The notes under the pieces are model-generated. The model was not told where the DNA came from. It made no database searches and saw only the letters and a program-made list of their open reading frames with translations. Positions 1-64,000 of a stretch of 64,000 nt of DNA are shown one piece after another. Numbering within the stretch: position 1 is the first letter of the stretch; each line of letters opens with the position of its first letter. Source of the DNA: Myxococcota bacterium. Lineage in GTDB: Bacteria > Myxococcota > JAJVIH01. Where the stretch lies: the NCBI GenBank assembly GCA_022072125.1, contig JAJVIH010000004.1, positions 1-64,000 on the forward strand. Direction: 5' to 3'. Made by a program: the position numbers and the translations under genes.

Positions 1-1
1 G

Positions 2-1576
2 ACTGACGGCATTCTGGTGAAGGATGCGGCCAGTCTGGGCAGCTACAAATACGGGCGGGTATACCCCTCCCTCTCGTTGGCCTGCCTCTCCACCTATTTT
101 GAGAAGCCCATCCGTCTGTGGGTGGATGTTCCCGAAACCATGGACGAAGACATGGTGCCCGCGCGCCTGATGATCGGCGAGAGAAAAATCCCGATTGATG
201 AACGCGGCCGTTTCGTCATCAATTACCTGGGACCGGGCCGCACGGTGCCGCATTACAGCGTGATTGACATCATCCGGAAGGAAAAACCCAAGGACGCCCT
301 GAAGGACAAGGTGGTGCTGATCGGCGCCACCACGATTGGCATCTACGATCTGCGGCACTCGCCGTTTGACTCCGAGTTTCCGGGTGTCGAGATCCACGCC
401 AACATCATTGATAACGTCATGACCGAGAGCTACCTGGTCCGCCCGACTTCCATCAAGGCGATGGAACTGGGCTTCTACCTGGGCATCTCGATCCTGTTGG
501 GCATCCTGCTCGGACATATCCGGTTGTACTATGGCGTGATGCTGACCATCCTGATCAGCGGCCTGTTCCTGGTGGGCAACTATTATTTCGCATTCCGCAA
601 CGGCATCTGGATGGTCGCGGTGCTGCCCTTCCTGGAAATGTACACCATCATGGTGGCGGTCGCGGTCTTCCGTTACATCACCGAGGAGCGGGAGAAGGGC
701 GCCGTCCGCAAGGCGTTCCAGTTCTACTTGACCAAATCCGTCGTCGAGAAGGTGCTGGAAGACCCGGACTCCCTCAAGTTGGGCGGCCAGAAGCGCGAGA
801 TGACCGTCATGTTTTCGGACGTGCGCGGCTTCACCACCATATCCGAGTTGCTGGACGCGGAAGAACTGGTCGCGTTGCTGAACGAATACCTGACCCCCAT
901 GACCGACCTGGTGTTTGAATATGACGGCACCCTCGACAAGTACATGGGCGACGCCATCATGGCCTTCTGGGGCGCTCCGCTGGAGCAACCGGATCACGCC
1001 CAGCGCGCCTGCCATACCGCCCTGAAAATGATGGACAAACTCAAGGAGCTTCAGGCCGGCTGGGCGGCCCGCAAACTGCCGCACCTGGATATCGGCATCG
1101 GCATCAACACGGGAACGATGTCCGTCGGCAACATGGGTTCGGCCAACCGCTTTGACTATACGGTCATGGGTGATTCGGTGAATCTGGGGTCCCGTCTTGA
1201 AGGCATCAACAAGGAATACGGCACCAATATCATCGTCAGCCAGTTCACCGCCGCCAAGGTGCATAACGAATTTGTGCTGCGCGAACTCGATGCGGTGCGC
1301 GTCAAGGGCAAAAAGGAGCCGGTGCATATCTACGAACTGATCGCCGTCAAAACTCCGGGATGGGAGCAACAGTACCAATACGCCCGCGGGTTCGAATACG
1401 GCCTGAACCAGTACCGCCAGCAGCAATGGGATCAGGCGGAGACCACCTTCAAACAGGTCCTCGCCCTGCGTCCCAATGACGGGCCGGCGACTCATTACCT
1501 GGAGCGCGTGGAATACCTCCGCGAGCATTCTCCTGGAGCCGATTGGGATGGCGTATGGACCATGAAGACCAAGTGA
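2..1576 (+). CDS. CHASE2-domain adenylate/guanylate cyclase (5' partial)
   Basis: The reading frame is open to the window edge, so the N-terminus is missing. The visible part starts inside a CHASE2 sensor region (extracytoplasmic; it includes KVVLIGATTIG and the FPGVEIHANIID segment typical of the family). Three hydrophobic segments follow at about residues 150-220, then a class III nucleotide cyclase domain. The domain shows the metal-binding FSDVRGFT motif near visible residue 270, LDKYMGDAIMAFWG, and the YTVMGDSVNLGSRLEG motif with the transition-state Asn and Arg. The Lys in DKYMGD favours ATP over GTP, so adenylate cyclase is more likely than guanylate cyclase. The last 60 residues resemble one TPR-like helical hairpin. 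A Crp-family gene begins 69 bases downstream, which suggests that this enzyme makes the ligand for that regulator. Confidence 0.9.
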   Translation, partial: TDGILVKDAASLGSYKYGRVYPSLSLACLSTYFEKPIRLWVDVPETMDEDMVPARLMIGERKIPIDERGRFVINYLGPGRTVPHYSVIDIIRKEKPKDALKDKVVLIGATTIGIYDLRHSPFDSEFPGVEIHANIIDNVMTESYLVRPTSIKAMELGFYLGISILLGILLGHIRLYYGVMLTILISGLFLVGNYYFAFRNGIWMVAVLPFLEMYTIMVAVAVFRYITEEREKGAVRKAFQFYLTKSVVEKVLEDPDSLKLGGQKREMTVMFSDVRGFTTISELLDAEELVALLNEYLTPMTDLVFEYDGTLDKYMGDAIMAFWGAPLEQPDHAQRACHTALKMMDKLKELQAGWAARKLPHLDIGIGINTGTMSVGNMGSANRFDYTVMGDSVNLGSRLEGINKEYGTNIIVSQFTAAKVHNEFVLRELDAVRVKGKKEPVHIYELIAVKTPGWEQQYQYARGFEYGLNQYRQQQWDQAETTFKQVLALRPNDGPATHYLERVEYLREHSPGADWDGVWTMKTK

Positions 1577-1645
1577 CCCATTATGCAATTGCAGCAGATG
1601 AGGGTCGGGTGTATCCTGATTCGGGTATTTTCAAGGGGATAATTC

Positions 1646-2302
1646 ATGGCGACTTCCGCTGAAACCATATTGATGGAGCGTTTCGGCCGCAGTTTCCCGG
1701 CGGGAACCGTGTTGTTCCGCGAGGGGGATTTCGGCAAGGAGATGTACATCATCCACGAAGGGCGGGTTCGCATCAGCAAGCGTGTCCGCGATGTGGAAAA
1801 GACGCTGGTGTCGCTGGGCTCTGGGGAGTTTTTCGGGGAAATGGCCGTGCTCAACGACAAGCCCCGCACCGCCACCGCGGTGGTCGAGGAGGATTGCAAA
1901 TTGCTGGTGATCAGCCCTCCGGTGTTTGAGGCGATGGTGCGCGGCAATTCGGAGATCGCCGTCCGGCTCATCAAGAAGCTGGCGGGCCGTCTGGAAGAGG
2001 CCGACGCCCAGATTGAAAACCTGCTGCACCGCGACAACAACAGCCGCGTCGTTCACAGCCTCGCTTACATGGCGGAAAAGCGCGGCAATCAGACCGCGCA
2101 AGGCTACAAGGTGGATATGTCGGTCAATGACCTGGCCAAATACGTGGGGCTGGAAGAGGGCGACGTGCAGTCGGTGCTGGACAAACTGCTGCAGGCCCGG
2201 CTGATTCAACTCGTTCCGGACGCCTTCATCGTATACAATGTGGTGACCCTGCGGAAGTACCTCGAATACCTCGAAATGAAGGAAAAATTCGGGGATATTT
2301 GA
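1646..2302 (+). CDS. Crp/Fnr-family cyclic nucleotide-binding transcriptional regulator
   Basis: A 218-residue protein, the usual Crp length. The N-terminal half is a cNMP-binding beta-roll with the phosphate-binding cassette GEFFGEMAVL followed by RTATAV. The Arg-Thr pair in this cassette contacts the cyclic phosphate in cAMP-binding members, so cAMP is the likely ligand. A long dimerisation helix follows (about residues 105-135) and then a C-terminal winged-helix region with VNDLAKYVGLEEGDVQSVLDK. The C-terminus is more diverged from E. coli Crp than the sensor half, so DNA specificity cannot be read. The ATG start has a purine-rich ribosome site (AAGGGGAT) seven bases upstream. It is probably co-transcribed with the cyclase 69 bases upstream. 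Confidence 0.88.
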   Translation: MATSAETILMERFGRSFPAGTVLFREGDFGKEMYIIHEGRVRISKRVRDVEKTLVSLGSGEFFGEMAVLNDKPRTATAVVEEDCKLLVISPPVFEAMVRGNSEIAVRLIKKLAGRLEEADAQIENLLHRDNNSRVVHSLAYMAEKRGNQTAQGYKVDMSVNDLAKYVGLEEGDVQSVLDKLLQARLIQLVPDAFIVYNVVTLRKYLEYLEMKEKFGDI

Positions 2303-2464
2303 GGGGCATGCCCCATCCCGCTCCCAATTCCGCCAGCCGGTCCCGGTCTTCCCGTGGCGAGAAGCGCCATCATTCCCGTCCCGTCTGAATGACCCCGCCT
2401 GGGAGTAGAGTTGCTTCAGGTTGGCCGGAGAGGGCGGCCGATGCCGCCCCAGGGCTTCCCGGCC
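2303..2464. other. Inverted repeats between the Crp-type gene and clpS
   Basis: Directly after the regulator's stop codon lies a perfect 12-base palindrome, GGGGCATGCCCC (2303-2314). Further on is a nested structure. The inner stem is GGGCGGC/GCCGCCC (2432-2438 with 2443-2449) around a CGAT loop. The outer arms are GGCCGG (2423-2428) and CCGGCC (2459-2464). There is no T-run after either, so a standard Rho-independent terminator is not shown. The nested stem could act as a Rho-assisted terminator, an mRNA stabiliser or part of the clpS leader. Confidence 0.4.
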
Positions 2465-2502
2465 ATTGACTGTAACCGCGGGCGTGATCAAATTACGAAA
2501 CG

Positions 2503-2832
2503 ATGAGCGAGAAGAAGGACAACGGAAAACCAGGCAAGGGACAGGGGCAACTGCTCCTGGAGGGGCGCGTCCGCACCCAGAAGCCGCCCATGTACCGGGT
2601 GCTGTTGTACAACGACAACTACACCACCATGGAGTTTGTGGTGTGGCTGCTCATGTCGGTATTTCATCACAACGAGAACGACGCCACGGAAATCATGTTG
2701 AAGATACACAACGATGGCATGGGCGTGGCGGGCGTATATTCATACGAAGTGGCGGAGACCAAGGTGCGGGAGACCACCAACCTGGCGCGCATGCGGGAGT
2801 ATCCCCTGCTCTGCACCATGGAGCCGGAGTAG
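2503..2832 (+). CDS. clpS: ATP-dependent Clp protease adaptor ClpS
   Basis: A 109-residue protein matching ClpS in length and sequence. A variable N-terminal tail is followed by PPMYRVLLYNDNYTTMEFVV, whose YNDNYTTMEFV core forms the N-degron pocket. Later come HHNENDATEIMLKIHNDG and a C-terminal ETTNLARMREYPLLCTME segment. ClpS binds the ClpA N-domain and delivers proteins with destabilising N-terminal residues. Here clpS lies 412 bases upstream of clpA on the same strand, a wider gap than usual for this pair. No clear Shine-Dalgarno precedes the ATG. Confidence 0.95.
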   Translation: MSEKKDNGKPGKGQGQLLLEGRVRTQKPPMYRVLLYNDNYTTMEFVVWLLMSVFHHNENDATEIMLKIHNDGMGVAGVYSYEVAETKVRETTNLARMREYPLLCTMEPE

Positions 2833-3244
2833 GCGCGCCCTGGCGCTGACGCGGCCCCTCTCTTCCCGCGGCGCGGGGAGTATTCTCCGCCGGGCTTGAA
2901 CAAACCCCGTTGAACTGCCTCGTCCATCCCGGAAATGAAGTTCCGGATTATCCTTCATGATCCAGGGGTTGAGGAGCGGAATGCGTGTCCGGGGAGAGGA
3001 TGGTTCATTCATCGCTCCACATCCCGCCAATCGGCGCCAGTCCCGCGGCGCCTTGCCTTTGGCGTCCAGTTCGAACCGGGCGGACATGGCGAATCCGGAC
3101 GGACTGGGGCAAAATGCTTATTGTGGATTGACGGCCCATCGCCGGACCAGCAGGCCGGGGGTTGACTGGACAGCACCACGTGGAAGACTAAGGAAGGGGA
3201 GATAACGGGCCGCCCGGCGCTCCCGGGAGATTGGGGATACCGCC
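2833..3244. other. Intergenic region clpS-clpA, no gene recognised
   Basis: This is a 412-base stretch between clpS and clpA. Short open frames exist but have no recognisable protein character and no good ribosome site. An inverted repeat CCGGAA/TTCCGG (2929-2934 with 2941-2946, six-base loop) is visible. A TTGACT hexamer sits at 3162-3167 but has no convincing -10 partner. The region may hold the clpA promoter and a 5' leader. Confidence 0.4.
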
Positions 3245-5542
3245 ATGCTCACCAGGGAATTTGAAGAGACCGTCAAACGTGCATACGCGGATGCCAGCCA
3301 GCGGGGACACGAATACCTGACCCTGGAGCATTTGTTGCTGGCCATTCTCGATGATCCCGTGGGCAAGGAAATCCTCAACGCCTGCGGCGCCGATATCGAG
3401 GAACTGCGGAAGGACCTGAAGGACTTCCTGTCCAACAAGCTGAAAGCGCTTCCGGACCGGCGGGACGCGGGGATGAATGAAACCGTCTCGTTCAACCGGG
3501 TGATCCAGCGCGCGGCCCAGCATGTCGCCTCCAGCGGCAAGGACAAGATTGACGCGGGCAATGTGCTGGCGGCCATGTACCGCGAACCGGAATCCCACGC
3601 GGTGTATCTGCTTCAGCGGCAGGGGGTGACCCGCTTCGATGTGATCAATTTCATTTCGCACGGCATTTCCAAGGTGAAGGCGCCGGGCGTTGGCAAGATG
3701 CGTATCCCCACAGGCGAGGACGGCGAGACCGTCGCCGCCGATCCGCTGGCGGAGTACACGACCGAACTGGTGGCGCGGGCGGCGGCGGGGAAAGTTGATC
3801 CGCTGGTGGGCCGTGACAAGGAACTGGAGCGCATCATCCAGGTGCTGGCGCGCCGCCGGAAAAACAATCCGCTGCTGCTGGGGGATCCCGGCGTGGGCAA
3901 AACCGCGCTGGCGGAAGGGCTGGCGGCGATGATTCAGCAGGGCAAGGCGCCGCCTTTTCTGGCCAACGCGAAAATCCATTCCCTGGATTTGGGCGCCCTG
4001 CTGGCGGGGACCCGCTACCGCGGCGATTTCGAGGAGCGCGTCAAGGCGGTGCTCGACGCCCTGAAAGGCAAGAAAAACGCCATCCTGTTCATTGATGAAA
4101 TTCACATGATTGTGGGGGCGGGCGCCACCACCGGCGGCACCATGGATGCGGCGAACCTGCTCAAGCCCATGTTGGCGTCCGGCGAATTGCGCTGCATCGG
4201 ATCCACCACGCACAAGGATTATAAATCCTCGTTCGAGAAGGATCGCGCGCTGGCCCGGCGCTTTCAGACCATCGAGATACCCGAGCCATCCGTCGAGGAT
4301 GCGGTGCGGATTCTCAATGGCGTCAAGACCGGATACGAGCAGCACCACGGCGTGCGCTTCACCAAGGCGAGCATCCAGGCCGCCGCGGCGCTGTCCCACA
4401 AGTACATCAATGAGCGCCACCTGCCTGACAAGGCGATTGATGTGATTGACGAGGCGGGAGCGCTCTTCCGCATGCGCCATCCGGAGGCGTCGAACAATCC
4501 GGATGACAACCCGATCTATCCGGAGGCGATCGAGAAGGTGGTGTCATCCATCTCCCGCGTGCCGGTGAAAAGCGTCACCACCGATGATCGTGATCGCCTG
4601 AAGAACCTGGAGCCGGAACTCAAGCGTTATATCTTCGGGCAGGATGAAGCGGTCGAAAAAATCGTGGGGGCGATCAAACTTTCCCGTTCGGGGTTGGGGC
4701 ATCCGGAAAAGCCGGTGGGCAGTTTCCTGTTTTCGGGTCCCACCGGCGTGGGCAAGACCGAACTGGCGCGCAAGCTGGCGGCCATTCTGGGCGTGGAACT
4801 GCTGCGTTATGACATGACCGAGTACATGGAGAAACACGCGGTATCGCGGCTGATTGGCGCGCCTCCGGGCTATGTGGGCTTTGATCAGGGGGGATTGCTG
4901 ACCGACGCCATCCGCAAACATCCCCACGCCGTGGTGATTCTCGATGAAATCGAGAAGGCCCATGGAGATATCTACAACATCCTGCTTCAGGTCATGGACC
5001 ACGCCACCCTTACCGACAACATGGGGCGCAAGGCGGATTTCCGCAATGTCATCCTCATCATGACCACCAACGCCGGCGCCCACGACATGGTGCAGTCGCG
5101 CATTGGTTTTGGCGGCGGGGCGGTCTCCAGCGATGGCAAGGAAACCATCGAGCGCCTGTTCACGCCGGAGTTCCGCAACCGCCTTGACGCCTGGGTCGCC
5201 TTCAAGGCGCTGAGTCCGGAGACCATCGCCAGGGTGGTGGAAAAATTCGTGGACGAACTCGACGCCCAACTCGCCGAGAAGCATGTCCACCTGGAACTGG
5301 ACGGGGCCGCCCGCGAATGGCTGGCCCAACATGGGTATGATCCCCTGTATGGAGCGCGGCCGATGGCGCGGGTGATCCAGAAGGAAATCAAGCTGCCCAT
5401 CGCCAATGAAATTCTGTTCGGGGCGTTGGTCAACGGCGGTCAGGTTCATGTCTCCGCGCGTGACGGCGAACTGACCTTCCGCTACGAAGCCGCTCCGCCG
5501 CGCACGCCCGAAGACGAGGAGTCGCCCACGCTGGTTGGCTGA
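3245..5542 (+). CDS. clpA: ATP-dependent Clp protease ATP-binding subunit ClpA
   Basis: A 765-residue double AAA+ unfoldase, the normal ClpA length. It has an N-terminal double Clp repeat (residues 1-145, the ClpS-binding domain). The first AAA+ module has Walker [10 protein letters not shown] near residue 215 and Walker B LFIDEIH. There is no ClpB-type long middle domain. The second module has Walker [10 protein letters not shown] near residue 498 and Walker [11 protein letters not shown]. The segment SRIGFGGG near residue 619 is the IGF-type loop that docks on ClpP, so it is expected to feed a ClpP peptidase; clpP itself is not in the window. The 3' end overlaps the convergent gene on the other strand by 61 bases. 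Confidence 0.96.
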
Positions 5543-6462
5543 ACGATGGATCCGGTATTCCGCTGACGCAAGCGGAGAATCAACGCCATCCACCCATGGG
5601 CGGCGATGGCGGCGCCCAGCGCGCCCGCAAGGGCGATCAATACATGGGTCAGCAAGGCGCCAGGCCGCGCCTGCTGGAGCAGGAACAGGAACCCCTCGAA
5701 CAACAAATAGAGGTGGGGGTAGAGCAAAAAACTCCATCCCCACAGCCGGGCCATGCCGTGCGCGTTGGGCCAGTTGGGCAGGCACAGGAGGGAAGACAGG
5801 CTCAGCGGCAACAGCGCCAGCGAGAACAACGCCAGTGCTGGATATTGCCCCTTACCAAATTCCATCAGGAAGCGATGCCGCCACAGCAGGATGGTCTCGC
5901 CGCCATCGCCCGTGGGGATGGCGGCGGCGTGTATCGCCAGCATCGCCAGCGCGATCAGCAACACCAGTCCCCGCGCCAGGTTTGAGGCGGGATTCGCCGA
6001 TCGCCACAGCATCAACAGGCCCGCGGCCGCGCACCCCGCGAATACCAGGGGAGGCGTTGGCATGGGCTCCAGCAACAGGTCTTCGCGGATCGCCTGGGCG
6101 CTGGCGAGAATAAGCAATCCGCAGGCCAGGGCTGTCACGCACGCGGCGGCCCGGGGGAGTTCTGGATTTTGTGGGGACGCGGATGGCCGCGGCCGCCATA
6201 ATCCTGCCCGCGCCAGGGCGAATATCGCCGCCAGCGCGCCGCCCCACATCATTCCAAAAGAGAATGTGGTCTCTGGATGGGCGGACAGGACGGCGGGTAT
6301 CCAGTCGAAACGCTCCCCCGCAAGGCCAAAGAGCCCAACCGGGCGTGCGGACCAGGGCGGCAAGGCCAGAGCGAGCAGGGCCAGGGCCATCCACCCCGCC
6401 TGACGGAGCAGGCGGGCGATGCGCCCGCGCGCTGCTTCCGGATCATCCCAGTCCATGAACAA
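5482..6462 (-). CDS. Polytopic membrane protein of unknown function
   Basis: A 326-residue, very hydrophobic protein with roughly eight membrane-spanning segments, an Ala/Leu-rich composition and no motif that I recognise. The preferred start is TTG at 6462, preceded by a GGAG ribosome site at good spacing; an ATG two codons later lacks one. It lies 60 bases downstream of the GMC oxidoreductase gene on the same strand and may be the last gene of that unit. Its 3' end overlaps the end of clpA by 61 bases in convergent orientation, which is unusual but plausible. Function cannot be assigned. Confidence 0.65.
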   Translation of the reverse strand: MFMDWDDPEAARGRIARLLRQAGWMALALLALALPPWSARPVGLFGLAGERFDWIPAVLSAHPETTFSFGMMWGGALAAIFALARAGLWRPRPSASPQNPELPRAAACVTALACGLLILASAQAIREDLLLEPMPTPPLVFAGCAAAGLLMLWRSANPASNLARGLVLLIALAMLAIHAAAIPTGDGGETILLWRHRFLMEFGKGQYPALALFSLALLPLSLSSLLCLPNWPNAHGMARLWGWSFLLYPHLYLLFEGFLFLLQQARPGALLTHVLIALAGALGAAIAAHGWMALILRLRQRNTGSIVQPTSVGDSSSSGVRGGAAS

Positions 6463-6522
6463 GATGGCGCTCCGCGGGCCGCGCCCCGTGCGCGTGAAGG
6501 CGAAAGCCCCGGGAGAATTGTT

Positions 6523-8061
6523 TCACGCCCCCAGCAGCATGTCCGTGCAGAGCTTGGACATGCCCATGATGGACAACATGGGATTCACGCCCATGTTGGT
6601 GGGGAAAACGCTGGAATCCACCACGTAGAGGTTCTTGACGTGATGGCATTCAAAACGTGGATTCACAACGCTGTTCGAGGGATCCGCGCCCATGCGCGCG
6701 GTGCCGAACAGGTGGGTGGCGATGGCGTTGAAATGACCTGGGGTCAGACGCGGCTTGGCGCGCTCCAGTTCCTCCATCGAATGAACTTCAAAAGGCATGC
6801 CGTAAATACCGGTGATGACGCTCTTGCAGCCTTGCTGGAACAGCATGCGCGCGCCCTCGACCACGCCGTCCCAGAAAATCTCCAGGTCGCGGGCGTTGGG
6901 GGTGAACGACAGTTTGGGGGGCAGGAGCGCGCGGTGGTGGATGCTGCCATGGGCGGTCGCGCGCGCCTGCACGCCCCAGATGACCAGGCGTTTGCCATCC
7001 AGGATGCCGCGCATCAGCTTTTGTCCGATGCCCGCGAAACGGATGGCCAGCAGTTCCGGCGGCAGCGAGATGGTTTCAACTTTGAAGCGCCTGGAGCGGT
7101 AATCCACCTCGTAGCCCTGGGTGGCGCCGAAATAATAATCGTAATTGTCGTCCGGATTGACGCCGACGACGCCAATTCCAGGATGGCACTGGAAATGTTC
7201 GCCGACCTTGCGGCTGGGTGATTGCAGCCCGCTTTTCTGGAGCAGTTGCGGCGTCTGAATGGCGCTGGCGGCGATCAGGACGCCCTTGCGCGCATGGGCC
7301 TTGAGAATGCGCCGGCGGCCGCCCGGCTCCGCCGGGGCCAGACTGGCTTCCACATAGACCGCCTTGCCTTCGTGGACAGCGATCCGGTCCACCCGCGCTC
7401 CCGTGTAGATGCGCGCGCCGGAATTGAGCGCCATGGGGATATAGCTCAGGTCCATGGACAGTTTGGCCCCGTTGGGGCAGCCTTGCACGCACATCGCCGC
7501 GCCCTTGCACCCCCGTTCGTTGCGGCGGATGACGTAGCCGTCCAGACCCATCGCCTCGGCGGCGCGGCGCATCACCCAGGAATGTCCGAGCACGCTGTCG
7601 TCCGTGGGTTTGATGTTCAATTCGCGCTCGATCACATCGAAGTTGGCGTCCAGCTTCTGCTTGCTGATGGTTGAACCAACGCCGTGATCCCTGATCCAGT
7701 CATCCACCACGTCTTCCGGGGTGCGCCAGCAGATGGCGGAATTGAACAGCGTGCTTCCGCCCACGCAGCATCCCTGCAACATGGGGAAGGCCGATTCACC
7801 CCACAGCACTTGCGTTCCCGCATCGCGGTACAAGTTCTTCATGGTGCGCCACATGTTGGCGGAAAAATCCCTGCGGTCGCGCCACGGACCTTCCTCCAGC
7901 ACGATGACCTGCTGTTTTTCGCCGGCCAGGAAGCGCGCCGCGGCCGCTCCCGCCGCGCCCGAGCCAATGATCACCCAGTCGGCGTCGTCGCTGGTGTTTT
8001 GCGCCACCTTCGCGGCGGGGACATGGTTGGCATGGTCCTTGGGGTAGGCGGTCGTATTCAT
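6523..8061 (-). CDS. GMC-family FAD-dependent oxidoreductase with a Cys cluster
   Basis: A 512-residue protein. The FAD-binding GSGAAGAAAA motif is at residues 33-42, followed by VLEEGPW. A GCCVGGSTLFNSAICWR segment carries the second flavin-contacting region. Near residue 184 is CKGAAMCVQGCPNGAK, a C-x5-C-x3-C arrangement seen in long-chain alcohol oxidase-like GMC proteins. The C-terminal region has HLFGTARMG and the GVNPMLSIMG segment of the GMC_oxred_C domain, where the catalytic His/Asn lie. The true ATG overlaps the upstream stop codon (ATGA), so the two are translationally coupled. The substrate is likely an alcohol or sterol-like compound, but the sequence does not fix it. Confidence 0.88.
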   Translation of the reverse strand: MNTTAYPKDHANHVPAAKVAQNTSDDADWVIIGSGAAGAAAARFLAGEKQQVIVLEEGPWRDRRDFSANMWRTMKNLYRDAGTQVLWGESAFPMLQGCCVGGSTLFNSAICWRTPEDVVDDWIRDHGVGSTISKQKLDANFDVIERELNIKPTDDSVLGHSWVMRRAAEAMGLDGYVIRRNERGCKGAAMCVQGCPNGAKLSMDLSYIPMALNSGARIYTGARVDRIAVHEGKAVYVEASLAPAEPGGRRRILKAHARKGVLIAASAIQTPQLLQKSGLQSPSRKVGEHFQCHPGIGVVGVNPDDNYDYYFGATQGYEVDYRSRRFKVETISLPPELLAIRFAGIGQKLMRGILDGKRLVIWGVQARATAHGSIHHRALLPPKLSFTPNARDLEIFWDGVVEGARMLFQQGCKSVITGIYGMPFEVHSMEELERAKPRLTPGHFNAIATHLFGTARMGADPSNSVVNPRFECHHVKNLYVVDSSVFPTNMGVNPMLSIMGMSKLCTDMLLGA

Positions 8062-8513
8062 TTCACATCCCCGGAGGTTTGCGGCTGGTAGTTGGCAGGG
8101 CGTTCGCCCAGAGGGGGTTCCTGGTTGGGCTTGCGGTATCCCACCAGATGCTGCACCTCCGGCTGGCCGAAGAAATTGAGGCAGGCCACGACCTTCACCA
8201 CGGTCGCCATCTGCCGGATCAGGTATACCGGCGAGTCGTACCAGAGATCGTAATAGCGGATTTGATCTTCCTGCTTCAGGCTGGTGAACAGCAGCGGTTT
8301 GCCGATGAAGAACAGCGGAGACAGATTGAACAGCAGCATGACCGCGCGCATGCCGATCGCCGCATGCCATGGATAGTTGGCCATCACGTCAATGGCGAAA
8401 TTTTCGTAGTCGAAATTGCGTGCGGAGTAAGGCATGCGGGCATCCAGCCCGGGGGGGATGATGCCCTCGCAGATGCGGGCGATCCACCGGGCTTCAAAGC
8501 GGGAAATCTTCAC
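8058..8513 (-). CDS. Small partner of the GMC oxidoreductase (gluconate dehydrogenase subunit 3-like)
   Basis: A 151-residue protein. The start is GTG at 8513, chosen because GGAGG lies ten bases upstream and the preceding gene stops at 8519. It has a short helical N-terminus (EARWIARICEGIIPPG), a hydrophobic NLSPLFFIGKPLLFTSL segment, and a YYDLWYDSPVYLIRQM region. This pattern resembles the N-terminal domain that is fused to long-chain alcohol oxidases, and the small subunits of gluconate-type dehydrogenases. Here it is a separate gene. Its stop overlaps the GMC start by four bases, so it most likely forms a complex with that enzyme. The family assignment is by pattern only. Confidence 0.7.
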   Translation of the reverse strand: MKISRFEARWIARICEGIIPPGLDARMPYSARNFDYENFAIDVMANYPWHAAIGMRAVMLLFNLSPLFFIGKPLLFTSLKQEDQIRYYDLWYDSPVYLIRQMATVVKVVACLNFFGQPEVQHLVGYRKPNQEPPLGERPANYQPQTSGDVK

Positions 8514-8518
8514 GGTAT

Positions 8519-9019
8519 TCAGGCCTCCATGCGAAGGGCCGGGACCAGTTCGCCTGGCGCCGCCTGCACGGCCGCGCGCCGGGCCTTGGGGGCGAACCAG
8601 AGAAAGATGAAGGTCGCCAGACCATCCCAACAAAAGATCAGCAGCCATCCGGGCCAATGGCTGGCGTCGAAAAGAAAGAATCCAAGAAAAGCCAGGCTGG
8701 TGCTTCCCTTCATGAAGACCAGCGGCCACAACACGGCGAAAAACCGCCGGACATTGATCTGCAACAGCAGGCACATCAACCCCAGGGTGAGGACATTGGA
8801 ACTGGCCAGCACGCGCCAGATCACACCCGTTTCCCCGGCGGCGTAGGGGTAGGGGCCTGCTCCGGTCAACAGGGTGGAGAAGCGGGACAGGTTATCAATC
8901 GCGCCCTGCGGATCGAACATGTACGAGGCGCCGGGAATCAGGAAATTCAGGGTCTGGAATCCGAACATGATCTGAAAATTCCGGTAATCCGTGTGTTTTT
9001 GTCCCCAGAATGCGCCCAT
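8519..9019 (-). CDS. Integral membrane protein upstream of the GMC pair
   Basis: A 166-residue protein with about four hydrophobic segments and a basic cytoplasmic tail (PKARRAAV). The ATG at 9019 is preferred over an upstream start five codons earlier because GGAGG sits about eight bases before it. Only a few bases separate its stop from the start of the next gene, so the three genes appear to be one operon. No family recognised. It could anchor the oxidoreductase to the membrane or serve as its electron acceptor, although I see no haem-ligating CXXCH or obvious quinone motif. Confidence 0.72.
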   Translation of the reverse strand: MGAFWGQKHTDYRNFQIMFGFQTLNFLIPGASYMFDPQGAIDNLSRFSTLLTGAGPYPYAAGETGVIWRVLASSNVLTLGLMCLLLQINVRRFFAVLWPLVFMKGSTSLAFLGFFLFDASHWPGWLLIFCWDGLATFIFLWFAPKARRAAVQAAPGELVPALRMEA

Positions 9020-9140
9020 GCTCCCTGCCTCCAAATTGGTCAGACCACTTTATCGAACTGGCGGACTCACGCAAGCGAAATCGTCCTTCCACCGGAAAAT
9101 TTCCCCGCCCGGTTGATTGAATCCCCGCCGGCCAATCTGG

Positions 9141-9166
9141 AAAAAACAGGCGGACTTCTCAGTCCG
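9141..9166 (-). terminator. Rho-independent terminator after the lectin lipoprotein gene
   Basis: Read on the minus strand, a six-base-pair stem CGGACT/AGTCCG with a GAGA tetraloop is followed by CCTG and then six T. It lies about 40 bases past the stop of the C-type-lectin lipoprotein gene and closes the long minus-strand run that starts near 19.5 kb. Confidence 0.75.
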
Positions 9167-9203
9167 GAGGCGGGGGGAACTGGTTCCGTGCGTTGTGTTC
9201 CGC

Positions 9204-10799
9204 CTACCGGTTTTCGATTTCGCAGACGTACCAGCGGCGCTCGCCGCAATCGGTGTCGTTCCAGCCCGCGGCGGGCTGGTTGCTGTTCATCTCGCCGCAA
9301 TCCTCGCCCCAGTAATCATTGGGTTCGCCGGGGTTCCACCCCTTGAAGGTCACCGCTTCGCCCGTGATCCATCTCCACTCGTTTTCCTTGTCGCGGTCGG
9401 TGATCCCTATCCAGAAGTACTTGCCCGCGCCGGCGATCTGAGCCGCAAAGCTGTTTTCTCCCGGAGAGGAAATGGTCACGAGGTGGGAGCCTGCGTCCTT
9501 GCAGTGGCGCTCGGCTTCGCCGTACCTGGCCTGTACGGTGGACATCTTGTAGCAATTGCCAGTTTCCGGGAACCACGCCCATCCGGCGGGGCAGGTCTTG
9601 CAGGCGTCCCCGTTTTTCGAGCAGGTGCTGCCCGCGGCGCAGGGGTGTCCGCACTGAATCATGTCGCCGCAGTTGTTCTTGAAGGTTCCGCAAACCCGGT
9701 TGGCGCAGGTATTGTTTTCGGGAGCGCATGAACAGAGATTGGCGGTCTTGACGCCGCAGGCTTCGCCGGCCTTGCAACCGCCGCATTCCAGCAGGCCGCC
9801 GCAGCCGTCACTGATTTTTCCGCATTTTCCCGCGCAGGCCGGGTCCTTGGCGGCGGGAGTGCATTCCACGCATTTGCCGTTGGAGCATCCCGTGGAGCCG
9901 CAAGTCTGCACGTCCACGAATTTCAGGCAGGAACTCAAGGCAGTACGCGAACATTGCACCACCTTGTTGTCCTTGCAGAGGGAGACGCCTTCCTCCTTGC
10001 ATTCATCCTCGCAGCGCTCCACGCATTTCCCCTCCTGGCAAACCTGGGCGCCGGCGCAGCCCTGGGCGTTGTCGTCCACCTGGCCATTGCAGTCGTCGTC
10101 CTCGCCGTTGCAGACATCCACGCGCAACGGCCCGGCGGACTGGACACATTCCAATTTTCCCGAAATGCAGAGCATTTTTCCCTTGCCGCAAACACCAGGC
10201 AGATTGGTGTTGCAGGGCGTGTCCACTCCCGGGGCCTCGGCGCCGTCCGGCGTGGCGGGATTGCAGTCGTTGTCCACGCCATCGCACAATTCGGTCGCGG
10301 GGTCGGTCAGCCTGCATCCATCGGGTTCTTCCGCGTCGCTGGATATCGCGTCCGGACGCCCGCCGTCAGGCGCATCATCCGGCTTGCTGTCGGGAGGATC
10401 CAGATCGCTTGAGATCACGTCATCCGGGCCGGTGTCCGCGGGTGGGGATGCGGTGTCCTCCGGCGCGGCGTCGCCGGGGGATGCATCCTCCCCGGGGCCG
10501 TTATCTTCGGGCGATGCGTCACCTTCCGCGGAGTCAGGCGTGGCGGCGTCGCCCGGCGTTCCGGAATCCGGCGCGCCGCCGTCTTCCTGACTACCGGGAC
10601 TCACGGGGTCTGGTTCGCCTGGGTCCCCTGATCGCAAGGCTTCCACACAGATGCCTTCCCCGCAGACCTGTCCCGCCGGGCAATCGGAATCGCTTTTGCA
10701 TCCAAACTGGGCGGGGAGACCGGCGTTGGGGAAACATCCGCCGGCGAACGCGAGACTCCACGCGGCGAAGGCAAAAGACATGAGGCGACGGCCCGGCAC
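9204..10799 (-). CDS. Surface lipoprotein with MopE-like Cys-rich motifs and a C-type lectin domain
   Basis: A protein of about 531 residues. An N-terminal signal ends in LAFAGGC, a probable though imperfect lipobox. A first Cys-rich piece (CKSDSDCPAGQVC) is followed by a roughly 90-residue Asp/Pro/Gly/Ala linker. Two MopE-type motifs come next (CDGVDNDCNPATPDG and CNGEDDDCNGQVDD), then many further Cys repeats. The last 130 residues form a C-type lectin-like domain with the WIG segment, an EPN mannose-type ligand motif, WND, and four conserved Cys ending in WYVCEIENR. EPN and WND predict Ca2+-dependent sugar binding. The GTG at 10799 gives the better signal peptide; ATG at 10781 is possible. 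It probably acts in cell-surface adhesion or recognition. Confidence 0.82.
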   Translation of the reverse strand: MPGRRLMSFAFAAWSLAFAGGCFPNAGLPAQFGCKSDSDCPAGQVCGEGICVEALRSGDPGEPDPVSPGSQEDGGAPDSGTPGDAATPDSAEGDASPEDNGPGEDASPGDAAPEDTASPPADTGPDDVISSDLDPPDSKPDDAPDGGRPDAISSDAEEPDGCRLTDPATELCDGVDNDCNPATPDGAEAPGVDTPCNTNLPGVCGKGKMLCISGKLECVQSAGPLRVDVCNGEDDDCNGQVDDNAQGCAGAQVCQEGKCVERCEDECKEEGVSLCKDNKVVQCSRTALSSCLKFVDVQTCGSTGCSNGKCVECTPAAKDPACAGKCGKISDGCGGLLECGGCKAGEACGVKTANLCSCAPENNTCANRVCGTFKNNCGDMIQCGHPCAAGSTCSKNGDACKTCPAGWAWFPETGNCYKMSTVQARYGEAERHCKDAGSHLVTISSPGENSFAAQIAGAGKYFWIGITDRDKENEWRWITGEAVTFKGWNPGEPNDYWGEDCGEMNSNQPAAGWNDTDCGERRWYVCEIENR

Positions 10800-10854
10800 A
10801 CCCGAATTGTGACGAAACCGGATGGCAAAAGCAACAGTTTTCTGACACACTGCG

Positions 10855-11340
10855 TCAGTTCCGGATTTTGTCCTGTCCGGCCCGCAGTTTTTGAAGCAAG
10901 CTCTGGATGCTGTCCCCAAAGACCGGGTGAATGGCTCCGGGGGCGATTTCCGTCAGCGGCTCCAGCACGAATTCCCGTTCGTGCATCAGAGGGTGGGGGA
11001 TCTTCAACCCGGGTTCATCCAGGATCAGGCCGCCCGCCAGCAGCAGATCAATATCAATGACGCGCGGCCCCCATCGTTCGAGCCGCTCACGGCCCATCGC
11101 CCGTTCCGTGCGCAGGAACAGGTCCAGCAGTTCGCGGGGAGTCATCCCCGATTCCACCTCGATGGCCATGTTGAGGAAATCGGGTTGATCCGTCTTGCCC
11201 CATGGCGGAGTGACGATCATGGACGAAAGCCGGGTGATGACGAGGCCGGGCTCCTGCCGCAGCAATTCCAGCGCTCGCTCCAGGTTGGCCTTGCGGTCTC
11301 CGGTATTGCTTCCCAGCGCGGCATGGTACGAATATTTCAA
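10855..11340 (-). CDS. folK: 2-amino-4-hydroxy-6-hydroxymethyldihydropteridine pyrophosphokinase
   Basis: A 161-residue HPPK, the typical length. It shows the N-terminal ALGSNTGDR motif, TPPWGKTDQPDFLN and the catalytic signature RWGPRVIDIDLLL, where the two Asp bind Mg-ATP, then IPHPLMHEREFVLEPL. The enzyme transfers pyrophosphate from ATP to the pterin in folate synthesis. The start is a TTG at 11340; no strong ribosome site is visible. It sits 46 bases after the DUF4340 gene and 55 bases before the lectin lipoprotein, in the same run. No other folate gene is nearby. Confidence 0.94.
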   Translation of the reverse strand: MKYSYHAALGSNTGDRKANLERALELLRQEPGLVITRLSSMIVTPPWGKTDQPDFLNMAIEVESGMTPRELLDLFLRTERAMGRERLERWGPRVIDIDLLLAGGLILDEPGLKIPHPLMHEREFVLEPLTEIAPGAIHPVFGDSIQSLLQKLRAGQDKIRN

Positions 11341-11386
11341 TTGCCGTCCGTATTTGTTCCGGCGCCGCCTTCGCGCGCCTGGCGTC

Positions 11387-12805
11387 TCACGGCGAGGTCA
11401 GCGGCGTCGCGGTGGCCGCTCCGGCGCGTTCGGCCATGTATGGCGCGGGTGAAAAATGAATCAGCCGCTGGTTGTCCATGCTTAACTGGAAGACCCGGTT
11501 GTTCCGCGAAGAACGGGCATAAAAGAAGTTGGCGCTGGGGATGCCGATCAGCAGTTCGTCCACTGGTTTGGGGCGATCAGCGTAATACAGGCTGACAGCG
11601 AACTGGGCGGGTTGCAAACCGAATTGCTGAAGGTTGGCGGCGTTTTCCTCGACGATGGATTGCGCGCGCATGTTGGCCAGCAGATTCAACTGGCTGTTGA
11701 CCTGAAACGCGCTGGCGGGTCCGCGCACGGGATCCATCAGGGACCACCGGCTGTCACCGGTCTTTTGCAGCACGAACGGCGCGCCGCCATGGTTGACCAC
11801 CATCCGCACGACCTTCTCCGGTTCAAATTCAATGATGGATCGGGATCTCAACCTCGCCGGATCAATCTGGAAGCCATCCATGGTTTTGTCATCCACCTGG
11901 GCGATGGCGTTGAACTCCATGGACCACGCCCAGGTGCGTACCCCATAGGTGGATGCGTCCTGGCGCGAGATATGGGCCGACAGGGTCTTGCCATCCCGGG
12001 TGACCACCTGAATGACCAGCGGCGGCGTGTCCAGGCCGAATTTGTCGCGGTCCTTCGGCGTCTCCGTCACCACTCCTTCCGCCCGCAACCCCATGGCCAT
12101 GGCCACGGCGCCCTCGCTTTCGATTTTGTCCGCCCGCTCCTGAAAGGGAGCAATCAGGTTCCAGCGGGTGGAATTCTCGTTGTCACGGGCGATTTCCCAG
12201 GACAGCTTGCCATCCCTGATCACGGCGATGCGGGCGATTTCGTCGCGCTCCACGGGCAGCAGGCGCTTGTCGCGGACATTGAACGAAGTCTGCTTGATCC
12301 GCGAGACCAGGGAAGACGGCGCCAGCAGGATTTTCCGGTCGCTCGACCGCTGGACATACACATTGGCCCCGATGGGGTCATTGAGCCCCAGGCTGACAGT
12401 ATAATCCTGTCCCATGAAGGTGGTGATTTTGAAGGCCGCCTCCGGGTTCGCCAATCCGTATTTGTCTTCCCGGGATTTGGTTTCATCGGCGATGAGGGTG
12501 ACGCTGGTCTCGCCCAGCGCCTGCGCCATGCCTTCCGCCACCCATTGCTCGGCGTCGGCTTTCGCCGGGCTGTTCAGGCGCCAGCGCTGCTCCCGCGATT
12601 CACGGACAATCTCCACCGGTTCGCCGTGCATGGACCACGAGATGCGCTGGATATCGTTCGCGCCCACGGGCAGGAGTTTTTCCGGACGGCCCATTCCGTC
12701 GCCGGAAGGGTTGCCGTTCAGCGCCAGCCATGCGCCCACGCCAAGCACCGAGAGTGCGGCGGCCGCTGCCGCCAGTTGGGCAAGTTGCCGTTGCAGACGG
12801 GTCAT
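11387..12805 (-). CDS. DUF4340-family protein of a Gld-type ABC system
   Basis: A 472-residue protein. A single N-terminal membrane anchor (AAAAAALSVLGVGAWLAL) is followed by a long extracytoplasmic part with repeated segments of the kind WRLNSPAKADAEQW and DKFGLDTPPLVIQV, which are hallmarks of DUF4340. The ATG at 12805 overlaps the stop of the upstream GldG-like gene (ATGA), so the two are translationally coupled. DUF4340 proteins routinely follow GldA/F/G-type ABC genes. Their biochemical role is unknown; an envelope accessory role is inferred. An in-frame extension upstream of 12805 lies inside the previous gene and was not used. Confidence 0.85.
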   Translation of the reverse strand: MTRLQRQLAQLAAAAAALSVLGVGAWLALNGNPSGDGMGRPEKLLPVGANDIQRISWSMHGEPVEIVRESREQRWRLNSPAKADAEQWVAEGMAQALGETSVTLIADETKSREDKYGLANPEAAFKITTFMGQDYTVSLGLNDPIGANVYVQRSSDRKILLAPSSLVSRIKQTSFNVRDKRLLPVERDEIARIAVIRDGKLSWEIARDNENSTRWNLIAPFQERADKIESEGAVAMAMGLRAEGVVTETPKDRDKFGLDTPPLVIQVVTRDGKTLSAHISRQDASTYGVRTWAWSMEFNAIAQVDDKTMDGFQIDPARLRSRSIIEFEPEKVVRMVVNHGGAPFVLQKTGDSRWSLMDPVRGPASAFQVNSQLNLLANMRAQSIVEENAANLQQFGLQPAQFAVSLYYADRPKPVDELLIGIPSANFFYARSSRNNRVFQLSMDNQRLIHFSPAPYMAERAGAATATPLTSP

Positions 12806-14448
12806 TGCGCGCGTTTCCGTGACCAGCGGATGGCCGCGCCGCACAGGATCATCAATCCAGGCAGCACCACCATCGCCAGATACCGGTAGATATTCCACTG
12901 CACTTGCGATGGCGCGAAGTAGCTCTGCGCGCGCATCCGGCTTTCAATGCGGATGAGATCATCCTGCTCGGTCAGCCAGGCCATGGAAGCCAGGATGAAA
13001 TCCCGGTGGTTGAAGGAGTTGATGTGACTGTTCTGCAGGAACGAGGCGTCTCCGAACACCACGAAGCGCGTCTGATCGCTGCGCTTGCCGGCCGTTTCGC
13101 CCGGGGTGTTGCGCCCGCCCGCCACCGCCAGGGATACCGGGCCTTCCGTGTCCTCGCCCTGGGTGAACGAGGGGATGATTCCCAACTGGGTCTCGCCCCA
13201 GGCCTGCGGTCCGGTTTTCACCAGCCACTGAGAGCGCACTCCCGGCAGCCCGTAAGTTCCCTCCCACACGCTGCGCGCCCAGATGAACTGCGACTGCGTA
13301 TTGGTCAGATCCTTGACGATCGGATGGGTGGACCAAGTCCGTCCCGCCGCGAAGGGAAACATCTGCATGCCCCCCATCAGCACGCCGGTATTGGAGGATT
13401 TGTCCATGATCAGGTCATCGCGGAGGATCACCCGCCAGTTTTCCTCCAGGTATTTTTCGATTCCCGTGCGGTACAGCCGGGAGTCCTTGAAGCCAAGGTT
13501 TTCCAGCAGGAAAAGCGCGCGGCCGCCGGTCTCCATGAAATCGCCGATCTTCTTGATCCCGGCCTCCGTGAAGGGATTGCGCGGCGCGGCGATCACCAGC
13601 GTGACATCGCCCCCGGGAATATCGCCCGCCAGCAGCGCGCGGGTTTCGATCTTGTAGCCCAGCGACCGCAGGATTTCGGCGAAGGTGAACAGGCTGTTGG
13701 GGTCCCTGGCGTCCTCGATGCTTTTTTCGCCCTGGCCCGTGGTGAAAATGACCGTTTTCGGCGCGTTGCGGGTCAGCCGGACAATGGCGTTGGCGATGGC
13801 CTGATCGGTGGCCTGCCCAACCCTCTCCTCGCGGTCTCCCATGCGCAGGATGATGCGCGCCGGATTGGGCGACGTGGCGAAATCCACCTTTTCGCGGAGC
13901 GCGCGCGCCGGGTCTTCGCGCGGGTCCACGATTTCGTAGGTGAATTTGTCAGAGGCGAAGGCCAGCGCCCGGAAGATGTCGTTGACGCGGGAGTAAAGCT
14001 GCTTCTCCTGCTGGCGCTGGGCGGGTTCGCGGTCGCGCGGCGACGCCGAATAGAAGGCGATCGCCCGGATGGGTTGCTGCGCCCCGGCCAGAACGCCGAT
14101 GGTCTGGGGGCTGGGCGAGAATACCTGTTCGCGGGTCCAGTCGAAGCCACGTTCCATCTTCACGGCGACGGCGTTGAGCAATACCACGCCCGCCAGAAAC
14201 ACCAGCGCGAAGCCCGCCGCCACCAGGTTGAAACGGGTGGCACGGGAGCGCATGAAACGGCCCACCGGTTCGCGGTTGATGGCCGTCCACCACACCAGCA
14301 GGATAACCCCCGCGGCCAGCAGGCCGCTGGAGATGGAGCCGGCGCCCGGGTCAATGAAGCGCAACAGTCCGCCCGCCGCCGCGGAAGTCAGTCCTGCCGC
14401 CCCGGTCAGGGCCGATACGGCATGGTTGCGGGCGTTTGAGGGTTCCAT
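12802..14448 (-). CDS. GldG-like ABC transport auxiliary protein
   Basis: A 548-residue protein with two or three N-terminal membrane segments, a large extracytoplasmic region and a C-terminal membrane helix followed by a basic tail (RWSRKRAQ). The middle has the GldG/DUF7088-type features KTVIFTTGQGEKSIED and DVTLVIAAPRNPFTEAGI, and the GGRALFLLENLG segment. In Bacteroidetes GldG works with GldA and GldF in gliding and secretion; in other phyla such operons are of uncertain function. It begins eight bases after the permease gene and overlaps the DUF4340 gene by four bases. Confidence 0.85.
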   Translation of the reverse strand: MEPSNARNHAVSALTGAAGLTSAAAGGLLRFIDPGAGSISSGLLAAGVILLVWWTAINREPVGRFMRSRATRFNLVAAGFALVFLAGVVLLNAVAVKMERGFDWTREQVFSPSPQTIGVLAGAQQPIRAIAFYSASPRDREPAQRQQEKQLYSRVNDIFRALAFASDKFTYEIVDPREDPARALREKVDFATSPNPARIILRMGDREERVGQATDQAIANAIVRLTRNAPKTVIFTTGQGEKSIEDARDPNSLFTFAEILRSLGYKIETRALLAGDIPGGDVTLVIAAPRNPFTEAGIKKIGDFMETGGRALFLLENLGFKDSRLYRTGIEKYLEENWRVILRDDLIMDKSSNTGVLMGGMQMFPFAAGRTWSTHPIVKDLTNTQSQFIWARSVWEGTYGLPGVRSQWLVKTGPQAWGETQLGIIPSFTQGEDTEGPVSLAVAGGRNTPGETAGKRSDQTRFVVFGDASFLQNSHINSFNHRDFILASMAWLTEQDDLIRIESRMRAQSYFAPSQVQWNIYRYLAMVVLPGLMILCGAAIRWSRKRAQ

Positions 14449-14456
14449 CGGCGATT

Positions 14457-15269
14457 CTACTCCCAGCGCTGCGCATCAATCACGCGCACGGTCAGCAGCA
14501 GGAAAAACAGGGTGAAGGTCAGGTAATAGACCAGCGTGGCGGTGGAGACATACCCCCGCGCGAAGTTGGCGATGTGGGGCGTCAGGGCGGCGTGCTCCAG
14601 CAGGGTTTTCCACACGCCGGAAGCAGCGGCGGCGATGGCCGGCAAGATCGCCACCAGCAGCGCGCCGGAGAATGACAGCAGCGCCGACACCACCAGGTTG
14701 TCGGACAGCGAGGACCAGAACAGCCCCATCGCCGCCAGCGCGCAGCCCATCAGGAACAGTCCGGTGAATCCGGAGGCGATGGTCAGCCAGTCGAGCGAGC
14801 CCTGCACGACCGCATCGCCGGACCCCTGCGCCATGAATACGCCCGTCAGGGCGGGGAAGATGAAGGTCAGACCGCACAGCACCGCCACCACCACCGCGAT
14901 GGACATGAACTTGCCCGCCGCGATGGCGAAGGTGCTCGCGGGTGAAGTGAGCAGCAACTCCCATGTCCGGTTGCGTTTCTCCTCCGCGATCAGGCGCATG
15001 GTCAGCAGGGGCAAAACGAACAGGAGCATGCGCGCGGCGCCGTCCATCCACGGGACGAAAACCCCGGTCATCAGGTTGGTGTCGTCCAGCAGGCTGCCGG
15101 AGCGGTACAAATCCACCTGATCCATGGACCAGCGTTGCAGGATGGTCACGAACAGCGATCCGCTGAAAAACAGGAAAACAGCGGCCATCACCCAGAAGGT
15201 GAGCGTGTTGACATAGCCGGCCAACTCGCGCCGGCAGATGACCCACGCCGATTGAAGCATGGCGATCAT
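14457..15269 (-). CDS. ABC transporter permease (GldF-like, ABC-2 type)
   Basis: A 270-residue membrane protein with six hydrophobic segments. It carries the ABC-2 feature RLIAEEKRNRTWELLLTSP, typical of GldF/NatB-like permeases, in the first cytoplasmic loop. It starts inside the end of the ATPase gene (four-base overlap at 15266-15269) and is followed eight bases later by the GldG-like gene. With the ATPase it should form the membrane core of the transporter. The substrate is unknown. Confidence 0.88.
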   Translation of the reverse strand: MIAMLQSAWVICRRELAGYVNTLTFWVMAAVFLFFSGSLFVTILQRWSMDQVDLYRSGSLLDDTNLMTGVFVPWMDGAARMLLFVLPLLTMRLIAEEKRNRTWELLLTSPASTFAIAAGKFMSIAVVVAVLCGLTFIFPALTGVFMAQGSGDAVVQGSLDWLTIASGFTGLFLMGCALAAMGLFWSSLSDNLVVSALLSFSGALLVAILPAIAAAASGVWKTLLEHAALTPHIANFARGYVSTATLVYYLTFTLFFLLLTVRVIDAQRWE

Positions 15270-16243
15270 GCCTGCGTCTCCCGGCGCGTCGCGGCTTCCA
15301 TGGTGATGGCCTGGAAGGTCTCTTCCAGCGGCGGAATCAGCGGCGACAGTTCCACCAGCCCGGCGCCGGACTCCACCACCAGCCGCGAAATTTTCTCCCG
15401 GGCGCCGTCATCCAGCCGGCCTTCCAGCACCCAGTGATTGTTTTCCTCCATCCACTGAAGATCCTCCACGCCATTCACCGCCTCCAGTTTGCCGGAAAGA
15501 CCGCTGTCTCCGCCCTGGCGCGCGGTTTTGAGTATCCACCGCGCCTGCTTTTCTCCCGCCTTGCGGAACGCCTCCAGGGATTCCTGCAGGATCAGCCTGC
15601 CGCGGTGGATCATGAGCACGCGGTTGCAGGTCAGTTCCACCTCGCGGAGGATATGCGTGGAGAGCAGGATGGTGTGGGAGCCGCCCAATTCGCGGATCAG
15701 TTCGCGCACTTCCAGCACCTGAATCGGGTCCAGTCCGGCGGTGGGTTCGTCGAGGATCAGCAGATCGGGTCCGCCCAGCAGCGCCTGGGCGAGTCCCACC
15801 CGCTGGCGGAATCCCTTGGATAGATCCCCCGTCAACTGGTTCATCACTTCGGTGACCCTGCACCGGGTGGCCGCCATATCCACCTCGCTGGCGATTCTGG
15901 CGGGCGGCACGCGCTTCAGCCGGGCGGCGTAGCGCAGGTATTCGCCGGTCTTCATTTCCGGGTACAGGGGTGGGTGCTCCGGCAGATATCCGATGCGGCC
16001 CTTGATGCGCTCCGGCTCCTCGAACACATCCACCCCGGAGACGATGGCGGTGCCGGAGGTCGGGGGCAGATAGCCGGTCAGGAGCCGCATGGTGGTGGAT
16101 TTGCCCGCGCCGTTGGGACCGAGAAAACCCGCCACCTCGCCGCGCCGCACCTCGAAATGGATATTGTCCACGGCGACGCGATCGCCAAACCTGCGGGTCA
16201 GGCCGCGCGCTTCGATGACCGGGCTGGAAGCTTCAACTGTCAT
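15266..16243 (-). CDS. ABC transporter ATP-binding protein (GldA-like)
   Basis: A 325-residue ATPase. Walker A is GPNGAGKST near residue 40, the signature region is LSKGFRQRVGLAQALLGGP, Walker B is LLILDEPTAGLDP, and the switch His is in ILLSTH. A C-terminal extension of about 90 residues resembles the DrrA/GldA-type regulatory tail. It overlaps the permease gene by four bases and leads the transporter unit ATPase-permease-GldG-DUF4340. The preceding rhomboid gene ends 77 bases upstream, so the ABC unit could have its own promoter. Confidence 0.9.
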   Translation of the reverse strand: MTVEASSPVIEARGLTRRFGDRVAVDNIHFEVRRGEVAGFLGPNGAGKSTTMRLLTGYLPPTSGTAIVSGVDVFEEPERIKGRIGYLPEHPPLYPEMKTGEYLRYAARLKRVPPARIASEVDMAATRCRVTEVMNQLTGDLSKGFRQRVGLAQALLGGPDLLILDEPTAGLDPIQVLEVRELIRELGGSHTILLSTHILREVELTCNRVLMIHRGRLILQESLEAFRKAGEKQARWILKTARQGGDSGLSGKLEAVNGVEDLQWMEENNHWVLEGRLDDGAREKISRLVVESGAGLVELSPLIPPLEETFQAITMEAATRRETQA

Positions 16244-16320
16244 GGGGGGCCCATGTTAAATCCGCCGCCAGCGGATGCAAGGCCGGGGCGATGGCAGAAA
16301 TGCCAGCAGCAACCGGGCCG

Positions 16321-17082
16321 TCAGTTCAGGTACTCCCGGTCTTTTTTCCGGTCGCCGCCGCCTTGTATCACATCCATCTTCAGGCGGCGCAGTTTCCATT
16401 TGAGGTAGCGCAGCCGGATCCAGTCGCGGATTTGCGCCGGAGCGAACCACCAGGCCTTGAGGTACAGGTATCCGCTGACCAGCCCGCCGAGATGCGCCGC
16501 GTGACTGACCGCACCCATGCCCCGTTCGGCCAGCGCCGCCAGAAAGGTATAAATGATGATGCCCAACACCATCCATTTCACCTTCAGCCGCACGATTCCA
16601 TAGATGTACAGGTGATGTTCCGGCCACAGGGCCGCCCATGCCGCCATCAATCCGTATACCGCTCCCGAGGCGCCGATGGTGCGCATCTCCGGCTTGCTGA
16701 ACAGATAGCCCGCCGCGACGACAAACACCCCCGCCAGCACGGCGCAAGCCAGGTAGAAGGTGATGAATCCCCGGGCGCCCCAGCGGTATTCCAGCGCGCC
16801 GCCGAACATCCAGAGAAAAAGCAGGTTCAGAATCACATGCGCCGGATGAACCGAATGCAGCAGGTGGTAGGTGAACAATTCCCACAGGCGGAACTCGCGG
16901 ACCACGTGGCGGGGAGTCAGTCCGAAGGCGTTGTCAATCGCCTCGACCAAGCCCGGACTGAATTGCCAGGCGATCAGCATCATCAGGTAAATGGCGGCGT
17001 TGATGATCAGCAGCCATTTGACCGCGCCCCGGAAACTCCAGTCTGCACGGGGGCCGTTATGTTCCATGGTCCGGATGGACAT
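16321..17082 (-). CDS. Rhomboid-family intramembrane serine protease
   Basis: A 253-residue protein with about six membrane segments. It has the catalytic GASGAVYG motif (nucleophile Ser) in one helix and the catalytic His in HAAHLGGLVSGY in a later helix. A WMFGGALEYRWG loop segment before the active helix is also typical. It should cleave membrane-spanning substrates within the inner membrane. The basic C-terminal tail (LRYLKWKLRRLKMD) is cytoplasmic. Its start lies five bases after the uvrB stop, so it is probably co-transcribed with uvrB. Confidence 0.9.
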   Translation of the reverse strand: MSIRTMEHNGPRADWSFRGAVKWLLIINAAIYLMMLIAWQFSPGLVEAIDNAFGLTPRHVVREFRLWELFTYHLLHSVHPAHVILNLLFLWMFGGALEYRWGARGFITFYLACAVLAGVFVVAAGYLFSKPEMRTIGASGAVYGLMAAWAALWPEHHLYIYGIVRLKVKWMVLGIIIYTFLAALAERGMGAVSHAAHLGGLVSGYLYLKAWWFAPAQIRDWIRLRYLKWKLRRLKMDVIQGGGDRKKDREYLN

Positions 17083-17087
17083 GCTGG

Positions 17088-19139
<2,052 letters not shown>

Positions 19140-19233
19140 GCCTGGCAATGTAATGATGACCGGGGTGTCTGTCCATGCCCCGCCGCCGCCCCCGTTTCAG
19201 GGCGCCTGTTCCGGGCTGCAATCCCCTAGCGGC

Positions 19234-19521
19234 TCACCAGTTGTGCATGCCGCCGATGTCGGTGACCTGGTAGCCATGGCCGCGCAGCAACTGGGCAGCG
19301 GTGGAACTCCGTCCGCCGCTGCGGCAGTACACCACCACGGGGCGTTTCACATCTCCCACTTCGCGCAGCCGGGCGGCCAGTTCCTGGACAGGGATATTCT
19401 TCGCGCCTTCCAGGTGGCCGCCATGGAATTCTTCCGGCGTACGAACATCCAGCAGCAACGCTCCTCCGGCGACCAGTTGACGATGATGAGTGGATTTGGG
19501 TTTGAACAGGAAGTCGAACAT
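19234..19521 (-). CDS. Single-domain rhodanese-like sulfurtransferase
   Basis: A 95-residue protein consisting of one rhodanese domain. It has LLDVRTPEEFHGGHLEGAKN and the active-site loop CRSGGRS with the catalytic Cys near residue 71, ending GGMHNW. The ATG has a good AGGAG site eight bases upstream. Such small PspE/GlpE-type proteins carry persulfide sulfur; the physiological acceptor is unknown. It lacks an evident signal peptide, so it is probably cytoplasmic. It is divergent from the ECF sigma gene, with 126 bases between the two starts, and is the first gene of the minus-strand run. Confidence 0.93.
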   Translation of the reverse strand: MFDFLFKPKSTHHRQLVAGGALLLDVRTPEEFHGGHLEGAKNIPVQELAARLREVGDVKRPVVVYCRSGGRSSTAAQLLRGHGYQVTDIGGMHNW

Positions 19522-19647
19522 GTATTTCTCCTGAATGGGTGATGGATGGTGGCGCCTGTCCGGCGCGCCCGTTACACTGATGAGAGCCCGGAGGCGGCCC
19601 GATGGATTCGCCCGGAAGGCATTTTTTCACCGGAAGATATTTGAATC

Positions 19648-20448
19648 ATGGACAATGAACTGATCCGGCGCGCGCAATCCGGCGATAAGGCGGCGATGGA
19701 ACAGGTGGTCGCGGGCCTCATGCCCGTGGTTTATCGCTATGGCATGCTGCTCTGCCGGAACCCGGATGACGCGGACGACATCGTTCAGGACACCCTGTTT
19801 TCGGTGACCCGGCATCTCAAGGAGTTCGAGGGCCGTTCCGCCCTGAGCAGTTGGGTTTTTCTGCTCGCCCGCACCGCCTGCAACCGCAAGCGCCGGGGCC
19901 TGAAAAACCGGCCGGCGCTGGATGCGGACAGCATTCCGGAACCGGCTTCCGGCGATCCCACCCCCGAGGATCAGGCGGAACTGGGCGAGGCGGTGTCCCG
20001 GCTGCGCGCGGCGCTGGAATCGCTGGATGACGATCAGCGGGAAGTCCTGGTCTTGCGCGATGTCGAGGGGTTGACCGCGCCGGAAACCGCCGCGGCCCTG
20101 GGCATTAGCGTGGAGGCGGTGAAAAGCCGCCTGCACCGGGCGCGCGCCGCCCTCAAGGACGCATTCATGCCGCTGGTGGAATCCCCCGCGGGAGATGGTC
20201 AATGCCCCGATGCGGTCCAGATGATGTCCCGCAAGCTGGAAGGCGAATTGACCCCCATGGACTGCGCGGAAATGGAGAAGCACGTGGAGAGTTGCCCGCG
20301 TTGCAAGACCGCCTGCGATTCGCTGAAATCGGCCCTGCTTGCCTGCAAATCGGCGGGCGGAGCCGCCGCGCCTCCCCAACTCCAGCGGCGGGTGCGCAAG
20401 GCGGTCGCCCGCTGGCTGGCGGCGCCTGGCGTCACCCCTTCGACGTGA
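19648..20448 (+). CDS. ECF RNA polymerase sigma factor with C-terminal zinc-finger anti-sigma-like tail
   Basis: A 266-residue protein. Sigma region 2 covers about residues 15-85 (DADDIVQDTLFSVTRHL, then SWVFLLARTACNRKRR). Region 4 covers about residues 125-175 (LDDDQREVLVLRDVEGLT and AALGISVEAVKSRLHRAR). Unusually, another 85 residues follow with C-x4-MEKHVESCPRCKTAC, an H-x3-C-x2-C pattern like the zf-HC2 zinc finger of anti-sigma factors. The fusion could be self-inhibited and redox- or zinc-responsive. No separate anti-sigma gene is adjacent. The ATG has a GGAAGA site ten bases upstream. The 3' end overlaps the convergent neighbour by 17 bases. Confidence 0.9.
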   Translation: MDNELIRRAQSGDKAAMEQVVAGLMPVVYRYGMLLCRNPDDADDIVQDTLFSVTRHLKEFEGRSALSSWVFLLARTACNRKRRGLKNRPALDADSIPEPASGDPTPEDQAELGEAVSRLRAALESLDDDQREVLVLRDVEGLTAPETAAALGISVEAVKSRLHRARAALKDAFMPLVESPAGDGQCPDAVQMMSRKLEGELTPMDCAEMEKHVESCPRCKTACDSLKSALLACKSAGGAAAPPQLQRRVRKAVARWLAAPGVTPST

Positions 20449-21409
20449 TGGCGGTCGCCAGTCCCAGCAGCAGGGCCATGGCGGTGGAGCCCAGGAACAC
20501 CAGCATCAGCCATGCGGTCACCGAGGCCATGACCCCAGCCAGCCGTCCAATTCCGTGGATTTCCGAAATGGCGATATAAAGATACCAGGCGAGCAGCGGA
20601 ATCCCCGTGTAGAACCCGATCACGGGGATGGCCAGGAACAGCGCGGGAGTGGAGGCGTATATCACCGCCCGCATGGTGGCCGCGTATCCTTTGTGTTCCA
20701 TCGGGCTCATGATGATGGAAAGATGGAAAACCCCGCTCAGCACATAGGCCATTGCGTAGGCGATCAGGGGGGACATCGCCAGCATCATGAGGATGAATGC
20801 GCGCACGGACTCGATGGTGGGGAGTTCCGGCGCCGGGCGCCCGGCCATTTCCATGTTCCGCCGGGTTTCTTCCAGGGCCTGGGAAAGCTGCTCCGCCTGG
20901 CCCGGAACCATATAGACCATCATCAGGTTGAAGAACAGACCGGCAAGGCCTATCGCCCAGACTATCCAGGCATAGGTGACGGTGACCCCCTCTTCGTCCG
21001 TGCGCATGCCGCGAAACAGTTCGCGCGGATAGCGCAACGTCGTCCGGACAGTGGTGATGAACGACAGCCACCAGCCGAATTCCCCGCGCATTTCCCAGAC
21101 GGGAGTGGCTCCCGCAACCCGGCGTTCCTCCAGCCGGCGGGCTTCCGTGACACGATCCCAATAGTTCTCGAATCCCCCGGGCGGGGGTTCATTTTCTTCC
21201 GGAGCCTGTCCCCCGGGCGGAGCCGGATTTTCCCGCGGCGCGGGTGCGGATTCATCGTTGTTCAAAGTCCCCGGCGGCGAAGTGGAAGGATTGGCGGGTC
21301 CATCCGATCCGGCTTCCGTTTGCAGGGTGGAATGACAATGCGGGCAGACGACTTCCCCGGGAAGATCATGGCTGAACATTCGCTGACAATGGCCGCAACG
21401 GATGATCAT
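20432..21409 (-). CDS. Zinc-ribbon and Yip1-like membrane protein
   Basis: A 325-residue protein. The N-terminus is a zinc ribbon (CGHCQ ... CPHCHS, residues 5-27) of the kind found in MJ0042-type domains. A Pro/Glu/Ser-rich linker follows to about residue 85. The rest has five or so membrane segments in the arrangement of the Yip1 family (FGWWLSFITTVRTTLRYPRELF before the first helix; YAMAYVLSGVFHLSIIM inside). The function of bacterial Yip1 proteins is not established. Its ATG overlaps the stop of the CysQ-like gene by four bases, so they are coupled, and its end overlaps the ECF sigma gene. Confidence 0.78.
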   Translation of the reverse strand: MIIRCGHCQRMFSHDLPGEVVCPHCHSTLQTEAGSDGPANPSTSPPGTLNNDESAPAPRENPAPPGGQAPEENEPPPGGFENYWDRVTEARRLEERRVAGATPVWEMRGEFGWWLSFITTVRTTLRYPRELFRGMRTDEEGVTVTYAWIVWAIGLAGLFFNLMMVYMVPGQAEQLSQALEETRRNMEMAGRPAPELPTIESVRAFILMMLAMSPLIAYAMAYVLSGVFHLSIIMSPMEHKGYAATMRAVIYASTPALFLAIPVIGFYTGIPLLAWYLYIAISEIHGIGRLAGVMASVTAWLMLVFLGSTAMALLLGLATAITSKG

Positions 21410-22251
21410 GATGGCTGGCGCGGCGGCAGTTTGGCCAGTTCCCGCAAGACCACATCATGCAGCAGCCCATTGCTGAACAGCACGCCGTGGCGCGCCAGCA
21501 CGTCGCTGACGCCATAGGGGATTTCCTCGCCGCGAAAATCGCTGGCCTTGCCGCCGGCGGCCATGAGGATGGCGTGGGGAGCGGCCAAATCCCACAGTTT
21601 CACGCCATGGGGAACCGCATAGACATCCGCCCGTCCCAGCGCCAGCAGCATGGCTTTCAGGCCCGCCGATCCGCTGATGATCCCTTCGGCGCATCCCCAA
21701 TGCTCCTGTGCGTAGCGCATGACCTCGCTGGGGTGGCTGCGCGACAGCGCCAGCACGGCTTCCTTCAGGGCGGCGCGGCGGGATGCCCGCAAATCCCGGA
21801 TGGTATTGCCATTCTGGACATGCGCGCCCAGTCCTTCGCCGCCGTAGTACAAGGTTCCCGTCACCGGGTGCAGGATCACCCCCAGCACCGGTTTTCCGTT
21901 CGCCGTCAGACCCGCCATCACGCAGAACTCGCCATTGCGGGCGACAAATTCCTTGGTTCCGTCAATCGGGTCAATCATCCACACCCGTTCCGCGCCCGCG
22001 CGATCGGGGTGATCTTCCGACTCCTCGGTCAGCACGGCGTATCCGGGGTAGGCGCGGGAAAAGCCTTCGCGCAGGTATTCATCCACCGCATGGTCAGCGG
22101 CGGTGACCGGTTCATCGCCGCTCTTGCTGCTGATGTGGAGATCGTCGCGCTGATAGAAGCGCATGGCGATGGCGCCTGCCTCCATCACCAGCCGCCGGGC
22201 GGTGGATAGTTCGCGGAACCAGTTCTCCGCCGATGGAACCAGCGCGCCCAT
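21406..22251 (-). CDS. cysQ: CysQ-like 3'(2'),5'-bisphosphate nucleotidase / inositol monophosphatase family
   Basis: A 281-residue protein of the Li+-sensitive, Mg2+-dependent phosphatase superfamily. It shows DEPVTAADHAVD, LTEESEDHP, and the metal-binding MIDPIDGTKEFV, whose DGTKEF form is typical of CysQ (PAP phosphatase) rather than SuhB. GVKLWDLAAPHAIL supplies the last Asp ligand. It probably removes the 3' phosphate of PAP(S) from sulfur assimilation. The ATG is one base after the stop of the FG-GAP gene and there is no separate ribosome site, suggesting translational coupling. An upstream in-frame extension lies within the previous gene and was not used. Confidence 0.85.
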   Translation of the reverse strand: MGALVPSAENWFRELSTARRLVMEAGAIAMRFYQRDDLHISSKSGDEPVTAADHAVDEYLREGFSRAYPGYAVLTEESEDHPDRAGAERVWMIDPIDGTKEFVARNGEFCVMAGLTANGKPVLGVILHPVTGTLYYGGEGLGAHVQNGNTIRDLRASRRAALKEAVLALSRSHPSEVMRYAQEHWGCAEGIISGSAGLKAMLLALGRADVYAVPHGVKLWDLAAPHAILMAAGGKASDFRGEEIPYGVSDVLARHGVLFSNGLLHDVVLRELAKLPPRQPS

Positions 22252-22252
22252 G

Positions 22253-24580
22253 TTATTGCTGCGGATAAACGATGATCTTGTCGTGAACCAGCAGGACCAG
22301 GTCATCCTTGCCGTCGCCGGTGACATCTCCCGCGTAGACCTCGCGCGGTTCGCCCTGATCCCGCGCGCCCCGGAAACTCTTGGTTTCAAACACCTTGAAC
22401 TTCAGGGATTTCCGCAACTCATCCTTGCGTCCGCGTTCGATGATCTCAATGTAATGCTCGTTGGTGTCGGCGATGACCACATCAATGGCGCCGTCGTGGT
22501 TGAAATCACCCAGCGCGAAGTCGCCAAAACGGCCTTTTTCCACCTCGGTTTCATATTCCCCCAGTTCTTCCAGCGAAAGCGGCGCGCCGCCCGAGGTGAA
22601 TTGGGAAAAGAAATTCAGGCCCACGGCCAGGATGTCGCTCTTGCGGTCGCCGGAAAATTCTCCCGCGGCGAAGCCGATGAAATTCAGCGAGGCGGTGTCA
22701 CGGCGGTAGGCGAATTCAAATCCGCCCGGCGTGCGTTCGTATACTTCCACCGCTTTTTTGGCGTTGTTGAACATGATCAGTTCAGTCTTGTTGTCGCCGT
22801 TGGTGTCGGCGATCAGCGCGCCGGAGATTTCCCCGGCCGGATGCTCGCTGTTGACCTGTCCCACCGGCTCCAGCGAGCCGTCGCTCTTGAGTTTGAGCGC
22901 GCGGACATAGTTCTTCTGAGCGATGAGCAGTTCGGGCTTGCCATCCTGATCAAAATCACCCGAGGTGAAGTTGACGAGGCCGGCGCCCACGGTCAGGCCC
23001 TTCTGGTAGGTGGCGTTGTTGGAGACATCCTTCAGTTCCCGGTTTTCCCAGCGCACCATGCGCGCCGCCTCGAAGGGAGTGAAGACGAAAATCTCCTTCG
23101 CTCCCGTCCCGTCCGCGTCGAGGATGCGCAAGCCCTTCGGGCTGCCGGAGGCTTCCAGTTTGAGGGTGACGGGCTCATCCTTGGGTTTGGCTCCGTCGCG
23201 CACCGCCAGGATGAATTCGTTGTTCTCGTTTTCAAACAGCGCGGCGATATCGCATTTGCCATCGCCGTTGATATCCGCCGCATCCATGCCCAGGGCCTTG
23301 CCCATGGCCATGACCGATCGCGGGAAGGTCCATTCCCGGTTCTTTCCGATCTTGCCGATGGATACGGTTTTTTCATCGGCGGACGACACCACCACGTCAT
23401 TGCGGCCATCGCCATCGGCGTCGCAGATCGCCACATCGGATCCGGCGGACAGGGAAGGCGCATCCTCGCCTTCTTCAAAACCGCCGTCTTTTTTGCCGAA
23501 GAACAGGCTCAGGCGGGCTTTGGCGGGTTCGCTCAACACCAGATCAAGGCGTCCGTCGCCATCCAAATCGCCCAGCGCCATGCCGCGTTCGGTGACTTCG
23601 GTCTCCGATCCCGGGGTGTAGGAAAGGGCGTTGGACAGGCGGTCCTTGAACTCCAATTCGATCTTGTTGCTCAAGCCCACCGCCTTGAAGCGTCCGCTGG
23701 TGGCGGCGACATAGAAAATTTCGGCGCGTTTGTCCTTGTTCCAGTCCTTGACGAAGACGGATCGCATGTTGGGGGTTTCAAATTCGGAGGTAGGGCCGAA
23801 TTTTCCGTTTTTGTCCTGTAGCCGGATTTTCAGCGGGAAGCGATCATTTCCCTTGATGTACACCAAGTCGTTCCTGCCGTTGCCATCCATGTCTTCGAGG
23901 AAGACCACCGCCAGACCCCGGGTGATATTCGGCAGTTTGTCCGGCTGTCCCAGGTCTTTTCCCCGGGCCCCCAGGAAAAGGTAAGTCGAGGAATCACCGA
24001 GCAGAACCAGGTCATTGAGTTTGTCGCCGTTCAGGTCTCCGGTGACGATGCCGCCATTGAACGGCACGCCATCGTCAATATTGAAGGTTTGCAGGCGGAA
24101 TTTGACCTTCTGGGCGTCCTTGTCGAAGCCGGTGTTGTAGGCGACGGTCAGCTCCTTTGGGTCGCCGTAAAAGGCCATGTCCGGCTTGCCGTCGCCATTG
24201 AAGTCCTCCACCGTGAGGTTGTGGACCTTCTTCTCGGTCAGGAAGGGCGCGCGCAGGAAACGCTTGTTGTACTGGAGCTTGTTGCGGTTGTCGCCGAGGT
24301 CTTCCAGCCCGGTGGGCTTGTCCCAGTCCGCTTCCTTGCGCTGCAGCAGGATTTCAATATGGGCCTTGGTGTTATTGACCACCACGATGTCGTTCAGGCC
24401 GTCGCCATTCATGTCCGCGAAACGGACGTTCTTCAGGCCGGGTTCGATCTTGTAGAGTTCGTATCCGGAAAACCCGAAAGCCGCTTCCTTCGCGGCGGCG
24501 GGCTGGGCGTGCGCGCGGCATGAACTGAAAAGGATGGCGCTGAACGCCAGCAGCAAATAACCACGAAAACCCTTCCACAT
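22253..24580 (-). CDS. Exported FG-GAP/VCBS repeat lipoprotein, probably two beta-propellers
   Basis: A 775-residue protein. The signal peptide (LLLAFSAILFSSC) ends in a lipobox-like Cys. The mature part contains fourteen DxDGDGxxD-type calcium loops, including DMNGDGLND, DFNGDGKPD, DLDGDGRLD, DADGDGRND, DINGDGKCD and DVTGDGKDD. Each is followed by a short beta-strand such as DIVVVNN or DLVLSE. Fourteen blades would make two seven-bladed integrin-like propellers. The ATG at 24580 is preceded by AGGAGG twelve bases upstream. It is the first gene of a unit with the CysQ-like and Yip1-like genes. A role in adhesion or outer-surface protein interaction is inferred. Confidence 0.86.
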   Translation of the reverse strand: MWKGFRGYLLLAFSAILFSSCRAHAQPAAAKEAAFGFSGYELYKIEPGLKNVRFADMNGDGLNDIVVVNNTKAHIEILLQRKEADWDKPTGLEDLGDNRNKLQYNKRFLRAPFLTEKKVHNLTVEDFNGDGKPDMAFYGDPKELTVAYNTGFDKDAQKVKFRLQTFNIDDGVPFNGGIVTGDLNGDKLNDLVLLGDSSTYLFLGARGKDLGQPDKLPNITRGLAVVFLEDMDGNGRNDLVYIKGNDRFPLKIRLQDKNGKFGPTSEFETPNMRSVFVKDWNKDKRAEIFYVAATSGRFKAVGLSNKIELEFKDRLSNALSYTPGSETEVTERGMALGDLDGDGRLDLVLSEPAKARLSLFFGKKDGGFEEGEDAPSLSAGSDVAICDADGDGRNDVVVSSADEKTVSIGKIGKNREWTFPRSVMAMGKALGMDAADINGDGKCDIAALFENENNEFILAVRDGAKPKDEPVTLKLEASGSPKGLRILDADGTGAKEIFVFTPFEAARMVRWENRELKDVSNNATYQKGLTVGAGLVNFTSGDFDQDGKPELLIAQKNYVRALKLKSDGSLEPVGQVNSEHPAGEISGALIADTNGDNKTELIMFNNAKKAVEVYERTPGGFEFAYRRDTASLNFIGFAAGEFSGDRKSDILAVGLNFFSQFTSGGAPLSLEELGEYETEVEKGRFGDFALGDFNHDGAIDVVIADTNEHYIEIIERGRKDELRKSLKFKVFETKSFRGARDQGEPREVYAGDVTGDGKDDLVLLVHDKIIVYPQQ

Positions 24581-24891
24581 AACGATGAAACGCCTCCTGC
24601 GTCCGGTTGAACCGCCGCAATGTAGTATGCAAGGCCCTCCGGGGCAATCCGTGGGCGGCCAACCGGCCAACCGCTTCTGGCGGACGGGGTTGTCTCCCCG
24701 CCCGGTTCTGGTATTCCAATGCCTGTAATCGAACCTGCGCCCCCCGTCCGGCGGCGGCCACATTCGCCCCCGGGCCGTGACACGCATTGCTGAGGCGGGG
24801 TTGGTCGCCCGCCTTGTTCCCCCTGCGCGTGCATGATAAATCCGGGACGGCGCGCGGATGGCGCGTGGAAGATCATTGATTGAGGAGATTC
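24581..24891. other. Divergent intergenic region, FG-GAP lipoprotein gene / lon
   Basis: The 311 bases between the two divergent start codons hold no gene that I can support. Besides the candidate promoter for the leftward gene, the part nearest lon contains CCTTGTT (24812-24818) and GCATGATAA (24831-24839). This loosely resembles a heat-shock sigma-32 promoter; GATAAA with TTGTTC could also be read as a weak sigma-70 promoter. Neither is convincing. Confidence 0.3.
24619..24647 (-). promoter_or_regulatory. Possible sigma-70-type promoter of the FG-GAP lipoprotein gene
   Basis: On the minus strand TTGCCC (24647-24642) and TACATT (24624-24619) are separated by exactly 17 bases. Each matches four of six consensus positions. 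The predicted start of transcription is about 30 bases before the ATG at 24580, leaving room for the AGGAGG ribosome site. This is a by-eye prediction. Confidence 0.35.
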
Positions 24892-27282
24892 ATGAGCGAC
24901 GATCAGGGAAGCGGACGTTCGTTTGTACCGCCCAATAGCCCGAATCCGGTGGCGATTCCGCCGCGCCTGCCGATTCTGCCGGTTCGCAATACCGTTCTGT
25001 ATCCCAACATGGTGTTGCCGCTGATGGTGGCCCGGGAACGTTCGGTCCGGCTGATTGAAGAAGTGCTGGCCGGCGACAAAATCCTGGCCGTGGTCGCCCA
25101 GCGCGATCCGGAGATCGAAGACCCTGTTCCCGAAGATCTGTTTGAATACGGCTCGGCGGGAACCATCCTGAAGATGCTCAAATTCCCGGATAATTCCATC
25201 CGGGTGCTGGTGCAGGGCATCAAGCGCGTCCGCATCGCCAAACTGGTGGAGGAAGAGCCGTTTTTTATCGGCGACCTGGAAGTCATCCATGATTCCGCCG
25301 AGGTGTCGGCGGGTACGCGCCGCCGCGCCGACAAGCTGAAGGAATTGTTGCAGACCTCTGGCGTGCTGCCGCGCGAGCAGGTGTCGCAGGCGCTGAACAT
25401 CCAGGAGCCGGGCATGCTGGCCGACTTCATCGCCACCAACCTGAAGCTGGATCTCAAGGAGATGCAGAGTCTGATCGAGGCGGTGGACTACAACCGCCGC
25501 CTCGCCATGATCTCGCGCGTGCTCAAGCGCGAAATGGCGGTGCAGGATGTCAAGACCTCCATCCAGGACGAGGTCAAAAACCTCATAGACAAAAACCAGA
25601 AAGAGTACTACCTGCGCCAGCAACTCAAGGCGATCAAGCGCGAATTGGGAGAAGACGAGTCGGAGACCTCGGAAATCGAGGAATTCCGCGAGCGCATCGC
25701 CGCCGCCGGTTTGCCCGAGTTGGCCAGGAAGGAAGCCGACCGTGAACTCAAGCGCATGGAGAAAATGCATCCGGAAGGCAGCGAGTTCACGGTCGCCCGC
25801 ACCTATCTGGACTGGCTGTGCGAATTGCCCTGGAACAAGTCCAGCGAGGACAATCTGGATATCGGCAATGTCCAGAAAGTGCTCGACGAGGATCACTACG
25901 CCATGGACAAGGCGAAGAGCCGCATCATCGAGTTTCTCTCGGTGCGCAAGCTCAAGAACGACATGAAGGGGCCGATATTGTGCCTGGTCGGTCCGCCTGG
26001 CGTCGGCAAAACCAGCCTGGGCCGGTCCATCGCCCGGGCGATGGGGCGCAAATTCGAGCGCATCGCCCTGGGCGGCATGCGCGATGAAGCGGAAATCCGC
26101 GGCCACCGGCGCACCTATGTGGGCGCCCTGCCAGGCCGTATCATCCGCGCCTTCCGCCGGGCCGGCGCCAACAATCCCGTCTTCATGCTTGATGAGATTG
26201 ACAAGGTTGGCCTGGATTTCCGCGGCGACCCCACCAGCGCGCTGCTGGAGGTGCTCGACCCGGAGCAGAACAACAGCTTCACCGATCACTACCTGGATTT
26301 GCCCTTCGATCTCAGCAAGGTGTTGTTCATCGCCACCGCCAACCTGTTGGACCCGGTTCCCGCGCCGTTGCTCGATCGCATGGAGGTGCTGGAACTGCCC
26401 GGGTACACCGAGGAGGAGAAGCTCCAGATTGCGTGGTCGCATCTGGTGCGCAAGCAGATGCAGGAGCATGGCATCACCAGCGACCATATCGAATTCACGG
26501 ATGACGGGTTGCGCGCCCTGATCGAGAGCTACACGCGCGAAGCCGGTCTGCGCAATCTGGAACGGGAGATCGCGGCGATTTGCCGCAAGGTCGCCCGCGG
26601 GGTGGCGGAAGGGAAAACGGAACGCGCCGTGATCTCCCCGGAGATGGTCGAAAAACTCCTGGGGCCGCGCAAGTACTATCCGGAACTGGCCGAGCGCACG
26701 AATATCCCGGGCGTGGCGATTGGTCTTGCGTGGACGCCGGTGGGCGGCGATATCCTGTTCATCGAGGCCACCCGGATGCGCGGCGCGAAACACTTTGTCG
26801 TCACCGGCAAGCTGGGCGAGGTCATGACCGAGTCGGCGCGGGCCGCGTTTTCGTATATCCGCTCCAATGCGGTGGAACTTGGCATCCCCGACGATTTCTT
26901 CGAGAACACCGATATCCATATCCACATCCCCGCCGGCGCCATCCCGAAGGATGGGCCATCGGCGGGCATCACCATGGCCACCGCCATCGCCAGCCTGTTG
27001 ACCGGCCGCCTGGTCCGTCATGACACCGCCATGACCGGCGAGATCAGCCTGCGCGGCAAGGTCATGCCGATTGGCGGTCTCAAGGAAAAGGTGCTGGCGG
27101 CCTCGCGCGCGGGCATCACCCGTGTCATTATCCCCCATCGCAACGAAAAAGATCTGATTGAAGTCCCCGAGGACATCCGCAAACAAATGACCTTCATCCC
27201 GGTGGAAAGCATGGATCAGGTGCTGCGCGAGGCCCTGACGGAAAGCCAGGTCAACGCCTTGCAACCCACTGGAACCGGCTGA
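24892..27282 (+). CDS. lon: ATP-dependent protease Lon
   Basis: A 796-residue LonA. It has an N-terminal substrate-binding LON domain ([21 protein letters not shown]), a coiled middle region, and an AAA+ module with Walker [10 protein letters not shown] and Walker [12 protein letters not shown]. The proteolytic domain has the catalytic Ser in PKDGPSAGI and the catalytic Lys in [10 protein letters not shown]. The ATG at 24892 follows a clear TGAGGAG ribosome site; an in-frame TTG four codons upstream is less likely. It degrades misfolded and regulatory proteins. The acyl-CoA dehydrogenase gene starts 13 bases downstream, so they may share a transcript. Confidence 0.98.
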
Positions 27283-27295
27283 CAGGAGATGCGCC

Positions 27296-28429
27296 ATGCC
27301 GCAGGTCCGACGCGAGCTATCCGAGAATATCCGCAACGTCGCCCGCAACCTGACCACGAGTTCCATCCGCCCGACGGTGGATGAACTGGATCAGTCCCGT
27401 TCGTTTCCGCACGCCCACCTGACGGCCCTGGGCGATGCGGGCCTGTTTGGCATTGCAGCTCCGCCCACGTTGGGCGGGCAAATGGCGGATGCGCGCAGTT
27501 TTGTCGGGGTGGTCGAGGAAATCTCCCGCGCGGCGCCTTCCACGGCGTTGGTCTACACGGCGGTGCTGTCATCATGCCTGCCGCTGATGCGCCATGGCTC
27601 CGAGAAGCAGAAGAGCGAATTTGTCCCCAAGATCGCGCTGGGAGAATGGAAATGCGGCGTGGCCATTTCCACCCACCCCGGCGGCGATCAGATGAACGGC
27701 GATGTCATCGCATCCCGCGAGGGCGATCGCTTCCGTCTGGACGGCGCCATTCAGTACGTGATTGGGGCGCATGGACTGGATTCCTTCCTGGTCCGCGCGG
27801 ATGTGAAGGGGGAGGGCGGCGGCCCGTCGCTGTTTCTTGTCCGCCACCACGACGCGGGTTTCCAGCGCGGCGGCATGGATCGCCGCCTGGGGCTGGCTTC
27901 CGCCGGTATCGGCGAACTGCGGTTCGAAAACTGCGTGATTGGCCCGGAGCGGGTGATTGGCGGCATCGGCAAGGGCGTGGAAGGCAATCGCGCCGCGCAG
28001 GAGTATTTGCTGCTGGGCGTCTCCGCGATGGCGTTGGGCATGGCGCAGGAATGTTTTGACACGGCGGTCCGGCTGCTGCGCGAAACCCAGAATGAATACA
28101 CCTCCACGGAACTGGCGCTGATCCGCCAGAACGTGGCGGGGATGCAAACCCGCATCAGCGCCATGCGGGCCATCGCCGATCTGGCGGCCTTCCACGAGGA
28201 TACCGACCCGCCGGGCATTCCGTATCCGACCTATCGCGGACGTATCTTCTGCCTGGAGTCAGCGCTGGAAGTCGCGGCTTCGGCCCTGCAACTGGCGGGC
28301 GGCAAGGGATTCTCCGAAGAGGCCATGATCGAGCGCATGCTGCGCGACGCCCGCGTGCTGGCGATCATCCTGTCCACCACCGAGCAACTCAAGGACGCCC
28401 TCGGCGAATTCATCATCCGGGGAGAGTAA
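27296..28429 (+). CDS. Acyl-CoA dehydrogenase family protein
   Basis: A 377-residue flavoenzyme of the ACAD fold. The N-terminal helical part has LTALGDAGLFGIAAP. The middle beta-domain has GVAISTHPGGDQM in place of the usual A-x-TEP segment, so the flavin-contact region is atypical. The C-terminal part has GGKGFSEEAMIERMLRDAR, close to the usual QxxGGxGF..xxxERxxRDAR signature. The typical E-G-T-x-x motif near the end is replaced by STTEQLKDALGEF, so substrate and activity are open. The start has an AGGAG site. It follows lon by 13 bases and precedes the peptidase-barrel gene by 73 bases. Confidence 0.85.
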   Translation: MPQVRRELSENIRNVARNLTTSSIRPTVDELDQSRSFPHAHLTALGDAGLFGIAAPPTLGGQMADARSFVGVVEEISRAAPSTALVYTAVLSSCLPLMRHGSEKQKSEFVPKIALGEWKCGVAISTHPGGDQMNGDVIASREGDRFRLDGAIQYVIGAHGLDSFLVRADVKGEGGGPSLFLVRHHDAGFQRGGMDRRLGLASAGIGELRFENCVIGPERVIGGIGKGVEGNRAAQEYLLLGVSAMALGMAQECFDTAVRLLRETQNEYTSTELALIRQNVAGMQTRISAMRAIADLAAFHEDTDPPGIPYPTYRGRIFCLESALEVAASALQLAGGKGFSEEAMIERMLRDARVLAIILSTTEQLKDALGEFIIRGE

Positions 28430-28502
28430 CTTTCCCACCCGCACGCCGGACCGCGGGCGGATGCTTGCGGGCGCGCGGATGTGGAGATAACCATCGGCGC
28501 TT

Positions 28503-31500
28503 GTGCGCCCGTCCCTCTTCATATTCAAGAGTCATGCGCGAATCCCGCACTGGACGCTTCCGTTGCTGGCGGCGCTGTTTCTGTTCCCGGCCGGCGCCCG
28601 CGCCGCCACTTTTGATCCCGGATTGAAGTGGCGCACGATTGAAACGCCGCATTTCTCCGTCCATTACCACGAAGAACTGTCGCCGCTGGCGCAGATGGCC
28701 GCGCAATACTGCGAACTGGCGTACGATATTGTCACCGCGCGTTTCCAGTGGCGGCCCGCGGGAAAAACCCAGGTGGTCCTGCTCGACACCACGGACTACG
28801 CCAATGGCTTCGCCTTTCTGCTGCCGTACAATTACATCCGGCTGTTCGTGACCGTCCCCGAATCCAGTTCCCCGCTGGATGTGTACGATGACTGGCTGCA
28901 GAACCTGATCCTGCACGAGTACGCCCATATCGTCATGCTCGACATGACCGAGGGGCTGCCGCTATTCCTGCAGCGCATCTTTGGCCATGTCGTTCTGCCC
29001 AACAGCGTGCATCCGCACTGGATTCTGGAAGGCGTGGCGACCTGGGTGGAGACGGTGGAATCCCCGGGCGGGCGCGGCCGATCGCCGTTCGTGGACATGA
29101 TCCTGCGCATGGATGCGCTGTCCGGCCGCTTCCTGTCCATTGATCAGGCGGTCATTTACTTCACGGACTGGCCGGGCGGGAACGCCGCCTATTATTACGG
29201 CGCCAAATTTCACCAGTATCTGGCGGCCCGCCATGGCGACCACAAAATCCGCGAGTACTACAAGAGGGTGGCCTCGTTTCCGTTGCCGTATTTCACCCTG
29301 CTGTTGTCATGGCGGACCTTTGGAGCGGTCTTTGAAAGCGAATGGAGCCAATGGCGGGAGGAGATCACCCGCGAAGCCCGGGCGCAGCGTGACATCATTG
29401 AGAAGCAGGGAATCCGCGAGGGCAAGCGCCTGACTTTCCACGGAGGCGGGGTGGGAGGCGCCCGTTATTCGCCCAGCGGCAAGCGCATCGCCTATTCCCG
29501 TTCATCGCCGCGGACCGGGCCGGAAGTGCGACTGATGGAGCGTGATGGGTCGGGGGATCGCCAGCTTTTCCCCGACACCTTCTCCAACCAGATCGCGTGG
29601 AGCCGCGACGGCGAATCGGTGATCTTCTCCCAGGCCGCCATCAATGATCGTTTTTATACCTTTAACGATGTCTACCGGTACGATCTCTTCTCCGGGAAAG
29701 CGTATATGTTGTCGGCCAACCAGCTTCCCGGCGGCATGCGGCAGCGCGGTTCCTCATTGCGCGCCCGCGATCCCGACATCCATCCCGGCGGCCGGCATGT
29801 GCTCTTCGTGACCAATCGTTACGGACAGAACGCCCTGGTCGAGGCGGACGTGGAGGGCGAATTGCGGCGCTGGAGTTCCGCCAGTTTGCGCGTGGTGAAA
29901 AATTTCCAGGGTCTGGATGCGTATTCCGAACCCCGTTACTCGCCGGATGGAGAGACCATCGCGGTCTCCGTGGTGCGCAACGGCCAGCGCGACATCGTGC
30001 TGATGGATCGCCAGGGCCGGGAACTGGCCTGCGTCACCAACGATGGCGCCCGCGACACCAGCCCCGTCTGGAGCCCCGATGGCGGCTTGATCTTTTACGC
30101 CAGCGACCGCACGGGCGTATGGAATATCCACGCCTGGGAAAGAAGCACCGGGCGGCGCTGGCAGGTGACCAACGTGGTGGGCGGCGCCTTCACGCCCGAT
30201 GCGTCTCCCGATGGAAAATCGTTGTTGTACCGGAATTATCTTCCGGATGGATACGATATTTTCGAGTTGCCTCTCGACCGGGAGCAGTGGATTCCAGTTC
30301 CGGATTTGATCCCCAGCGGCGATCCTCCGCCATCGCGTTTCGCCCGCATGAGCGAGGGAAAGGCGGATTTTCCGGTTCACGATTACAACCCGTGGGACAC
30401 CCTCAAGCCATCCGTCAACAACTGGGTGCTGATTCCCACGCTGCTGCTGCGCGAAAATGACGTGGAACTGGGTCTGCTGACCTTTGGGTCAGATATCCTG
30501 CAATACCACGGCTACACCCTGCAGGGGACCTTCAGCGCGTTCACCCGGGAGTTCGGCGCCAGCGTCACCTACGAGTTCAACCGGCTGTATCCTACCTTCG
30601 TATTCAACCTCTCGACCTTCATCATCCAGTTTCCCCAGCGGCTGGCGGTGCGGGACGGTCCCATGGACCCGGTTCGTTTGGCGGGCGATGGCTTGTATGT
30701 GGAGCGCCGCAACCGCGCCAGCGCCGCGATGCACACGCCGTTGTTCCAGCGCCACCTGCTCATCACGGGCTACAGCTTCGAGCGGCGCGATTCCGCGGCC
30801 GATGTGCCTGACAACGCCATTACGGGCATCATTCCGGCGGGCGGCGACCATGCCCGCGTGACCCTGGGCTACCGGTATTCATGGACGCGATCGTTTTCGC
30901 GATCAATCAGCCTTGAAAACGGCCGCAGCGTGGGTCTGGCGCTGGATATTTACAGCCCCTGGCTGGGGGGAGACTACGAGGAAGCGGTGGTCACCACCGA
31001 CTTCCGCGAATACATCACCATGCCCTGGTTTTATAACCACGTGCTGGCCATGCGGGTGGCGGGAGGTCTGGCCTTTGGTCCCAACCCGGTGCAACTCTTC
31101 CGGGCGGGCGGTGCGGTGGGCGAGTCGTTGATCTCCGCCGCCACGGAGAATTTTTTTCCCATTCGCGGCTTTCCCACCTCGTTCCTGACCGGCCGGGGCG
31201 CCGCCATGGCCAGTCTCGAATACCGGCTGCCGCTGCTTTATGTGGATCATGGCCTGTTCACACTGCCGTTCTTCATCCAGAACCTGAGCCTGGCGGTATT
31301 CGCGGACGGGGGTACGGCCTACGCGGGCGAGGACCGGCCGGAGTCTATCCGCGACAACCTTTCGCTGGGAACCGGGCTGGAACTGCGGTCGAGCATGTCC
31401 TTGACCTTCGGTCCGCCGCTGGTAATACGTGGCGGCGTTGCTGCGGGCTTGACGCAACAGGGCGTCCGGAGTTTTCCGGGCATGTTGTATTTTCTGATTG

Positions 31501-31514
31501 GCCAGAGTTTCTGA
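28503..31514 (+). CDS. Gluzincin-type peptidase fused to a TolB-like propeller and C-terminal beta-barrel
   Basis: A protein of about 1003 residues with a Sec signal peptide (LPLLAALFLFPAGARA, cut near residue 34). Residues 40-290 form a peptidase-MA-like domain with the zinc motif HEYAH (His138, Glu139, His142) and a downstream Glu in WILEGVATWVE (Glu176). Residues 310-600 carry WD40-like/TolB-type repeats (ARYSPSGKRIAYSRS, PRYSPDGETIAVSV, PVWSPDGGLIFYASD). The last 400 residues alternate polar and hydrophobic residues like an outer-membrane barrel and end in Phe (FLIGQSF), as recognised by the BAM machinery. The start is a GTG with a weak ribosome site, so the N-terminus may shift. It is probably an outer-membrane protease or processing factor. 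Confidence 0.8.
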   Translation: MRPSLFIFKSHARIPHWTLPLLAALFLFPAGARAATFDPGLKWRTIETPHFSVHYHEELSPLAQMAAQYCELAYDIVTARFQWRPAGKTQVVLLDTTDYANGFAFLLPYNYIRLFVTVPESSSPLDVYDDWLQNLILHEYAHIVMLDMTEGLPLFLQRIFGHVVLPNSVHPHWILEGVATWVETVESPGGRGRSPFVDMILRMDALSGRFLSIDQAVIYFTDWPGGNAAYYYGAKFHQYLAARHGDHKIREYYKRVASFPLPYFTLLLSWRTFGAVFESEWSQWREEITREARAQRDIIEKQGIREGKRLTFHGGGVGGARYSPSGKRIAYSRSSPRTGPEVRLMERDGSGDRQLFPDTFSNQIAWSRDGESVIFSQAAINDRFYTFNDVYRYDLFSGKAYMLSANQLPGGMRQRGSSLRARDPDIHPGGRHVLFVTNRYGQNALVEADVEGELRRWSSASLRVVKNFQGLDAYSEPRYSPDGETIAVSVVRNGQRDIVLMDRQGRELACVTNDGARDTSPVWSPDGGLIFYASDRTGVWNIHAWERSTGRRWQVTNVVGGAFTPDASPDGKSLLYRNYLPDGYDIFELPLDREQWIPVPDLIPSGDPPPSRFARMSEGKADFPVHDYNPWDTLKPSVNNWVLIPTLLLRENDVELGLLTFGSDILQYHGYTLQGTFSAFTREFGASVTYEFNRLYPTFVFNLSTFIIQFPQRLAVRDGPMDPVRLAGDGLYVERRNRASAAMHTPLFQRHLLITGYSFERRDSAADVPDNAITGIIPAGGDHARVTLGYRYSWTRSFSRSISLENGRSVGLALDIYSPWLGGDYEEAVVTTDFREYITMPWFYNHVLAMRVAGGLAFGPNPVQLFRAGGAVGESLISAATENFFPIRGFPTSFLTGRGAAMASLEYRLPLLYVDHGLFTLPFFIQNLSLAVFADGGTAYAGEDRPESIRDNLSLGTGLELRSSMSLTFGPPLVIRGGVAAGLTQQGVRSFPGMLYFLIGQSF

Positions 31515-31532
31515 CGGAATATTGAGGAAGTC

Positions 31533-32234
31533 ATGAGCGGAGAACGGAATACCTGCGACGTGATCATCCCCGCGCTGAATGAAGAACAGGCGATTGGCCG
31601 CGTGCTCGCCGATTTACCGCCAGACCTGGCCCGCCAGATCATCGTCGTGGACAACGGCAGCGTGGATCGCACGGCGGAGATGGCGCGGGACCTGGGCGCG
31701 CGCGTGATCTACGAACCCATGCGCGGATACGGCGCCGCCTGCCTGGCGGGAATCAACGCCATCCGCTCCAACCCGCCCCATACGGTGCTGTTCATTGACG
31801 GCGACTACAGCGACGATCCCAAACAGGCCTGGTCCATCGTCACGCCGGTGCTGTCCGGAGAGATGGACCTGGTGCTCGGCTCGCGCCTGAGCGGACAGTT
31901 GCAGAAGGGCGCCATGCCGCCGCACGCGGTTTTTGGCAACCAGTTCGCCACACGGATCATGAACGCGGTCTGGCGGAGCCACTACACCGACCTGGGGCCG
32001 TTCCGCGCCATCAACTGGCGGGCCCTTGAACTGCTGGATATGCAGGATCGCGGCTATGGCTGGACCATCGAGATGCAGATCAAGGCGGCCCGCCTGCGCC
32101 TGCGCGTGCGTGAGGTTCCGGTGAGCTACCGCAAGCGCGTCGGCGAATCGAAAATCAGCGGAACGGTGCGGGGTTCCGTCAAGGCCGGCGCGAAAATCCT
32201 GGCGACCATCGCCCGCCACGGATTTGATCTTTGA
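31533..32234 (+). CDS. Family 2 glycosyltransferase (DPM1/UGT-like)
   Basis: A 233-residue GT-A fold enzyme. VIIPALNEEQAIGRVL is the nucleotide-sugar binding N-terminus, followed by IIVVDNGSVDRT. FIDGDYSDDP carries the DxD-type metal site, and LVLGSRLSG and GWTIEMQIKAARLRL complete the family pattern. No C-terminal membrane helices, so it is a soluble or peripheral enzyme. A GAGGAAG ribosome site precedes the ATG. It overlaps the next gene by four bases. Such GT2 genes paired with DUF2064 proteins recur in bacteria, and some pairs are linked to arsenosugar synthesis. The acceptor here is not known. Confidence 0.87.
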   Translation: MSGERNTCDVIIPALNEEQAIGRVLADLPPDLARQIIVVDNGSVDRTAEMARDLGARVIYEPMRGYGAACLAGINAIRSNPPHTVLFIDGDYSDDPKQAWSIVTPVLSGEMDLVLGSRLSGQLQKGAMPPHAVFGNQFATRIMNAVWRSHYTDLGPFRAINWRALELLDMQDRGYGWTIEMQIKAARLRLRVREVPVSYRKRVGESKISGTVRGSVKAGAKILATIARHGFDL

Positions 32235-32923
32235 GGCTGATCCAGTTCGCTCGCGCCCCCGTTCCCGGCAGGGTCAAAACCCGGATGTGTCCGCCGCTGG
32301 CGCCTGGGCAGGCCTGCGAATTGCACCAGGCCTTTCTGCTGGATATTTGGCATGGCCATGCCGCTCTTGGCGCCGATCGCCTGCTGGCGTTGGCGGATTC
32401 CTCCCCATCCAGTCTGGACTGGCTGAAAGCGCAGGGCGTGGAGAATATCACCGGGCAGCGGGGAAGAGATTTGGGAGAGCGCATGTTTCACGCCTTCGCG
32501 GACGCCTTCGCCGCGGGCTCCGGCCCCGCCGTGATCATCGGCAGCGACGCGCCCGCCATGCCGGCGCAAAGCATCGCCACGGCGTTTGAATGTTTGCAAT
32601 CAAACCCGGCGGTGCTTGGTCCCGCCGCCGATGGCGGCTATGTGTTGATCGGCCTCCATGTTCCGCCGCAAGCCGCCTGGTTTGAAACGATTGATTGGGG
32701 AACGGATCGGGTTTTCCGCCAGCAACTGGAACGGCTGGAGCAGGGTGGAATCCGGGCTTGCGTCCTGCCTCCACAAGAGGACGTGGATCATTTCGCCGAG
32801 CTGCTTCATCTGGACTCCCGGTTGCGCGGCCTGCCGGATGGCGGATTGGGCGCCGCTCCACGCACCGTGCGCCTGCTGGAATCCTGGAGCCGGGAAGGGT
32901 TGCTTTCCCCTGTTGCAGGATGA
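32231..32923 (+). CDS. DUF2064 / TIGR04282-family glycosyltransferase-like protein
   Basis: A 230-residue protein with the DUF2064 pattern: LIQFARAPVPGRVKTRM at the N-terminus, LGERMFHAFADAFAAG, VIIGSDAPAMP and LGPAADGGYVLIGL. This is a nucleotidyltransferase-like (GT-A) fold related to MobA/CofC enzymes. The start is a TTG whose last base overlaps the stop codon of the GT2 gene (four-base overlap), so translation is coupled. The pair may build an unusual glycan or modify a small molecule. It ends 77 bases before the convergent degenerate MBL gene. Confidence 0.85.
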   Translation: MRLIQFARAPVPGRVKTRMCPPLAPGQACELHQAFLLDIWHGHAALGADRLLALADSSPSSLDWLKAQGVENITGQRGRDLGERMFHAFADAFAAGSGPAVIIGSDAPAMPAQSIATAFECLQSNPAVLGPAADGGYVLIGLHVPPQAAWFETIDWGTDRVFRQQLERLEQGGIRACVLPPQEDVDHFAELLHLDSRLRGLPDGGLGAAPRTVRLLESWSREGLLSPVAG

Positions 32924-33000
32924 GCGCCGGGCGAGGTCCGCACGGATATGAATGAGTCATCCGGAGGACAGGAACAACGCCGGAGGAGTCAGATGGACTG

Positions 33001-33999
33001 TTATCCGAAGTCCATTTCCTGCTGGCGGGCCTGAACCAGCGCGCGCACCTGCGCCCGTGATCCGCACAAACCTTGCAGATGCAATTCGATATCCGCCGCG
33101 TTGGCGCCGAACAGGACGATCTCCCGCGCGCGGCATCCGGCGGCCCAGCCCGCGAGGTCTTCCGGCGGGCGGCGATATTCCGCGTCCCATGTCCGCGGCG
33201 CGGACCGGGGGTTCTCACCTTCTCCAGATTCTGAAGTGCCGCGTCCGGCCAACTCCAGTTCCAGGTTCGCCATCTTTCTCTGGACCCCGGAAGGCCGGAG
33301 TTCAATCGCGATCCGGGCTCTGGAATCGCCGGGCCGGAGCAGTGAAGGCAGTTGGGGATTCCAGCGGTAGCAGGGGTCCAGCCAGGCCGCCGCCGAAGTG
33401 GGGGCCGCGCAGGGGATTTCCAGTTCCGCAACCAGTTCCAGGAGCAACGGCAAGGTGAATATCCGCACTGAAAGCCGGAGCGGATGGCGATCCGCCTGTT
33501 CCGGCAGCCAGCGCCGCAGACGTTTCCGCCATTCATCCACCGGGAATCCGCTGGCTGAGAACGATTCCGCGTCGGCGGCCAGGATATCGGCGGCGGGGAA
33601 TACCGGAGGGGGGGAGTATAGCGGCGGCTCCAGCCGGACTTGACGGAGATACAACATGCGCCGGCCCCGGGTTTCGATCAGCAGCATGGCGCTGGCCGGG
33701 TGAGCGCCGCAGGGCAGCCACTGGAAACGGGTGTCTCCGGTGATGAAGGGCTGTTCATGCTCCGCCGCCAGCACGCCTTCGCGTTTGAGCAGGTTTCCCG
33801 CTTCCGCCACGCCGCGCGGGCAATATATCTGTTGATGCCCATGGCGGGCGCCGGGTTCATGGCTGCTGACCAGGCAGGCGGCGCGCTTGTGAATGGAGTC
33901 TATCCAGAACGGAGTATGGGCGAGGTGCAGGCCGCCATTCCAGGATAACCCGATGGGGTTGGCGACAGGTGGAAGGTGTCCCGCCTGTTCCTTCATCAA
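33001..33999 (-). CDS. Degenerate metallo-beta-lactamase-fold protein, exonuclease-like
   Basis: A 332-residue protein with no intact motif. Its layout follows that of ligase-associated DNA exonucleases and other MBL/beta-CASP-like proteins: FWIDSIHKRAACLVSSHE, then the RHGHQQIYCPRGVAEA segment, LPCGAHPASAMLLIETRGRR, and MLYLRQVRLEPPLYSP. In active relatives these places hold HxHxDH, a GH..GSA loop and YxGD. Here they read HEPGAR, GAHPASA and YLRQ, so nearly all metal ligands are lost. I infer an inactive paralogue with a structural or binding role. The start overlaps the stop of the threonine dehydratase gene (ATGA). Family placement is by alignment in the head and needs profile confirmation. 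Confidence 0.6.
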   Translation of the reverse strand: MMKEQAGHLPPVANPIGLSWNGGLHLAHTPFWIDSIHKRAACLVSSHEPGARHGHQQIYCPRGVAEAGNLLKREGVLAAEHEQPFITGDTRFQWLPCGAHPASAMLLIETRGRRMLYLRQVRLEPPLYSPPPVFPAADILAADAESFSASGFPVDEWRKRLRRWLPEQADRHPLRLSVRIFTLPLLLELVAELEIPCAAPTSAAAWLDPCYRWNPQLPSLLRPGDSRARIAIELRPSGVQRKMANLELELAGRGTSESGEGENPRSAPRTWDAEYRRPPEDLAGWAAGCRAREIVLFGANAADIELHLQGLCGSRAQVRALVQARQQEMDFG

Positions 34000-35042
34000 A
34001 AGTCGAATTTCTCCTGGGATTCGGCGGAAAAGGGCAGCACGCCCTGGGATTCGGATGGGTTGGCCAGCGAGGCCAGCACCAGAGGGTCCATGTTGCCGCC
34101 GCTCAGCACCACCACGATATTCGCCTTCTTGACCGGCAATTTGCGCGCCAGCAGGGCGGCGATTCCCACCGCGCCCGATGGCTCCACGTACAGCTTGGTG
34201 CGTTCGACCAGTAGTTTGAGCGCTCCGCGGATTTCATTGTCGTTGACCGTGACCATGCCGGTGACCAGGCGCTGCGCGATCTGGAAATTCAGCTTGCCCG
34301 GCGCCACCGGTTTGAGGCCGTCGGCGATGGTCTCCCCGGGTTCGATGGTCACCACCTCTCCCTTGCGGAGGCTTTGGCCCATGGCGTCCGCGGCTTCCGG
34401 TTCAACGCCATATATCCGCACCTCCGGCCGCAGGCTGCGCACCGCCACCGCGATCCCCGCGATGAGCCCGCCGCCGCCCACGGGCGTCACCACCGCCTCC
34501 ACCGTGGGCAATTCCTTGAGGATTTCCAGCCCGATGGTGCCTTGTCCGGCGATGACCTCGCGATCATCGAAGGGCGGAATGACCGTCATCCCCCGTCCGG
34601 CGGCGATTTCCAGCGCGCGGGCCTTCCGCTCGGCGGAGGTGCGTCCGGCGAATTCAACCTCGGCGCCGTAGCCGCGCGTGGCTTCCACCTTGGGGCGCGG
34701 CGCGTCCACCGGCATCACCACCACGCAGGGAACGCCGAAACTGCTCGCCGCAAGCGCCACTCCCTGGGCATGATTGCCGCTGGAAAACGTGACCACCCCG
34801 CGTTTGCGGTGATCCTCGGAAAGGGACGCGAGTTTGTTGCAGGCCCCCCGCGACTTGAACGCCCCGCCGCGCTGCAGGTTCTCCGCCTTGAGAAAGACGT
34901 GGTTTCCGGTCATCTGCGACAAAGTCCGCGACGGGAAGATGGGGGTGTAATGGACTTCGTTGCGGATGCGCTCCGCCGCAACCTGGATATCCTGCAGGGT
35001 CACCGGCAAACCGCGCACCAGTTCAGCGGACGATGTGCTCAT
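33996..35042 (-). CDS. Threonine/serine dehydratase (PLP-dependent, no ACT domain)
   Basis: A 348-residue fold-type II PLP enzyme. The Schiff-base Lys is in RGGAFKSRGA near residue 62. The phosphate/substrate loop is SSGNHAQGVA and the glycine-rich PLP phosphate site is VGGGGLIAG. At this length it lacks the C-terminal ACT regulatory domains of biosynthetic IlvA, which points to a catabolic TdcB-like threonine deaminase or a serine racemase-like enzyme. It overlaps both neighbours by four bases: prkA upstream and the degenerate MBL gene downstream. The three are therefore one tightly coupled unit, an unusual combination. Confidence 0.92.
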   Translation of the reverse strand: MSTSSAELVRGLPVTLQDIQVAAERIRNEVHYTPIFPSRTLSQMTGNHVFLKAENLQRGGAFKSRGACNKLASLSEDHRKRGVVTFSSGNHAQGVALAASSFGVPCVVVMPVDAPRPKVEATRGYGAEVEFAGRTSAERKARALEIAAGRGMTVIPPFDDREVIAGQGTIGLEILKELPTVEAVVTPVGGGGLIAGIAVAVRSLRPEVRIYGVEPEAADAMGQSLRKGEVVTIEPGETIADGLKPVAPGKLNFQIAQRLVTGMVTVNDNEIRGALKLLVERTKLYVEPSGAVGIAALLARKLPVKKANIVVVLSGGNMDPLVLASLANPSESQGVLPFSAESQEKFDF

Positions 35043-37276
35043 GGGGTGTCTCCGTATCGTTTGCGGATGAGGAACGCCAGGGTTTCCCGCGCGCTGTCCT
35101 CGTCGTAGCCATAGCGGCTGGCCAGGCGGTCCATCATTTCTTTCATGCGGTCCTGGGTTTTGTTGTCCAGCCGCTGGCGATCAGGTGACAGATAAATCTG
35201 GAATTCCTCGTTGGTTTTGCGGATGTCCTTCTTTTTGCGTTCGAAGAAGGTCTCCTTCAGGCGTTCGATATAACGGTGGAAAATGCGTTCGTAGTCCACC
35301 GGCTCGCCGGGATGCTCCAGCGAATACGCGCCGATGGCGCCGATCAGATTGTTGCGGAAATCCTGGGGCTTTTCGTTGTCCGCTCCGATGGTTTTTTCAA
35401 ATTCCCTCATCAGTTGCTCGTCGGGCTCCACGAACTGGCCGGAGACAGGGTCCTGCACCCGCTCGCCGCGAACCCAATGGGTCACCTGCCGCACGTAGCG
35501 GTTGATGTAGTCCAGGTAATTCCGTTCCTCGGCCAGGCCCATGGCGTCGCTGAACTCCCGGTCCACCCATTGCATCCAGGCGTCTTCCACCACGGTCAGG
35601 AACGCCGCGGGGCGGTGGTAGTCTCCGCGCGGCTCCAGTTGCAGCCAGTCGTACACGGTCACATCGGCGATCAGTTTCTTCAATTCTTCCAGCACCGCCA
35701 GCGGATGCAGGGTTTTGAACTCCGGATGATGGGCCGCCGCCAGCAGGGCGGTCTGGATTTCCCGCGGGGAAGCGCCAAAACGGCCTTCGTAATAGGGAAA
35801 ATTGGCCGACTCGTTGATCAGGTCCGGGATGAGCGCGGTCAGTTCCCGCGCCACCGCGGAATTGAGTCTGGAAGGCGCCACGCCCTCGTCATACAGCCGG
35901 GCTTTTTCCAGCGGCGTCAGTTCGCGGACAGCCTGGCGCACTCCCTCCTTGGGGTTGTCCAGTTCGGGCCGCTTGAGGCGGGTGAGCACGGCCCACAACG
36001 CCGCCACCTCATGGGCGTGCGGAGCAATCGTCTTGTGCACCGATTCGCGGGTGATCCGCTGCTGGTAGATGCGTTGTTCGTCGGACACCCGCAGCAGGTA
36101 GGGCGCGCGGACAAGCTGGATGCGGCCCTTGAATGACTGGAAATCCGGGTGTTCCTTGAAGGCGTCCAGGTGTTTTTCATTGGTCGAGCCGATGAACACC
36201 GTGTCCAGAAAAATATTGATGGGACCGATGCCGACCGTTCCCGATTCGCAGGTGGACAACAGGTATTTGAACGCCTCCAGCGGACGCTTGAGCAGGTCAT
36301 TGTATTCCAGCAGGCCGCGATTGGCGTCCACCAGCGGACCATACACCACGTGCAGGTTCAGGTTCTGCAGCATGGGCGGCAGCGAGCCATAACTTTTGTC
36401 CATGGTGATCTGGCGGACATCGGCGTCCACCGACATTTGCGGCTCGACGGTCGCGGCGCCCGTGCGGTAGCGGCGGGAGGTGTAAAAACGCTCCACCTGC
36501 ACATGGCGCATCACCCGCCAGAAATCGCCCCGGTAGGCGATCATCAGCGCTTCGTAAATACGGCGCGACTGGGCGCTCAGGTCGCCGTGGCGCAGGTAGG
36601 CGGAGATACGCCATGGCAGTTTGGCGTTCTTTGACACCGAGTCGAGCAGGCCCTGCCGCTCCTCTTTCGGAATGAGCAACAACGGATGATCGGACAGTTC
36701 GTTGACAATGCGGGATTCGATGTCCTCGGGGGGCAGGTAGGCGAAGCTGTCGCCATCCACCACGCCCCCCTCGCGCGGGCCGGCGCCAAAGCCAATCGAG
36801 CTTCTGGTCAGCTTTTCATTGGGAAATATCCAGGAGAAGCGGTACTGCGCCCCTTCGGGCTGCCGGGAATACTGCTCCATGGCGTGCCCAATCGCCGCGA
36901 TGATGCTGGTTTTGGCGCTGCCGTTGGGACCATGCAACAGGATGAGTTTGTTGATCCGTCCATCCATCGCGAAGCTGGACAGGGTCTTGTGGATTTCCGC
37001 GATGATGCGTTCCTGGCCGGCGACGCGCGCCAGGCCGCCGTCAAATTCGCCGTCAAAGAGCCGGAACCGGGTCTGCGCGCCCGCTGGCGTCCGGACGCTC
37101 TCCGAACCGAAATATTCAAATACGTCCACCAGATACTGGGCGGCGTTGCGCAACTGGTGGCGCGGATTCAGGTTGACCAGTTGCAGGTACTCGCCAAACG
37201 ACATGACGTTGCGGTCGCGCTCGAACTGGTTGCGCACGCGCTGACTGAGATTTTCCAGGTACTCGCGGGTGTTCAC
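35039..37276 (-). CDS. prkA: PrkA-family serine protein kinase (AAA+ plus kinase-like domain)
   Basis: A 745-residue protein, longer than E. coli YeaG (about 640). The N-terminal region (YLENLSQRVRNQFERDRNVM) and the PrkA AAA+ domain are clear, with Walker A GPNGSAKTS near residue 116 and GPINIFLDTVFIGSTNEKH as the Walker B/sensor region. The C-terminal kinase-like domain runs to the end. The start is GTG at 37276 with GAGG five bases upstream. PrkA proteins respond to stress, starvation or sporulation-like cues. Here it leads a unit with threonine dehydratase and an MBL-like gene rather than the usual YeaH and SpoVR partners. Confidence 0.92.
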   Translation of the reverse strand: MNTREYLENLSQRVRNQFERDRNVMSFGEYLQLVNLNPRHQLRNAAQYLVDVFEYFGSESVRTPAGAQTRFRLFDGEFDGGLARVAGQERIIAEIHKTLSSFAMDGRINKLILLHGPNGSAKTSIIAAIGHAMEQYSRQPEGAQYRFSWIFPNEKLTRSSIGFGAGPREGGVVDGDSFAYLPPEDIESRIVNELSDHPLLLIPKEERQGLLDSVSKNAKLPWRISAYLRHGDLSAQSRRIYEALMIAYRGDFWRVMRHVQVERFYTSRRYRTGAATVEPQMSVDADVRQITMDKSYGSLPPMLQNLNLHVVYGPLVDANRGLLEYNDLLKRPLEAFKYLLSTCESGTVGIGPINIFLDTVFIGSTNEKHLDAFKEHPDFQSFKGRIQLVRAPYLLRVSDEQRIYQQRITRESVHKTIAPHAHEVAALWAVLTRLKRPELDNPKEGVRQAVRELTPLEKARLYDEGVAPSRLNSAVARELTALIPDLINESANFPYYEGRFGASPREIQTALLAAAHHPEFKTLHPLAVLEELKKLIADVTVYDWLQLEPRGDYHRPAAFLTVVEDAWMQWVDREFSDAMGLAEERNYLDYINRYVRQVTHWVRGERVQDPVSGQFVEPDEQLMREFEKTIGADNEKPQDFRNNLIGAIGAYSLEHPGEPVDYERIFHRYIERLKETFFERKKKDIRKTNEEFQIYLSPDRQRLDNKTQDRMKEMMDRLASRYGYDEDSARETLAFLIRKRYGDTP

Positions 37277-37368
37277 GCGGTCCTCACAGTGAATGACGGT
37301 TCGCCGGAGATACAGGCCGGCGCCTGCCGCCTACGGAAACACGGGATGGACGGTTGAATCAAGCGCGC

Positions 37369-37950
37369 TCAACCCGCCGGGGCCGTGGCGCCGGAATGGG
37401 TCGCGCCCTGCGCGTCCCCGCCGGAAGCGCCGTCTTCTTCCGCTCCGCCATCCGGGAGCGACGCGCCGGTTCCCGTCGCTGGGGTTTCGCCGCCGGAATC
37501 CGGCTCCGGATCCCCCGCGTCCTCACCGGAGGCGTCGTCCGCGCCGCCATCGGTTTCCGGCCCGGCGCCGGAATCTTTTTCCTCTTCTTCTCCGGCGTCC
37601 GGATCGGGGGTGGGCTCGACCGTCACTTCTCCCTCCCAGGTCTTGACGCATTCCAGGTAGTCGCAACCGGTCCGGGTTTGGCAATACCGGTGCTTGCGCT
37701 CAAACCGCCGGACATCCTGGCTGAGCAGGTTGCCGATATTGTCGCCCACCTGTTCGCGGCAGCTTCTGCTGTCCTCGCCCGAAAAATCCACCGCGGCGGG
37801 GTTGGGAAAATTGTCCGGATTGCCGGCCTGGCAGGTCTTGAGTTGGCCGCACATATATTCGGTGAACGGCGGTGCGCTGGAGCAGGCGATCACCCCCACA
37901 CCCAGCAGAATGGGCAGCGCGTGGAATACGGCGGAACCATGGAAACTCAT
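37369..37950 (-). CDS. Putative lipoprotein with acidic low-complexity tail
   Basis: A 193-residue protein. The signal peptide ends in GVGVIAC, a good lipobox. The mature N-terminal half has eight further Cys (such as CGQLKTC and CDYLEC), which could form disulfides. From about residue 115 to the end it is Asp/Glu/Gly/Ala/Pro-rich low-complexity sequence resembling the linkers of the other surface lipoproteins in this window. No family recognised. It lies between the fabF gene (92 bases upstream) and prkA (92 bases downstream) on the same strand, without overlap. Confidence 0.65.
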   Translation of the reverse strand: MSFHGSAVFHALPILLGVGVIACSSAPPFTEYMCGQLKTCQAGNPDNFPNPAAVDFSGEDSRSCREQVGDNIGNLLSQDVRRFERKHRYCQTRTGCDYLECVKTWEGEVTVEPTPDPDAGEEEEKDSGAGPETDGGADDASGEDAGDPEPDSGGETPATGTGASLPDGGAEEDGASGGDAQGATHSGATAPAG

Positions 37951-38042
37951 GGTCCGATGACTATCAGGGAAAAGGCGTGCGGAGCAATCAGGCGGCGGAG
38001 CCCGTTCATTCTGAAACAGAGGGCGGTGAGGAGCGGCGGCGG

Positions 38043-39275
38043 TTATTCCGCGGCGGCGAAGATCAGGGATGCGTTGGAGCCGCCAAACCCGAAGCTGTTG
38101 CTGAGGGCGGCGCGCCGTTTGGGCGGCTGCGGATTGGCGCCCACATGCCGGATGGGGCAGGCGGGGTCGGGTTGCTCCAGGTTGATGGAGGGGGGGGCCA
38201 GACCATCGCGCACCGCCAGCACGCAGACGGCTGCTTCAATGGAGCCCGCGGCGCCCAGCGCATGGCCCATCATGCTTTTGGTGGACGAAACCAGCGGGCC
38301 GCCGGCCCCGAATACCGAGGCGATCGCCAGCGCTTCGGCCGTGTCGCCCAAAGGGGTTCCGGTGGCATGGGCGTTGACATAGCCAATGTCTTCCGGTTTC
38401 AACCCGGCGTCTTTGAGAGCGAGGGACATGCAGCGGGCCGCGCCTGCTCCGTCTTCCCGCGGGGCCGTGATATGATGGGCGTCCGCGCAGGAGCCATAAC
38501 CGGCCATCACCGCCAAGACGGTAGCGCCGCGCGCCCTGGCGAACTCCGCGGATTCCAGCACCAGCACCCCGGCGCCCTCGGCGGGGACAAAACCATCGCG
38601 TTCCAGATCGAATGGACGGCTGGCCTTCCCCGGTGCGTCATTCCGGGTGGAGAGGGCGCGCATGGCGGTGAAACCGCCCACCCCCAGCGGCGTGATGGAA
38701 GCCTCCGAACCGCCGGCGATCATCACATCCGCATCGCCGCGTTCAATCAGGCGCGCGGCTTCGCCGATGGAATGGGCGCCGGTCGCGCATGCCGACACAT
38801 GGGACAGGGCGGGGCCGCGAAAGCCATGCCGGATGGAGACATGTCCCGCCGCCATGTTGACGATCAGCATGGGAATAAAGAACGGGGAGATGCGTCCCGG
38901 GCCGCGCTCCAGCAGCACATGGTGATTTTTTTCAATCGAAATCAGCCCGCCGATGCCCGCGCCGATGTAGACGCCCACGCGCTCCAGGTCCGGCCGGGCC
39001 TCCAGAAAGCCCGCCTGCCGGATGGCTTCTTCCGCCGCGCATACCGCAAGCTGGATGAAGCGGTCCATATGACGCGCCTGCTTGTCCCCCAGCAGTTTTT
39101 CCGGTTGAAAACCGCGCACTTCTCCGGCGATGCGGCAGGGAAAGGCGCCGGCGTCAAACTGGCTGATGGGGCCGATTCCGGTTGCGCCCGCCAGCAGGGC
39201 GGACCAGGTGGATTCGCGGTCCAGGCCGAGCGGCGTAATCAACCCCGCTCCGGTGACCACGACCGCGCGTTTCAT
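38043..39275 (-). CDS. fabF: 3-oxoacyl-ACP synthase II (beta-ketoacyl-ACP synthase)
   Basis: A 410-residue KAS II of standard length. The nucleophile Cys is in [16 protein letters not shown]. The two catalytic His residues lie in [12 protein letters not shown] and [11 protein letters not shown]. The C-terminal [11 protein letters not shown] is the gatekeeper loop. It performs the condensation step of fatty acid elongation. Its ATG overlaps the acpP stop codon (39272-39275), so the two are translationally coupled, the usual acpP-fabF pairing. FabD and FabG, often upstream, are absent here. Confidence 0.96.
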
Positions 39276-39523
39276 TCCTCGGGGACCTGGTTCTTGATGA
39301 TGTAGTCTATGGCGCCCTGGACCGTGGTGATATTTTCCGCTTCCTCGTCGGGGATTTCGATCTCGAATTCCTCTTCCAGGGCCATCACCAGTTCAACGAT
39401 GTCCAGCGAGTCCGCCGACAGATCATTGATAAAGTGTTTTTCGGGAGAGACGTCGGCCTCCGCCACGCCCAGATGTTCGGAGATGAGTTTCTTGACCCGG
39501 GTTTCAATGGTTTTGGGGTCCAT
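39272..39523 (-). CDS. acpP: Acyl carrier protein
   Basis: An 83-residue acidic protein. It has the 4'-phosphopantetheine attachment motif [16 protein letters not shown] (Ser near residue 40) and the conserved helix III acidic stretch EIPDEEAE. It carries acyl chains for fatty acid synthesis. GGAGG lies ten bases upstream of the ATG. The C-terminal [10 protein letters not shown] is slightly longer than in E. coli. The promoter 50-80 bases upstream is readable (see the separate entry). Confidence 0.97.
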
Positions 39524-39573
39524 TGGTGGTGCGCCTCCAGCCTGTATTTCATAAGGACCAGAATTTGCGCGGG

Positions 39574-39602
39574 ACCATAAGCGGAAGCCCGCTTCCGGTC
39601 AA
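39574..39602 (-). promoter_or_regulatory. acpP-fabF promoter with an operator-like palindrome in the spacer
   Basis: On the minus strand TTGACC (39602-39597, five of six consensus matches) and TATGGT (39579-39574, four of six) are separated by exactly 17 bases. The spacer contains the near-perfect inverted repeat CGGAAGCGGGCTTCCG (39582-39597), two seven-base arms around GG, which overlaps the -35 edge. Transcription would start about 40-45 bases before the acpP ATG. The palindrome is placed where a repressor would block polymerase. Confidence 0.55.
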
Positions 39603-39638
39603 ACAAAAGCAGGCTTTCCTCGCGCGGGTGATGGACTT

Positions 39639-40853
39639 TCAGGGCAGGCTGTCAATCAGCTTCAGGACATCCTCGACCTGTTGATGCAGGACCGTCAGAA
39701 GGAAGGTGGATCGCGTTCCATAACTCTTGGCGCCGAGAATGAAAAACCCGGGTTCGGGATTGGTCAGTTCCGCGCCAGTGCGGGGGCCCTGCTTCAGACA
39801 GTCGCCGCCGCCGGCGCTTTCCTCCGCCAGCAAAGCCGCGGCCAGTTTCATGGGGCCCAGCGAGGCGTAACATTCGTGAACCTGCAACTCGCGGTACAGG
39901 CTGTTGTCCGGTTCATAGCCGGCCAACCCCAGCACCCGGTCCGCCTTGATGCGCTTTTCGCCATCCGGGGTGTCCACGAACAGCACCATCGGGTTGTTTT
40001 CGTCGCCCTGTTCGACCATGACAACCTGCGCGCCGCGGTGAACCTCAATCCCGGTCACGCCGCCGCCGGCCGCCCGGTTGGCGAATCCGGCCAGTTCATC
40101 CCGGGAACGCAGGGGGTCATTGGCGAAACGGGGGTAGGGGGAGGGGCTGTCCTCCCGGAGCAGCCAGACAATGCGGGTATCCGGAGCGGATTGCCGCAGT
40201 TCCACCAGGTCCTGCAACGCGGTCGCGGCGGAATAGCCATGACCCACGACAGCGGTGGTTTTTCCGGCGAATAACTCCCGGTCGCGTCCGCGAATATCAC
40301 GCAGACGATAATCCACGAAGCGCTGGATGCGTTTCTCCCCCGGCGCCTGGATGCCGCCCTCGCCCAGCCAGCGGTGGTTGCCAAACACCCCGGAGCAGTC
40401 AATCACCACATCGGCCACGGCGTATTCCTCTTCCGCGGGCCCCCGTTGCAAGAGAAGGACAAAGGGCCGCCGCGCCCGTTCCGGGTCGCCCAGCAATTCA
40501 TGTTTGAGGGCGTGTTTGCGGGCGATGGCCGCCACTTCCACGCCTTCCTCGATGCGCCCGTGCAGAAGGTCATGCCGGGTCAGTGGCTCCAGGTAGGACT
40601 CGATGAACTCCCGTCCGGTGGGGCATTCGTCCTCCGGGGGCAGGTCAACCCCCATTTCTTCCAGCAGGCGCGCGCCGTGGCTGGAGACATTCATGCGCCA
40701 CGGGCTGAACATGCGCACGAATCCCCACAGGTGGATATTATCCGCCACGCTTCCGCGTTCGTAAATCACCGCCTCGTGGCCTGCTTCCATCGCCGCCAGC
40801 GCCATTTCAATTCCCGCCGGCCCCGCGCCGATAATGGCTATCCGCTTGCCCAT
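39639..40853 (-). CDS. FAD-dependent pyridine nucleotide-disulfide-type oxidoreductase
   Basis: A 404-residue flavoprotein. The N-terminal FAD-binding motif is IAIIGAGPAGIEMA, followed by AVIYERGSVADN. A second dinucleotide-type segment TTAVVGHGYSAATALQDL near residue 195 probably binds NAD(P)H. VLGLAGYEPDN and FFILGAKSYGTRSTFLL are typical of the end of the flavin domain. There is no redox-active CxxC pair, so it is more like flavin monooxygenase/reductase-type proteins than thioredoxin reductase. An AAAGGGG ribosome site precedes the ATG. Substrate unknown. It is divergent from the Tad locus. Confidence 0.85.
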   Translation of the reverse strand: MGKRIAIIGAGPAGIEMALAAMEAGHEAVIYERGSVADNIHLWGFVRMFSPWRMNVSSHGARLLEEMGVDLPPEDECPTGREFIESYLEPLTRHDLLHGRIEEGVEVAAIARKHALKHELLGDPERARRPFVLLLQRGPAEEEYAVADVVIDCSGVFGNHRWLGEGGIQAPGEKRIQRFVDYRLRDIRGRDRELFAGKTTAVVGHGYSAATALQDLVELRQSAPDTRIVWLLREDSPSPYPRFANDPLRSRDELAGFANRAAGGGVTGIEVHRGAQVVMVEQGDENNPMVLFVDTPDGEKRIKADRVLGLAGYEPDNSLYRELQVHECYASLGPMKLAAALLAEESAGGGDCLKQGPRTGAELTNPEPGFFILGAKSYGTRSTFLLTVLHQQVEDVLKLIDSLP

Positions 40854-41378
40854 GCCGCCCCTTTGGTGAGTGACTGAAAAACATACGCCAATCCGGCGCT
40901 CCAGGTTACAATTTTCTGAACCATTTTGATTTACAAGGAAAACTTTTCCATGGAAACATCCACAGGCGGAGCAGGCCGGGGAGCGCCCCGGAGGGATTGA
41001 TGGCGGCTGAGGTCCGCGGGCCCACGGTTTTCACCAGTTCAAAGCAGGCGCGGGCGCCGTGAAAGACTTCAATGAGTTTTGGTTCCGGGTTTGTCAGCCA
41101 GGGGCATTCCCCATGCTGCTGGTATGTATCCTTCTCTCCTCTCTCCCGCGATCGAGCTTGTTGCTCGGCCAACCACATGGGGTCAGGCGGAGGCCCATTG
41201 TTCGTATGGGGTCAACCCGTCTGGGCGCGGCGCCGTTCATCGTCAAGTCATCTCCTCGCGCCTGTCCGGATTCAAGGCGGATTCGCTTTCGTCCACACCG
41301 GCATGACGGCATGCGTCCACCTGTCGTATGGTGGAACCGGCAGGATGGTGTATGGTTGGAATGCAAGAGGTGCAATCC
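40854..41378. other. Divergent intergenic region between the flavoprotein gene and the Tad locus
   Basis: A 525-base stretch without a supportable gene. The first 100 bases are clearly AT-richer than their surroundings and probably hold promoters. A nine-base direct repeat ATGGGGTCA occurs at 41177-41185 and 41206-41214. The few short open frames have no family character and no ribosome site. Confidence 0.45.
40937..40956. promoter_or_regulatory. Overlapping inverted repeats, possible operator
   Basis: The 20 bases GGAAAACTTTTCCATGGAAA contain two overlapping dyads: GGAAAA-C-TTTTCC (40937-40949) and the perfect palindrome TTTCCATGGAAA (40945-40956). Together they give three alternating GGAAA/TTTCC half-sites in the AT-rich part of the divergent region, about 90 bases upstream of the flavoprotein start. 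A regulator binding site is inferred. Confidence 0.4.
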
Positions 41379-42248
41379 ATGTGGAGCATGCTCAAAACGG
41401 CGGCGTTGCGGTTTCACCGGGATGAAGATGGCCAGGCCATCGTCGAGTCAGCCATCATCCTGCCGCTGATGATCTTCACGGTGTTGGGGGTCATTCAGTT
41501 GACCATGATCCAGCACGCCAAGGTCATGAATGAATACGCCGCCTATCAGGCCGCCCGCGCGGGCATTGTGTGGAACGGCGACCAGAACCGCATGACCAAC
41601 GCCGCCCTGATTTCCCTTGTGCCCACCATGGGCCGAGCGGATAACGCCAACGCGATTGTCACCTTCCTGAAAGGCAAGCTGATCAACGAAGTCACCGGCG
41701 CGGTGGATAAAAGCATCGCCAGCCTGACCGGTTTCATCAATGGCGTGCTGGGGAAGATTGGAATCCCGGGGATTTCCGGCATTCCCGATATCTCCATTGT
41801 GCGGGTAAGCGTGTTCAACCCCCAGGCCAAGGACCTGAAGGGCAAGAATGTTGATTTTGACGATCCCAAAAACCAGAAGCTGACCCGCCTGGAAATCCAG
41901 TGCCGCTACCTCTATAACCTGCGTATTCCCTTTGCGAACTGGGCCATCCATACCATTTGGCTGGCGACCCAGGCCAAGGTGTTGCTGCGCAGCGAAAAAT
42001 GGGTTCCCGGGTCCACCCTGATGACCAGCAAAACCGTGGAAGGGCGGGCCCTGGACGCCCGGCTGACCGCCAAGCTGGGAACCCTGACCCTGATGAACCT
42101 GTGGCGGGGCAACGCGGAAAAGAACCTGCACATCGTTCTTTATATGATGGGCAAGATGGGCGGCTATTATTTCATGCCCATGTATTCGACCTATTCCATG
42201 CGGATGCAGTCCAATCCGTATGAAAAAGCGGTGAAGAAGGGCTGGTGA
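41379..42248 (+). CDS. TadE-like pseudopilin of the Tad pilus locus
   Basis: A 289-residue protein. Near residue 15 it has the TadE signature DEDGQAIVESAIILPLMIF, with the hydrophobic pilin-like helix following and QAARAGIV after it. The first third thus looks like TadE/TadF, but the rest (about 230 residues) is an unassigned extracytoplasmic domain, so the protein is much longer than classical TadE (about 150-200). The start at 41379 has an AGAGGTG site seven bases upstream. It is the first gene of the Tad run and overlaps the next gene by four bases. Confidence 0.8.
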   Translation: MWSMLKTAALRFHRDEDGQAIVESAIILPLMIFTVLGVIQLTMIQHAKVMNEYAAYQAARAGIVWNGDQNRMTNAALISLVPTMGRADNANAIVTFLKGKLINEVTGAVDKSIASLTGFINGVLGKIGIPGISGIPDISIVRVSVFNPQAKDLKGKNVDFDDPKNQKLTRLEIQCRYLYNLRIPFANWAIHTIWLATQAKVLLRSEKWVPGSTLMTSKTVEGRALDARLTAKLGTLTLMNLWRGNAEKNLHIVLYMMGKMGGYYFMPMYSTYSMRMQSNPYEKAVKKGW

Positions 42249-43759
42249 CGCGGATGCTGGTGAGGCTCATCAAGGCGACGCGGAGCAATGACGGCCAGTC
42301 CCTGGTGCTGGCGGCCCTGGCGATGCTGGTGTTGACTGTTGGCGTGCTGACAACCGTCAACATTGGTCACAGCGTGCATGAACGCATCCGCCTGCAGAAC
42401 AACGCGGATGCGGGCGCCTATTCCATCGCCACCACGGAAGCCCGGTTGTTCAATTATGTCGCCTTCACCAACCGGGCCATCGTCTCCAATTATGTGATGA
42501 TGACCGCCCTGGCCTCCATTATCAGCTATCTGGCGCTGATGGAGACCCAGTTCGCCGCCGTTTACATCATGGCGATGAACGCGGGGTGCGCGCTCATCCT
42601 GACCATCAAGGGGGCGCCCGCCGGGAAAAAAATACAGTCCATGGCCAACTCCTTGATTGAACCCATCCGGAAAATGTTCCGGCAACTGGTGGATCAATTA
42701 AAAGGACCGGTCGGCAAGCTGATTGAGGCGCTTCAGAAAAACGCGGCCGCCCACGGCATGCAACAAAAGCTGAACGCGGTTGTGACTGCCGGGCAGGTGG
42801 GCATGGGGATATTCCGGAATATCATTCAGAAACAGGACCCCAAACTGAAGCTGACCGGTTTTCCGCAAATCGCCACCACGGTGTTCAACATGACCGAACT
42901 GCTGGGCGCGGTGGATTTCCGGTCCAAAAGCCGGAGGGAACACAAGCAGGAACTGGTCGAATTGATCAACGCCTCCAGAAAAAGCGAGAACAATTTCATC
43001 ACCAAGCGGAACAGCATTGTCCAACCCAGCCTGTTTGGCGGGTTGTCGGCCCTCGCCAAGTTTTTGTCCTTTACTTTTCCCACCGACGGGCAAACCAAGG
43101 TGCTGGCCAACCAGAACCCCCGGAACACCCGGAACACCGGCAACCCCGACAGCTATATGGCCACCGGCGATTCAATGGTGGCGAATGACCGGGTTCCCCT
43201 GTTTCACGTGGCGTTTGGCAATACCCAGGACGCCGTGAACGTCCAATACAGCCAGACGGCGCCCAAGATATGCCGTTTCCAGAGCTACCGGAGCATCATC
43301 TGCTTCAGGTATGGCCGGTGGCGCTGCGAGAGCGACAACGCCTTCAAATGGCCGGGGATGGTGGATTATACCGCCCTCAAGCCCAAGGGCGACTCCAGTT
43401 TCCGCCAGCCCGAGGTTTTTGTCGCCCTGAACAAGGACCCCAAGGATCTGGAGCAGGTTTTCACCCTCAAGTTCAAATACGATGGCGGGGCCGCCGGACA
43501 GGCCGATATTGACTTCAACACCGGCCGCAAGGGCATGCTGGGCACCGGTTTGCTCAAGGGGCTGAACGCCTGGACACGCGGACAGGTCTACTACCACCGC
43601 CCGGGCGCCTGGCAGGAGCCGCCCAATATGTTCAATCCGCACTGGCGCGGACGGCTGGCCCCCATTGGCCAGTTGCTGCAAACCCCGCCCAGTTCCGGGG
43701 GCGGATCGGTGATGCCGGTTATCCGCAACTTCTTGTCGGATAACCTGATTACCCACTGA
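42245..43759 (+). CDS. Tad-like pilus assembly protein (TadG-type N-terminus)
   Basis: A 504-residue protein. Near residue 17 it has GQSLVLAALAMLVLTVG followed by HSVHERIRLQNNADAGAYSIA, which is the N-terminal helix of putative Flp pilus-assembly TadG-like proteins. The remaining 430 residues lack a recognised domain, and the von Willebrand A-type domain of some TadG proteins is not evident. Two start choices exist: GTG at 42245, overlapping the previous stop, or ATG at 42254. It probably sits in the inner membrane with a large periplasmic part. Confidence 0.78.
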   Translation: MTRMLVRLIKATRSNDGQSLVLAALAMLVLTVGVLTTVNIGHSVHERIRLQNNADAGAYSIATTEARLFNYVAFTNRAIVSNYVMMTALASIISYLALMETQFAAVYIMAMNAGCALILTIKGAPAGKKIQSMANSLIEPIRKMFRQLVDQLKGPVGKLIEALQKNAAAHGMQQKLNAVVTAGQVGMGIFRNIIQKQDPKLKLTGFPQIATTVFNMTELLGAVDFRSKSRREHKQELVELINASRKSENNFITKRNSIVQPSLFGGLSALAKFLSFTFPTDGQTKVLANQNPRNTRNTGNPDSYMATGDSMVANDRVPLFHVAFGNTQDAVNVQYSQTAPKICRFQSYRSIICFRYGRWRCESDNAFKWPGMVDYTALKPKGDSSFRQPEVFVALNKDPKDLEQVFTLKFKYDGGAAGQADIDFNTGRKGMLGTGLLKGLNAWTRGQVYYHRPGAWQEPPNMFNPHWRGRLAPIGQLLQTPPSSGGGSVMPVIRNFLSDNLITH

Positions 43760-43765
43760 GGCGGC

Positions 43766-44773
43766 ATGAACATCCGGTTTTCACAACTCCGCCACCGCAG
43801 GTTCTGGAAACGCGGCGCCGCCGTGACCGAGTTCGCCATCGTCTCCGTGGTGCTGGTCTCCATCATCATGTGGAGCCATTTTTTCTACGACCTGGTGGAG
43901 GCCAAGCTCAAAACCCAGGAAATGGCCCGGTACGCCGTGTGGGAATTCGCCGGATACCAGCTTTCCGACCACCTCAAAACCAAGCACAACGACCTGTACA
44001 AGAACGCTTCGGACGCCATCAAAAAGGACACGGAGGATCGCTTCAAGGACCTGATTTCCACCCAGGCCCCCGGCCAGACCGTGAAGGATGGCGAAAAGCG
44101 TTTCACACTCGATGTCGGCCAGGTGTCGAGCAATCTTTCCAAACAATCCGACTTTATCACGTCCATCATGAACCGTTGGAAATTCAATAACATCGGTTCT
44201 GTAACCTCCAATGTTTCCACAAGAGTCACCAACCTCAACAAGGTGCTCCCCCGGACCTTTCTGGAAGGTTCGAAGGGCTGGTTCAAGGCTCGCCACCAGT
44301 CCAAGCCTTCGTATAATTTCCGCGAGACCGCCATGCTGCTGGTGGACCCTTGGGCCCTGAACGAGGGGCCATCGGTGGTTTTTGGAACGGGCAACTACGG
44401 CAAGACCGAGCTGGTCGCCGTGGTGGGCCGGATGGATGGCGTGACGGGCGCCCTGGGCGCCAGCGAACTCAGGCAGGTCACCAATATTCTCGGCAAGGTC
44501 ACCCGGGTGATGATTGGCATTGATCCCCTGGCGACCCGGGTTGCATCGCAGCCCTATGGCGATTCCAGGAACGTGAAGGGGCAGCCGCCGCTGCTGTCCT
44601 ATCCCATTGATCGGGGCGCCAAGAATTTCCATACCATCAATTTCTGCACTTCAAACTCGCAGTATTCCGGAAAGGGCAAATGCACCGGCGGAACCTCCGC
44701 CGCCTTTTACAAACGCGGGCCCTACTTCATGGGCTGCAAGAAGGACCAGGAATACGTCTGCGATTACAAATGA
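43766..44773 (+). CDS. Second TadE-like protein
   Basis: A 335-residue protein. A basic N-terminus (RHRRFWKRG) is followed by AAVTEFAIVSVVLVSIIMW, a TadE-like helix with the conserved Glu, and then DLVEAKLKTQEMARYAVWE. The remainder is an unassigned extracytoplasmic part ending in a short Cys-containing segment (CKKDQEYVCDYK). A GAGG site lies before the ATG. Its last four bases overlap the next gene. It is probably a minor pseudopilin or a pilus-assembly component; three such proteins in a row is more than in the minimal Tad locus. Confidence 0.76.
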   Translation: MNIRFSQLRHRRFWKRGAAVTEFAIVSVVLVSIIMWSHFFYDLVEAKLKTQEMARYAVWEFAGYQLSDHLKTKHNDLYKNASDAIKKDTEDRFKDLISTQAPGQTVKDGEKRFTLDVGQVSSNLSKQSDFITSIMNRWKFNNIGSVTSNVSTRVTNLNKVLPRTFLEGSKGWFKARHQSKPSYNFRETAMLLVDPWALNEGPSVVFGTGNYGKTELVAVVGRMDGVTGALGASELRQVTNILGKVTRVMIGIDPLATRVASQPYGDSRNVKGQPPLLSYPIDRGAKNFHTINFCTSNSQYSGKGKCTGGTSAAFYKRGPYFMGCKKDQEYVCDYK

Positions 44774-45582
44774 AACTCCTCAACTGGACATACCGGCTTT
44801 TGTTGACCGCTCTGGTGCTGGTTTCCGCCGGGATGCTGGGCTTTTACCGCTCCGGAGGAAAAGACGCCTTGGCGGATGATGTCCAGCCCACGCCCCAGTC
44901 CAGCTTCATTCCGTATTCCGAGCCGTTGTCCGATTTGCCCCGCTATCCGGGAGCCCATGTGGCGCCGGTGGGGGTGAGCGCCGGCATGGGCGGCGTCCCC
45001 ATGCAGGTGGAGTATTTTGTCCACCGCGACGGAGCGGACAAAATCGCCGATTTCTACCGCGGCGTCTGGCGATCCCAGGGGTTGTCGCCCATGTCGCAGC
45101 GCCCGGGGGATGGAACTATCATCATCAGCGCCATGGACCCGGTGGAAAAAATGCTCAAGGTGACCACCGTCTCTCCCAACGGCGATGGCACGACGGATGT
45201 TTTCGCGGCCGTGGTGGAGGTTTCCGGACGATCAGTCAAGGATTACCAGAAGCTCAGGCAACAGGAACTGGGCGGCGCCACCCTGGGAGACGCCATCCAT
45301 GGGCTGATCAATACAGAGGCATGGAAGAACCAGGTCTTGACGTCATTCCGGGATGGACCGCTCAGCGCCGTCCGCGCCGGGGTGCTCCAGGAATTGCAGG
45401 CCGCCGGCTGGAGCAATTCCGGCGGCGCCCAATCCCTGGATACCCAGGAAGCCGGAGTGCATACCGCGTGGTTTGTGAAGGGCGGGGATCGCGTCAGGAT
45501 TTCCCTGTCTGAACTGGCCCCGGCCGGGGTCACCCTGATCATGGTGCATGATGCGCGCGATGTGGATATCCAGGGCCGCTGA
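44770..45582 (+). CDS. Unassigned envelope protein of the Tad locus
   Basis: A 270-residue protein. An N-terminal signal or anchor (LLLTALVLVSAGMLGF) is followed by an extracytoplasmic domain. Distinct parts are LPRYPGAHVAPVG, VEYFVHRDGADKIADFYRG and WRSQGLSPMSQR, and the C-terminus is VHDARDVDIQGR. I do not recognise the family; the PGA...YF..DGADKIADFYR arrangement suggests a small alpha/beta domain seen in other secretion-related loci. The ATG overlaps the previous stop by four bases, so it belongs to the same operon. Confidence 0.7.
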   Translation: MKLLNWTYRLLLTALVLVSAGMLGFYRSGGKDALADDVQPTPQSSFIPYSEPLSDLPRYPGAHVAPVGVSAGMGGVPMQVEYFVHRDGADKIADFYRGVWRSQGLSPMSQRPGDGTIIISAMDPVEKMLKVTTVSPNGDGTTDVFAAVVEVSGRSVKDYQKLRQQELGGATLGDAIHGLINTEAWKNQVLTSFRDGPLSAVRAGVLQELQAAGWSNSGGAQSLDTQEAGVHTAWFVKGGDRVRISLSELAPAGVTLIMVHDARDVDIQGR

Positions 45583-45592
45583 CCGGCGGCGC

Positions 45593-45781
45593 ATGTGGAA
45601 AAGACTGCTGGGACGCAAAGGCGTCCGGCGCGGCCAGGCCATGTCCGAATATATCATCATGACTTTCGCGCTGCTGTTCGGGGTGGGGTTGATCGGATCG
45701 AAATTTCTGCCCACCATGCTGAAAGCCTATCAAATATATATTGATGGCTTCATGATGATTCTGAGCCTGCCTTTCCCCTGA
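45593..45781 (+). CDS. flp: Flp-type pilin precursor
   Basis: A 62-residue protein. A short basic leader (MWKRLLGRKGVRR) is followed by GQAMSEY, which fits the G/x4-E-Y cleavage and recognition pattern of Flp prepilins (cleavage after Gly). A hydrophobic helix (IIMTFALLFGVGLIGS) follows. Size and composition fit the major pilin of Tad pili. The ATG at 45593 is chosen to give this compact leader; an in-frame start further upstream would overlap the preceding gene. No prepilin peptidase gene is in the window. Confidence 0.78.
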   Translation: MWKRLLGRKGVRRGQAMSEYIIMTFALLFGVGLIGSKFLPTMLKAYQIYIDGFMMILSLPFP

Positions 45782-45788
45782 TTCATCC

Positions 45789-46499
45789 GTGAAATGGGTT
45801 CGCATTGGCGTCTACGCCCTCCTCGCCGCCGCGGGGTTGTGGATGGTCCGGGAGCCGGTGCTTCGCGCCTTTTGGCTGAGCCTGGGGGAAACCGTCTATT
45901 ACCCGGCGCTGCCCAATCCTTTGTGGACGGCGGTGGCCGTGGTTTTTCTGGTTTATCTGGGGGTCATGACCTGGAAGGTCTCGGGCGGGAAACCAGTTCC
46001 CACCCCCTGGACGGCGGTTTTTCTGGCGGCGTTTGTACTGGCCGCCGCCGGACAAGCGTTTTTCCGGGGAAGTGGATCGCCGCCATCCTGGTCATTGCTG
46101 GAAGATGCGCCTCCCCATGTGCAGGTGGAAGCCGCCATGGACATGGTGTGCCGGGGCGGCGAAATCCGGGCGGCGAAATCCGGGGTGATGCCTTCCAGCG
46201 AAGCGGATTATGAGTCCATCCTGCGGGAGGGAAAATTTCCTCCCCTGTTGAATTACCGGAAAAGATGGGAGCGGCTCCCGCTCTCCCTTGTGCTGATCAG
46301 AAACCAGAATACTCCACCCGACCGATACCCGGAAGGGAGCGGTCCGGGTACAGTGGTGATTGGGATATCATCCTCCGCTGATCGAATCTGGGTCAGCGGT
46401 GTGGGGATGAACTCCTATCCGCGCGGTCCAACCGGGTGGATCAAGGACAGCAGGGGCGGCCAGGCGATTCTGGCCTGCCGGGCCCCCAGCAGGCGGTAG
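45789..46499 (+). CDS. Unassigned membrane protein of the Tad locus
   Basis: A 236-residue protein with a GTG start eight bases after the pilin stop and no clear ribosome site. It has a signal-like N-terminus and two further hydrophobic segments (VFLVYLGVMTW and FLAAFVLAAAGQAFF), then a soluble C-terminal part of about 135 residues containing a Cys (DMVCRGGEI) and a Gly/Ser-rich region. No family recognised. Position and orientation suggest a pilus-locus function, but that is inference. Confidence 0.68.
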   Translation: MKWVRIGVYALLAAAGLWMVREPVLRAFWLSLGETVYYPALPNPLWTAVAVVFLVYLGVMTWKVSGGKPVPTPWTAVFLAAFVLAAAGQAFFRGSGSPPSWSLLEDAPPHVQVEAAMDMVCRGGEIRAAKSGVMPSSEADYESILREGKFPPLLNYRKRWERLPLSLVLIRNQNTPPDRYPEGSGPGTVVIGISSSADRIWVSGVGMNSYPRGPTGWIKDSRGGQAILACRAPSRR

Positions 46500-46520
46500 G
46501 GATGTGGTGTTTGCATTGAA

Positions 46521-47345
46521 ATGAACAGGGGTGCTGCAAATTTGGCGGGTGCATGGATGGCGGCGCTTTCCATGTGGGTGGTTTTGGCGGCAGGGGCGTG
46601 GGCCGCCCCCCCCCGGCAACCCGGCCAGCCGCTGACCCCGGGCGTGGATGTCATTCCAGGTTACAATGTACAGGCCAGGGTAGGGGAGTGGGTGGAGTAT
46701 TATATTATTGATGGCGCGCAGGTCCCCCCGGGATTGCTCAAGGGAAGCTCCGCTTCCCCGGGGGCTGGCGTATTGCCCCCCGGCGTGGCCGGTTCCGTGA
46801 AATACGCCTGGTTCAAGGCCGGGCCGGAAGACAAGGGCGCCCAGTGGATGGAGATCGTCACCCGCGATGGGGAGGCCGTTCAGGCCATCCGCCTGCTTTT
46901 CGCCGGCGGGAAAGACAACCCGGATCGTATCCTGAGAATGATCTCGCAGATGGGAAACGATCCGCCCATGGAAATGCCCGCGGACCTCATCGCCGCGGCG
47001 GAGAATATGGAGGGCGGTGTTTGCGAACCGGGCGAGCCCTGCGCCCAGGAGCCGGTGGGCAAACCTGTCATCGGTCCGGTGACCACCCTGAAGACCCCTG
47101 CGGGGGTGTTCAGGGTGCGCAAACATACCTGGCCCTTGCCCGGGAAACAGAGCCGCATCACCTGGGTGGCGGAAAATCCGAAATCCCTGGTGGTGCAGTT
47201 CCAGGACATGGAAAATCGCCTATACGTGCTGGCGGGTCATGGCGACAAATGCCAGCCTTTCATCACCGCCAAACCGCGTCCGCTGTTTATTCCCCAATTG
47301 CCCGCTCCGGAAGACCCGGACGGCCAGGGAGAACCGCCGCAATGA
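46521..47345 (+). CDS. Unassigned secreted protein of the Tad locus
   Basis: A 274-residue protein with a signal peptide (WMAALSMWVVLAAGAWA, cut near residue 28). The mature part contains VGEWVEYYIIDG, a repeated basic/acidic beta-like pattern, a CEPGEPC pair that may form a disulfide, and a Pro-rich C-terminus (LPAPEDPDGQGEPPQ). I do not recognise the family. It lies between the unassigned membrane protein and cpaB and is probably periplasmic or outer-membrane associated. Confidence 0.7.
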   Translation: MNRGAANLAGAWMAALSMWVVLAAGAWAAPPRQPGQPLTPGVDVIPGYNVQARVGEWVEYYIIDGAQVPPGLLKGSSASPGAGVLPPGVAGSVKYAWFKAGPEDKGAQWMEIVTRDGEAVQAIRLLFAGGKDNPDRILRMISQMGNDPPMEMPADLIAAAENMEGGVCEPGEPCAQEPVGKPVIGPVTTLKTPAGVFRVRKHTWPLPGKQSRITWVAENPKSLVVQFQDMENRLYVLAGHGDKCQPFITAKPRPLFIPQLPAPEDPDGQGEPPQ

Positions 47346-47409
47346 TTGACGGTCAGAAACAACCGGCCTACAACGGCAAGGTCAAAACCCATCATCGAGA
47401 GCTGAAGGT

Positions 47410-48195
47410 ATGTTGAAAGGAAGACTCCCCCTCATCCTTGCCGTTGCTTTTGGTCTGGCGGCCGGCGCGCTCGCCTGGGTCAGCATCAAGCAACGCTTCG
47501 CCGAGGTTCGCAAGGGATGGGATCTCGTCGAGATCATCGTCGCGGATCAGGATATCGAGGAAGGCGAGGAAATCACCAACGATGTGCTGTCCAAACGCAA
47601 GGTGCCGGAGTTGTTCGCCACCCGTTCGGTGTTGCGCCCGTCCCAACTGGATCGAGACGTGTACGGCCGCACCCTGGTGATGGCGCTGAAGAAAGGCGAG
47701 CCCCTGACCTGGGCGCATTTCCAGACCAACCGCGGCTTCGAGCGCCTGTCCAGCGTGGTGGACAAAACCCTGCGCGCCGTCTCCATCCGCGTCAACAACG
47801 AAAGCAGCGTGGGCGGATTCGTGCGGCCCAACGACCAGGTGGATATCCTCGCCACCATGCGCGATCCCCAGTCGGGCGACATGGTGACGGTCACCGTGCT
47901 GCAGAAGGTCAACGTGCTGGCCACCGGCAACCTGACCTACGCATCCAACCTCACCATGATCAAGGAGGAAGACAAAAACTATTCCTCGGTCACGGTGCAG
48001 GTTCTGCCGGTGGAGGCGGAAATGCTGGTTCTCGCCCAGGAACTGGGAACCATCTATCTGACCCTGCGCAACGCGGAGGACCCCGAGGCCATGGAGTCCC
48101 AGCGCAGCCATACCAATATGAATACGCTGTTCACCGGCGACCGCGGCGCCCTGACCCAGAAACGCCAGGGCATCCAGGTCATTCGCGGCAAATAG
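47410..48195 (+). CDS. cpaB: Flp pilus assembly protein CpaB
   Basis: A 261-residue protein. A membrane anchor (LPLILAVAFGLAAGALAW) is followed by an SAF-type domain (VEIIVADQDIEEGEEIT), then LRAVSIRVNNESSVGGFVRPNDQVDILAT, the RcpC/CpaB-like segment. A later beta-rich part is SVTVQVLPVEAEMLVLAQE. CpaB (RcpC) interacts with the Tad secretin. It is placed upstream of tadB and tadC, a common order. Here the secretin gene that normally follows is absent. Confidence 0.92.
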   Translation: MLKGRLPLILAVAFGLAAGALAWVSIKQRFAEVRKGWDLVEIIVADQDIEEGEEITNDVLSKRKVPELFATRSVLRPSQLDRDVYGRTLVMALKKGEPLTWAHFQTNRGFERLSSVVDKTLRAVSIRVNNESSVGGFVRPNDQVDILATMRDPQSGDMVTVTVLQKVNVLATGNLTYASNLTMIKEEDKNYSSVTVQVLPVEAEMLVLAQELGTIYLTLRNAEDPEAMESQRSHTNMNTLFTGDRGALTQKRQGIQVIRGK

Positions 48196-48216
48196 CCGCC
48201 GCCCGGGAGTCGCGCC

Positions 48217-49098
48217 ATGTTGGAGTCCGATTTTCTCAAATATTTGATGCTGCCGGCCGGGGAGCTGATCTTCCTGTTCACGGCTGGCGCGGTCTTTTTC
48301 TCGGTGCTGATGATTTACAACATCCTGAACCGGGCGGTGGAGGAGTACCAGAAGAAATACGTGGTCAAATCGGTGGACCAGTTTTCGGAAATGTTTCTCT
48401 TCATTGATGCGCGCCAGCTTTTCATGCTGCAGATCGCCATCACCGCGCTGGCCATGCTGTTGGGCATTCTCTTCCTCGGCCTGTTTTCGATGGTAATTCT
48501 GGGGATTTTCGGGTGGTTTTTCCCCCAGATCGTGGTTCAGTACTACCGCAAGTTCCGCATCAAGAAGTTTGAAACCCAGCTTGTGGACGCCCTGATCGCC
48601 ATGTCGAACGCCTTCAAGGCGGGGTTGACCATGCAGCAGGCCATGGAAGGCGTGGCGCGGGAGGCGGGCCCGCCGCTCTCCCAGGAGTTCATGCTGACCC
48701 TCAATGAGATCAAACTGGGCGTTACCATGGAGGACGCGCTGGTCAACATGGCGAAGCGGGTGGGCAGCGATGACCTGGAACTGACGGTCACCTCCACCAA
48801 TATCGCCCGCAGCCTGGGCGGCAACATGGCGGAGATGTTTGACATCATTTCCACCACCATCCGCGAACGGTTCCGTCTGGAGGGCAAGATTGATTCCATC
48901 ACCAGCCAGGGCAAGCTACAGGGCTGGATTGTCGGCATGATGCCGCTCGCCCTGTGGCTGGTGTTGCAATACATGCGCCCGGACCTGACAGAGCCCATGA
49001 CCAAACATCTCTTCGGGTATTTGATGTTCGGCGCCATCGCCGTGCTGGAATTTGTCGGCATGATGTGGATTCGCCGCATCGTCAACGTGGATATCTAA
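48217..49098 (+). CDS. tadB: Tad secretion platform protein TadB
   Basis: A 293-residue type II secretion F-domain protein. It has three or four membrane segments. The cytoplasmic F domain has LVDALIAMSNAFKAGLTMQQAMEGVARE, with LGVTMEDALVNMAKR and SLGGNMAEMFDIISTTIRERFRLEGKI. It forms the inner-membrane platform of the pilus with TadC. A GGGAG ribosome site lies before the ATG. Three bases separate its stop from the tadC ATG. Confidence 0.93.
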   Translation: MLESDFLKYLMLPAGELIFLFTAGAVFFSVLMIYNILNRAVEEYQKKYVVKSVDQFSEMFLFIDARQLFMLQIAITALAMLLGILFLGLFSMVILGIFGWFFPQIVVQYYRKFRIKKFETQLVDALIAMSNAFKAGLTMQQAMEGVAREAGPPLSQEFMLTLNEIKLGVTMEDALVNMAKRVGSDDLELTVTSTNIARSLGGNMAEMFDIISTTIRERFRLEGKIDSITSQGKLQGWIVGMMPLALWLVLQYMRPDLTEPMTKHLFGYLMFGAIAVLEFVGMMWIRRIVNVDI

Positions 49099-49101
49099 GG
49101 C

Positions 49102-49992
49102 ATGGATGAGTTTCTGAGGAACTTCTGGTCCAGCATGGGGCTGTTTCTTTCGGCCGGATGCGCCGCGGCCGCCAGCGGCATGATCGTTATGTACCTGTCC
49201 AACCTGGCGGCGGCGGCGAAGGAGCAAAAGACCAACGACAAGGATTTCGTCCTCGCCATGCGCAGCATCGCCCTGCGGCGTCTGGGGCCCTACACACGGT
49301 TTTTTCTCAAGCCGGGCGCGCTGGAAAAAATTCAGGCCAAAATCACCGAGGCGGGCGATCCCGGCGAGTTGCGCGCCGAGGAATTCGCGGCGTTCCAGTT
49401 GTTGTCCGCCTTGGTGTTCGGCCCCTTCGGCATGTTGATGCTGGGGGTGCTGGATGTCTCCCTGCTGTTTTCCCCGCTGTTTTTTGTCTTCGGTTTTTTC
49501 TTCCCCCATATCTGGCTGCGCGATCAGATTCTCTCCCGCAAACTCAACATCGCGCGGGCGCTGCCTTATTCCATTGACCTGCTGACCTTGTCGGTGGAGG
49601 CCGGGCTGGACTTCACCGGCGCCGTGGGCAAGGTGGTGGAAAAGGGCCGCGAGGGCCCGCTGCGCGATGAGTTCCGGTTGATGCTCAACCAGCTCCGTCT
49701 GGGAAAAACCCGCGAGGAGGCGCTGAAAATCATGGCGGAGCGCGTGCAACTCCAGCCGCTGACCAATTTCATCCAGGCCCTGATTCAGGCCGACCGCATG
49801 GGCACCAGCCTGGGCAAGGTTCTGCGCATCCAGTCCACCCAGATGCGCGTGGACCGCACGCAGCGCGCGGAAAAGCTGGCCAACGAGGCGCCGGTCAAGA
49901 TGCTGTTTCCCCTGATTTTCTGCATCTTTCCAACGGTTTTTCTGGTGCTGTTTGGTCCCATTCTGTTCCAGTACATGACCCAGAATAACTAG
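49102..49992 (+). CDS. tadC: Tad secretion platform protein TadC
   Basis: A 296-residue type II secretion F-domain protein, paralogous to TadB. It shows ALPYSIDLLTLSVEAGLDFTGA, LRLGKTREEALKIMAERV and ALIQADRMGTSLGKVLRIQS, with membrane segments at the N-terminus, centre and C-terminus. It begins three bases after tadB and is followed 16 bases later by the FHA gene, so these three are probably co-transcribed. Confidence 0.93.
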   Translation: MDEFLRNFWSSMGLFLSAGCAAAASGMIVMYLSNLAAAAKEQKTNDKDFVLAMRSIALRRLGPYTRFFLKPGALEKIQAKITEAGDPGELRAEEFAAFQLLSALVFGPFGMLMLGVLDVSLLFSPLFFVFGFFFPHIWLRDQILSRKLNIARALPYSIDLLTLSVEAGLDFTGAVGKVVEKGREGPLRDEFRLMLNQLRLGKTREEALKIMAERVQLQPLTNFIQALIQADRMGTSLGKVLRIQSTQMRVDRTQRAEKLANEAPVKMLFPLIFCIFPTVFLVLFGPILFQYMTQNN

Positions 49993-50008
49993 AGGGCGGC
50001 GCGCGAAA

Positions 50009-51448
50009 ATGGGGTTTTCGATCCGGATTATTGAAGGGCCGCAACGGGGCGAGGAATATTTCTTCGCCGACGCGGAGGTTGTCGCCGGGCGCGAGGAGTC
50101 CAACAGCTTCTGGCTGAAGGACAAACAGTGTTCGCGGAAGCATTTCAGCATCACCATCGAGGATGGCCGCCATGTGCTCCGCGATCTGGGATCCGCCAAT
50201 GGCACCCTGCTGAACGGCCAGCCCGCCGAGGCCGAATACCTGGAAACCGGGGATGAAATCCGCGCCGGCGCCACCGCCATGCAATTCACCGCGCTGGATT
50301 CCAGTTCCACCGACAAGCGGGTTCTGCAGGCGGCGGATCAGCAGACCTCGCGCACCAATGTCCGGCGGCTGCAGGGCCCGGGCAGCTATCCCGGAAGCGG
50401 CAATGGCGCTCTGCCCAAACAGACCGACGAGGTGACCCTGCACCCGGGACCGGGCAAACTTGGCGAGGCCCGGGCGAAGCTTCCCAGCGCGGCGCAAATC
50501 CGCGAGCGGTTGATTCACGGGTTCGCGGGTTTGTCCTTCCGGATGAAAGCGGCCATTGTGCTTTCATTCTCCGCGATACTGGCGGGATTCCTTGGCTGGA
50601 TCCTGTACTCCATCCTGAATCCGGAAAGCGGATGGACGGATCAGTCCAACAGGAGTTTTGATTACAGCGCCATCAAACCGGGAACGCGCTATGGCTATTC
50701 CCACTCGGGCAAGGTGGATGTCCAGTGCAAGGCCCAGTGCCAATTCAGGTTCCCTTTCACCGGCGGCGTGGTCACCGTGGTCTACGACATTGGCTCCAGC
50801 GATCAGTTGGGCAAGGGAGATATCGAAATTCTCATCAACGATCACGTCATCGGTCCAGCCGCCGCCGCCTGGGGAAAATGGGAGAGTTGCAATTCCATTG
50901 ATATCCCCCGTGACAAACTACTGAAAGATTCCGAAAATCTGCTGGTGTTCCGCAACACGACCATGGACGAGGAAACGGGAGAGGCCAAGCCCTGGGGGCT
51001 GAAAAATCTGAAGATCATTGAAGACGCCATTCCCAACCCGTCCGAGAGCCGTGCGGATGAAAAATTCCGCGTCGCCAAGGATCGCTACAACGCCCGCAAA
51101 CGGGAGGAAAAAGCCTTGTTTCTGGCCTGGAAAGACCTGCGGGAAGCCAAGCTCTACCTGGAAGGCATGGAATCCAAACCGCTGTTGTATTCCGAGGTCA
51201 CGTCCCTTTTGCGCACGGTGACCGACGAATTGGAAAAGAAGGGCGCGGAACTCTTCTTTGAATACAAGATGTACAGGAGCGGTCAGGACGATCTGCAGTC
51301 GGCCAAGGCCAGACTGGAAACCCTGCTCAAATATTTCCCCGAACCAAACAGTTGCCGCCATCGCCTTGCCAAGGACGAGTTGATCGAATTGAAGGAGGAA
51401 ATGGACATGATGGCCGAGGATGAGACTGCGGCCAGCGGCGGGGAATAG
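50009..51448 (+). CDS. FHA-domain membrane protein with a C-terminal helical region
   Basis: A 479-residue protein. Residues 1-95 are an FHA domain: VVAGREESN, SRKHFSITIEDG and LRDLGSANGTLLNG carry the Arg, Ser, His and Asn contacts with phosphothreonine. A linker of about 75 residues precedes one membrane helix (IVLSFSAILAGFLGWILYSIL, about 173-195). The outer part has a beta-sandwich-like segment and then a charged helical region with TPR-like character (residues 345-470). FHA proteins are common in Tad and type VI loci of myxobacteria, where they sense Ser/Thr phosphorylation. A cytoplasmic FHA and an extracytoplasmic C-terminus are inferred. Confidence 0.83.
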   Translation: MGFSIRIIEGPQRGEEYFFADAEVVAGREESNSFWLKDKQCSRKHFSITIEDGRHVLRDLGSANGTLLNGQPAEAEYLETGDEIRAGATAMQFTALDSSSTDKRVLQAADQQTSRTNVRRLQGPGSYPGSGNGALPKQTDEVTLHPGPGKLGEARAKLPSAAQIRERLIHGFAGLSFRMKAAIVLSFSAILAGFLGWILYSILNPESGWTDQSNRSFDYSAIKPGTRYGYSHSGKVDVQCKAQCQFRFPFTGGVVTVVYDIGSSDQLGKGDIEILINDHVIGPAAAAWGKWESCNSIDIPRDKLLKDSENLLVFRNTTMDEETGEAKPWGLKNLKIIEDAIPNPSESRADEKFRVAKDRYNARKREEKALFLAWKDLREAKLYLEGMESKPLLYSEVTSLLRTVTDELEKKGAELFFEYKMYRSGQDDLQSAKARLETLLKYFPEPNSCRHRLAKDELIELKEEMDMMAEDETAASGGE

Positions 51449-51723
51449 CGGTCAACCGCTTTCTTGGGAGTTATTCCACGGAAGTTCCGGCCTGTACCGG
51501 TGTGATTTTTCTTGGGGTTTTGCGCGGAGGGCAGCTTGGGCGGGCAGGCCGGGAGTTGGTTGGTCTTGGATTGAGATCCGGCGATTTGCGGGTCAGCAGG
51601 GAAATGATTCCCTTTCCGCCGACCGTTCGCCGGACAAATTCCGTTGTTTGTGAAACGGCTGACCAGGATGCTTGCGGCGGTTCCGGTGCTGGGGTAGTTT
51701 GCCGCCCGCTAAAAAGGATCACG
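51449..51723. other. Intergenic region after the Tad/FHA run
   Basis: A 275-base stretch. It contains AGGGAA-ATGA-TTCCCT (51598-51613), a six-base-pair hairpin followed by TTCC rather than a T-run. It also holds CCGTT/AACGG arms further on. Neither is a convincing terminator. AAAGGATC upstream of 51724 is the ribosome site of the next gene. Confidence 0.35.
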
Positions 51724-52830
51724 ATGGGGGAAACCCGAAAAATATTTGTCGAGTCCATCCGGGACAGGGACCGTGTCGCGACCGTTTTTCTGGTCAAGCA
51801 CAAGGCGGTTCCCCTTAGCCGCAATGGCAAGCCCTACCTCGCCCTGGTGTTGCAGGATCGCACCGGCGCCATCGAGGCGCGGGTATTTGACGATGTCGAG
51901 GATCGCGCCCGCCTGTTTGACGCCATGGACTACCTGTGGGTGGAAGGCGCCGCCCATGAATACCAGGGCAGGCTGCAACTGAAGCTGGACCGTCTGGAAA
52001 AGATCCCGGCGGATAGGGTGGACATTTCCAACTTCGTCGCGACCGCCGGGCGCAACCCGGATGACATGATCGCCGAGTTGCGCGTCCGTTTCGAGCAGGT
52101 GGTCAATCCTCATCTCAAGGCGTTTCTTCTGGGATTTCTGGCGGACCGGGATTTTCTGGCCCGCTACCGGGTGGCGCCGGCGGCCAAGACCATCCATCAT
52201 GCGATGATGGGCGGACTCTTGGTTCACACGCTTTCTCTCGCCCGTCTGGCCGATAACGTGGTGGATTGTTATCCTCACCTGCTGAACCGCGATCTGATGA
52301 TCGCCGGGGTTTTCCTGCATGACATTGGCAAGGTGCATGAACTGAGCGTGAACGGCCAGTTTGGCTACACGGATATTGGCAAGCTGGTTGGTCATATCAC
52401 CATCGGCGTGGAGATGATCTCCGCCCGCGCCCGGCAGGTGGACGGTTTTCCGGAAGACCTGGAAATGATCCTCAAGCACCTGGTCTTGAGCCATCACGGC
52501 AGGCTGGAGTTCGGATCGCCCAAGCGTCCCAAGACCATGGAGGCGCTGGCCCTGAGCGCGCTGGATGAACTCGATTCCCGGCTGGATAACTGGTACTCCA
52601 TTATGTTGGATGACCCATCGGACAAGTGGACGGCTTTTCAGCCCATGTACGAGCGTTACTTGATGAAACTGCCGGGCTATCTGCGCCCGGAGGGCTTCGA
52701 CCACAAGCCCAAACCCGCCGCCCCGGCGGCGGACGGCGGCGCATCCGGCAAACCGCGCCAGGAAATGTCTCGCGAAGATCTGAAATTCCGTCCCTTCCAG
52801 GGACTGGCTGGCAGCCAGGGAAAGGATTGA
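51724..52830 (+). CDS. YhaM-like 3'-5' exoribonuclease (OB-fold plus HD domain)
   Basis: A 368-residue protein. The N-terminal OB-fold of about 110 residues has LVLQDRTGAIEARVF and HEYQGRLQLKLDRLE. The HD domain follows, with HHAMMGGLLVHTLSLARL, FLHDIGKVHEL, and a later LSHHGRLEFGSPKRP. The order OB-HD matches YhaM, a metal-dependent 3'-5' exoribonuclease. The C-terminal 60 residues (KPKPAAPAADGG onward) are a low-complexity tail not found in YhaM. The ATG at 51724 has an AAAGGATC site at good spacing; an upstream in-frame extension was rejected. Confidence 0.88.
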   Translation: MGETRKIFVESIRDRDRVATVFLVKHKAVPLSRNGKPYLALVLQDRTGAIEARVFDDVEDRARLFDAMDYLWVEGAAHEYQGRLQLKLDRLEKIPADRVDISNFVATAGRNPDDMIAELRVRFEQVVNPHLKAFLLGFLADRDFLARYRVAPAAKTIHHAMMGGLLVHTLSLARLADNVVDCYPHLLNRDLMIAGVFLHDIGKVHELSVNGQFGYTDIGKLVGHITIGVEMISARARQVDGFPEDLEMILKHLVLSHHGRLEFGSPKRPKTMEALALSALDELDSRLDNWYSIMLDDPSDKWTAFQPMYERYLMKLPGYLRPEGFDHKPKPAAPAADGGASGKPRQEMSREDLKFRPFQGLAGSQGKD

Positions 52831-52862
52831 GTTCCGGATGCTGATTCCGGACGGATTCCGCC

Positions 52863-55097
52863 ATGTCGAATAACCCGCTCATTACCAGGCTGCTCCAGGA
52901 CAAACTGATTGGGCAGGAGCAAATCAAGGAGCTGGTGAACATCATCCGCAAGACGGGCATGGATGTGGATTCCGCCCTGGCGGACCTGCGTTATCCCGGC
53001 GAGCACGATATTCTTCACTATCTGTCCTCCAAGTATGGATGCGAAACCCTGACCATCAACCAACTCTCGGAAATCAATCCGCCGCAACAAGTGCGCGGCA
53101 TGATTCCCAAACAGTTGGCGTATGACCACCATATTGTTCCGGTGGAGTTCGACAAACGGAACTGGGTGCTCAAGGTGGTGACCACCAAGCCCAGGAATCC
53201 GGAAGCGGAAAGCGCGGCGAAAATCGCCTCCAGCGTGGGCAAGGTGATCATGGTGCTGGCGGTGCCTACCGCCGTGGAAGCCATGCTGCGCCGGGTATAC
53301 CAGAACGACGTGGGCGCCTTCAGCACGCTCAACCGCTCGTTGTCCAGCGACACCGCCTGGTTCATCAAGGAATACCGCGCCATCAACAACCTGAGCGATG
53401 ACGACACCGCGCCCATGGAGACCGGGAACGAGGTCGTGGGAGAAATGTCCCATGAGCCGGCGCCGGGTTCCGGACGGCCGCGCACCAACCGGCCGCCTGT
53501 TTACCAGCAGGAATATGACGAGGCCCTGTTTGGCGTCGCCGCCGCGGATTTGCGGGCGTCCCAGCAGTCCTCCGATGAACCGTTGATCCTGGAAGAGGTC
53601 GCCTCGCCCGCGAAAAAACCCCTGTTGCCGCTGGAAGTGGTCCGTCCGGCCACCGCTCAGCAGGCGGTCGTGGTGGTTTCCCGCCCGCCCAGCACGTCGC
53701 GCGCCACGGTCGAGCAGGCTCCCCTGGTGGAGGATGTTCCCGATCCCAACCAGGGTGTGGACGAGGTCTATCTGCAAACCGTGGCGACCCTGATCCGCCA
53801 TTTTGAAGAACTGGATCCGCTGACCAAGGGACATTCGGACAACGTGGCGCTGATGTGCATGTCCATCGCCGAAAAGATGGAAATGCCCAATGAACAGGTA
53901 TCCTACCTGCGGCTGGCGGCGGCGCTGCACGATCTCGGCAAAAGCGTGGATCATATCACGCTGATGTCCTTGCAGACCGTTCCGGAGCACAAAACCATGG
54001 CCCGCGAGGTGCTCAACGCCCCGCTTGATATCATGGGCGACGTGCCCCTGCCGGCGGAAGTCGTGCAGATACTCAATTCCATTTTTGAAAACTACGACGG
54101 CAGCGGCATCCCGACGGGCCGGGCGGGCGATCGCATTCCCTTGGGGGGGCGGATCCTCTCGGCGGTGGATTCATTTTTCGGACTGGTTGAGCGTCCGCCG
54201 AAATCAGAGACTCCGGTTTCTCCCGACCAGGCCCTGAAGGTGCTGAAATCCTGGTCTGGCAAGTTGTTCGACCCCTTGGTGATTGGTCATCTGGAAGAGG
54301 AAATCAGCCACAACGAAGCCCGCGAGCGTCCTCCCGTCCGCTATGTGGTGTTGTTGGCGGTGGGCGATGACAATCTGGCGCACGAACTGGAAGAATTTCT
54401 GCCGGAAGAGGGCGTGGCCACCGAGCGGGTGCGTTCCATCGAGGAAGTGGAGAACGTGCTGAAATCCAATTCTTATTCAGGCGTGATCGCATCCTGCGAT
54501 TTGGCGGGTGAAGACGGCATTCTGATCTCCTCGATCCTCCAGGAGAGCGAGAAAACCGCGGACTGGCCGGTGGTGTTTCTGGGGCCCGCCACTGACCCCA
54601 TGCTGATCCAGAGGGCTTTCGCCGCCGGAGCGGCGGAATTCATCACGACGCCGCTGGATTTGTCCGTGGCCGTGCAGAAGATGGTGGAAGTTCTGAAGGA
54701 TCGCGGCAAGGAAATGACCAACGAAACCGCGAAAACGGTGATGCTGGATCCTTCCCAATCGCGGAATGTCGCCCTGACCGGCGAACTGGAGAACATGGGA
54801 TTGCCCAAGCTTTTGCAAATCCTGATGCGCGATCGGCAATCCGGGCAGCTTTTGATAGAGCGCGACGGCGAAACCGCGGAAATCTACCTCGAAGAGGGCA
54901 AGGTTGTTCACGCCATCTACGGCGACTTGCGCGGGGTGGAAGCCTTTGAATCCATCGTGGGATGGGATCACGGAACCTTCAACGTGGACACCAATTTCCT
55001 GATCCTGGAGCGGGCGATTGACATTCCGACGGAACGCCTGATCAACGAATCCCTCAAACGCTACAACGCCCGGCGCCAGGACCTTTCCACATCATAG
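52863..55097 (+). CDS. Four-module regulator: MshEN, HD-GYP-like, receiver-like and PATAN (DUF4388)
   Basis: A 744-residue protein with no membrane segment. Residues 1-150 resemble a GspE/MshE N-terminal domain (SNNPLITRLLQDKLIGQEQI, IPKQLAYDHHIVPV). A Pro/Ala-rich linker leads to an HD domain (HSDNVALMCMSIAEKM; AALHDLGKSVDH near residue 355; ENYDGSGIPTGRAGDRIPLG near residue 410). The canonical HHERxDGxGYP reads NYDGSGIP, so the GYP triad is altered. A receiver-like fold follows (about 490-610) and lacks the expected phospho-Asp context. The last 110 residues are a PATAN domain (LTGELENMGLPKLLQILM ... SGQLLIERDG). MshEN and HD-GYP both suggest c-di-GMP involvement. Confidence 0.82.
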   Translation: MSNNPLITRLLQDKLIGQEQIKELVNIIRKTGMDVDSALADLRYPGEHDILHYLSSKYGCETLTINQLSEINPPQQVRGMIPKQLAYDHHIVPVEFDKRNWVLKVVTTKPRNPEAESAAKIASSVGKVIMVLAVPTAVEAMLRRVYQNDVGAFSTLNRSLSSDTAWFIKEYRAINNLSDDDTAPMETGNEVVGEMSHEPAPGSGRPRTNRPPVYQQEYDEALFGVAAADLRASQQSSDEPLILEEVASPAKKPLLPLEVVRPATAQQAVVVVSRPPSTSRATVEQAPLVEDVPDPNQGVDEVYLQTVATLIRHFEELDPLTKGHSDNVALMCMSIAEKMEMPNEQVSYLRLAAALHDLGKSVDHITLMSLQTVPEHKTMAREVLNAPLDIMGDVPLPAEVVQILNSIFENYDGSGIPTGRAGDRIPLGGRILSAVDSFFGLVERPPKSETPVSPDQALKVLKSWSGKLFDPLVIGHLEEEISHNEARERPPVRYVVLLAVGDDNLAHELEEFLPEEGVATERVRSIEEVENVLKSNSYSGVIASCDLAGEDGILISSILQESEKTADWPVVFLGPATDPMLIQRAFAAGAAEFITTPLDLSVAVQKMVEVLKDRGKEMTNETAKTVMLDPSQSRNVALTGELENMGLPKLLQILMRDRQSGQLLIERDGETAEIYLEEGKVVHAIYGDLRGVEAFESIVGWDHGTFNVDTNFLILERAIDIPTERLINESLKRYNARRQDLSTS

Positions 55098-55107
55098 GTG
55101 AACCGGG

Positions 55108-56493
55108 TTACAGGATGTACCGGGCGAGATCCTCGCTGTCGAAGACCTTGCCCAGTTTCTCCGCCACCCGCTCCGCTGTGATGGTGATGCGCTGGCCCGC
55201 CAGGGATGGAGCGTCGAACAACAGGTCATCCAGAACCCGCTCCAATACGGTGTGCAGCCGCCGCGCGCCAATATTCTCCATCCGCTCGTTGGCGAGGGAT
55301 GCATAACGCGCCAGGGCTTCGAGGGCCTGGGGGTCGAATTCCAGTTCAACCCGTTCGGTCTTCAGCAGTTCCACGTACTGGCGCACCAGCGAGTTTTTGG
55401 GCTCGGTGAGGATGCGCAGGAAATCGGCCTCGCCCAGCGGCGTCAACTCCACGCGCACCGGAAACCGGCCCTGCAATTCGGGAATCAGGTCGCTGACCTT
55501 GCTCATGTGGAAAGCGCCCGAAGCGATGAACAGGATGTGGTCCGTCTTGATCGCCCCATATTTGGTGTTGACCGTGGAGCCTTCGACAATGGGCAGCAGG
55601 TCGCGCTGCACGCCCCCGCGCGAGACATCGGGCCCGTGGCCGGAGTCGCGCCCGGCGATCTTGTCAATTTCATCAATGAAGATGATGCCGTGGTTTTCCG
55701 CGCGGCGAAGCGCCTCGGCGTTGACGGACTCGTTGTCAATCAGGTTGGCGGTCTCCTCGTCGATCAACACGCGCAGGGCGTCCGGCGTTTTCAGTTTCCG
55801 GCGTTTGCGCCCCGCGGTCATCCCGCTGAACATCTCCTTGAGGTTGATGGCGAAGTCTTCCGGCCCGCCGGCGGTGACAAGCTGCATGCCTCCCAACCGG
55901 GGTCCTTCCGGCGGTTCAATCTCGATCTCGCGATCATCCAGCGCGCCTTCGTGCAGCATGGAACGGAATTTCTCGCGCATGCGGCGGCGGCGCTCCTGCC
56001 AGGGTTCGCCCGGCCCCAGTTCGCCGCCGAATGCTCCTGCCCCCGCGGGCGGCGGAACCAGCAAATCCAGCAGGCGTTCTTCCGCCAGTTCCCGGGCGCG
56101 GGCGGCGACCAGTTCCCGCTGTTCCTGGCGCACCAGCTTGATGCTGACATCCACCAAGTCGCGCACCATGGATTCGACATCGCGTCCCACGTAACCCACC
56201 TCGGTGAATTTCGACGCCTCCACCTTCACCAGCGGCGAACCCACCATCTTCGCCAGCCGCCGGGCGATTTCGGTTTTGCCCACCCCGGTGGGTCCGATCA
56301 GAATGATGTTTTTGGGATAAATGTCGTCCCGGATGTCATCGGGAGTCTGCTGGCGGCGCCAGCGGTTGCGCAGGGCGATGGCGACCACGCGCTTGGCTTC
56401 CGTCTGTCCGACGATGTGGCGATCCAGTTCCGCCACCACCCCGGCGGGCGTCATCGGGGGGAGGGATGCAAAGGCGGAAGAATATCTGCTCAT
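55108..56493 (-). CDS. hslU: ATP-dependent protease ATPase subunit HslU
   Basis: A 461-residue ClpY/HslU. The Walker A motif is [15 protein letters not shown], the Walker B is IIFIDEIDK, the [14 protein letters not shown] pore loop is present, and the C-terminal tail EDLARYIL is the segment that inserts into HslV. The intermediate (I) domain covers about residues 110-240. The start overlaps the hslV stop by four bases. The stop lies ten bases from the end of the convergent PATAN gene, with no terminator between them. Confidence 0.96.
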
Positions 56494-57038
56494 GCCTGCA
56501 ATTCCTCCGCAACGATTTCGTCGTTGGTGTAGATGCAGATTTCCGCGGCGATCTTCATGGACGCCAAGGCGATATCCTTCGCGGACAGGGATGTGTGCTC
56601 CAGCAACGCTCGCGCGGCGGAAAGGGCGTAGGGGCCGCCCGAACCGATGGCCATCACGCCGCCATCGGGTTCGATCAAATCACCGGAGCCCGAGAGCAGA
56701 AACATCTTCTTGCTGTCCGCCACGAGCATCAGCGCTTCCAGGCGGCGCAACACTCGGTCGGTGCGCCAGGCCTTGACCAGTTCAACCGAGGCGCGTGTGA
56801 GGTTGCCATTGTATTCCTTCAGACTTTCCTCGAAGCGCTCCAGGAGGGTGAACGCATCGGCGGTGGCCCCCGCAAAACCCGCCAGAACCTTGCCGTCATG
56901 CAGCCGCCGCACCTTGCGGGAGGTTCCCTTGGTGATGGTGTTTCCCATGGTGACCTGGCCGTCGCCGGCCATCACCGTCAGCCCATCGCGTTGCACGCCG
57001 ATGATTGTGGTTCCATGAAAAGTCGTGGGGTCGTCCAT
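56490..57038 (-). CDS. hslV: ATP-dependent protease peptidase subunit HslV
   Basis: A 182-residue N-terminal-nucleophile peptidase. The catalytic Thr is in [12 protein letters not shown] (Thr10 after removal of a nine-residue propeptide). It has [29 protein letters not shown] and [17 protein letters not shown]. The ATG at 57038 gives this short propeptide; an in-frame start twelve codons upstream is less likely. It is coupled to hslU by a four-base overlap. I find no clear heat-shock promoter in the 134 bases before it. Confidence 0.95.
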
Positions 57039-57172
57039 GAGCACCTGTTTTTGTCTGGCTGGAAATCCGGCCAATCACCAATTGATGGAGGGTAACCAGC
57101 GGGATCGTTTGCGCAACCCCTGGAGCTATCCGCCTCACCGGCCCCCGGGTTGGCGTCCATTTCGCGGTGCGG

Positions 57173-58045
57173 TCACGCTTTTCCGGCGGGAGGCAGGGAC
57201 AACAGCTTGCGCGCCTCCTCGACGGTCGCCGGTTCGCGGCCCATGTCGCGGGTCATGCGCGCGGCTTTTTCCACCAGATCGCCGTTGCTTTTCGCCATGA
57301 CGCCCGGAGAGACATAAAAATTGTCTTCCAGGCCCACGCGGATATTGCCCCCCAGCGCCAGCGCCGCCGCGACGAGCATCCACTGTTCATGTGAAATGCC
57401 AATCACTTCCCAGGTGGAATCAGGCGGAATCTGCCGCGAAGCCCAGGAGAGCGCCTCGGCGTTGGCGGGTTGGCCTCCCAGCACGCCCATGATGAAGCTG
57501 AATTGAAGCGGCTTCTTCAGCAGGCCCATGTCAATCAGCGGATAGGCGTTGTAGATATGCCCGGTGTCGAAACATTCGAGTTCGGGTTTCACATTTCCGG
57601 CGTTCATCTGCTCCAGCAGAAAGATGATGTCGCCAAAGGGATTGGAGAACACGAAATCAAACACAAAGGATTTCCGCTTGGCGGAGTACTTGGCGTAGTT
57701 CATGGATCCCATGTTGAGCGCGCCGATTTCCGGGCGCAGATCGCGGATATGGGCCACGCGATCCTCCATGGGAATGCCGATGCCTCCGGTCGAGAAATTG
57801 ATGATGATCGGACAACGCTTCCGGGTTTCGATCATGATCTGCTCGTAGATCGCCTTGTCGAAGGTGGGCGCGCCAGTCTCCGGTTCGCGGGCGTGGATAT
57901 GCGCCACCGAGGCGCCCGCCTCCCAGGCGCGGCGCGCTTCCTCCGCGATCTCCGCCGGGGTGTATGGAATGGCCGGGCACTGGTCGCGGTTGGCGAGCAC
58001 GCCGGTCAGCGCGGCGGTGATGATGACTTTGTCCTGCATTCCCAT
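57173..58045 (-). CDS. BKACE-family beta-keto acid cleavage enzyme (DUF849)
   Basis: A 290-residue TIM-barrel enzyme. It has ITAALTGVLANRDQCPAIPY at the N-terminus and AHIHAREPETG, whose two His are the zinc ligands. FSTGGIG and the GLEDNFYVSPGVMAKSNG segment at the C-terminus (Glu ligand and substrate Asn) complete the pattern. The family converts beta-keto acids plus acetyl-CoA to acetoacetate and an acyl-CoA; the founder is the 3-keto-5-aminohexanoate cleavage enzyme of lysine fermentation. No other lysine-degradation gene is adjacent, so the substrate is open. AGGAG lies five bases before the ATG. Confidence 0.93.
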   Translation of the reverse strand: MGMQDKVIITAALTGVLANRDQCPAIPYTPAEIAEEARRAWEAGASVAHIHAREPETGAPTFDKAIYEQIMIETRKRCPIIINFSTGGIGIPMEDRVAHIRDLRPEIGALNMGSMNYAKYSAKRKSFVFDFVFSNPFGDIIFLLEQMNAGNVKPELECFDTGHIYNAYPLIDMGLLKKPLQFSFIMGVLGGQPANAEALSWASRQIPPDSTWEVIGISHEQWMLVAAALALGGNIRVGLEDNFYVSPGVMAKSNGDLVEKAARMTRDMGREPATVEEARKLLSLPPAGKA

Positions 58046-58295
58046 GGCGGCTCCTGTGGCGGATCAACGTGGATCTGGCTGAGAGAGGCCGGATACTACC
58101 AGCCGCCCGGATGGATTCAACCATCCCGTGCGCAGGCGGAAGGAAAGGCCGGGTGAGGATCCTCCGCCCGATGGTCACCCCATGCATCCGCCCGCTGTTC
58201 CGGTGATTCCGGAAAGGCGCGCCGGTTGGCGGGACCTGTCCGGCTATTCCGAACGGCGCTTGAATTTTGCCGGAAACCGGCGTACCAATTTCATC
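58046..58295. other. Divergent intergenic region, BKACE gene / depolymerase-like gene
   Basis: A 250-base stretch with no supported gene. Just before the rightward start is TTGAAT (58260-58265), with 17 bases to TACCAA, and the spacer contains GCCGG-AAA-CCGGC (58269-58281). The -10 would lie only about eight bases from the ATG, so a normal leader would not fit; the promoter is doubtful. Confidence 0.3.
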
Positions 58296-59561
58296 ATGGG
58301 GAAACCGGCATTTCGCATTCAGACCCTTCTGGCGCTCGTGGTTTTATGCGCCTGTTCCAGTGAACCCGTTGTTCCCGGCGCCAATGACGTGGGCGTGGAT
58401 GGAGATGGGGCGGCCCCCGGCGGCGACGCGGCAGCCCAGGACTCAACGGCGCCGGCGGACGCGAACACTCCTCCAGCAGACGGAGGAAATCCGTCCGGCG
58501 ACGCTTCCAGTCCATCCGATGCGGCGGGGGATGATTCCGCTTCACCGCCGGACGCCGGACCATCCAATGACGCCGGAGAACCAGCGGATTCCGCCGCGGT
58601 TGACGCCGCGCCATCGGACGTATCCCCGGCGGATGCGGCGGTTGAGGACGCGGCGCCGCCGGACGCCGGGCCTGTGGATACGGGTGTTGCGGATGCGGCC
58701 CCGCCCGATTCAGGTCCAGCGGATTCCGGGCCGTTCACGCCGCCCCAGCCGGACGACTGCATCACCGATGTCAGTCCGGGAGAGCGTGAGATCAAATGCG
58801 AAGGCTATAAATTCGATATTTCAGTGCCGGATATCTGCGTCAAGCAGGCGTGTGGACTGGTGTTTGACGTGCATGGCCTCGCCATGAGCGGCGACATTCA
58901 GGACCAGAACACGGGCATGCGCGCGCTGGGACGCAAGCATGGCTATATCGTCGTGCAGCCCAACGCCAATCCGGGGCCGCCGACGGGCGGGTGGTATCCA
59001 AAGGATTATCCGCCGGTATGGGCGTTTTTCGAGCGCATGGCGCGGGTATTCCGCGCGGACCGCAAGCGTTTGCATATCACCGGCTTTTCCCAGGGCGGAA
59101 GGCTGACCTGGAACATGCTCTGCGACCATGCGGATGTTCTCGCATCCGTGGCCCCCGCCGCTTACGGCATGGAGCCCGCGGATCCATGCAGCAAGGCGGG
59201 CGGCAAAACTCCCGCGCGGGAAATTCCCGTGCTGTACATGCATGGGACAAAAGACTCGGTGCGCCGCTTTGGCGAAGCGGAAATCCAGCGCGACAACATC
59301 ATTGACGACTGGAAAATGACCAAGGATGGCGTGGTTTCGCAGGACAGCGCCCACATCTGGACGCGGTACAAGAGTCCTGGCGGCAATGTCTTTGAATTTT
59401 TCCAGCACGACTACCAGGCGGAATCGAGCCTGTACAAAGGCCATTGCATCCCCGGCGGCCCCAAATCCGGCGGTATTTACGGATTCGCCTGCGTGGAGAA
59501 GGGCGTTCCCAACTGGCCGGAAAAGGTGTTTGAGTTTTTCATCCGGCACCCCAGACCTTGA
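58296..59561 (+). CDS. Lipoprotein of the PHB-depolymerase/esterase family with long Asp/Ala/Pro linker
   Basis: A 421-residue protein. The signal peptide (FRIQTLLALVVLCACSS) ends in an LCAC lipobox. Residues 20-145 are an Asp/Ala/Pro/Ser low-complexity linker. The catalytic domain (about 150-420) is an alpha/beta hydrolase with VFDVHGLAMSG, the nucleophile elbow GFSQGG, the acid in YMHGTKD, and a late SLYKGHCIPGG with the probable catalytic His. This matches the PhaZ/LpqC-type PHB-depolymerase-like family. It could act on polyesters or short esters outside the cell. A closely related gene follows 14 bases later. Confidence 0.85.
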   Translation: MGKPAFRIQTLLALVVLCACSSEPVVPGANDVGVDGDGAAPGGDAAAQDSTAPADANTPPADGGNPSGDASSPSDAAGDDSASPPDAGPSNDAGEPADSAAVDAAPSDVSPADAAVEDAAPPDAGPVDTGVADAAPPDSGPADSGPFTPPQPDDCITDVSPGEREIKCEGYKFDISVPDICVKQACGLVFDVHGLAMSGDIQDQNTGMRALGRKHGYIVVQPNANPGPPTGGWYPKDYPPVWAFFERMARVFRADRKRLHITGFSQGGRLTWNMLCDHADVLASVAPAAYGMEPADPCSKAGGKTPAREIPVLYMHGTKDSVRRFGEAEIQRDNIIDDWKMTKDGVVSQDSAHIWTRYKSPGGNVFEFFQHDYQAESSLYKGHCIPGGPKSGGIYGFACVEKGVPNWPEKVFEFFIRHPRP

Positions 59562-59575
59562 TGGAGAGCGCGCGC

Positions 59576-60619
59576 ATGAAATTCATCCGCTTGTGGTGTT
59601 TGTGGATTTGCGCGTTGGCCCTGGCCGCGTGCAACTCTGACAAGGCGGAGACAACCGATGCCGGAACGCCCAGCGGCGGCGCGGCGGATGGCGCTTCGCC
59701 GGATGTGGAAAAGCCGGATTCCAGCGTGGACGGTGATGGCGGCGGGGTGACCATCAGTGATGGCGGAACCCCCGCCACCGGAGTCACGTTGGATGAATGC
59801 ATCACCAGCGATCAACCCGGCGATCATGTTTTCGACTGCTCGCGCAGAAAATTCGATGTCATGGTCCCCGCCGCCTGCATCGCCGGCGGATGCGGCATGG
59901 TGGTGGATGTTCACGGCCTGACCATGAGCGGGCGCATGCAGGACAACAATACGGAGATGCGCCGGCTGGGGGCCAAATACAATTATGTGGTGGTGCAGCC
60001 GAACGCCCGCCCCGCGCCGCCGGAAGCCAGTTGGGACCCCAAGATTGACGATGAAAAGATCGTGGACTTCATGCAGCGCGCCATCAAGGCGTGGCGGATT
60101 GATCCCAAACGGGTCCATTTCACCGGCTTTTCCCAGGGCGGATTCATGACCTGGCGCTTCATTTGCAACCATTCAGACCTGATCTCCTCCGCTGCTCCCG
60201 GCGCCGCCTGCGGCATGACCCTGCATGAAGGATGCACGTTTACGGGTGAGCAATCCCCCCAACGCAAAATCTCCATCCTGTATATGCACGGCACAAAGGA
60301 TCGCATCGTGGGATACCCCTGCGCGCTTCCCCAGCGGGACGCCGTGGTGAAATGGCTGGGAGCTTCAGGTCCCGGAGAAAAAACCAAGGAGACGGCGACC
60401 TTCCGCCACACCACCTGGAAAGGGGTGGGAGGTGCGGAAATGCATTATCTGGAGCACGATTACGAAGCGGAGAGCAACCTGATTGCGGGGCACTGCTACC
60501 CTGGCAGCAAGGACGATGGCAAAATGGAAGGGCAGATAGCTTCCTTCGCCTGCAAGCCGCCGGTGGATTTCCATTGGGGTGAAGCGGTGATGGAGTTTTT
60601 CCGCGGCCATCCATTGTGA
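59576..60619 (+). CDS. Second, tandem PHB-depolymerase-like lipoprotein
   Basis: A 347-residue paralogue of the upstream gene. The signal peptide ends in LALAACNSD, an excellent lipobox. The low-complexity linker is shorter (about 55 residues). The hydrolase domain has VVDVHGLTMSGRMQ, GFSQGGFMTW, YMHGTKDRIVGY and SNLIAGHCYPGS, with the same order and spacing. A GGAG site lies ten bases before the ATG at 59576. The two genes probably arose by tandem duplication; their linkers have diverged more than their catalytic cores. Confidence 0.85.
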   Translation: MKFIRLWCLWICALALAACNSDKAETTDAGTPSGGAADGASPDVEKPDSSVDGDGGGVTISDGGTPATGVTLDECITSDQPGDHVFDCSRRKFDVMVPAACIAGGCGMVVDVHGLTMSGRMQDNNTEMRRLGAKYNYVVVQPNARPAPPEASWDPKIDDEKIVDFMQRAIKAWRIDPKRVHFTGFSQGGFMTWRFICNHSDLISSAAPGAACGMTLHEGCTFTGEQSPQRKISILYMHGTKDRIVGYPCALPQRDAVVKWLGASGPGEKTKETATFRHTTWKGVGGAEMHYLEHDYEAESNLIAGHCYPGSKDDGKMEGQIASFACKPPVDFHWGEAVMEFFRGHPL

Positions 60620-60650
60620 CGCAAACGCACGCCTCCGGAGAGGAACGCAT

Positions 60651-61739
60651 ATGGGACACGGATCATCCGCCAGCCAAACCCTGCTGGAAACCGAGGGCTT
60701 CTCTCCGCTTGGGTATCTGGAAGGCGCCCGCTCCGCCTCCTCCCCGCAGGATCGCCTGCGCGCCATCCGCAACGCCGCCCGCGGTCTGCGCGAGGAACTC
60801 CTGAGCGACGCGCCCTTGTCATTCTATCGCTCCATGGAGTTGATCCGCGTTCCTTATCCCGCCCGGTACGGATTGTTGAACGCAACCACGGTTCCGACCC
60901 CGTTGCTGCATATCGTGAACCGGTTGTTCATCATCCAGTTCAAAAGTCAGGGCCGCCTGAAAACCTTGCTGGCGTCGCCGTCGGATATCGTGGGCGGACG
61001 CGAAACCCCGTTTTTTAAGCGGCTCGGCGCGGTTTTGCCCAAGGGCGCCATCACCAACCGGTTGCTCGCCCCCGTGAAACGGGATGTGCTGGCGGCCCTG
61101 CGCGAGGCCGGTATCGCGCCGGAACAGGTGGATTATATTTCCTACGATCACCTCCATACCCAGGATATCCGCCAGTGGCTGGGGACGGACGGCAAGCCGG
61201 GGCTGTTTCCCCGCGCAAAGTTGATTGTTTCCCGGCAGGAATGGGCCAGCGCCAAAGGACTCCTGCCGCCCCAGCAGGACTGGTATGTGCCCAACGGCGT
61301 GGCAGGGGTGGATGAAAGCCGCGTGCTCCTGATTGATGGAGATACCCGCATTGGCGAAGGCATTTCAATCGTCATGACGCCTGGCCATACCGAAGGCAAC
61401 CATTCCTTCGTGGCGCGGACTCCCGAAGGGCTGATGGTCACCAGCGAGAACGGCATTGGCCCGGACGCCTATGCGCCCCAGCACTCGGCGATTCCCGGCG
61501 TGCGCAAATACGTGCGTGACACCGGCATGGAAGTGGTGTTGAACGGCAATACGCTGGAGCGCGGGGTGGATCAGTACCTGTCCATGATCCTGGAGAAGGA
61601 AATCGCCGGTCCTTCGCGCCGCAATCCGGATTTTCCGAACATGGTCTGTTCCTCGGAATTTGACGCCTGGTGGGCGTTCCCCGGCCTGAAGCCCACCTTC
61701 CGCTTTGGCGATCTGCGGTTTGGCGCTCCCGCCACATGA
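60651..61739 (+). CDS. Metallo-beta-lactamase-superfamily hydrolase
   Basis: A 362-residue protein with an MBL-like layout in its second half. It has ISYDHLHTQDIRQWLG, where HxHxxD replaces the canonical HxHxDH, then VMTPGHTEGNHSFVART (third His) and LMVTSENGIGPDAY (Glu in place of the bridging Asp). The motif is altered, so metal binding may differ. The first 160 residues are an unassigned helical extension. No signal peptide. GGAGAGG lies seven bases before the ATG. It follows the depolymerase-like gene by 31 bases, so it may be co-transcribed. Confidence 0.75.
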   Translation: MGHGSSASQTLLETEGFSPLGYLEGARSASSPQDRLRAIRNAARGLREELLSDAPLSFYRSMELIRVPYPARYGLLNATTVPTPLLHIVNRLFIIQFKSQGRLKTLLASPSDIVGGRETPFFKRLGAVLPKGAITNRLLAPVKRDVLAALREAGIAPEQVDYISYDHLHTQDIRQWLGTDGKPGLFPRAKLIVSRQEWASAKGLLPPQQDWYVPNGVAGVDESRVLLIDGDTRIGEGISIVMTPGHTEGNHSFVARTPEGLMVTSENGIGPDAYAPQHSAIPGVRKYVRDTGMEVVLNGNTLERGVDQYLSMILEKEIAGPSRRNPDFPNMVCSSEFDAWWAFPGLKPTFRFGDLRFGAPAT

Positions 61740-61985
61740 ATCAGCGGGCCGTCAGGCGGGTGCTTTCCTCCGTCCCGGGGCGGACTTGCGCGATTGATAT
61801 TCTTCATATTGTTCGCACGGGTCCGGAATGTACTGGATAACGGACGTTCGATACGGGCGATGGACGAAAGACGGGGAAATACTCCACCGGAACCGCCTCG
61901 CCGCCAGCGGATCATGGGCGGGGCGATGGCCGGAATAAAAACCGGCGAATACAATATCATCGTCCTGGAAGTTTCTGATTGAGTT

Positions 61986-62001
61986 TTCTCGCATGCGAAA
62001 A
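61986..62001. promoter_or_regulatory. Palindrome upstream of rpoN, operator candidate
   Basis: The perfect ten-base palindrome TCGCATGCGA (61989-61998) extends to 16 bases with one mismatch (TTCTCGCATGCGAAAA). A second GCATGC follows at 62002-62007. It lies about 115 bases before the rpoN ATG. Confidence 0.35.
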
Positions 62002-62074
62002 GCATGCCAACTTGTGAAGCAGAAAGCATTTTGTGCTTGTTCCATCCCCGGGCCTTGGGTATTCTTCATGGACG

Positions 62075-62103
62075 GGCGGCGTGGATTCGCCGCCCTTGTT
62101 GTC
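62075..62103 (+). terminator. Strong GC hairpin with T-rich tail just before rpoN
   Basis: An uninterrupted eight-base-pair stem GGGCGGCG (62075-62082) / CGCCGCCC (62089-62096) with the loop TGGATT is followed by TTGTTGT. It has the form of a Rho-independent terminator, but the T-run is interrupted. It ends only 20 bases before the rpoN ATG, and no other ribosome site is visible. It may terminate the upstream transcript or act as an attenuator of rpoN. Confidence 0.6.
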
Positions 62104-62115
62104 ACCGGTTAAAGC

Positions 62116-63603
62116 ATGGAACTCAAACAGCAACTGAAACTGTCCCAGCAACTGGTCATCACGCCCCAGTTGCAGCAGGCCATCAAGTTGCTGTTGCTCA
62201 ATCACATGGAGCTTCAGGCCGCCATTGACCAGGAGTTGCAGGAAAACCCGGTTCTTGAGGAACTGCCCAATGGCGCACAGGAAACCTCGTCCGAGGAACT
62301 GGACCTGCCCTCTAGCGTGGACACCACGGAGACCTCCCTGGCCGACGCCATTGGGGCCGAACCCACGCCCGCCGATACCGCCCGTCTGGAAGACCAGGAC
62401 ATAGACTGGGAAAAATACCTGGAGAACTACTTCGCATCGGGTCCGGCCACGGGTCCCGCCGAGCGCATTCCCGATGACGAACTGCCCAATTACGAAAAAA
62501 CCCTGGCCAATGACGAAAGCCTGGTCGAACACCTGATGTGGCAGTTGCGCATGACCGAACTGACCGACTGGGAAATGGCGGCGGCGGTCGAGATCATTGG
62601 CAACCTGGATGAGGATGGCCGCCTGACGGACATCAGTATTCTCGAGGAACTAACCCGTCTGTATGAGGTGGATGCTTCCGAAATCGAGGAAGTGCTGAAA
62701 GTCATCCAGGAATTTGATCCGGCCGGCGTCGCCACCCGTTCACTGCAGGAATGCCTGATGGTGCAGGCGGCGGCGCGTTACGGAGAGGACTCCCTGCCGT
62801 ACCGGATGCTGAAGTCGCACTGGGACGATTTCATCAATCGCCGCCTTCCGCCGATGGTGCGCGCCCTGGGGGTGAGCAAGGATGACCTGATCGAGGCCAT
62901 CAAGCTGATCAGCCGCCTGGACCCCAAGCCCGGCCGCAATTTTTCCGGCACGCGCGCCCAGAACATGAGCCAGTACATCACTCCGGACCTATATGTGCAG
63001 AAGACCGGCAAGAACTGGCAAATCATTCTCAATGAAGATGGCCTGCCCAAGCTGCGTATCAGTCCCATGTACCTGGATCAGTTGCGCGCCGCCAACGGCA
63101 AGGATGGCGCCAAGGCGTTCATTCAGGAGAAACTGCGCAACGCCCAGTGGTTGATCAAGAGCATCCACCAGCGGCAGCGCACCATCTATCGGGTCATGGA
63201 GTGTATTCTGGAGTTGCAGCGCGACTTCTTTGAGTACGGGCCTGGACGCCTGCGCCCCATGGTGTTGCGGGATGTGGCGGAAAAGCTGGAACTGCACGAG
63301 TCCACGATCAGCCGGGTGACCACCAACAAGTACGTGCATACGCCCCATGGCGTATACGAACTGAAGTATTTCTTTGGCAGCGGTGTTTCCTCTGGCGCCG
63401 GTGGGGAGGATGTGGCGGCGGAATCGGTCAAGCAGGCCATCCAGAAGCTGGTGGCGGCCGAAAATCCGCGGAAACCCCTGTCCGACCAGGATTTGGTGGA
63501 CGAACTCCGGAAACAGAACATCCAGATCGCCCGCCGGACCATCGCCAAATACCGGGAGATGCTGAGGATACCATCCTCTTCCCAGCGCAAGAGGGTGTTT
63601 TAG
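62116..63603 (+). CDS. rpoN: RNA polymerase sigma-54 factor
   Basis: A 495-residue RpoN. The N-terminal activator-interacting region I is MELKQQLKLSQQLVITPQLQ with QELQENPVLEEL. An acidic region II follows (residues 50-130). The core-binding domain leads to the HTH (VAEKLELHESTISRVTTNKY), and the RpoN box ARRTIAKYRE near residue 475 recognises the -24 element. It needs bacterial enhancer-binding proteins for activity; none is in this window. Its translation start has no good ribosome site and lies directly downstream of the hairpin. Confidence 0.97.
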   Translation: MELKQQLKLSQQLVITPQLQQAIKLLLLNHMELQAAIDQELQENPVLEELPNGAQETSSEELDLPSSVDTTETSLADAIGAEPTPADTARLEDQDIDWEKYLENYFASGPATGPAERIPDDELPNYEKTLANDESLVEHLMWQLRMTELTDWEMAAAVEIIGNLDEDGRLTDISILEELTRLYEVDASEIEEVLKVIQEFDPAGVATRSLQECLMVQAAARYGEDSLPYRMLKSHWDDFINRRLPPMVRALGVSKDDLIEAIKLISRLDPKPGRNFSGTRAQNMSQYITPDLYVQKTGKNWQIILNEDGLPKLRISPMYLDQLRAANGKDGAKAFIQEKLRNAQWLIKSIHQRQRTIYRVMECILELQRDFFEYGPGRLRPMVLRDVAEKLELHESTISRVTTNKYVHTPHGVYELKYFFGSGVSSGAGGEDVAAESVKQAIQKLVAAENPRKPLSDQDLVDELRKQNIQIARRTIAKYREMLRIPSSSQRKRVF

Positions 63604-63758
63604 GTCCGCCTGGGAAGTCATGGCGCCCGGCGGGGGCGGGGCTGGCGGACCGGGAAGCCCGGAAGGCGGCGGCTGTTCCGGCTGTTCCCATATTGACATC
63701 GGAAGGCGCGGGATTTACTCATGTCTCCTTTCGGGGGCAGTGTCATCATGGAGACCTC

Positions 63759-63989
63759 ATGAGCAGCAAGGAACTCACTCCCATTCAACTGGACAAACGC
63801 CTGACGGATCGGTTGATCAAGAAGGGCTTGGTATCCGACAAGGATGTCCAGAAGCATCAAGCGTCGCTGCCCGATATCAGCGGCAACGCCGAAGTGGTCA
63901 ATATCGAACTGTTGGCGCCGCGCGGCATGCGCGCCACCGCATCCCTGCGTCCGGCGGACACCAGTCATGACGAAGCCGACGACGACTGA
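63759..63989 (+). CDS. Small protein of unknown function downstream of rpoN
   Basis: A 76-residue protein. Charged and helical at the start (LDKRLTDRLIKKGLVSDKDVQKHQ), then a short beta-like part and an acidic C-terminus (HDEADDD). The ATG at 63759 has a GGAG site seven bases upstream; an in-frame upstream extension lacks one. The first part vaguely resembles the N-terminal MshEN-type helix in the PATAN regulator at 52.9 kb, but no family can be assigned. Confidence 0.6.
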   Translation: MSSKELTPIQLDKRLTDRLIKKGLVSDKDVQKHQASLPDISGNAEVVNIELLAPRGMRATASLRPADTSHDEADDD

Positions 63990-64000
63990 CGATCCCGTTC

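Follow-up and report, generated by a model that had tools for sequence, protein, structure and literature searches.

A Kil-Type Tad Locus in a Deep-Branching Myxococcota Genome and Three Probable Accessory Proteins Encoded beside Its Pilus-Tip Genes

Gene content of the locus

The window analyzed here is a stretch of 64,000 nucleotides from a Myxococcota bacterium (contig JAJVIH010000004.1 of assembly GCA_022072125.1, positions 1 to 64,000). On its + strand, three consecutive genes encode minor pilins. The first, a TadE-like protein (41328..42248; PF07811 TadE, 3.3e-10), is gene 1 of the tip module in the conserved order and occupies the KilM position by comparison with Myxococcus xanthus. It is followed by a TadG-like, KilN-like large minor pilin (42245..43759; PF13400 Tad, 3e-05), which scores 4.7e-145 against a KilN/TadG profile of which the window protein is itself one row, and by a TadF-like, KilL-like minor pilin (43766..44773), which has a weak match under the cut-off to PF16964 TadF (0.0013) and is module gene 3 in homologous loci. 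The stop of the latter gene is overlapped by the ATG of ORF1 (44770..45582; 270 aa), encoding a predicted two-domain periplasmic protein that is anchored or exported. Next come a small Flp-like pilin gene (45593..45781; 62 aa) with the prepilin motif RRGQAMSEYIIM, ORF2 (45789..46499; GTG start, 236 aa), encoding a predicted inner-membrane protein with two to three transmembrane (TM) segments and an extracytoplasmic domain at the C-terminus, and ORF3 (46521..47345; ATG start, 274 aa), encoding a predicted exported beta-rich protein with a GxWVEY motif. Further downstream lie the genes for CpaB/RcpC (KilB; 47410..48195; PF16976, 1.1e-24; TIGR03177, 6.4e-52), for the platform proteins TadB (48217..49098; PF00482, 1.5e-15; 61% identity to the Myxococcaceae locus copies) and TadC (49102..49992; PF00482, 5.1e-18), which correspond to the KilG/KilH pair, and for a Kil-cluster FHA-domain protein (50009..51448; PF00498, 5.3e-15). 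FHA genes are also found 3' of TadC in M. xanthus.

ORF calls and hydropathy confirm a previous sequence-only reading in that ORF1, ORF2 and ORF3 are real genes with signal or anchor sequences. They also remain without a recognised family: none of the window proteins has a Pfam or NCBIfam match at E ≤ 0.01, and a PDB sequence search with the alignments of the three families gave no credible match. Homologues of all three occur in many Myxococcota genomes with the same gene neighbourhood, which makes it more than chance that they lie here. The three ORFs were described as sitting tightly around an Flp pilin, and they do form a tight single-strand run in which the Flp-like ORF lies between ORF1 and ORF2. 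However, ORF1 is also placed directly 3' of the TadE/TadG/TadF genes, and the Flp-like ORF aligns, both in the profile and by its place in the locus, with M. xanthus KilK (75 aa), a tip-adapter pilin according to the tip study of Herrou et al. 2025 (PMC12075869). Judged by this alignment, the window pilin matches KilK and need not have a major-pilin role. Since it corresponds to an adapter pilin, “around the pilin” would really mean “around the tip module”.

A Kil-type system spread over two loci

The Kil pilus is the means by which myxobacteria sense and kill prey. Killing by a Kil-type system depends on contact, and such a system also comprises the prepilin peptidase KilA and a needleless T3SS* partner. 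The Kil clusters of M. xanthus have been described (PMC8460266), and the locus of ORF1-3, in a genome that branches deeply within the Myxococcota, is a Tad locus of the Kil type that corresponds to M. xanthus kil cluster II. This cluster (mxan_4648-4661) has its gene set in common with the window (TadE/TadG/TadF, ORF1, Flp, ORF2/ORF3, CpaB, TadB, TadC and FHA) and is ordered as TadE-TadG-TadF (KilM/N/L)-ORF1-ORF3-KilK-ORF2-...-KilB-KilG-KilH. ORF3 is thus located between ORF1 and the Flp gene in M. xanthus, while it comes after ORF2 in the window. By position, ORF1, ORF3 and ORF2 are the counterparts of the uncharacterised mxan_4657, 4656 and 4654, numbers that follow from the gene order and not from an annotated record; identity between window and M. 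xanthus is about 24-26% for ORF1 and ORF3 and about 16% for ORF2. The earlier suggestion of new components hence holds only in part: ORF1-3 are unnamed, but the Kil system is already published and their equivalents are known as uncharacterised genes of kil cluster II.

The arrangement by which a Kil-type locus is recognised, a TadE/TadF/TadG-like tip module beside CpaB/TadB/TadC, is found in the window. KilLMN tip complexes with KilK/KilO adapters, as well as the roles of tips and adapters, are set out in PMC12075869, and in the window, too, ORF1 is adjoined by minor pilins of the TadE/F/G kind and by a KilK-like Flp. The Tad core is distributed over two loci of the 78-contig assembly, with CpaB/TadB/TadC in the window (C3) and the secretin and ATPase on another contig (C4); in M. 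xanthus, the Kil secretin and FHA-fused ATPase are similarly found in a second locus (PMC8460266). Hallmarks of kil cluster I are present in the window genome. Its ATPase (669 aa) carries an FHA domain (residues 23-87) fused N-terminally to T2SSE (317-595) and is adjoined by an FHA-FHA protein, with a further FHA protein within the window. Kil-type secretins are short and lack N0; for the secretin of the window genome (475 aa), the only Pfam matches are T2SS-T3SS_pil_N and Secretin. A PF04964 profile run over the window genome for a major pilin, KilP in M. xanthus, gave no match above chance. The window adds a Kil-type system and its accessory genes to a lineage that stands without close relatives among the genomes sampled.

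ORF1 accompanies the tip module

Tip modules were collected via TadB, without ORF1 as bait. In this sample, the order TadE-TadG-TadF-ORF1 is present in 20 out of 20 tip modules, with ORF1 directly after TadF at a median spacing of -4 nt, while ORF1 occurs in none of 37 comparable CpaB loci without TadG, i.e., without a tip module. A seeming exception (L127) does contain a 262-aa ORF1, which was missed by gene calling. Of the 195 Myxococcota genomes in the sample, 138 have ORF1 and 140 a KilN-type TadG; a few genomes have a TadG match and no ORF1 match. Among the matches listed, TadG lies 1.0-1.3 kb upstream of ORF1 in 105 of 115 comparable places. The ten ORF1 places with no TadG at this distance are ascribed to the extent of the listed matches, and the three of them that were checked (L029, L038 and L229) all have TadG. 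Dispersed duplicate tip sets each have a separate ORF1; one tandem tip set (L174) misses its own, and the neighbouring set carries one. The window genome has a single ORF1 and a single KilN-type TadG, compared to four tip sets in M. xanthus, whose genome comprises exactly four ORF1 copies, each just 3' of TadE-TadG-TadF (L077, L170, L171 and L172). The L170 locus also encodes a 59-aa Flp, equal in length to the reported KilO. This presence of ORF1 behind all four tip sets differs from the tip description in PMC12075869, the main text of which makes no mention, by locus tag, of a fourth tip-set gene. ORF1 goes with nearly every tip gene set examined in the Myxococcota, which makes it a probable component of the pilus tip or a helper dedicated to it. 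Its divergence keeps step with that of the tip pilins: in patristic distance, ORF1 correlates with TadF (r = 0.89), TadG (r = 0.87) and TadE (r = 0.93) to an extent comparable to the tip pilins among one another (r = 0.87-0.94), although common descent of linked genes gives co-divergence too and such correlations are no sole proof of interaction.

These counts make it very improbable that ORF1-3 have no pilus role and are just envelope proteins of a generic kind, carried along by a conserved operon. Such a reading would fit the distant single-domain ORF1 relatives, some of them lipoproteins, that are found away from Tad genes, and two ORF3 matches, both in one genome, without tip genes in view. 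Against it speak the association of ORF1 in the TadB-anchored sample, the ORF1 copies of the dispersed duplicated tip sets and the linkage of ORF3, for which 97 of 108 strong places, identified with a family profile based on called genes rather than all six frames, are no further than 2.5 kb from an ORF1. The assignment of ORF1-3 to the Tad system by the sequence-only reading is thereby strengthened. Homologues without Tad genes nearby, which that reading named as evidence against itself, are restricted to the distant single-domain relatives of ORF1 and to the ORF3 matches in that one genome; for two-domain ORF1, the place directly downstream of TadE-TadG-TadF is a family trait that the window ORF1 shares.

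Sequence and predicted fold of ORF1

Hydropathy indicates a single N-terminal hydrophobic segment in ORF1 (residues 7-25). The window ORF1, like that of several other lineages, has an anchor-type hydrophobic helix at its N-terminus, while M. xanthus and relatives have a cleavable-looking signal (PAAA|EQ, SRA|EQ) and not a permanent anchor. The structure model comprises a hydrophobic N-terminal helix and two beta-alpha-beta-beta-beta domains. Read by eye, the N-termini of ORF1-3 show no G/XXXXE prepilin motif ahead of a hydrophobic helix. The ORF1 model does not resemble a pilin either, and the minor-pilin identity proposed earlier for these proteins is thus unlikely. Given the two predicted alpha/beta domains and the missing pilin motif, ORF1 is likelier a periplasmic partner or assembly factor of the tip than a minor pilin. 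The model weakly resembles the fold of the periplasmic proteins DcrB and PA1624, the best of its plausible PDB matches (Foldseek probability 0.95-1.00), with TM-scores of 0.25-0.42 (PA1624 about 0.31; DcrB TMt 0.42) and all E-values above 1e-3. No sequence relation of ORF1 to either protein was found, and family membership is not claimed. Fold matches to RnlA and KICSTOR (TM-scores about 0.2) were considered spurious, as was the best PDB sequence match, 30S ribosomal protein S8 (E = 0.0018).

Proposed role at the pilus tip

We propose, with a probability of roughly 60%, that ORF1-3 are accessories of a Kil-type (predation-type) Tad system in which ORF1 acts in the periplasm as a partner dedicated to the KilL/KilM/KilN-type tip. 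ORF1 would be co-produced with the tip pilins from one operon, possibly by translational coupling to TadF, and would either be exported or stay anchored to the inner membrane. We infer that it binds the tip pilins in the periplasm in a chaperone or loading role, most likely holding, folding or loading the minor pilins cognate to it ahead of pilus priming by the tip, and each tip type may be served by its own ORF1 paralogue.

Alternatively, ORF1 may itself belong to the tip, either as a structural subunit or as cargo. It would then be exported along with the minor pilins, to be displayed at the end of the pilus or delivered there, for which TcpB docking TcpF in Vibrio cholerae is a model. One cognate ORF1 per tip set, a divergence as fast as that of the tip pilins and the cleavable-looking signal in M. 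xanthus and relatives are all compatible with this possible but rather unlikely role. Yet, the anchor-type helix of the window and several other lineages and the lack of a pilin motif argue against it, and the four-tip KilL/M/N models, as presented in PMC12075869, are complete without ORF1. Self-protection, with ORF1 shielding the predator envelope from its own tip, is quite improbable. While an exported protein that occurs once per tip set and follows the tip type could serve this purpose, and Tip4 is reported to carry or associate with its own toxic activity (PMC12075869), toxicity of a tip to its maker is putative, ORF1 accompanies tips of every type, those lacking such activity included, and nothing in its two-domain architecture links it to known immunity proteins.

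Returning to the periplasmic partner, a bolder and doubtful extension is that ORF1 founds a new class of assembly factors, each dedicated as the one cognate to an interchangeable tip, that choose which KilLMN tip is loaded. Swappable Kil tips are thought to determine prey range, and how the cell chooses a tip is called unclear in the study describing them (PMC12075869). Conserved behind all four M. xanthus tip sets and in the majority of genomes sampled, ORF1 is a concrete candidate for this choice and, if true, a tip-selecting ORF1 would supply the missing selection step.

ORF2 and ORF3

ORF2 and ORF3 are missing from many tip modules and are more local than ORF1. ORF3 has one N-terminal signal-like segment (residues 8-26) with an AWA|AP-type site after it. 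The protein, predicted to be exported and rich in beta structure, may be an accessory that works with the KilK-type adapter as a chaperone or carrier. Its structure model is poor (pLDDT 55), and a fold search from it was uninformative. The window ORF3 has no match to DUF3108 (PF11306); a C-terminal stretch of two family members reaches E = 0.0025 in L085 and 0.18 in L040, both under the curated cut-off. ORF2 has two to three TM segments by hydropathy, with three in 19 of 31 family members, and its homologues are located directly after Flp (L040, L077) or close behind it (L033, L024 and others). With several TM segments, ORF2 could only be an inner-membrane component, presumably an accessory for the assembly platform or the adapter step. 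By eye, the C-terminal domain of ORF2 has a putative GspG-like look.

Gene content of the locus

The sequence-only reading had placed three envelope genes with signal or anchor sequences and no recognised family around the Flp pilin; all three are confirmed, and they share the plus strand. The start of ORF1 (44770–45582) overlaps the stop codon of the TadF-like gene before it (ATGA), and ORF1, like ORF3 (46521–47345), carries a single N-terminal hydrophobic segment; ORF2 (45789–46499) has two to three transmembrane segments. They are grouped around a 62-amino-acid pilin-like ORF (45593–45781) with the prepilin motif RRGQAMSEY. Pfam and NCBIfam gave zero matches at E ≤ 0.01 for any of the three, and a PDB search with their alignments returned nothing credible.

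TadE-, TadG- and TadF-like genes lie upstream of this group, and genes for CpaB, TadB, TadC and an FHA protein downstream. ATPase and secretin genes are absent from the 64,000-nt window; on another contig of the same genome, a 475-aa secretin is encoded together with a double-FHA protein and a 669-aa ATPase that bears an FHA domain at its N-terminus. Seef et al. (PMC8460266) report the same arrangement, Tad genes split between loci and an ATPase fused to FHA, for Kil of Myxococcus xanthus. Searching 84,980 species with a TadB profile yielded loci from Myxococcota or delta-proteobacterial records alone, with the exception of one contig labelled Comamonas. This record (BNCN01000007.1, titled Comamonas sp. 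KCTC 72670) bears a Myxococcus-type Kil cluster II and is therefore probably mislabelled or contaminated. None of the genomes found was closer to that of the window than phylum level. Two genes past the Kil-type FHA gene, a single protein (52863–55097) combines MshEN, HD_5, response-regulator and DUF4388 domains, and is possibly a signalling protein tied to the pilus.

In M. xanthus AM003, the counterpart locus (L077) reads TadE, TadG, TadF, ORF1 (269 aa), ORF3 (269 aa), Flp (75 aa), ORF2 (248 aa), a 243-aa gene, CpaB, TadB, TadC, FHA and FHA. Herrou et al. (PMC12075869) name mxan_4660, mxan_4659, mxan_4658 and mxan_4655 as KilM4, KilN4, KilL4 and KilK, so that ORF1 and ORF3 are the two genes between mxan_4658 and mxan_4655. 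Judging from gene order, ORF1 would be mxan_4657, ORF3 mxan_4656 and ORF2, the gene after KilK, mxan_4654; these three locus tags are not mentioned in the literature searched. As KilK serves as an adapter pilin, with KilP, the major pilin, encoded at another site, the 62-aa pilin of the window may also be an adapter instead of the major pilin. No other Flp_Fap match in the window's genome rises above chance.

ORF1 accompanies the tip module

In loci first recovered via ORF1, a sample biased by that selection, the order TadE-TadG-TadF-ORF1 is constant, incomplete loci excepted. A TadB-anchored sample was chosen without ORF1 and comprises 57 loci whose sequence extends 5 kb or more upstream of CpaB, many from closely related Myxococcaceae and hence not independent. 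TadG-TadF occurs in 20 of these, with ORF1 next in every case (19 by gene call, L127 from raw ORFs), and the 37 loci without TadG lack ORF1, ORF2 and ORF3. A second class of Myxococcaceae CpaB-TadB-TadC loci (L059, L088, L091, L126 and similar) is preceded by other conserved genes (about 345, 351, 137, 199 and 480 aa in L059), without TadE/TadG/TadF or ORF1-3.

Genome-wide, ORF1 is present in 138 and KilN-type TadG in 140 of 195 Myxococcota genomes. Among the listed matches, 115 ORF1 places share a contig with a TadG, and in 105 of them TadG lies 1014–1319 bp upstream on the same strand. The remaining 10 are attributed to incomplete lists of matches; three of them were checked directly (L029, L038, L229), and TadG is present in each.

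M. xanthus carries one ORF1 copy per tip: its four ORF1 places (broad profile) all directly follow TadE-TadG-TadF, and four tips are known in this species. One place (L170) is followed by a 59-residue Flp, the length given in PMC12075869 for KilO of the tip3 cluster. Other Myxococcaceae repeat the pattern at several dispersed loci. ORF1 also diverges jointly with the tip pilins: over 51 modules, its distances correlate with the TadF, TadG and TadE distances (r from 0.87 to 0.93), matching the level seen between the tip pilins. Exceptions are L174 (5488–6498 and neighbours), where only one of two tandem tip sets is accompanied by an ORF1, and orphan KilN/TadG-like genes in Myxococcus (L227, G163:C1:7843000-7862000; L228, G147:C1:748000-767000) with no TadE, TadF or ORF1 nearby. 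A further orphan KilN/TadG-like gene in Myxococcus lies at G164:C362:2959-5034; the orphans measure about 690 aa.

Structure and possible role of ORF1

In the ORF1 model (mean pLDDT 69.7), a hydrophobic helix at the N-terminus precedes two beta-alpha-beta-beta-beta domains (about 76–150 and 187–261). Against the PDB, no match passed an E of 1e-3; the most sensible weak fold matches are PA1624 and DcrB, both envelope proteins. Distant single-domain relatives, some of them lipoproteins, are found away from Tad genes, so the domain as such is general; what is special is the doubled form linked to tips. We infer that ORF1 would act in the periplasm, binding the minor pilins and helping to mount the tip; the main alternative is that it forms part of the tip or is carried there as cargo. 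The system as such is already published; added here are the recognition of ORF1 as constant companion of tip modules and the place of the divergent window locus among them.

Distribution of ORF2 and ORF3

ORF2 occurs mainly in KilK-type clusters. ORF3 relatives are present in 92 of 195 genomes, and of their 108 strong places 97 have an ORF1 no more than 2.5 kb away. Six of the other 11 were examined: four adjoin tip or CpaB genes, and two, from a single genome, show no tip gene in the stretch inspected. The sequence-only reading made all three proteins candidate pilus tip, minor-pilin or assembly components, to be refuted by homologues without Tad genes nearby; such homologues are confined to the distant single-domain ORF1 relatives and those two ORF3 places, with none for two-domain ORF1. 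ORF3 is encoded past the Flp gene and on the other strand in 36 of the 97 ORF1-linked places, a frequent arrangement that speaks against its being a strict operon member. The ORF3 model is beta-rich but poor (pLDDT 55.4), and a fold search with it was uninformative; two members of the family match DUF3108 with scores under its cut-off. Some Myxococcus loci (L031:10167-11575 and similar) hold two ORF3-like genes on opposite strands past the tip-cluster Flp gene, the second being a shorter paralogue (188–231 aa).
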